Origin: a virus | Virus record (IMG/VR): IMGVR_UViG_3300031673_000603 | Location: 1-20,334 of that record | Direction: 5' to 3' (one strand) | Length of the DNA: 20,334 nucleotides | Part shown: positions 1-20,334 of the stretch, one piece after another | How positions within the stretch are numbered: position 1 is the first letter of the stretch | Layout: the number at the start of each line of letters is the position of its first letter | Translations under genes and position numbers: made by a program | The notes under the pieces: generated by a model | Database searches by the model: none | The model's input: the letters and a program-made list of their open reading frames with translations, nothing else | Told to the model about the DNA's origin: nothing

Positions 1-637
1 CGTCTCCAATAGCAGTGCCAACAATCGAAAGAGCGAAGCCGAAGCCGCCGCCAAGTAAACCGCCGGCTACGCCGCCTAACGCGCCGCCGGCAGCAGCGGC
101 GGGTCCTTGCCCGAACAGCAGCGGGAAACCACCACCGATCAAAGCACTACTAATAGCTCCGCCTACATTCGATCTGCCGCCACCTGCACTGCGACCGCCG
201 CCACCGGATCTGCTAGGTATGCCGCCGGGAGGAACAGCCGGACCTTGCATATAGCTGGGCATAGCCGGGCCTTGAACGCCAAAGCCCGCGTTCGCTGTTG
301 CAACTACTCGACGTTGATTAGCAACTTCCCGTGTAATAAGGAGGTTTTTACGTTCTCGAGCTTTGTTTTCAAGCTCCATTGCTGTGACAAGTTTATTTAT
401 AGCGATACGTTCTACTTCTGTGCCCTCTGCTGCTTTACGCACTGCCCTTTCAGCCTTACTTACAGCACGGCTGTAGTTCTCCATATTAGCAACATTAAAA
501 CCCTTTCCCTCTAGTAGCTTAGCGTTACGGTTGATTAAATTTACCGAGTTATTTAGTCTATTTAATGTTTTTATAGTGTTATTTAATTGCTGCCCGCCAC
601 GTACAGCGATTTCAATATCGGCGCTATACTTTGCCAC
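1..637 (-). CDS. Tail tape-measure protein, N-terminal part (runs off left edge)
   Basis: The reverse strand is open from a GTG at 635-637 to the window edge, giving 212 codons without a stop. An in-frame TGA lies 24 bases upstream and no ATG lies between, so GTG is the only sensible start. Residues about 15-110 are polar and probably helical or coiled-coil. Residues 140-200 are very glycine-rich and contain GGGFPLLFGQGP near 168-179, a hydrophobic motif I associate with tape-measure proteins of cyanophages. Tape-measure proteins set tail length and are threaded through the tail tube. Position supports the call: it directly follows the frameshifted tail assembly chaperone, as in lambda-like tails. 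Most of the protein lies outside the window, so total length and any lytic domain are unknown. Confidence 0.85.
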   Translation of the reverse strand, partial: MAKYSADIEIAVRGGQQLNNTIKTLNRLNNSVNLINRNAKLLEGKGFNVANMENYSRAVSKAERAVRKAAEGTEVERIAINKLVTAMELENKARERKNLLITREVANQRRVVATANAGFGVQGPAMPSYMQGPAVPPGGIPSRSGGGGRSAGGGRSNVGGAISSALIGGGFPLLFGQGPAAAAGGALGGVAGGLLGGGFGFALSIVGTAIGD

Positions 638-658
638 GGAGCCACACCTTACCGTACT

Positions 659-679
659 TCAGTCTACACAGTGTATACC
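659..679 (-). promoter_or_regulatory. Candidate promoter/operator before tape-measure gene
   Basis: In the 49-base gap before the tape-measure gene the minus strand reads TATACACTGTGTAGACTGA. It contains a TACACT hexamer (670-675) and a perfect palindrome TACAC-A-GTGTA (666-676). The same ACTGTGTA-type element recurs in other leaders of this window. No good -35 was found, so the promoter function is inferred. Confidence 0.4.
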
Positions 680-686
680 CGCCGGG

Positions 687-1219
687 TTAGCGGCGGCGTT
701 TGGCTTTGTCGATTTCTTTTTGCTGGTCCTCGTTCAGGATGCTGAAGTAGGCGCTCCAGCCGAGCAGTTCTTCGGGGGTGAACGTGGTGCAAACTGTGGT
801 CAGACTTAGGCCCAGCTCCTTGGCGACACCAAATTGGAGCATGAGCCAGTTGTCTTTACGCAGTTCGGCGGCTAGGACTTTGGGTCCATAGCCTCGGAGT
901 CGTCGGTGAGGATGGCGAGCATCAGGGTCTGGAGATCCTTGTCCTTGACTTCGTTCTTGAGTACGTCGATTTCGCCGGGGGCGAAGAGCTTGCTGCCGTT
1001 TTCGTCCAGGGCTTTGGAGATCAGGAGCTGGAGGGCGAAGGCGTTGGCGTCGTCCGACTTGGCCTGCTTCTGGGCGCGTTCGCGCTCGGCCATCGTCAGC
1101 GGGCTGACCCACATCTCGAAAATGGTGCCATCGGATAGCTCCACGTTCTTTTTGGTGGGCTCTAGGTTGGCAGCCTTACGGAGGCGGTCAATCGCCCGAG
1201 TGGGAGTTGAGGCGGGCAT
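687..1219 (-). CDS. Tail assembly chaperone, long form made by -1 frameshift (lambda gpGT-like)
   Basis: Reading starts at ATG 1219. At 878-884 the minus strand carries CCCAAAG, a canonical X-XXY-YYZ slippery heptamer positioned in the zero frame as C-CCA-AAG. A -1 slip after residue 114 continues into an open frame for 63 more residues to a stop at 687, giving about 177 residues. The zero frame stops only 4 to 6 bases after the heptamer. The extension begins VLAAELRKDNWLML and ends in a charged KEIDKAKRRR tail. This is the classic G/GT arrangement: the long minor product helps load tail tube subunits on the tape measure, whose gene follows. The upstream part of the -1 frame is arginine-rich nonsense, so the -1 frame has meaning only after the slip site. 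Confidence 0.88.
872..1219 (-). CDS. Tail assembly chaperone, short form (lambda gpG-like)
   Basis: This is the zero-frame product, 115 residues ending MDPKS. It is mostly helical and charged, with a stretch around residues 38-75 rich in E, R, K, Q and A, typical of small tail assembly chaperones. It lies between the tail tube gene and the tape-measure gene, the usual place for this protein in siphoviruses. In such phages the short form is made in large excess over the frameshifted form and neither is in the mature virion; that is family knowledge, not visible here. The start ATG is preceded by AAGG with short spacing, and a candidate -10 element lies about 24 bases upstream. Confidence 0.85.
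   Translation of the reverse strand: MPASTPTRAIDRLRKAANLEPTKKNVELSDGTIFEMWVSPLTMAERERAQKQAKSDDANAFALQLLISKALDENGSKLFAPGEIDVLKNEVKDKDLQTLMLAILTDDSEAMDPKS
878..884 (-). promoter_or_regulatory. Programmed -1 ribosomal frameshift site CCCAAAG
   Basis: Minus-strand heptamer CCCAAAG in the phase C-CCA-AAG, with a zero-frame TAG at 872-874 right behind it. After slippage the tRNAs re-pair with CCC and AAA. No strong downstream pseudoknot was evident by eye. Confidence 0.85.
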
Positions 1220-1240
1220 AAAACCTTGATGATTTACGTT

Positions 1241-1257
1241 CTAGTGTAACGCAATAA
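1241..1257 (-). promoter_or_regulatory. Candidate promoter -10 for tail chaperone/tape-measure unit
   Basis: Minus strand reads TTATTGCGTTACACTAG. TACACT (1243-1248) fits the TANACT hexamer seen in other leaders and follows closely behind the terminator of the upstream tail tube gene, where a new promoter is expected. No convincing -35 is present at the right spacing. Confidence 0.4.
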
Positions 1258-1262
1258 GCATG

Positions 1263-1287
1263 AAAAAGCCCCACCGTGTGGTGGGGC
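1263..1287 (-). terminator. Rho-independent terminator after tail tube gene
   Basis: Perfect 8-base stem (GCCCCACC at 1268-1275 with GGTGGGGC at 1280-1287) with a 4-base loop. On the minus strand it is followed by five T (1263-1267). It lies 25 bases past the tail tube stop codon, as expected for a highly expressed virion gene. Confidence 0.88.
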
Positions 1288-1311
1288 GGGCGGGGGACAG
1301 CCTTGAGGCTA

Positions 1312-2079
1312 TCAGGAGACGAAGTCGAAGACGGGGGTAGCAGACGGACGGAAGTTCACAGTCACAGACTGTGCGTCGTCGGGGTTGATGTTCAGGCTTG
1401 CTGAAGTCAGCACTGCATCGAAGGCGATGGAACGACTTTGGGCCTCGTTCAGGGTGCCACCCACGAACACTTGATCGGTGTACAGCTTAAAGGCTGCACC
1501 AGTCTGTTGGCGTTGGAGTACGTCTTCGACCATCCGGTTGGATAGTGCGGCGTCTTCGTTGGTCATGTACACCGTAGCCGTACCAGACCCGTCGGCAAAG
1601 CCGGAGATGAAGTTACGGAATGGCGCATATTGACCAGGGGTGGCGCCGATGGTGGTTACGTCGATTTCACTGCGAGTGATCTCGAAGCTCCAGTCACGGA
1701 CTTGGCCTACAGCAGCGAAAGCCGCGTAGGCAACCTGGAAAGCGTTAGGAGTTGCAGCCGTGCCGTCATCGGTGATGTCAAGGATGGAGCCACCAAGCGT
1801 TGCCGATACGGTCAGCGCACCAGTGGATGCGGTGTAGCTGAGGACAAAGTAGGTGGTAGCAGCAGCGGTGCCAGCAGGCAGGGTGCCGGAGCCGGCGCCA
1901 CCTGTTTGGGTGTTGACGATGCTGAAAACAACCGGGTCACCAGCCTTCAAATTAAGGTAGGGCTCGATTGTGATGGTATCAGTGCCGACGTTGACGCCAG
2001 CTTCACCGAAGCCGCCAGTGGTGCCGGCGGGTTTGTAGTACAGAGCGCCGGACGTGCCGGACAGAACAGTGGTTGCCAT
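1312..2079 (-). CDS. Major tail tube protein
   Basis: 255 residues, beginning MATTVLSGTSGALYY. The sequence is beta-rich, with many T, G, S, A and V residues. An internal segment (about residues 45-100) looks like an extra Ig-like or insertion loop. The second half has FEITRSEIDVTTIG and FISGFADGSGTATVYM, which resemble the core strands of siphovirus tail tube proteins. Its length fits the family. It lies just after the tail terminator gene, just before the tail assembly chaperone, and is followed by a strong terminator, all typical of a tail tube gene. The protein would polymerise into the tube through which DNA passes. The ATG start is preceded by AAGTCCTT, a weak ribosome-binding site. Confidence 0.8.
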   Translation of the reverse strand: MATTVLSGTSGALYYKPAGTTGGFGEAGVNVGTDTITIEPYLNLKAGDPVVFSIVNTQTGGAGSGTLPAGTAAATTYFVLSYTASTGALTVSATLGGSILDITDDGTAATPNAFQVAYAAFAAVGQVRDWSFEITRSEIDVTTIGATPGQYAPFRNFISGFADGSGTATVYMTNEDAALSNRMVEDVLQRQQTGAAFKLYTDQVFVGGTLNEAQSRSIAFDAVLTSASLNINPDDAQSVTVNFRPSATPVFDFVS

Positions 2080-2147
2080 AAGGACTTACCAAGTGGATGG
2101 ACAGTGGAACGGGCACTGCCCGGCTTCTACCAGAATAGCAACACTCT

Positions 2148-2579
2148 TCAAGTAAGGACTGTTGCTACCCAACTTGTGTCGATGCGGCCCACAAAATGTG
2201 GGGCCTCATCAGTAGCGGAGAATGTTGGGCCGTTAATTTCACCTAACCGCATAAATGTGCCAGTGGAAGGTTTTGCGGTGTTGTTTAGGTTTTCTAGGAC
2301 GTTGACGGCAGTGGTCAGCAGGGTTTGGTTGCGGGCAGGGCCGCGCCCTTTTTCGGTAAAGATGCGGATGATAAGGGCTCCACGCGCATTGTCCACACTG
2401 CTGGTCAGCGTGGGCTCGTTTGTGATGCCGAAGGTGATGTTGATGCGGACGTATTCAGTTGTGGTATTGGGCGGGACTGCCGTGATGTTGTCGAAAAACA
2501 CAGGTACAGCCGGAACCAGTGAGTTGAACGCAGTGAGCAGTGGGTTTTCTAATGCCGCCCGAATTGCTTGGTAGTTCAT
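2148..2579 (-). CDS. Tail terminator / tail completion protein (gpU-like, DUF4128-like)
   Basis: 143 residues, beginning MNYQAIRAALENPLL. It has an N-terminal helix followed by alternating beta strands (YVRINITFG, GALIIRIFTEKGRG, then a helix TTAVNVLENL). This order of helix, strands and an ARNQ-like turn is what I expect of small phage proteins of the DUF4128/gpU type that cap the tail tube and fix its length. The start codon overlaps the stop of the preceding gene in the ATGA manner (2576-2579), indicating translational coupling. The position between neck protein and tail tube supports the role. Assignment rests on pattern and context, not on a search. Confidence 0.65.
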   Translation of the reverse strand: MNYQAIRAALENPLLTAFNSLVPAVPVFFDNITAVPPNTTTEYVRINITFGITNEPTLTSSVDNARGALIIRIFTEKGRGPARNQTLLTTAVNVLENLNNTAKPSTGTFMRLGEINGPTFSATDEAPHFVGRIDTSWVATVLT

Positions 2580-3112
2580 AGTTTTACGTTGCGTAGCGCC
2601 TGGTCCATGTAGGTACTGATGCGTTTATCAATGTTGCCGCCGCGTACATAGGTTGTGTACCAGTCAAGCGGGGCTGTACGCCGGTTTGGGCCTGAACCAA
2701 TGGACAAATCACCGCGAATACCGCTTACGCGGTTGCCTCGTTGTGCTGTTTTAATAGGCTCGAAACCTGGATATCTGTACGAGCTTTCAACTAGATCTAA
2801 GGCGACGTCAGCGTGGGGAGCTTTGTTGGCGATGTAGTATTTTAGTTCTGATTTGAACTTGAACTCATCTACGGTAAGAATCGGTGCCAGTAGACGTTGA
2901 GGAGCACCGGCAGCGCCGCTACCGCTAGTTACTTTGCTGGCGCTGGCAATTTCCCACGAATTGGAAAACGTACCGGACCACGCTGGACCGAGTTCTTGGA
3001 GATCCTTGACGACAGCTTGGGCAGACTGAGCTACTCCGAGAATGAAAGGCGCGAGAAAACCTGACTCTAGTTTTTCGGCTAGTTGCATAAAACCGTTTCT
3101 ACGTCGAGCCAT
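2576..3112 (-). CDS. Neck / head-tail completion protein (HK97 gp10-like)
   Basis: 178 residues with a basic start (MARRRNGFMQLAEKLE), a helical N-terminal third, a central WSGTFSNSWEI segment and a C-terminal WYTTYVRGGNIDKRISTYM helix. The W-x-G-x-(F/L)-x-x-S-W pattern followed by a loop, a strand region and a terminal helix is common in HK97 gp10-type proteins that join the tail to the head. It overlaps the tail terminator gene by 4 bases and starts on the last base of the preceding gene's stop codon, so all three are translated as one tight block. Its precise role (neck ring or tail completion) cannot be settled from sequence alone. Confidence 0.6.
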   Translation of the reverse strand: MARRRNGFMQLAEKLESGFLAPFILGVAQSAQAVVKDLQELGPAWSGTFSNSWEIASASKVTSGSGAAGAPQRLLAPILTVDEFKFKSELKYYIANKAPHADVALDLVESSYRYPGFEPIKTAQRGNRVSGIRGDLSIGSGPNRRTAPLDWYTTYVRGGNIDKRISTYMDQALRNVKL

Positions 3113-3489
3113 TATTGGGGCCTCGCAATTAGGGTGTGGAGGACTGGGTTGTCGCCGCGATAGCTGGTGATGGCGATGATCTTGGCCTCGCGGGTTGCTC
3201 CAGCTTGAAGGTACTGGATGCGGTCGGCCTCGGTGGGGTAGTAGGTGCCAAGCTCGGCGGTGCCGATGATTACTTTTAGGTCAGTGGTTTGGTAGAGGCC
3301 CTCGGATTCGCGGGGGCTGACGCGGGTGATAACGCCTTTGACCGTCACACTGATGTCCGCTCCATTCACTACCCCTGTAGTCGGGTTGTAGTTGCGGGGT
3401 GCGGAGGTTTTGATGTACGTGATGGTCTGGCCCCAGTCCTTTAGGAGCGGGGCGGGGATTGACTGGAATACGGTGTCGATCTGGCTCAT
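3112..3489 (-). CDS. Head closure / head-tail joining protein
   Basis: 125 residues, beginning MSQIDTVFQSIPAPLL. The middle contains a beta-barrel-like pattern (QTITYIKTSAPRNYNPTTG, ISVTVKGVITRVSPRES, LKVIIGTAEL). This is characteristic of small head closure proteins (SPP1 gp16 / lambda gpFII fold type), in which a beta barrel closes the portal channel. It is nested by one-base overlaps between the connector gene upstream and the neck gene downstream, matching the usual connector, stopper, neck, tail terminator order. Function is inferred from that order and from fold-like features. Confidence 0.6.
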   Translation of the reverse strand: MSQIDTVFQSIPAPLLKDWGQTITYIKTSAPRNYNPTTGVVNGADISVTVKGVITRVSPRESEGLYQTTDLKVIIGTAELGTYYPTEADRIQYLQAGATREAKIIAITSYRGDNPVLHTLIARPQ

Positions 3490-4016
3490 CAGCTGCGGTA
3501 CAGACGGACGGAGTTAGGACCGCCGATTCCTTTGGCCCAGCACTTCAGGAAGCTGCGTAGCCAGGGCAAGGCGTCGGTGATGGTTTGCATTGACTCCACT
3601 TCACCTTGGCCTCGGTACTTGACGCGCAGTTCGCCCAGTTCCACCTCGTCGTAGCCGCCTGGGGCAGTAACGACCGCACGTAACATTGTGGGGTTACGCA
3701 GTAGTGCCAGTGCGGTTTCGCACGTGGCGTCCTTGATTTCGCGGGGGATGAAGGTGGCATCTGCTTTAATGCCGTCGCAGGTCACGTTGATGCGGGGCCA
3801 CTTCAAGGCTTGGGTGGTGGCGGAACGGCCGCCGTAGAAGTCCAGCGTGTCGAGCCAGCCCGTTGCTGTGATAAGTGATGCGGCCTTGTTGTCGGCAGTA
3901 GCAGCGGTCCAGTCGGCAGCATCTAGCCGGTTGTCAAAATATACGCTGGCATCCGCCACCGTTATGTACGAGTTGGAAGTGGCTCCAGCAAGAGTGGCGA
4001 CGAGGACGGGAGCCAT
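3489..4016 (-). CDS. Head-tail connector / adaptor protein (often annotated DnaT-like)
   Basis: 175 residues. The N-terminal part, SYITVADASVYFDNRL followed by DWTAATADNKAASLITATGWLD, is the hallmark of a phage family often labelled 'DnaT-like ssDNA-binding protein'. In structural operons it occupies the place of the head-tail adaptor (HK97 gp6-like), so the connector role is more likely here than DNA replication. The helix ETALALLRNP and the central EIKDATCETALA region fit the mostly helical adaptor fold. The start ATG has a good ribosome-binding site (AGGAAAG, 6 bases upstream). It begins the tightly overlapping neck gene block and has a candidate promoter just upstream at 4063-4090. Confidence 0.7.
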   Translation of the reverse strand: MAPVLVATLAGATSNSYITVADASVYFDNRLDAADWTAATADNKAASLITATGWLDTLDFYGGRSATTQALKWPRINVTCDGIKADATFIPREIKDATCETALALLRNPTMLRAVVTAPGGYDEVELGELRVKYRGQGEVESMQTITDALPWLRSFLKCWAKGIGGPNSVRLYRS

Positions 4017-4062
4017 GTGTATCTTTCCTCGGGCGCTACGGGCAGCATATAGTTGTTATTCC

Positions 4063-4090
4063 AGTGTAGATCACCCGTAGAGATGAGCAA
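4063..4090 (-). promoter_or_regulatory. Candidate promoter before connector/neck gene block
   Basis: Minus strand TTGCTC (4085-4090), 16-base spacer, TACACT (4063-4068). The -10 copy is identical to those at 1243-1248 and 13974-13979. It lies in the gap of just over 50 bases before the connector gene, downstream of the capsid terminator. Confidence 0.5.
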
Positions 4091-4268
4091 CGGGGCCTGT
4101 ACGGACACTGACCGTACGTGGGCGACGTTTAGGGGGCAGGATCTTTGCCATATAGACATCGGCGCCATCCATCTCCAGTTCGGCTAGGCGCTCTTGGTAG
4201 CGGGAATAGGCGATGTCTTCGTGCCAGCCCCGGTTATCCTGTGATATGTAAAGACGGACTAGTTTCAT
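4071..4268 (-). CDS. Small uncharacterised protein in head-connector region
   Basis: 65 residues from an ATG at 4266-4268, beginning MKLVRLYISQDNRGWHEDIA and containing a basic PPKRRPRTVSVR segment before the C-terminus. The reading frame stays open further upstream, but that extension runs opposite the rightward helix-turn-helix gene and is arginine/serine-rich, so I chose the ATG at 4268. I do not recognise a family. Its place between capsid and connector genes suggests a virion or assembly role, but nothing in the sequence proves it. Its start codon overlaps the start codon of the opposing gene at a CATG tetramer. Confidence 0.55.
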   Translation of the reverse strand: MKLVRLYISQDNRGWHEDIAYSRYQERLAELEMDGADVYMAKILPPKRRPRTVSVRTGPVAHLYG

Positions 4269-4539
4269 GCCTGCCCAGAAAGCCGCTGATAACTCCATCA
4301 GCGTAAAGAAGACCAAGCCTGCTTTTGAGCCCGGCAGTGAGGTGCGCCAGCTGGAGCCAGTGGCACTGGAGATTCGTCGCCTCCGCGAGGAGGACAACAT
4401 GAACATCACCGCGATTGGGCAGAAGCTCCAGGTCAGCTACGACGTGATTAACCAGCTGATCTTGCAGTCGTACAAAAGTGTGATGAACACTCCTGTGGTG
4501 TTTGAGGCGCAGGAGAAGATTCGACTGGGGCTGGGTTGA
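4267..4539 (+). CDS. Small helix-turn-helix DNA-binding protein, antisense to head operon
   Basis: 90 residues on the plus strand. Residues about 33-68 read as a helix-turn-helix: a first helix around LEIRRLREEDN, then NITAIGQKLQVSYDVINQLI, with the spacing of a homeodomain-like or resolvase-type fold. The first 30 residues are polar and probably flexible. A second in-frame ATG at 4399 has a perfect GAGGAGG ribosome-binding site 5 bases upstream, but starting there would lose the first helix. It lies between the capsid gene and its neighbours on the opposite strand, ends just before the capsid terminator, and is probably an acquired regulatory gene (moron). Target and effect are unknown. Confidence 0.65.
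   Translation: MPAQKAADNSISVKKTKPAFEPGSEVRQLEPVALEIRRLREEDNMNITAIGQKLQVSYDVINQLILQSYKSVMNTPVVFEAQEKIRLGLG
4284..4303. repeat. Perfect inverted repeat CGCTGAT-N6-ATCAGCG
   Basis: Seven-base arms at 4284-4290 and 4297-4303. It is inside the helix-turn-helix gene and 15 bases upstream of the opposing 65-residue gene. It could be an operator, or chance within coding sequence. Confidence 0.4.
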
Positions 4540-4548
4540 GTTGGCATG

Positions 4549-4571
4549 AAAAAGGGGCCCCGTAGGGCCCC
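4549..4571 (-). terminator. Rho-independent terminator after major capsid gene
   Basis: Stem GGGGCCC (4554-4560) with GGGCCCC (4565-4571), loop of 4 bases, followed on the minus strand by five T (4549-4553). It lies 22 bases past the capsid stop. In the plus direction a looser GGTTCTTTC tail follows, so it may also end the helix-turn-helix gene transcript. Confidence 0.88.
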
Positions 4572-4593
4572 GGTTCTTTCGAGTGGCTGCTTA

Positions 4594-5706
4594 TCAGGCG
4601 TAAGCAGTTACATCGAAAGGTGTGTTTACCAGCAAGCGGGCCACGGGGACCATCTTGGTGGTGGAGTACACCAGGTTCCAGCTGCTGGTGTTACCCAGTT
4701 GGTCGGAAGCAGTGGTGTTGAGGGGGTTGTCGGTGGCGGCAGCCCACTTGGTGCCGGTTACGTGGTAACCGTAGTGGTAATCCACAGCCAGAACGTCCTG
4801 CATGGACAGGATGTTGCGGTCGGCAGCAAGACGTAGGTCCTGTTGGATGCCTTCAGCAACTACGCCCGACTTGAACAGGTAGACGGGGTACTTCTTGGCG
4901 TGGGTTGCGGTGCCGCCGGTAAGGGCGACGAGTTGGTCGTCGATGACGACACGCAGACCAGCGAAGAAAGGCACTTCGGTTTGGCTTACGCCAACGCCGC
5001 CGCCGCCCCAGGTGATGGCACCGCCTGTTGACAGAGCTGAGGTGCTGAAGACCAGCATCCCGACTTGCTGCAGGTAGTAAGCCACGTTCGAGTGCATTGC
5101 AATCGAATCGAGTTCGTCGCCGCGCTCACCCAGCTTCACCTTGGTGCCAACGACGTTGGCGACGTTCAGGAAGTTGGCCTCGACCATTGAACCAGGGACG
5201 CCAGCGAAGGACTTGTCCAGTTGGTTGGGGCCAAGGACGCCAGCGCCGGAGATGCCGCCGAACAGACCAAGCAGTTGGGCTGCCAGAGTGGCAGTCTTCA
5301 GCTTGTTGATGGCTGCGGTGAGTTGGTTGCGGACGTGGGCCAAAGGATCGGCTCCGGAGCCCAGCTTGCTGAGATCATCAGCGGCGTAGGCAAAGCCACG
5401 GTGCAGCAGGGTCATGATCTGCTCGTCGGCAGTCACGTTTGCAGGCACCAGGTAGCCGCCACCGCCACCCCAGGTGGAGTTGCTCAGAATCTGGGATTCA
5501 GTCGGGGCGATGGGGTCGAAGAATGGGACGCGGACGCGGGTGCCGCCAGCACGGGCATCAAGAGCAGCGTTGCGCTGCACAATGCCGGACTGAACCCACT
5601 TCGACTGCTCAAAGATACCTTCAGCGGTGTACTGAAGGAACTCGGGGCGGGTAACAAGGTTGGAGAGGAATGTTCCTCCCGAATAATTGCCGCTAAAGGC
5701 AGACAT
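4594..5706 (-). CDS. Major capsid protein
   Basis: 370 residues. Features of a phage coat protein include the N-terminal TFLSNLVTRPEFLQYTAEGI, a beta segment GGTRVRVPFFDPI, a glycine loop WGGGGGYLVP, a helix-rich stretch around residues 105-150 ending LAAQLLGLFGG, and a C-terminal mixed beta region. This layout (N-arm, extended loop, long helical domain, beta region) fits an HK97-like coat protein. The preceding gene encodes a coiled-coil scaffold, and a strong terminator follows, both typical. The ATG has GGAG 7 bases upstream. About 400 copies per head would be expected for this type, which is family knowledge. The family is assigned by pattern; the position makes the call strong. Confidence 0.87.
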   Translation of the reverse strand: MSAFSGNYSGGTFLSNLVTRPEFLQYTAEGIFEQSKWVQSGIVQRNAALDARAGGTRVRVPFFDPIAPTESQILSNSTWGGGGGYLVPANVTADEQIMTLLHRGFAYAADDLSKLGSGADPLAHVRNQLTAAINKLKTATLAAQLLGLFGGISGAGVLGPNQLDKSFAGVPGSMVEANFLNVANVVGTKVKLGERGDELDSIAMHSNVAYYLQQVGMLVFSTSALSTGGAITWGGGGVGVSQTEVPFFAGLRVVIDDQLVALTGGTATHAKKYPVYLFKSGVVAEGIQQDLRLAADRNILSMQDVLAVDYHYGYHVTGTKWAAATDNPLNTTASDQLGNTSSWNLVYSTTKMVPVARLLVNTPFDVTAYA

Positions 5707-5747
5707 GGATTAGCTCCAGTGAGGTTTATGGGTGTGCCCCACAGGGG

Positions 5748-6461
5748 CTAGGCGCCGGCTTCTGATTTCAGGAGGCGGGCCATATCGGGGTTATCAACCA
5801 GCATCATCATCTGCTGGGTAACGTTCCAGGCTTCTTTAGACCAAGGGTTGGACTGACCTGGGACGGCGGTGGAACGGGCACTGCTCGTTACACCCATGCC
5901 GGAACGATTACTAGCAGCAAAATGATGCTCGTAACCACTGCCGGGATTTTTAAGATTAGCGATATAGTCGCTAATTGGAACTTCGACGCCTCCGGCGACA
6001 GCCACAGGCTGCCCTTCTTTAGCGCGTAGGTTCTCCTGCAACAAACGATACAGCTGATCGGGAGCTAATGCACCAGCTTGAGAAAGTTGGGCGATGGCGC
6101 CAGCGCGGAGCTGCTCTTGTGTGAAGCCTTGGCGGATTTGCTCCACTTCGGATTCTTTGGTGTTCAACTGTTGCTTGAGTTCGGCAACAGTTTTCTGGGC
6201 CTCTTCCCACAAAGTTCTGTACTCGCCGGATTCGGCAAGTTTTGTGGTTTTGGCTTGTTCTTGGGCAGAACGCAACTCCTCTACTTGTTGCTGCAAGGTG
6301 TCGCGGTTTTCGCGGTCCTTACGGCGCTCAGAAATTAGTTCTGCGTTTTTGGAACGCAAAGCCTCGATCTGACTGGCGAGGTCTTGTGTACCAGGGACAG
6401 CCACAGGCTGTTGGAAAGCGCCATCCACAGGAGGGACTTCCGGGGTCTGGTTTTCGGACAC
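5748..6461 (-). CDS. Capsid scaffolding protein
   Basis: 237 residues from a GTG start, beginning MSENQTPEVPP. Residues about 28-105 form a clear coiled coil rich in Q, E, K and R (for example LASQIEALRSKNAELISERR). After that come a short hydrophobic linker, AQLSQAGALAPDQLYRLL, and a C-terminal part ending ARLLKSEAGA that may contact the coat protein. Length, the coiled-coil core and the place directly upstream of the capsid gene are what is expected of a scaffold that guides procapsid assembly and is then removed. No protease gene or serine protease motif is visible nearby, so removal would be by exit or by an unseen protease. Confidence 0.85.
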   Translation of the reverse strand: MSENQTPEVPPVDGAFQQPVAVPGTQDLASQIEALRSKNAELISERRKDRENRDTLQQQVEELRSAQEQAKTTKLAESGEYRTLWEEAQKTVAELKQQLNTKESEVEQIRQGFTQEQLRAGAIAQLSQAGALAPDQLYRLLQENLRAKEGQPVAVAGGVEVPISDYIANLKNPGSGYEHHFAASNRSGMGVTSSARSTAVPGQSNPWSKEAWNVTQQMMMLVDNPDMARLLKSEAGA

Positions 6462-6482
6462 GAGGTAGTTACTGGAGTTAAC

Positions 6483-6488
6483 AGTCTA
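6483..6488 (-). promoter_or_regulatory. Candidate -10 element before scaffold-capsid unit
   Basis: Minus strand TAGACT followed by GTTAAC, in the 51-base gap upstream of the scaffold gene. It fits the recurrent TANACT hexamer. Upstream TTTCAC is a poor -35. Confidence 0.35.
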
Positions 6489-6512
6489 ATACTACAGTGA
6501 AAGAGACGGTAT

Positions 6513-8753
6513 TTAGAAGATCAGCACGTTACGGCGGCGTGTAGTGCCGGACTTAGCGAGGGACGCATTGGCGCCAGTAAGCGCAAAAGTGCCTGCATCG
6601 GCCATTAGCTCTGTCACGCCTGCCTTTACAAGGTTGACTTCGTTGCCGGTAAGGGTGAAGGTTCCTGCGGCGGCCGCGATGGATCGGGCAGCTCTGACTG
6701 TGGCCTGATTGCCGGTGAGTGCAAAGGTGCCGGTATTAGCAGCTAGTGCTAGTGCGCTTACTTTTGCTAAGGCAGCAGCATTGCCGGTAAGCGCAAATGA
6801 TCCAGTGGCAGCGGCGATCTCATAGGCACCGACCTCTGTGAGGGTTGCTGGGTTGCCTGTGAGGGCAAAGGTGCCAGTGTCAGCGGCGATTGCCCGAGTG
6901 CGGGCGAATGTCGCTGCGTTGCCGGTTACAGCGAAAGTGCCTGTGGCGCCACTAAGAATGCGGCTTTGGGCAAGCGTGGGACTGCCGCCACTTAGCGCAA
7001 AGGTGCCGGTGTTGGCGCTTAGGAGCTGGTTGTGGCGAAGGGCAGCAACGTTGCCTGTTACTGCGAAGGCGCCGCTCTCGGCAGCGAGTGCGTAGCTGTG
7101 GCGGAGTGCTGCGGGCTCGCCGTTGAGCGCAAAAGTGCCAGTATCTGCAGCAAATATGCGGCTGCGGCTTAGCTGTGCCGGCTGGCCGCTGAGTGCAAAA
7201 GAAGCGACAACCGGGTCGATCTCAACAACGCCAATACTGGTGAGGGTTGCTGGGTTGCCGGTTAGTGCAAAGGTGCCGGCCGCTGGGCGTATTGCCCAGG
7301 TGCGGCGGAATGTGGCCGGCTGGCCAGTTTCGATGAAGGTGCCAGATCCGCCGCTGAGGTAGCGGCCGTGCAGCACAGCAGGAGTGCCGCCTGTTAGCGC
7401 GAAGGCGCCAGTGGCTGCCTCGATGCGCAGGTTGTGGAGAAGCGTGGCTGGCTGACCGGTGGCGGTAAACGTGCCAGTGTCAGCAGTAAGGCGGTAGTTC
7501 TGGCGCAGCGTGGCTTGTTGGCCATTGAGCGCAAAGGTGCCGGTGCCGGCGGCAATTACAGCGTTGCTTTCAAGAGTGGCTGCGTTGCCAGTGAGCGTGA
7601 ACGCACCTGGGTCAGCGGCAAGGGCAAAACCACGACTGACGGTGGCAGTGTTGCCGGTGAGCGCGAAGACGCCCGTCTCAGCCTCGATGCGCTCGGTGTC
7701 GGCCAAGCCAGCAGGGTTACCTGTGAGGCTGAATGCACCAGTGGCTGCATCGAGGTAGCGACCAATGCTGAGCGATGCGGCGCCGCCAGTTAGCGCAAAG
7801 GTGCCGGTGTCAGCGGTGATGATCTTGGGCGCTGCCGCCTTGGCCAGCGTGGCGGCATTACCTGTGAAGCTGAACGCGCCCGTCTCGGCAGTGATCGCTG
7901 CGTTGTCCTCAAGCGTGGCAACATTGCCCGTGAGGTTGAAGTCGCCCGCGTCAATGGTGATCTTGTACTGCTGGGCGAAGTTGGCGACGTTGCCCGTCAG
8001 CGTGAAGGTGCCTAGATCAGCGGCTATTGCTTTGACGGCTACCACTGTCAGCGTGGCGTCGTTGCCGGTGAGCGTGAAGCTACCCGTCCCACCAGCGACG
8101 TTCCATGCCGTCACCTCGCGGACTGCAACGTAAACCGCTGCTACGTCATCACTGGAAGCGGTAAAGCCCACATCGCGAGCACCTTGCCCGGCAGTGGTTT
8201 CGCGGACCATGGAGGCGCATCTTGGGCCAAAGTCGATGCTGGTGAGCGTTGTGCTGCCCGTTCCAGCCGGTGGCACGGCGCCACGCCCGGAATACGTTGC
8301 GGCATAGCGCAAGCTGTTGATGCCTGAGCTGCCATCGTCAACGGCAACAGGCGTTAGCGATTGGTTTCCCTCTTCAATTTGTATGCCAGTTACATTGACA
8401 TCGGCGCCAGCCGTGACGGTGGCTGCCGACGCATACATGGTCCTGCCGTTGTTGGTGCGGTTGACCGTGATGGTTTGGTTGCCAGTGCCAAGGCCGCTGC
8501 CAAGGAAGAACATATCTGTTCGACCTGGCTCGCCTGCCGTGTCAATAGCCACCGCACCAGCTACTCGCGTCAGCGCCAGTCCGCCGTATGTGACGCTGAT
8601 GACGAAATCAGACTCGTTATTGATCGTATGCACAAAAACGAGCACCCCTTGAGGAGTGCCGCTTTGTACGTGCGTCCAGCTAAAGCTGGCTTGGTTTGTT
8701 GAGCCAGTGGTGCCTGTATGCGACACAGAGGCAGCACTATGGGCAACAGCCAT
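6513..8753 (-). CDS. Large repeat protein, probable virion surface or fibre-like protein
   Basis: 746 residues. Residues 1-215 form a beta-rich domain (SVSHTGTTGSTNQASFSWTH, VLVFVHTINNESDF, YGGLALTRVAGA) of a type found at the start of phage surface proteins. From about residue 216 to the end there are about 23 tandem degenerate repeats of about 22 residues, each with the core TGTFALTGNPATL followed by a variable linker. The C-terminus is RRRNVLIF. Similar ALTG repeats occur in uncharacterised phage proteins; their fold is not known to me, though the period suggests a beta solenoid or stacked hairpins. It lies among portal, scaffold and capsid genes rather than tail-tip genes, so it may decorate the capsid. 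Receptor or glycan binding is inference. Confidence 0.7.
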   Translation of the reverse strand: MAVAHSAASVSHTGTTGSTNQASFSWTHVQSGTPQGVLVFVHTINNESDFVISVTYGGLALTRVAGAVAIDTAGEPGRTDMFFLGSGLGTGNQTITVNRTNNGRTMYASAATVTAGADVNVTGIQIEEGNQSLTPVAVDDGSSGINSLRYAATYSGRGAVPPAGTGSTTLTSIDFGPRCASMVRETTAGQGARDVGFTASSDDVAAVYVAVREVTAWNVAGGTGSFTLTGNDATLTVVAVKAIAADLGTFTLTGNVANFAQQYKITIDAGDFNLTGNVATLEDNAAITAETGAFSFTGNAATLAKAAAPKIITADTGTFALTGGAASLSIGRYLDAATGAFSLTGNPAGLADTERIEAETGVFALTGNTATVSRGFALAADPGAFTLTGNAATLESNAVIAAGTGTFALNGQQATLRQNYRLTADTGTFTATGQPATLLHNLRIEAATGAFALTGGTPAVLHGRYLSGGSGTFIETGQPATFRRTWAIRPAAGTFALTGNPATLTSIGVVEIDPVVASFALSGQPAQLSRSRIFAADTGTFALNGEPAALRHSYALAAESGAFAVTGNVAALRHNQLLSANTGTFALSGGSPTLAQSRILSGATGTFAVTGNAATFARTRAIAADTGTFALTGNPATLTEVGAYEIAAATGSFALTGNAAALAKVSALALAANTGTFALTGNQATVRAARSIAAAAGTFTLTGNEVNLVKAGVTELMADAGTFALTGANASLAKSGTTRRRNVLIF
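6520..8110 (-). repeat. About 23 tandem ~66-base coding repeats
   Basis: The minus strand encodes degenerate copies of G(T/A)F(A/T)LTGN-ATL with a period of about 22 codons. A few units are 23 to 26 codons (for example those ending AKAAAPKIITA and TSIGVVEIDPV). No two copies seem identical at DNA level, so the array is old or under diversifying change. Confidence 0.85.
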
Positions 8754-8775
8754 GGTCCTGCCTCCGTATCAGTGG

Positions 8776-9195
8776 TTAGGCCAAGGTCAGGATGCCAGCA
8801 GCATCCCAGGTGATCGTGAAGGTTTCGCCGTTCAGCAGGTCAACCGTTGCGCCGTAGTCGTAGTAGCCGATTAGCTCATCGCTGGTGGCGGTGTCGTTGA
8901 ACAAGACCACATAGCGGAATGTCGGCACCGTGCCAGTGGCGGTTAACACCAGATCGTTGGCATCAAGTGTGTAGGTGCCGCTAACCTGCGCTGAGGTCAC
9001 GCCAGCCAAGTTGCGGCCAGTGGTGGTGCCGTCTTGGATGTTGGTGTAGGAAATCTGCGTGATGTTGGCCAGCACCGTGTTGGTGGCGAGAGGGGCGCTA
9101 TTACACAGTGCCACCGTCAGAGTGTCAGCACCAAGGTTGTGGACCTTCTCGGAGAGTGCCTCCACAAAGGAGTTAAACTTGTTGAAGGTGGCCAT
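8776..9195 (-). CDS. Conserved-type phage virion protein of unknown role
   Basis: 139 residues, beginning MATFNKFNSFVEALSEKVHNLG and then beta-rich. The later part, TFRYVVLFNDTATSDELIGYYDYG followed by NGETFTITWDAAGILTLA, is a pattern I recognise from a widespread family of small phage proteins with no firm function. It lies in a row of four beta-rich genes between portal and scaffold. The ending resembles a beta sandwich or jelly roll, which would suit a decoration or fibre-base protein. A candidate promoter lies 28 bases upstream. No ribosome-binding site of note is seen before the ATG. Confidence 0.6.
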   Translation of the reverse strand: MATFNKFNSFVEALSEKVHNLGADTLTVALCNSAPLATNTVLANITQISYTNIQDGTTTGRNLAGVTSAQVSGTYTLDANDLVLTATGTVPTFRYVVLFNDTATSDELIGYYDYGATVDLLNGETFTITWDAAGILTLA

Positions 9196-9222
9196 GGATC
9201 AGCAGAACGCGCTTATGCAACC

Positions 9223-9250
9223 ATTGTAAGTGCTAGAAGGCAAAGGACAA
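9223..9250 (-). promoter_or_regulatory. Candidate sigma70-type promoter before 139-residue gene
   Basis: Minus strand TTGTCC (9245-9250), 16-base spacer, TACAAT (9223-9228, five of six matches to TATAAT). It overlaps the end of the upstream collagen-like gene and would start RNA just before the 139-residue gene. Confidence 0.45.
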
Positions 9251-9697
9251 GTTGAACTCGGTCACTGTGCCCGTAACTGCGGTTATTTTTACCCAGACAT
9301 AGCGGCCTGACGGGATGGGTTGATTCTGTATGGTTGCGGCGTTTCCGGTAGTGGTGCTAGTGGCGGTGGCTGCAACAATTGCTGCTGTGCCTGCATCGGC
9401 TCGATTGGCGGCATAAAGCAGTTCATAGGTAATGCTTGGACTACTGCCGCGCACTATCGCTAACACTTGGGTAAAAGTAGTGGCCTCCTGAGTGCGGAAC
9501 AAGGTAAATTCGTCATTGACAAGTGGTTCGGCAATTGTTACTGATTTTGGGCCAGTAGCGCCAGCTGGGCCTTGGGGGCCTAGGCCAGTTGTTTCGACCA
9601 GTACTGCAGGACTGGGGGCGGTGACGACAGTTATGTCACCAACGCCTTCGGTTACTACAACTACTTGGTAGGCGTCGTCAATGTTTACCGTGTTCAT
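9233..9697 (-). CDS. Small protein with collagen-like segment, probable fibre or decoration component
   Basis: 154 residues. Residues about 37-50 contain GPQGPAGATGP, a short collagen-like Gly-X-Y run often used in phage fibres to trimerise. Before it is a small beta domain (YQVVVVTEGVGDITVV). After it lies a beta-rich domain (SVTIAEPLVNDEFTLFRT ... GRYVWVKITAVTGTVTEFNLSF) that looks like a jelly roll. It overlaps the upstream 112-residue gene by 4 bases (ATGA), so the two are coupled. The overall plan of N-terminal anchor, collagen spacer and C-terminal beta head is that of a short trimeric fibre. Whether it sits on head or tail is not evident. Confidence 0.6.
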   Translation of the reverse strand: MNTVNIDDAYQVVVVTEGVGDITVVTAPSPAVLVETTGLGPQGPAGATGPKSVTIAEPLVNDEFTLFRTQEATTFTQVLAIVRGSSPSITYELLYAANRADAGTAAIVAATATSTTTGNAATIQNQPIPSGRYVWVKITAVTGTVTEFNLSFAF

Positions 9698-10032
9698 GCT
9701 GTGTATCCCTCAGAGACGTACACAGCACCTTCTAGATAGTATTCGCGTAGTGTGGCAGGGTTTTCTAGTAGTACGTCGTAGTAACACTCGTCTGGGAGTG
9801 TTGTTGTTTGGGCGTCGGTTAATGTGATGCTGATTTGGCCGGTTGCTCGGTTGGTGTACGTTATAGAGAAGTCGGCAAATTTGGTGCTGCGGCCACGATT
9901 CCAGACCTGGGCATACGCTGTCCACCCGGTAAGGTTGATCGGGGCGCCAGTGCTGTCTTTGAATTGGAGTGCTACGGAGTAGTCAGCGCGGCGTTGCAGG
10001 CTGATGTTGTACGTGCCAGGTGATACGGCCAT
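9694..10032 (-). CDS. Small beta-sandwich virion protein (BppU-like N-terminal type)
   Basis: 112 residues, beginning MAVSPGTYNISLQRRADYSV, continuing FKDSTGAPINLTGWTAYAQVW and ending YYLEGAVYVSEGYTA. The 'GTYNI-x-xxRGxDY ... F-DxxGxPxDLTGWTA-AQ' layout matches small Ig-like domains seen in phage baseplate and fibre proteins such as the BppU N-terminal domain. It starts 4 bases after the portal stop codon (downstream in the minus direction) and overlaps the collagen-like gene by 4 bases. Probably a base or adaptor for the neighbouring fibre-like proteins; this is inference from co-location. Confidence 0.6.
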   Translation of the reverse strand: MAVSPGTYNISLQRRADYSVALQFKDSTGAPINLTGWTAYAQVWNRGRSTKFADFSITYTNRATGQISITLTDAQTTTLPDECYYDVLLENPATLREYYLEGAVYVSEGYTA

Positions 10033-10036
10033 TTCA

Positions 10037-11482
10037 TCAAGCCTCTGATTCTGTCATTGTATTGGACTTTGGCAGGGACTCCTGCACTTGCACGGCAGCT
10101 TCGGCCATTTCGGTCGCTTTTGTCTCCATTGCTTCTAGTTCTGCGTCGATGTCCATGTTGTCGGGCAGAATTTCGCCTCGGCGTAGGACTTCCAGCAGCG
10201 TTGAGTTGCTGATCTTGCCTGATTCGTTTAGTTGGGCGAGGACTGCGATGTCTTGGCCGATTAGGCGGTAGTAGTCGAAGTCGCGGTCGATTGTGATGAC
10301 CGGGGGCTCCATGCCCACGTATTGGGCGGCGAAGGCGAACGCTTGGTTGAGGCAGGATTCCAGTTCTTGGCTAATGATTGAGAGGACGCTGTTGGCTTGG
10401 GCTTGGTCGATGCGCTTGGCCTCGGCAGATTCGGCTACAAATTTCTGGCCGAATAGTTTGGTGATGCCCAACGTGGACATCTGGGCCTCCAGGGATTGGA
10501 GTTCGTTCATTTGGGCGTCGAAACTGGTGGCGTCGGATTGGACGTAATACGCTTTGTGGCCTGGTTCCATGCCCAAGGCGTAGTTGACGCCGATAGTGGC
10601 CTCGCTGCTGTCTTGGCTGTAACCCTCTAGGACCAGTGTGGGCATTGCCGCGATGTGGAGCGCGTGGATTAGGTCGCTTTGGCGCTGGTAGTGGGTGATA
10701 TTTAGGTTGGAGATGTCCAGGAGTGGGGGTTGGGAGATAAGGACGCCACGCCGGTTGCTGTAAATGGGGACTACGGGGATGGTGTCGAGGCTGAAGCCGC
10801 CCGATTCCGTTAGGTCTACTGTTTCGGTGCTACGGCCCAGGGTGTAGAGGTCGTAGCGGCCTGGGTAGATCACCCGCATTACTTCGACCTGTTCTTCCCC
10901 GAACTCGTTAAGGGGGCGGTACTCGTAGTCGTGGATGCGGATTTGGGTCAGGCGGTTGGTGGCATCTTTGCGCCAGCCCCAGATTTGGGGGGCATCGACG
11001 TGTACAAAGTAGGGGCGGCGGCCCATTGCGCGTTCTTCCGCCAGATTTAGTGCTCCAGTCGCTGCTGGGAAATCGACCAGGATCGCGCTGTGGCCGTAGG
11101 TCAGGCTGCTGACTAGGGCGCGGCGGGCGTACTCGTTGATGCTGGAGCCGATGCCGTCGATGTTTTCGGCTAGGTCGCTCCAGTACGGGTCGCCTTCGAT
11201 GTGGATTGGTTTACGGAGGACGGCGCCAGCTGCTGTTTCGATTAGCCGGCTGGTGTACGGGGACAGGACGCTGCGGTTGATGCGGGTTTGCCAGGCTTCG
11301 TCGTCTTCGCGGGGTTCTTGGGGGAGGTACAGCTCAGCGAGATCGCGGATGTAGTTGGTGCCATTAGTGACGGCAGCGACTACTTTCCAGTCAGGCATCA
11401 TGCCAATCACTTCTAGTGATCGGACGAAGGGGGACTCGCTGACGATTGCGCCAGTTGGGGGGACGTTGGCGCTGTAAACCAC
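10037..11482 (-). CDS. Portal protein
   Basis: 481 residues from a GTG start with AGGAG about 6 bases upstream. The N-terminal third has the portal-like helix and stem layout SPFVRSLEVIGMMPDWKVV, then YLPQEPREDDEAWQTRINRSV and SPYTSRLIETAAGAVLRKP, which resemble portals of the DUF4055 type. The last third carries a long helix with LNQAFAFAAQYVG and a charged, methionine-rich helical C-terminus (AELEAMETKATEMAEAAVQ). Portals form the twelve-subunit ring at one capsid vertex through which DNA is packaged. It lies downstream of the large terminase with two tiny genes between, which is a normal order. The four beta-rich surface genes that follow it are unusual there. Confidence 0.87.
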   Translation of the reverse strand: MVYSANVPPTGAIVSESPFVRSLEVIGMMPDWKVVAAVTNGTNYIRDLAELYLPQEPREDDEAWQTRINRSVLSPYTSRLIETAAGAVLRKPIHIEGDPYWSDLAENIDGIGSSINEYARRALVSSLTYGHSAILVDFPAATGALNLAEERAMGRRPYFVHVDAPQIWGWRKDATNRLTQIRIHDYEYRPLNEFGEEQVEVMRVIYPGRYDLYTLGRSTETVDLTESGGFSLDTIPVVPIYSNRRGVLISQPPLLDISNLNITHYQRQSDLIHALHIAAMPTLVLEGYSQDSSEATIGVNYALGMEPGHKAYYVQSDATSFDAQMNELQSLEAQMSTLGITKLFGQKFVAESAEAKRIDQAQANSVLSIISQELESCLNQAFAFAAQYVGMEPPVITIDRDFDYYRLIGQDIAVLAQLNESGKISNSTLLEVLRRGEILPDNMDIDAELEAMETKATEMAEAAVQVQESLPKSNTMTESEA

Positions 11483-11493
11483 GGGGGGACTCC

Positions 11494-11502
11494 TACTGTG
11501 TA
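11494..11502 (-). promoter_or_regulatory. ACTGTGTA-type palindrome before portal gene
   Basis: TAC-TGT-GTA in the 38-base gap between the 65-residue gene and portal; minus strand reads TACACAGTAGGAG. It is the same core as in the leaders at 13407-13419 and 13963-13975. No clear -35 or TANACT -10 is present. Confidence 0.35.
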
Positions 11503-11520
11503 CCTATTTTGGCAGAGTAT

Positions 11521-11718
11521 TTAGTCATCATCGGGGTCTTCTTCGATGTCCTCTTCGATGTCAACTAGGACTTCTACGCCGTTGAAGACATTGCCCATGA
11601 AGCCGGCAAATAGGGGGGATTCGCCCGGTGTTTTGAAGTCGAAGGTGACTGCGGTACGACCCGTTTCAGCGTCTACTTCGATGTAGGTGGGGTAGCCCTG
11701 GAAAGTGTGGATTGTCAC
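11521..11718 (-). CDS. Small acidic-tailed protein of unknown function
   Basis: 65 residues from a GTG at 11716-11718, beginning MTIHTFQGYPTYIEVDAETG and ending in a strongly acidic tail (IEEDIEEDPDDD). The GTG overlaps the TGA of the upstream 21-residue gene as GTGA, so the start is set by coupling. A longer reading from an ATG at 11793 exists but adds 25 arginine- and glutamine-rich residues that lie out of frame over the small basic gene and look non-genuine. The body is a short beta-rich domain (TAVTFDFKTPGESPLFAGF). It sits between terminase and portal; a head-related or packaging-related role is possible but unproven. Confidence 0.6.
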   Translation of the reverse strand: MTIHTFQGYPTYIEVDAETGRTAVTFDFKTPGESPLFAGFMGNVFNGVEVLVDIEEDIEEDPDDD

Positions 11719-11780
11719 TTTTTCTTGGGCTTTTTGGCGCCTTTCTTGGGCATGGTCTTGTCGCCGTAATGGCCGGGCAT
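11715..11780 (-). CDS. Tiny lysine-rich peptide between terminase and portal
   Basis: 21 codons plus stop: MPGHYGDKTMP followed by a tail of ten residues of which seven are lysine. It begins 13 bases past the terminase stop and ends with TGA overlapping the GTG of the next gene, the kind of tight packing expected of a real gene. The basic tail could bind DNA or the acidic tail of the coupled 65-residue protein. I recall small MPGHYG-type lysine-rich peptides in phage packaging regions, but cannot verify that here. No strong ribosome-binding site is visible, so translation may depend on read-through from terminase. Confidence 0.5.
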   Translation of the reverse strand: MPGHYGDKTMPKKGAKKPKKK

Positions 11781-11793
11781 GACAGAGGTGCAT

Positions 11794-13044
11794 CTACCAC
11801 ACACGATAGTCGGTCGAGTGCATTGTTTCCGGCTTGGCGAGGTTGAAAACCTGCAAACACATATAACCAAGTGCGTCGAATGCGTGGTCTACGCCCAAGT
11901 TCTTGTTTGGGAGGCCGGTGCCGGGGGCGTAGGTGAGTGTGCGAAGGGATTTTATTAATTCTTTACATCTCGGGTGGATGTAGAGGCGGCGGGTGCCGGT
12001 GGCGTCGAGGAGGGCGGTGTTGACGCACGTGATTTTGTCGCGGATTTTCCAGGGGGCGCGAGGGCTGGATACTTTGAAGCCCGACTTTTTTAAGATGGTG
12101 TGGTCGGTGTAGCCGACGCCGGAGGTTTTGCGGGCGCCACCCGTTGGGTCTGGGCAAGCGATGATTCGGCGCTCCACGCCGTAGCGGCGTTGGATTTCTT
12201 CGCACAGATCCCAGGTGGTGGCGCCGCCCGTCATGATGATTTCGTCGAATACCCACAGGTCGTTGCCCTTTTTCACCGCGCAGATCGCGGACATTGGGTC
12301 GATGTTGAAGTCCACCCCAATCAGCAGGGGGACGATTGGGAGGTCTTGGACGATTGGGTCGATGTTGTCGTCCGAGAAACTGACCGCGACTAGGCCGCTG
12401 AGGTTCTCAAAGCTGGCCTCAAATTCTTGGCGGAATGTACGAATGTCGAGTTGGCCTCGGGCAGCCTCGATTTCTTCCGCTGGGACGTTATCGCCCTCGA
12501 TTGTGGTGAACTGCCACCGGACCCAGTTGGGGTCTTCGGCTTCTGCGCAATAGCACCAGAGGTCGTAAAACCAGCTGGCGGTGCCGTCCGGGGTGGAAAT
12601 GAACAGGGCCCAGCCCTGTTTGTCGGCCAAAGCGGGCCGGATCACCTCGAACCAGACCTCGGAGTCCATGAAGGCGGCCTCGTCTAGGACTACGCCGGCC
12701 AAACTTCGGCCCCGGAGCGCCATTGCGTTCTCTACGCCCTTCAATTCGATGGTGCTGCCGTTGACTAGCTCCAGCTTCAGGTCGGTTTCGTTCTTGGACT
12801 TGATCCAGGCTTTTGGGACAAGGCGTTTTAAGGCTTTCCAGGCGATATCCTTCGCCATCCGGTAGGTCGGGGCGCAATAAAAGAAGGTTTCGCCCGGGCG
12901 TTCGATTGCTCCACGCAGCAATTCGATGCAAGAGAGGTAGCTCTTGCCGAATCGGCGGCCTGCGACCAGGACTCTGAAGCGTTTGCGGCTCGAAAACACC
13001 TCGCCCTGTGCCCACCGCAGTTGCAGCGAAGGTGTGTCGCTCAT
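11794..13044 (-). CDS. terL: Terminase large subunit
   Basis: 416 residues. The ATPase domain shows Walker A AGRRFGKS (residues 28-35), and Walker B VVLDE (118-122) with the catalytic acidic pair D121 and E122. A coupling motif ISTPDG follows near residue 149. The nuclease domain has GVDFN (D245 as first metal ligand) and a C-terminal DHAFDALGY (D386, D390) as further ligands. It pumps DNA into the procapsid through the portal and cuts the concatemer. Full length for the family is about 400 to 500 residues. The ATG at 13042-13044 has no clear Shine-Dalgarno; its leader has a run of C followed by TAAAAA. Downstream genes lead to portal, as is usual. Confidence 0.95.
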   Translation of the reverse strand: MSDTPSLQLRWAQGEVFSSRKRFRVLVAGRRFGKSYLSCIELLRGAIERPGETFFYCAPTYRMAKDIAWKALKRLVPKAWIKSKNETDLKLELVNGSTIELKGVENAMALRGRSLAGVVLDEAAFMDSEVWFEVIRPALADKQGWALFISTPDGTASWFYDLWCYCAEAEDPNWVRWQFTTIEGDNVPAEEIEAARGQLDIRTFRQEFEASFENLSGLVAVSFSDDNIDPIVQDLPIVPLLIGVDFNIDPMSAICAVKKGNDLWVFDEIIMTGGATTWDLCEEIQRRYGVERRIIACPDPTGGARKTSGVGYTDHTILKKSGFKVSSPRAPWKIRDKITCVNTALLDATGTRRLYIHPRCKELIKSLRTLTYAPGTGLPNKNLGVDHAFDALGYMCLQVFNLAKPETMHSTDYRVW

Positions 13045-13059
13045 TTTTTAGGGGGGTAC

Positions 13060-13073
13060 CTGTTTACAGTATC
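13060..13073 (-). promoter_or_regulatory. Candidate -10 / palindrome before large terminase
   Basis: Minus strand GATACTGTAAACAG contains GATACT (13068-13073), preceded by TGT, and the palindrome CTGT-TT-ACAG (13060-13069). A second one, CTGT-GTA-ACAG, lies at 13100-13110. Both carry the ACTGT/ACAGT core of other leaders. Confidence 0.4.
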
Positions 13074-13174
13074 ACAGGAATTGACCCCCTACCCCGTGGC
13101 TGTGTAACAGTAAAGAGAAATGGGGTTGTACCAGTAGGTTCCCTGAGTGCTGCCTAGCGCCCCGCAACGCCGAA

Positions 13175-13198
13175 CCCTGCCCCCGGTGAGAGGCAGGG
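13175..13198 (-). terminator. Hairpin between 53-residue gene and terminase, possible weak terminator
   Basis: CCCTGCC (13175-13181) pairs with GGCAGGG (13192-13198) around a 10-base loop. On the minus strand only TT follows, then GGCGTT, so termination would be weak or factor-dependent. Confidence 0.35.
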
Positions 13199-13227
13199 CG
13201 GTATTGTCACACTTTGTAACGTCTGAC

Positions 13228-13389
13228 TCAGCGACCCAGCACCACTAGCCGACACTCAGCAACGGAACCGCCGCGATTCTCGCAACGTGCGAGGGCTTGG
13301 CGGTCTTGCTGTGCCAAGTTGACTAGGCCGAAGCCGAGCAAACAGCCGGCAGCAATGGCAGCGAATGGAGCTAGGGGGAAGCGGTTCAT
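13228..13389 (-). CDS. Small single-pass membrane protein with a two-cysteine tail
   Basis: 53 residues from ATG at 13387-13389, beginning MNRFPLAPFAAIAAGC. Residues about 5-24 form one hydrophobic membrane helix (FAAIAAGCLLGFGLV). A polar tail follows with cysteines at residues 36 and 46 in the pattern RCENRGGSVAEC. One positive charge before the helix suggests the tail faces out. It could be a small lysis accessory, superinfection factor or host-membrane modulator, but no family is recognised. A TAAACT plus palindrome leader element lies about 20 bases upstream, suggesting its own promoter. The ATG lacks a clear Shine-Dalgarno. Confidence 0.6.
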   Translation of the reverse strand: MNRFPLAPFAAIAAGCLLGFGLVNLAQQDRQALARCENRGGSVAECRLVVLGR

Positions 13390-13405
13390 GGTGTAGGTGG
13401 GTTTG

Positions 13406-13423
13406 CCTTACTGTGTAAGTTTA
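13406..13423 (-). promoter_or_regulatory. Candidate promoter/operator before 53-residue membrane protein
   Basis: Minus strand TAAACTTACACAGTAAGG: a TANACT hexamer (13418-13423) followed by the perfect palindrome CTTAC-TGT-GTAAG (13407-13419). The arrangement is almost identical to that at 13962-13979. The -35 region is poor. Confidence 0.5.
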
Positions 13424-13477
13424 GCCTGGATCTGCCGGATTGCGAGCCCGCGACTGATGATCTTTCCTTATGGTTCG

Positions 13478-13498
13478 TATTGCGACTGATTCGCAATA
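13478..13498. repeat. Perfect inverted repeat TATTGCGA-N5-TCGCAATA
   Basis: Eight-base arms around CTGAT. The half-site TATTGC/GCAATA also forms the hairpin at 14394-14410. Confidence 0.75.
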
Positions 13499-13535
13499 GC
13501 AGCAAGGCGAGACGGGTGAGACTGTGCCGGCAGGA

Positions 13536-13557
13536 TCTCAGCTTGCGACAGCTGAGA
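13536..13557. repeat. Perfect inverted repeat TCTCAGCT-N6-AGCTGAGA
   Basis: Eight-base arms around TGCGAC. No T tract on either side, so it is not a standard terminator for the leftward gene ending at 13590. Confidence 0.7.
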
Positions 13558-13589
13558 CCATGCGAAGCGAAAACGTAAAATCGCAGCGA

Positions 13590-13943
13590 TCAACAGAACG
13601 TGAAAACATAGCCGCGCTCTGTGCTGGCCTTGCACACTAGGGCATAGGATGGGGCACCATTAACGCTGCTCAGCTGTTGCATCCACTGCACCGCAGCGGC
13701 TAGGTGGTTCTGGGCAGAACCGAGAGCCTGCCGGTAGGCGTAGGTTTTGCTACCTTTGCGACCACCAACAAAACAGACCCGGATCACACCGGACCCGTTA
13801 CTGTTGCTGGTGTAGGTAGTTTGGACACTCCAGCAGTAGCCGCAGAGCTGATCTAGTTCTGTTATGTCCGGGAGGCTCAGAGTGTGGTCAGCCTTGAAAC
13901 TCCACGCTGCGCGACTGCCTGGTGTGATGGTTGCGGTTGTCAT
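13590..13943 (-). CDS. Uncharacterised small phage protein with CxxC
   Basis: 117 residues from ATG at 13941-13943, beginning MTTATITPGSRAAW. It has a CGYC pair at residues 34-37 and a mixed beta and helix pattern (GVIRVCFVGGRKGSKTYAYRQ, NHLAAAVQWMQQL), and ends GYVFTFC. The frame is open to 14018, but a good promoter lies at 13974-14002, inside that extension, so the downstream ATG is preferred; it has AAGG 7 bases upstream. No family is recognised. The four or more cysteines could bind a metal or form disulphides. Confidence 0.6.
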   Translation of the reverse strand: MTTATITPGSRAAWSFKADHTLSLPDITELDQLCGYCWSVQTTYTSNSNGSGVIRVCFVGGRKGSKTYAYRQALGSAQNHLAAAVQWMQQLSSVNGAPSYALVCKASTERGYVFTFC

Positions 13944-13961
13944 GTTGAGGGCCTTGGCTTG

Positions 13962-14002
13962 GCTTACTGTGCAAGTGTAACAGGTCGGGTCTGATCCGTC
14001 AA
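13962..14002 (-). promoter_or_regulatory. Sigma70-like promoter with palindrome at start site
   Basis: Minus strand TTGACG (13997-14002), exact 17-base spacer, TACACT (13974-13979), then TGCACAGTAAGC. The near-palindrome CTTAC-TGT-GCAAG (13963-13975) overlaps the end of the -10 and the expected start of RNA. This is the best promoter in the window and overlaps the 3' end of the upstream gene. Confidence 0.65.
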
Positions 14003-14005
14003 GCG

Positions 14006-14380
14006 TTACACGTTCCACTGCGCGTTGTATTGGTCAAACTCCACAACTCGGCAACCGTCCCACGGTTCCGCCGTCCCATCTGCACGGATAAACCGCCACG
14101 CTCCCTTGTGTTGGCTAACACTGCACCGGCAGGGGACCAACTCCAACAAAGCGTTGAGCCGTGACTTGGTTGTAGTGGTTGTCCAGCCTTCGCCGTCTTC
14201 GATGTTGAGAGCACCGCTAGCCGGTTTGTAGATTCCGATTCTGTTGCCGTGCAGGCGCACAACTGCGGTTGAACCGCCGAAGGTTGCGGACTGGTGCGAC
14301 CAATCCACCGAAGTGTTGCCACTTTTCCAATCAGCTCCGGTGCGGATTGCGTGGAGCATCTGTTCTTCAATTTTGCGCAT
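14006..14380 (-). CDS. Uncharacterised small phage protein (MRKIEEQM type)
   Basis: 124 residues from ATG at 14378-14380, beginning MRKIEEQMLHAIRTGADWKS. The pattern of an N-terminal helix, then DWKSGNTSVDWSH, then a strand pair VVRLHGNRIGIY, recurs in small phage proteins I have seen in cyanophages, without known function. The later part has CRCSVSQHKGAWRFI and a tryptophan-rich end. The frame is open up to 14611, but that extension runs opposite the rightward cassette and contains non-genuine arginine- and leucine-rich sequence, so the ATG at 14380 is preferred. A large inverted repeat lies 7 bases upstream. Confidence 0.6.
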   Translation of the reverse strand: MRKIEEQMLHAIRTGADWKSGNTSVDWSHQSATFGGSTAVVRLHGNRIGIYKPASGALNIEDGEGWTTTTTKSRLNALLELVPCRCSVSQHKGAWRFIRADGTAEPWDGCRVVEFDQYNAQWNV

Positions 14381-14387
14381 GGCTGGT

Positions 14388-14416
14388 CTGCCGGTATTGC
14401 CTCGCAATACTGGCAG
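14388..14416. repeat. 13-base-pair inverted repeat in leader of 124-residue gene
   Basis: CTGCC-g-GTATTGC (14388-14400), loop CTC, GCAATAC-t-GGCAG (14404-14416). In plus-strand RNA the one non-Watson-Crick position is a G-U wobble, giving a 13-pair hairpin; on the minus strand it is an A-C mismatch. Could be an operator, or an RNA structure. Confidence 0.7.
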
Positions 14417-14533
14417 CAGCTCCGGCTGATCCGCCCCCTCTGTTGTGTAACTTAACAAGCTGTCCCGTTGCTCCCATTCTGCCCTCTGATGTGCAAGACT
14501 ACGGGCTGATCTCTCGCCGCACCCTGGCAAGTC

Positions 14534-14797
14534 ATGACACCTACAGACTCCCCACGCTTCCACACCGTCACGGGCAAGTGGCTTAACGGCGAAGCTGACC
14601 CGGACTGGCAAGTCTTAACGGTTCAAGCCACAGGGGACCCCGAGTTCCCTTGGTTGGTTTTGGTCCGATATGACGCCCTCCCTGGTATGACGAACCCTTG
14701 CCGGTGGAAAGTCCCAAGCCTCGACTGCATTCGGTACGATCTCAGCCAAGCCGTAGCAATCCCTCACCTCATCCATGATCAGGAGGCTGCGAAGTGA
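14534..14797 (+). CDS. Uncharacterised small protein, first gene of rightward cassette
   Basis: 87 residues, beginning MTPTDSPRFHTVTGKWLNG. It has a compact beta-type middle (DWQVLTVQATGDPEFPWLVLVRYD) and a C-terminal helix ending HLIHDQEAAK. The sequence looks like a real folded domain and is not the shadow of a leftward gene, because the other strand here is arginine-rich and lacks a start. It overlaps the next gene by four bases (GTGA). No family is recognised. The opposite orientation to its neighbours, and the shared terminator at 15243, suggest an acquired unit with an early or host-interaction role. Confidence 0.55.
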   Translation: MTPTDSPRFHTVTGKWLNGEADPDWQVLTVQATGDPEFPWLVLVRYDALPGMTNPCRWKVPSLDCIRYDLSQAVAIPHLIHDQEAAK

Positions 14798-15234
14798 GCG
14801 GGGGAGAATGGAACACCAGCCGGGAACGCAAACAGCTGGCAGCCGATGCCAGGGAACTGGAGCGCGAACAAGTCCGACTTGCCAAGCGTATGCTCCGAGA
14901 CCTGCGCTGGAGTGCAGAACGCTCCACCCTTCGAGAGTCGGACTGGGCCGATCTTCTCAAGCTACACCACGCCTACGGCAAGGAGGGCCCCATGCAATTA
15001 TTCCAGGAACTGGTGCCCTATTGGTCACAGAGCCAGATAATGAACGGCGGGACTCCATGCCCCAGTCATCACTTCCCAGACTGGCTCGCTGAAATTAACT
15101 GCGAAAAAAACGCGCAGACTTCGGTGACCCGACCGAAAACCCCAACCCGTAAGGCTCCAGGCTCACCGCGCAAACCTCGCACCGATAAGGGCACCAAAGG
15201 CAGAACCTACACCCCACGCAAACCCAAGGCTTAA
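14794..15234 (+). CDS. Uncharacterised protein with basic C-terminal tail, second gene of rightward cassette
   Basis: 146 residues from GTG at 14794, with a good ribosome-binding site AGGAGG 7 bases upstream. Residues about 9-60 are a charged helical region (RERKQLAADARELEREQVRL) that may be a coiled coil. Residues 61-108 are mixed, with CPSHHFPDWLAEI. The last 35 residues are rich in K, R, P and T (for example TDKGTKGRTYTPRKPKA) and look disordered and nucleic-acid-binding. It is coupled to the 87-residue gene through GTGA. Function is unknown; a DNA- or RNA-binding accessory protein is a reasonable guess. Confidence 0.6.
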   Translation: MSGGEWNTSRERKQLAADARELEREQVRLAKRMLRDLRWSAERSTLRESDWADLLKLHHAYGKEGPMQLFQELVPYWSQSQIMNGGTPCPSHHFPDWLAEINCEKNAQTSVTRPKTPTRKAPGSPRKPRTDKGTKGRTYTPRKPKA

Positions 15235-15242
15235 GCCTCTCG

Positions 15243-15272
15243 CCCCAGTCTCCCCAGGCTGGGGTTTCTTTG
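15243..15272 (+). terminator. Rho-independent terminator of rightward cassette
   Basis: CCCCAG (15243-15248) pairs with CTGGGG (15259-15264), or an inner CCCCA/TGGGG forms, followed by TTTCTTTG. It lies 8 bases past the stop of the second cassette gene. Confidence 0.75.
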
Positions 15273-15283
15273 TGCCTGCTGCT

Positions 15284-15298
15284 TGAGAATGATTCTCA
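15284..15298. promoter_or_regulatory. Fur-box-like perfect palindrome
   Basis: TGAGAAT-G-ATTCTCA is a perfect 7-1-7 palindrome that matches the Fur consensus TGATAATNATTATCA at 12 of 14 fixed positions. It lies between convergent genes, so no obvious target gene follows. Function is uncertain. Confidence 0.4.
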
Positions 15299-15336
15299 TT
15301 ACCATTTTCAGGTCGAAGTCACCCTAGGGGGACAGG

Positions 15337-15378
15337 AAAAACCCCGTAGTCCCAGTCATGAATGGGTTTTTTGCGGGG
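15337..15378 (-). terminator. Compound terminator after candidate small terminase
   Basis: On the minus strand an outer stem CCCCG/CGGGG (15374-15378 with 15342-15346) encloses an inner CCCA/TGGG, followed by TTTTT (15337-15341). In the plus direction CCCA...TGGG is followed by six T (15367-15372), so it may work both ways. Confidence 0.7.
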
Positions 15379-15419
15379 CCTTGAATGGCGTTTTTGCGGC
15401 CATGAATGGCTTTTTAGCC
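15358..15419. repeat. Three tandem copies of a 21-23 base T-tract repeat
   Basis: Copies begin at 15358, 15381 and 15402, with the shape (A/T)TGAATGG-N-TTTTT-GCGG. They lie between the terminator and the end of the candidate small terminase; the last copy overlaps its 3' end. Confidence 0.65.
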
Positions 15420-15941
15420 CTGCCGTTTATCCTCGATTGTGATATTCAAGTTGGGAGCGGCGTTAGCCGCTTCTTCCACGCTGCCCTCGCCCATTGCACG
15501 TCCCAGGCTATCAAGTAGTTGTGCCACCACTTGAAAGTTTCCACGCTTCAATGCTTTCTTTACAGTGTGCATACGCATGTTGTTGACTTGATTGAGAAAC
15601 TCTGCCCGTTCTCCAGCAAAGTCCTCCTTCATCAACTTTTTGGCTTCATGAATGTAATTTTCGCCTTGGCGAAAACTAACACCGTACCGTGTGGCTAGCT
15701 GGCAGACATTCTCGCGGTACGATCCACCTGCAAGCATCAGCATGTAAGCCGCATTGATGCGCTCCTGCATTTGGGTGTCGTTGATTGGACGCCCCTTTGA
15801 ATAGCGGTTCTCCGCCTTAGTGAATGGCGACGGTAAGCCCTTAGCCTTCTCCGGCTTCACTCCACCATCAATCGGCTCGATGTCGTCGTCGGCTCCACCG
15901 ACTTCGTAGATGTTGTCTTCGGTCACTGTAAGTACAGTCAC
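15414..15941 (-). CDS. Candidate terminase small subunit (helix-turn-helix protein)
   Basis: 175 residues from a GTG at 15939-15941; a GTG five codons later is an alternative. Residues 1-55 are acidic and flexible. Residues about 58-100 form a helix-turn-helix (INAAYMLMLAGGSYRENVCQ, then ATRYGVSFRQGENYI). Residues 100-150 are helical (FLNQVNNMRMHTVKKALKRG ... LLDSLGRAMGEGS), followed by a short acidic tail. N-terminal DNA-binding domain, central oligomerisation helices and C-terminal tail is the plan of small terminases, which recognise the packaging site. It is about 2.4 kb from the large subunit, with other genes between, so a transcription regulator is a fair alternative. Confidence 0.6.
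   Translation of the reverse strand: MTVLTVTEDNIYEVGGADDDIEPIDGGVKPEKAKGLPSPFTKAENRYSKGRPINDTQMQERINAAYMLMLAGGSYRENVCQLATRYGVSFRQGENYIHEAKKLMKEDFAGERAEFLNQVNNMRMHTVKKALKRGNFQVVAQLLDSLGRAMGEGSVEEAANAAPNLNITIEDKRQG
15921..15938 (-). promoter_or_regulatory. Perfect palindrome at the start of the candidate small terminase
   Basis: ACTGTA-AG-TACAGT (15925-15938) covers the first codons and the alternative GTG start. It carries the ACTGT/ACAGT arms of the other leaders. A protein bound here could block expression of the gene. Confidence 0.4.
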
Positions 15942-15977
15942 AAACTGTTACCCGCAATATAGGGCTGTTCCAGTGCT

Positions 15978-16826
15978 CTACGTTGAGGGCGTAGCCCGAG
16001 ACTGGTACTGGACTACCCGCGCCAGGTACGCATCCTCGGCATGTACCAGTTCATCCTGGTTCATGGTGTACACGTCTGGCTCGCCTGTACGCCTGGCTAG
16101 TACCACTGCACCGCCATCCACCCTAAGGGACGTTAAGTTTTGTAAACCTAGGGAATAGGCTCCAAGCTGGTGGACGTACTGGTGGTCCGAGTTCATGTAG
16201 GGCAGCTTGTTGTTGTTGCTGGTTTTCCAGTCGCAGATAGTGATTCCACTGTGACCCTTTAGGGATACCAGTGCATCACAGGTGCCGGCAAAGCCGGCTG
16301 GGTGGTGAATGGAAAACTCGGAGGCAAATATTTCTGTGACGTTTTCGGTGATCCAGCCGGCTAAACCTCGGGCGTAACCTGCTGCGCTCCAGCCAACTTC
16401 AGGCAGGTTTTCGTGAACTTTCTTTAAGGCCCACTGCGTTATTGGAGGCGGTATCCGAGCCAAGCCGTTGCTGTCCCACTTGATGGCGTTGCGCTTGTTT
16501 GCAGTGGAACGTGCCAGTCTCTGGGCTGTCTTGAGGAGATATTCAGCTTGGTTGTGGGCCATGTTGCCGCGCTTTGCAGCGGTATCGCGCTCCTGAATGG
16601 CTGCTCCAGCGCCGTAAAACTTGTCCGTGCGGGCTACCCACTGCTCCAGTCCCGTGCGGTCGCTTGTTTGACTGAGGATATGTGTAACACTACTGTAGAC
16701 GTTACCTTTAGCGTCCCGGTAGACCCTGAATGGGCCACTATTGTCTTGTACCAGCTTCCATTTGCGGAGATTTGCCAGTGTGTCTTGTGTGTTAGCTGGC
16801 ACGGAGATACTCTTTCCCAATTTCAT
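15978..16826 (-). CDS. RecB/Cas4-like PD-(D/E)XK exonuclease
   Basis: 282 residues. Residues about 170-222 show the superfamily signature: E170, then GFAGTCDAL with D184, then ITICDWKTS with D199 and K201 (the D-x-K motif), and a downstream Q220 in HQLGAY, typical of the RecB-like subgroup. Such phage enzymes resect or degrade DNA ends and serve recombination and host DNA breakdown. It lies next to the putative single-strand binding protein in the replication/recombination block. The ATG lies only 9 bases past the T tract of a strong terminator and has no Shine-Dalgarno, so expression may require read-through or antitermination. A downstream GTG after GGGAAAGAG is a possible alternative start. 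Confidence 0.8.
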   Translation of the reverse strand: MKLGKSISVPANTQDTLANLRKWKLVQDNSGPFRVYRDAKGNVYSSVTHILSQTSDRTGLEQWVARTDKFYGAGAAIQERDTAAKRGNMAHNQAEYLLKTAQRLARSTANKRNAIKWDSNGLARIPPPITQWALKKVHENLPEVGWSAAGYARGLAGWITENVTEIFASEFSIHHPAGFAGTCDALVSLKGHSGITICDWKTSNNNKLPYMNSDHQYVHQLGAYSLGLQNLTSLRVDGGAVVLARRTGEPDVYTMNQDELVHAEDAYLARVVQYQSRATPST

Positions 16827-16835
16827 AATACCATT

Positions 16836-16859
16836 AAAAAAGCCCCCTGTGAAGGGGGC
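16836..16859 (-). terminator. Rho-independent terminator after 115-residue gene
   Basis: GCCCCCT (16842-16848) pairs with AGGGGGC (16853-16859) around GTGA; six T follow on the minus strand (16836-16841). It lies 8 bases past the stop of the upstream gene and just before the exonuclease ATG. Confidence 0.88.
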
Positions 16860-16867
16860 GGCGGTGT

Positions 16868-17215
16868 TTATTCAAAACGTACGGTGAATGGCCGCTCCTC
16901 CATAATCTTCTCTAAGCGAGCCAGCAAATTCTCGTACTCCTCTGCAACGGAGTCGACCTGCGTACGTTGAAACTGTCGTGTCAGCGCCAAGTGGAGAACA
17001 GCTAGATCCCTGAAAGTCAGTACGCGGTAAAAAAGCCGAGGTTTCCCACTGCTCAGGCGTTGGGGCCTGTGTACAGCGTGATCACTGCCGTCATCAGGAA
17101 GCAAGATGCTTTCTATAACTTCAATGCTTGCGTCCTCGGGACTACGACGTTTCCATCGAGGGCCACAAGTACATGGTTCCAGGGGTGTTTCTTGTTTGGC
17201 TGTAGATTTTTTCAC
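16868..17215 (-). CDS. Uncharacterised 115-residue protein
   Basis: From GTG at 17213-17215, beginning MKKSTAKQETPLEPCTCG. A CxC pair at residues 15-17 is followed by a basic stretch (PRWKRRSPED), a mixed central region, and a helical C-terminus (DSVAEEYENLLARLEKIMEE). The frame is open to 17341, but that part overlaps the terminator and end of the upstream gene, so the shorter form is preferred. No ATG is available in that stretch and no Shine-Dalgarno is seen. It lies between terminators in the replication block. I do not recognise a family. Confidence 0.5.
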   Translation of the reverse strand: MKKSTAKQETPLEPCTCGPRWKRRSPEDASIEVIESILLPDDGSDHAVHRPQRLSSGKPRLFYRVLTFRDLAVLHLALTRQFQRTQVDSVAEEYENLLARLEKIMEERPFTVRFE

Positions 17216-17239
17216 GGTGTTTGGTTTGTTTTTTGTGTG

Positions 17240-17264
17240 AAAGCCCCCCCGCAATGGAGGGGCT
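17240..17264 (-). terminator. Probable terminator after 66-residue gene
   Basis: AGCCCC (17242-17247) pairs with GGGGCT (17259-17264), with extra G-C pairs inside. On the minus strand it is followed by TTCACAC, a weak T tail. It lies 6 bases past the stop. Confidence 0.55.
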
Positions 17265-17270
17265 AAATAT

Positions 17271-17471
17271 TTACGGCAAACGGTTTGCGATATCAAGTAG
17301 ATTGCTGTTGATGTCGGCAAGACGGTCTTCAACAATCGCAAGATCCGCTGTATGAGCTAGCACTTTTAGTTGTTTTGCTATTTCGTCTAAAGCATCAAAC
17401 CGACAATTAAGTGTCGAGTTTAATTCATTAAGTTCGACAGCAATGCACTCTAAAAAGTTCTCTTGCGTCAT
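17271..17471 (-). CDS. Small coiled-coil protein of unknown function
   Basis: 66 residues from ATG at 17469-17471, which follows the TGA of the upstream gene almost directly (TGATATG). It begins MTQENFLECIAVELNELN and is almost wholly helical, with heptad-like leucine and isoleucine spacing (LDEIAKQLKVLAHTADLAI, DRLADINSNLLDIANRL). A nine-codon longer start lies inside the upstream gene and is less likely. Probably co-transcribed and translationally coupled with the putative single-strand DNA-binding protein, and may be a partner of it. No family is recognised. Confidence 0.6.
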   Translation of the reverse strand: MTQENFLECIAVELNELNSTLNCRFDALDEIAKQLKVLAHTADLAIVEDRLADINSNLLDIANRLP

Positions 17472-17472
17472 A

Positions 17473-18057
17473 TCAAGCAGCCTTGAATGGGTTGCCACCT
17501 GTTAATAGGCGGCTGATGTCGAAGCCGGCGGACTTGGCTTCGATCCAGGCAGCATCAATGTGCTCTTGGCTGCCTTTCTTGCGGGGTACGGGACGCAGGG
17601 TGTACTCGGTAAGTAGACCCGCTCCTTTCTTGCTGAGGTTGAAGTCCCAGGCAAGCAAGTCATCGTAGTCCTCCATCTGGCTGATCTGGTCCAGCTCTTT
17701 GATGATTGACTTTTGGGTCAGGCTCATCACCTGGACAGAACCGGAATCAAAGTTGTAGACCGGGGCAGCGATGAAAAACTTAACGTCCACCGTGCCAGGG
17801 CCTCCACGACCTTCGCGGGGTTCGTATTCGCCTAGTTCGACGGCTACATCCTCGGGGGTGGGCTCGGTTTCAAAGCGGAATGGCTTGGACTGGCCTTCGG
17901 CGTTGGCGCCCCAGGCTTCATAACCCTCCAGTGGTTGGGCAACTAGCAGGGCGAAGCGGACTGAACCACCATCGGGCAGCTTGCTGACAGATAAGTAACC
18001 GCCACCGCTGTGGGTCACATTGATGGTTGCGGAGGCTTTTTTGGAAAGGAATCCCAT
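17473..18057 (-). CDS. Putative single-stranded DNA-binding protein
   Basis: 194 residues from ATG at 18055-18057, beginning MGFLSKKASATINVTHSGGG. The middle (VDVKFFIAAPVYNFDSGSVQ, then VMSLTQKSIIKELDQIS) and the segment LLAWDFNLSKKGAGLLTEYT leading to RPVPRKKG match a pattern I associate with phage single-strand binding proteins of the gp32/OB-fold type: a beta strand run, a 'TQK-I-K-L' helix, and an 'LxxYDxxIxRKGxGLxTEY' segment. A longer frame to 18135 adds a cysteine- and proline-rich stretch over a leader element and is rejected. It starts the leftward replication block, divergent from the primase-helicase, which fits a role coating single-stranded DNA at forks. Confidence 0.6.
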   Translation of the reverse strand: MGFLSKKASATINVTHSGGGYLSVSKLPDGGSVRFALLVAQPLEGYEAWGANAEGQSKPFRFETEPTPEDVAVELGEYEPREGRGGPGTVDVKFFIAAPVYNFDSGSVQVMSLTQKSIIKELDQISQMEDYDDLLAWDFNLSKKGAGLLTEYTLRPVPRKKGSQEHIDAAWIEAKSAGFDISRLLTGGNPFKAA

Positions 18058-18095
18058 TGTGTTTAGGGGGTTTTTGGGTGTCGCCGCGTTGGCAA

Positions 18096-18112
18096 CATTG
18101 ACACAGTAACAC
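18096..18112. promoter_or_regulatory. ACTGTGT element in divergent control region
   Basis: Minus strand GTGTTACTGTGTCAATG, about 40 bases before the putative single-strand binding protein ATG, and so in its probable leader or promoter. It has the ACTGTGT core of other leaders but not a perfect palindrome. Confidence 0.35.
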
Positions 18113-18137
18113 GGGGTTGACCTTTCGTCTACCATAG

Positions 18138-18169
18138 AAAAACACCCCAGGGCTGCAGGCCCCAGGGTG
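18138..18169 (-). terminator. Terminator facing leftward in the divergent intergenic region
   Basis: On minus-strand RNA CACCCUGGGGC pairs with GCCCUGGGGUG (11 pairs including two G-U wobbles) with loop CTGCA, followed by five T (18138-18142). In the plus direction two A-C mismatches weaken the stem. It would stop antisense transcripts coming from the primase region. Confidence 0.75.
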
Positions 18170-18201
18170 AATCATGTCCTTTCTTGTGGGAGTCTAACAC
18201 T

Positions 18202-20334
18202 GTGTCTACTGAGTCGCAAGACCTGCTCAATTTTGTTGCGCAATTGCCTGAGGGCTTTGCCTACGCGCCTATCTACGTCAAGGGTTCCAGCCTTCAGTCC
18301 GGGAAGGTCAGCAAGGGCAAGACGCCGCTGGAGAAGTCGCACCATGCGGTGTTGACGCCGGCTGATGTGGCGCTACAGATCCAGCGCAGGCCCGATGTTT
18401 TTCGGGCTGTAGGTGTTTTTACTGGTGCCCGTAGCCAAGGTCTGGTGATCTTGGACGTGGACCGCAACCTTTCCAGGTTGGCTAAGCAGTGGGCTGACAC
18501 CCTTGATGGGGCCCCCAAGGTCACCAGCACCAAGGGCAACGCTGCGAAGTACCTGTACCGCGTTCCAGAGGCTCTGTGGGGCGAGGTAAGTGGTTTTGGG
18601 TTGTCGGATACCGGGGCCGGCTATGAAGTGCTCTGGGGGCGCCAGGGGCTGCTGTATGGGGCCTATCCGGGCTCCAGTGATGGGAAGGGGGCCGAAGGCT
18701 TCTATGGCTTTGAGGGCGATCTGGAGGTTATTCCAGAGGCTCCAGCGTGGTTGCTAGCTGAGATGAAGGACCATGCCGGCAAAGGCCCGGTTGATGGTGG
18801 CTTCATCAAAAACCGGAAGGCGTTGGACTTTTCGGATCGGGCACCGGAAGAGGTGGCTGAAATTATTCAGTCGGCTTTGCGGGTGATTCCAGGGCAAGGC
18901 GGTGGCAGCCGGGACCACTGGATCAAAGTTGGTATGGCGATCCACTCGGAGTTGCCTACCGACCTTGGTTTGGCGTTGTGGTCAGCGTGGTCAGCGGACG
19001 ATCCAGAGTTTGCTGATGACTGGACTGATGGGAACCCTTGTGAGGATGCCTGGAAGAGCTTTAAGCGGGGCTCGGTGAGCCTCGGGACGCTGTTCTGGCT
19101 GGCAGATCAGCAGCTGCCGGGCCGGCTGTGGTTGTCCGAAGATCTGCGGAAGGTTGTTACCGATATTGAAGTTGACAACGTGACCCGGATTCGGCAAGTC
19201 ACGTTGAACTACGCCGAGGTTATTAAGCGGGCTAGGGCGCTCCAGGAATTGGATAACCCGGCTGAGATGGCCCACTGCATGAATGTTTTGGCGCTTGAAG
19301 CTGGGTATCGGGATGCCGGTGCGTTGGAGCGCCTGCTCATTAGTCAGATCCAGTACGAACAACAGGAGGATGAAATCGGCATGGATCGTTTGCTATCCAA
19401 GGATCTGCGGTTTGAGTATCTGATCCCGGATCTGTTGCCCTGCCCTGGCACGGTCATGATCCACGGGGCTGGGGGAGACGGTAAGTCGATGTCGGCTTGG
19501 ACCATTGCCAAGCATGTGGCGAGGGGTATTCCGTTTTCGGTGCGGGGTGATCTTGTTCCAGTGGAAGCTGGGCCGGTGTTGATCCTGAACGGGGACCAGT
19601 CTGAAGTTCAGGTTCAGCAGCAAATGCGCGACCTGGAATTTGATGCCTCTGATCCTGTGACGGTGGTTATGGGCTGGGACTTGAACTGGTACTTCCGGTT
19701 TGTCAAGTTGATTGAGAAGCACCGTCCCAAGCTGGTGATTATTGATTCGATCACGGGTTGTAGCCGGGGTTCTGCGTTCGACGAGAACAAGAAAGAGTTT
19801 GCTAGCCCGATTTACTGGCTGTCGAACAACAACGGCAGGCTCTTTCCCGGCTGCACCATCCTGCTGATCCACCACGCCAACAAGACCGGGGGGTTCAGGG
19901 GGTCTACGGCTATTAGGGACGCTGTGGACGAGGTGTGGGGGCTTAGGAGGCCCGATAAGCGCCAGTTGGAGCAGGTAGGGCACAACGCTCGTTTGATCGC
20001 CGTGGAGAAGTCCAGAGCAGGCAGGGATGGTTCCAGGCTTCTGATGAAGCTGGAAGACGACCTCACGTTCTCGCTCGCTGATTACGTCGAAACCGACGTG
20101 GAGAGTGCCAACCCTGCATCGGTGGTGGATCGCGTCTTACAGCGCCTCAGAGCGGCCTATCCGAGGGCTCTAGCTGTGACCGACCTGGCAGCTGATCCAC
20201 TCTGCGGTGGGAAGGTCGCCGCTATTCGTAAATCGCTCCAGCGCCTTCTCTCTAGGGGGTTGATTGAGATAGGGGGTGTTGCGGAGTCCGGTAAGGCAGG
20301 TAGACCGTCGAACCAGTACGTAGCTTTACTGTCG
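18202..20334 (+). CDS. Primase-helicase, Prim-Pol plus RepA-like ATPase (runs off right edge)
   Basis: 711 codons from GTG 18202 with no stop before the window end; ribosome-binding site GGGAG lies 9 bases upstream. Residues about 20-190 form an archaeo-eukaryotic primase (Prim-Pol) domain with LVILDVDRN (D85, D87 as metal ligands). Residues about 215-315 resemble a PriCT linker domain (EIIQSALRVIPGQGGG). Residues about 405-600 are a RecA-like ATPase of the RepA/AAA_25 type: Walker A GAGGDGKS at 422-429, Walker B KLVIIDS with D515, and HHANKT as sensor-like segment. A C-terminal winged helix follows (VTDLAADPLCGGKVAAIRKS). It would prime and unwind DNA at the phage fork. The usual histidine of Prim-Pol motif II is not obvious near STKGNAAKYLYR. 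Confidence 0.88.
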   Translation, partial: MSTESQDLLNFVAQLPEGFAYAPIYVKGSSLQSGKVSKGKTPLEKSHHAVLTPADVALQIQRRPDVFRAVGVFTGARSQGLVILDVDRNLSRLAKQWADTLDGAPKVTSTKGNAAKYLYRVPEALWGEVSGFGLSDTGAGYEVLWGRQGLLYGAYPGSSDGKGAEGFYGFEGDLEVIPEAPAWLLAEMKDHAGKGPVDGGFIKNRKALDFSDRAPEEVAEIIQSALRVIPGQGGGSRDHWIKVGMAIHSELPTDLGLALWSAWSADDPEFADDWTDGNPCEDAWKSFKRGSVSLGTLFWLADQQLPGRLWLSEDLRKVVTDIEVDNVTRIRQVTLNYAEVIKRARALQELDNPAEMAHCMNVLALEAGYRDAGALERLLISQIQYEQQEDEIGMDRLLSKDLRFEYLIPDLLPCPGTVMIHGAGGDGKSMSAWTIAKHVARGIPFSVRGDLVPVEAGPVLILNGDQSEVQVQQQMRDLEFDASDPVTVVMGWDLNWYFRFVKLIEKHRPKLVIIDSITGCSRGSAFDENKKEFASPIYWLSNNNGRLFPGCTILLIHHANKTGGFRGSTAIRDAVDEVWGLRRPDKRQLEQVGHNARLIAVEKSRAGRDGSRLLMKLEDDLTFSLADYVETDVESANPASVVDRVLQRLRAAYPRALAVTDLAADPLCGGKVAAIRKSLQRLLSRGLIEIGGVAESGKAGRPSNQYVALLS

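Follow-up and report, generated by a model that had tools for sequence, protein, structure and literature searches.

The tail-tip collar protein LtfC of the T5-like phage DT57C forms a ring that anchors the lateral fibres, and strands of LtfA added to the LtfC sheets hold these fibres (PMC10713586). The locus described here resembles this LtfA-LtfC system in that a gene cassette carries an LtfC-like beta-sandwich adaptor beside fibre-like proteins. It differs in the position of the cassette slot among head genes and in its fibre components: a coiled coil of the LtfA type is absent, and a collagen-like protein and a protein with an array of ALTG repeats are found instead. Collagen-like phage tail fibres (PF01391; PHROG collagen-like minor tail) have their counterpart in the collagen-like partner of the cassette, giant versions of which accompany array-less forms, whereas Gly-X-Y repeats are absent from the array protein. 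Phage minor tail proteins with one beta-sandwich (phrog_2106; those of the Mycobacterium phages Tweety and Gaia) share the fold of the N-terminal domain of the array protein (the head domain) and show weak profile similarity to it, but the likeness is limited to this domain. A further relative is bacterial: in an MshQ-like protein encoded in a Sulfuritalea MAG, the first domain is 60% identical to the head domain, MshQ being a putative MSHA adhesin (PMC7096442). The phage protein lacks the Laminin_G_3 and DUF6701 parts of the MshQ-like protein, which in turn has no array. Finally, gp72 of EBPR siphovirus 2 and a hypothetical protein of MW202742 carry ALTG arrays near a homologue of g139, the 139-residue partner introduced below, in otherwise different phages; both are without the head domain, and gp72 runs on into an unrelated C-terminal half. 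A literature search returned nothing directly on the ALTG repeat or the cassette.

The window, that is, the whole stretch of DNA analysed, is a complete metagenomic virus record of 20,334 bases and is probably a fragment. Its structural block has the gene order portal, LtfC-like, collagen-like, g139, array protein, scaffold, and capsid (Table 1). The LtfC-like adaptor scored 37.1 bits against PF23926 (gathering threshold 27 bits), and the collagen-like protein reaches 512-1728 residues in some relatives. Scanning the window for Rfam families and tRNAs gave no matches. On the minus strand, positions 2-637 probably encode the start of a tape measure protein truncated at the edge of the window, and positions 872-1219 and 687-1112 a tail assembly chaperone that a second, downstream frame overlaps. 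A programmed frameshift is usual ahead of the tape measure gene, and this overlap resembles it. On the plus strand, opposite to the structural genes, a 717-residue frame (positions 18184-20334) resembles a primase/RepA-type helicase.

Table 1. Features of the array protein gene and its neighbourhood in the window
Feature	Positions	Strand	Size	Remarks
Array protein gene	6513..8753	-	746 aa	intact relatives in viral loci
Head domain (N-domain), residues 1-215	8109..8753	-		beta-sandwich; 47-83% identity across family
23-unit array, residues 224-738	6540..8084	-	22 aa/unit	
C-tail RRRNVLIF, residues 739-746	6516..6539	-		kept in 46/47 complete long family members
Partner g139	8776..9195	-	139 aa	phrog_644
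Collagen-like protein	9233..9697	-	154 aa	GPQGPAGATGP stretch
LtfC-like adaptor	9694..10032	-	112 aa	Pfam PF23926 E 5e-9; phrog_3304 E 2e-16
Portal	10037..11482	-		upstream boundary of cassette slot; phrog_145 E 2.5e-107
Scaffolding protein	5748..6461	-		downstream boundary of cassette; phrog_206 E 1e-16
Major capsid protein	4594..5706	-		phrog_247 E 1.3e-40

The array protein gene has an ATG start and an intact reading frame, and the plus-strand frames within its limits are antisense by-products. The repeat units follow the pattern G-x-F-x-L-T-G-N-x-A-T-L-x(10), with G1, F3, L5, G7, A10, and L12 as the common core positions; units 1, 4, 13, 19, 20, and 22 are extended to 24-25 residues. The motif [GA]xFxx[TSN]G occurred 23 times at spacings of 22 or 24-25 residues, as against a mean of 0.35 and a maximum of 3 in 1000 shuffles, and self-identity of the protein peaked at lags of 22, 44, and 66. 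An earlier note on this DNA, which gave no strand, had described the protein as intact, with about 23 units and small length changes in a few of them, and was borne out on each of these points. At the DNA level the units are 60-79% identical to a reference copy, and Tandem Repeats Finder detected no array. Because of this strong divergence and the empty Tandem Repeats Finder result, the units were judged to be old and individually diverged within a maintained array, and recent tandem expansion by slippage was ruled out. The sole Pfam match, Lipocalin_4 (PF13648, E 1.6e-7), was rejected: its score is summed over the repeats, the best stretch covers 33 residues, no single stretch of the array protein passes alone, and the relative P0002 was unmatched.

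AF2 modelling of the full array protein with 35 sequences (mean pLDDT 79, pTM 0.55) gave almost every unit three short strands, at positions 2-6, 10-13, and 17-20, and predicted no helix. This pattern is as expected of a three-sided solenoid, and the array is accordingly a predicted rod, in line with the regular solenoid or rod proposed before. Modelled alone, the head domain gave a beta-sandwich with a pTM of 0.87, confirming it as the separate beta domain that had been postulated. PDB fold searches with the full array protein and the head domain yielded nothing at E<=0.001; for single-stranded beta-helix tailspikes the best match, 7vul, was not significant (E 0.029, prob 0.11). By sequence and fold together, no convincing PDB relative was found for the full protein, the head domain, g139, the LtfC-like adaptor, or the collagen-like protein. 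A BFVD fold search returned 37 matches. Many were minor tail proteins, and their alignments spanned about 220 residues, which equals the length of the head domain.

An IMG/VR profile search with the first 222 residues identified 62 loci carrying the head domain (loci are designated by L numbers). The phrog_2106 (minor tail) profile matched 12 of 26 head-domain members, with a best E-value of 3.7e-8; the head domain of the window gave no match at the PHROG threshold used, and the domain was not found in GenBank phages. Orf28 of Gordonia phage GMA1, encoded beside a g139 homologue, looked alike by eye and was set aside as unsupported by hhalign. Neither head domain nor array showed a ligand or enzyme signature. 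Among 84,980 species genomes, the head profile matched only residues ~45-250 of the 1550-residue MshQ-like protein of the Sulfuritalea MAG (L066:9789-14441), the gene for which lies near secretin and prepilin genes. The domain was absent from 150 other genomes of the family of this MAG and from the 368 genomes of its class that were searched, so that it occurred in one of 519 bacterial genomes. A MAG can hold misbinned contigs, yet the domain lies inside an intact pilus-operon gene. This homologue fits a displayed binding domain. The earlier view that similar repeats occur only in uncharacterised phage proteins holds for the repeats; the head domain reaches into a bacterial pilus-adhesin-like protein. 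The presence of so close a relative in an MSHA-type operon also bears on the idea that the array protein acts outside the virion during infection or lysogeny, e.g. displayed on the host pilus or interfering with it. We regard this as very improbable, as the phage protein begins directly with the domain that follows a signal peptide in the MshQ-like protein, the gene is located in a late structural operon in many chassis, and the domain is that rare in the bacterial genomes searched.

In 47 complete head-domain proteins, including that of the window, the array comprised 12-29 units (median 19). Seven further complete proteins (L014, L015, L018, L024, L036, L049, and L063) have no array and end right after the head domain. 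A repeat-consensus scan together with other loci extended the set to 82 different array proteins, each of 6-36 units; repeat number thus varies across related phages. Random pairs had a mean identity of 75% in the head domain versus 51% in the array. Even where head domains were 94-100% identical, the arrays were 47-80% identical and differed in unit count, e.g. 15 versus 17. The pair L051/L057 combined identical head domains (100%) with arrays of 20 and 16 units that were 80% identical, and head and array identities were 99% versus 49% for L021/L022 and 94% versus 48% for L051/L052. Nucleotide comparison of L005 and L007 revealed 86-88% identity on either side of a non-aligning array stretch of ~300 and 228 nt, respectively; L045 and L050 were 97% identical up to the array, where 198 additional nt corresponded to exactly three units. 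The break points fell inside the array in both comparisons. Compared with its chassis relatives, the window is ~72-87% identical at the DNA level across the genes for terminase, portal, scaffold, and capsid, and most of its array shares only short patches of identity with theirs. As read from these alignments, diverged units are exchanged, inserted, or deleted, and the arrays do not change by slippage of identical copies. The copy-number variation anticipated by the earlier note is therefore seen between relatives, though not as slippage of identical copies.

Further modules were found in and around the arrays. In several proteins, an insertion at the array start or close to it adds a domain of ~200 residues, which in L023, L025, and L028 matched the tail-protein family phrog_5939. 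Arrays sit on apparently unrelated heads, namely the head-domain type, a short MLGF-type, a MALP-type, and others; L129 and L130 have a different head and the same C-tail, with collagen-like and g139 genes upstream. In gp72 of EBPR siphovirus 2 (L004:5017-7776), the ALTG array is joined to a C-terminal part of 500 residues, and no PDB relatives were found for this half. These data bear on whether the array is a mere length spacer, with selection on having a rod while unit sequence drifts freely. The units do share only their core positions, and giant collagen fibres seemingly substitute for absent arrays in L015 and L049. Against this stand unit numbers ranging from 6 to 36, with no fixed length kept, the folded modules inserted in arrays, and the local mosaic replacement in L005/L007 and L045/L050, where drift would be even. 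We hold a pure spacer to be improbable.

The C-terminus of all but one of the 47 complete array proteins reads RRR-x-[VI]-[VLIF]-[LIV]-F, the exception being L017 with an unrelated C-terminal sequence. The C-tail-less gene of L017 (positions 545-2767) is followed by DNA 96% identical to that of L019, whose array gene does have the C-tail, and is possibly frameshifted. Among 47 occurrences, the C-tail had 33 different nucleotide spellings, and therefore the constraint acts on the protein. A looser version was detected in 52 of 1141 ORFs of the head-domain loci, every one a family member, and these include five array-less proteins (KRLVLVT, PRYILVT, PRYILIT). In the aligned family, the protein shows a three-part anatomy of fixed head, hypervariable array, and constant C-tail.

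The four-gene cassette of LtfC-like, collagen-like, g139, and array protein genes was syntenic across dozens of contigs and occupied two slots, one between portal and scaffold and the other between head-tail adaptor and head closure (L038/L054). Between the latter chassis and the window, g139 was 81-86% identical and the head domain 62-76%, as against 31-33% for the major capsid proteins, those of L038/L054 giving 31-32%; on this comparison, the cassette is transferable between virion chassis. Among chassis relatives of the window, the collagen-like protein (55-65% identity) and the array protein (62-83% in its head domain) were the least conserved of the block, versus 78-89% for the portal and 86-91% for the major capsid protein.

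Linkage of g139 was counted for arrays of at least five units in clusters with 3 kb or more of sequence upstream. Of 40 head-type array clusters, 39 had g139 nearby, as did 27 of 31 with other heads. No g139 adjoined the array-less head proteins, apart from one weak distant match in L036. By gene neighbourhood, g139 follows the array and not the head domain, and we consider this the strongest new fact reported here. Of 50,697 GenBank phage records, 11 contained g139; these include all five with detectable ALTG arrays, four of which are near-identical. A g139 homologue of cyanophage Pam1, Pam1_09 (ON014753.1:7866-8279), adjoins the needle-head gene. By eye, the start of the neighbouring Pam1_10 was suggestive of two degenerate units; this reading was not adopted, since the score was weak and was reached in 7 of 1000 shuffles of the chosen fragment and 203 of 1000 of the whole protein.

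The strongest argument for an appendage locus in this slot came from L015, which shares the chassis of the window (terminase 88%, portal 78%, scaffold 80% identity). Its slot holds an LtfC-like gene, a 1159-residue collagen fibre, an array-less head protein, a Gly_rich_2 protein that matches tail fibre and minor tail PHROGs, a Phage_tail_APC chaperone, and a glycosyltransferase. The latter, located downstream of the array-less head protein, is a glycosyltransferase-methyltransferase fusion (L015:10377-12023), also present in L049 (8711-10324), and might modify the fibre. The position of the array gene among head genes, between portal and scaffold/capsid or between head-tail adaptor and head closure, with no recognised tail-tip gene beside it and a collagen-like partner, could instead indicate a decoration fibre of the capsid or neck through which virions adhere to particles, mucus, or extracellular matter, and not a fibre that binds a receptor. 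We consider this unlikely, given that the replacement in the same slot contains a tail-assembly chaperone and tail-fibre PHROG matches and that LtfC, the homologue of the adaptor, belongs to the collar of the tail tip; such a fibre would in any case be compatible with the core notion of a modular appendage.

We therefore favour, at a probability of about 0.62, a modular appendage for host contact, with the array as its exchangeable rod or binding surface. The syntenic cassette in two slots, the replacement genes of L015, the constant head domain beside a variable array, the phrog_5939 insertions, the likeness of the head domain to minor tail proteins and to the MshQ-like protein, and the LtfC ring of DT57C were counted in favour of this reading. 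Counted against it were the position of the gene among head genes and the conservation of the head domain, which exceeds that expected of a receptor-binding domain, so that either end may be the distal one. The array protein would be the variable component contacting host or surroundings, comprising the beta-sandwich of the head, a rod in which beta units of 22 residues are stacked, and a short C-tail of basic and hydrophobic character. The LtfC-like/collagen part would attach it, and by analogy with the LtfA strands the C-tail may be a docking strand to g139 or to the LtfC-like protein. For g139 itself, a role as attachment, cap, or assembly factor is conceivable. Exchange, gain, or loss of units would diversify reach or binding surface under host pressure. 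The surface fibre suggested at the outset is in keeping with gene context and modularity, from which we infer that the array protein is probably part of the virion. More tentatively, and with the odds rather against it, ALTG array and g139 may together constitute an undescribed two-component appendage system widespread in uncultured phages, with a solenoid rod, interchangeable heads, unit exchange, gain, or loss, a fixed C-terminal docking strand, and g139 as dedicated partner.

If this is right, it names a repeat family that has no proper Pfam, NCBIfam, or PHROGs match and provides a function-linked partner for the unknown family phrog_644. It would also supply a natural unit-exchange series, with the same head, different arrays, and sometimes the same chassis, in which one could ask how phages retune host contact while the attachment machinery stays unchanged. 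That a pilus-adhesin-like protein has this head domain too suggests that phage and host both draw on one binding module in their encounter.
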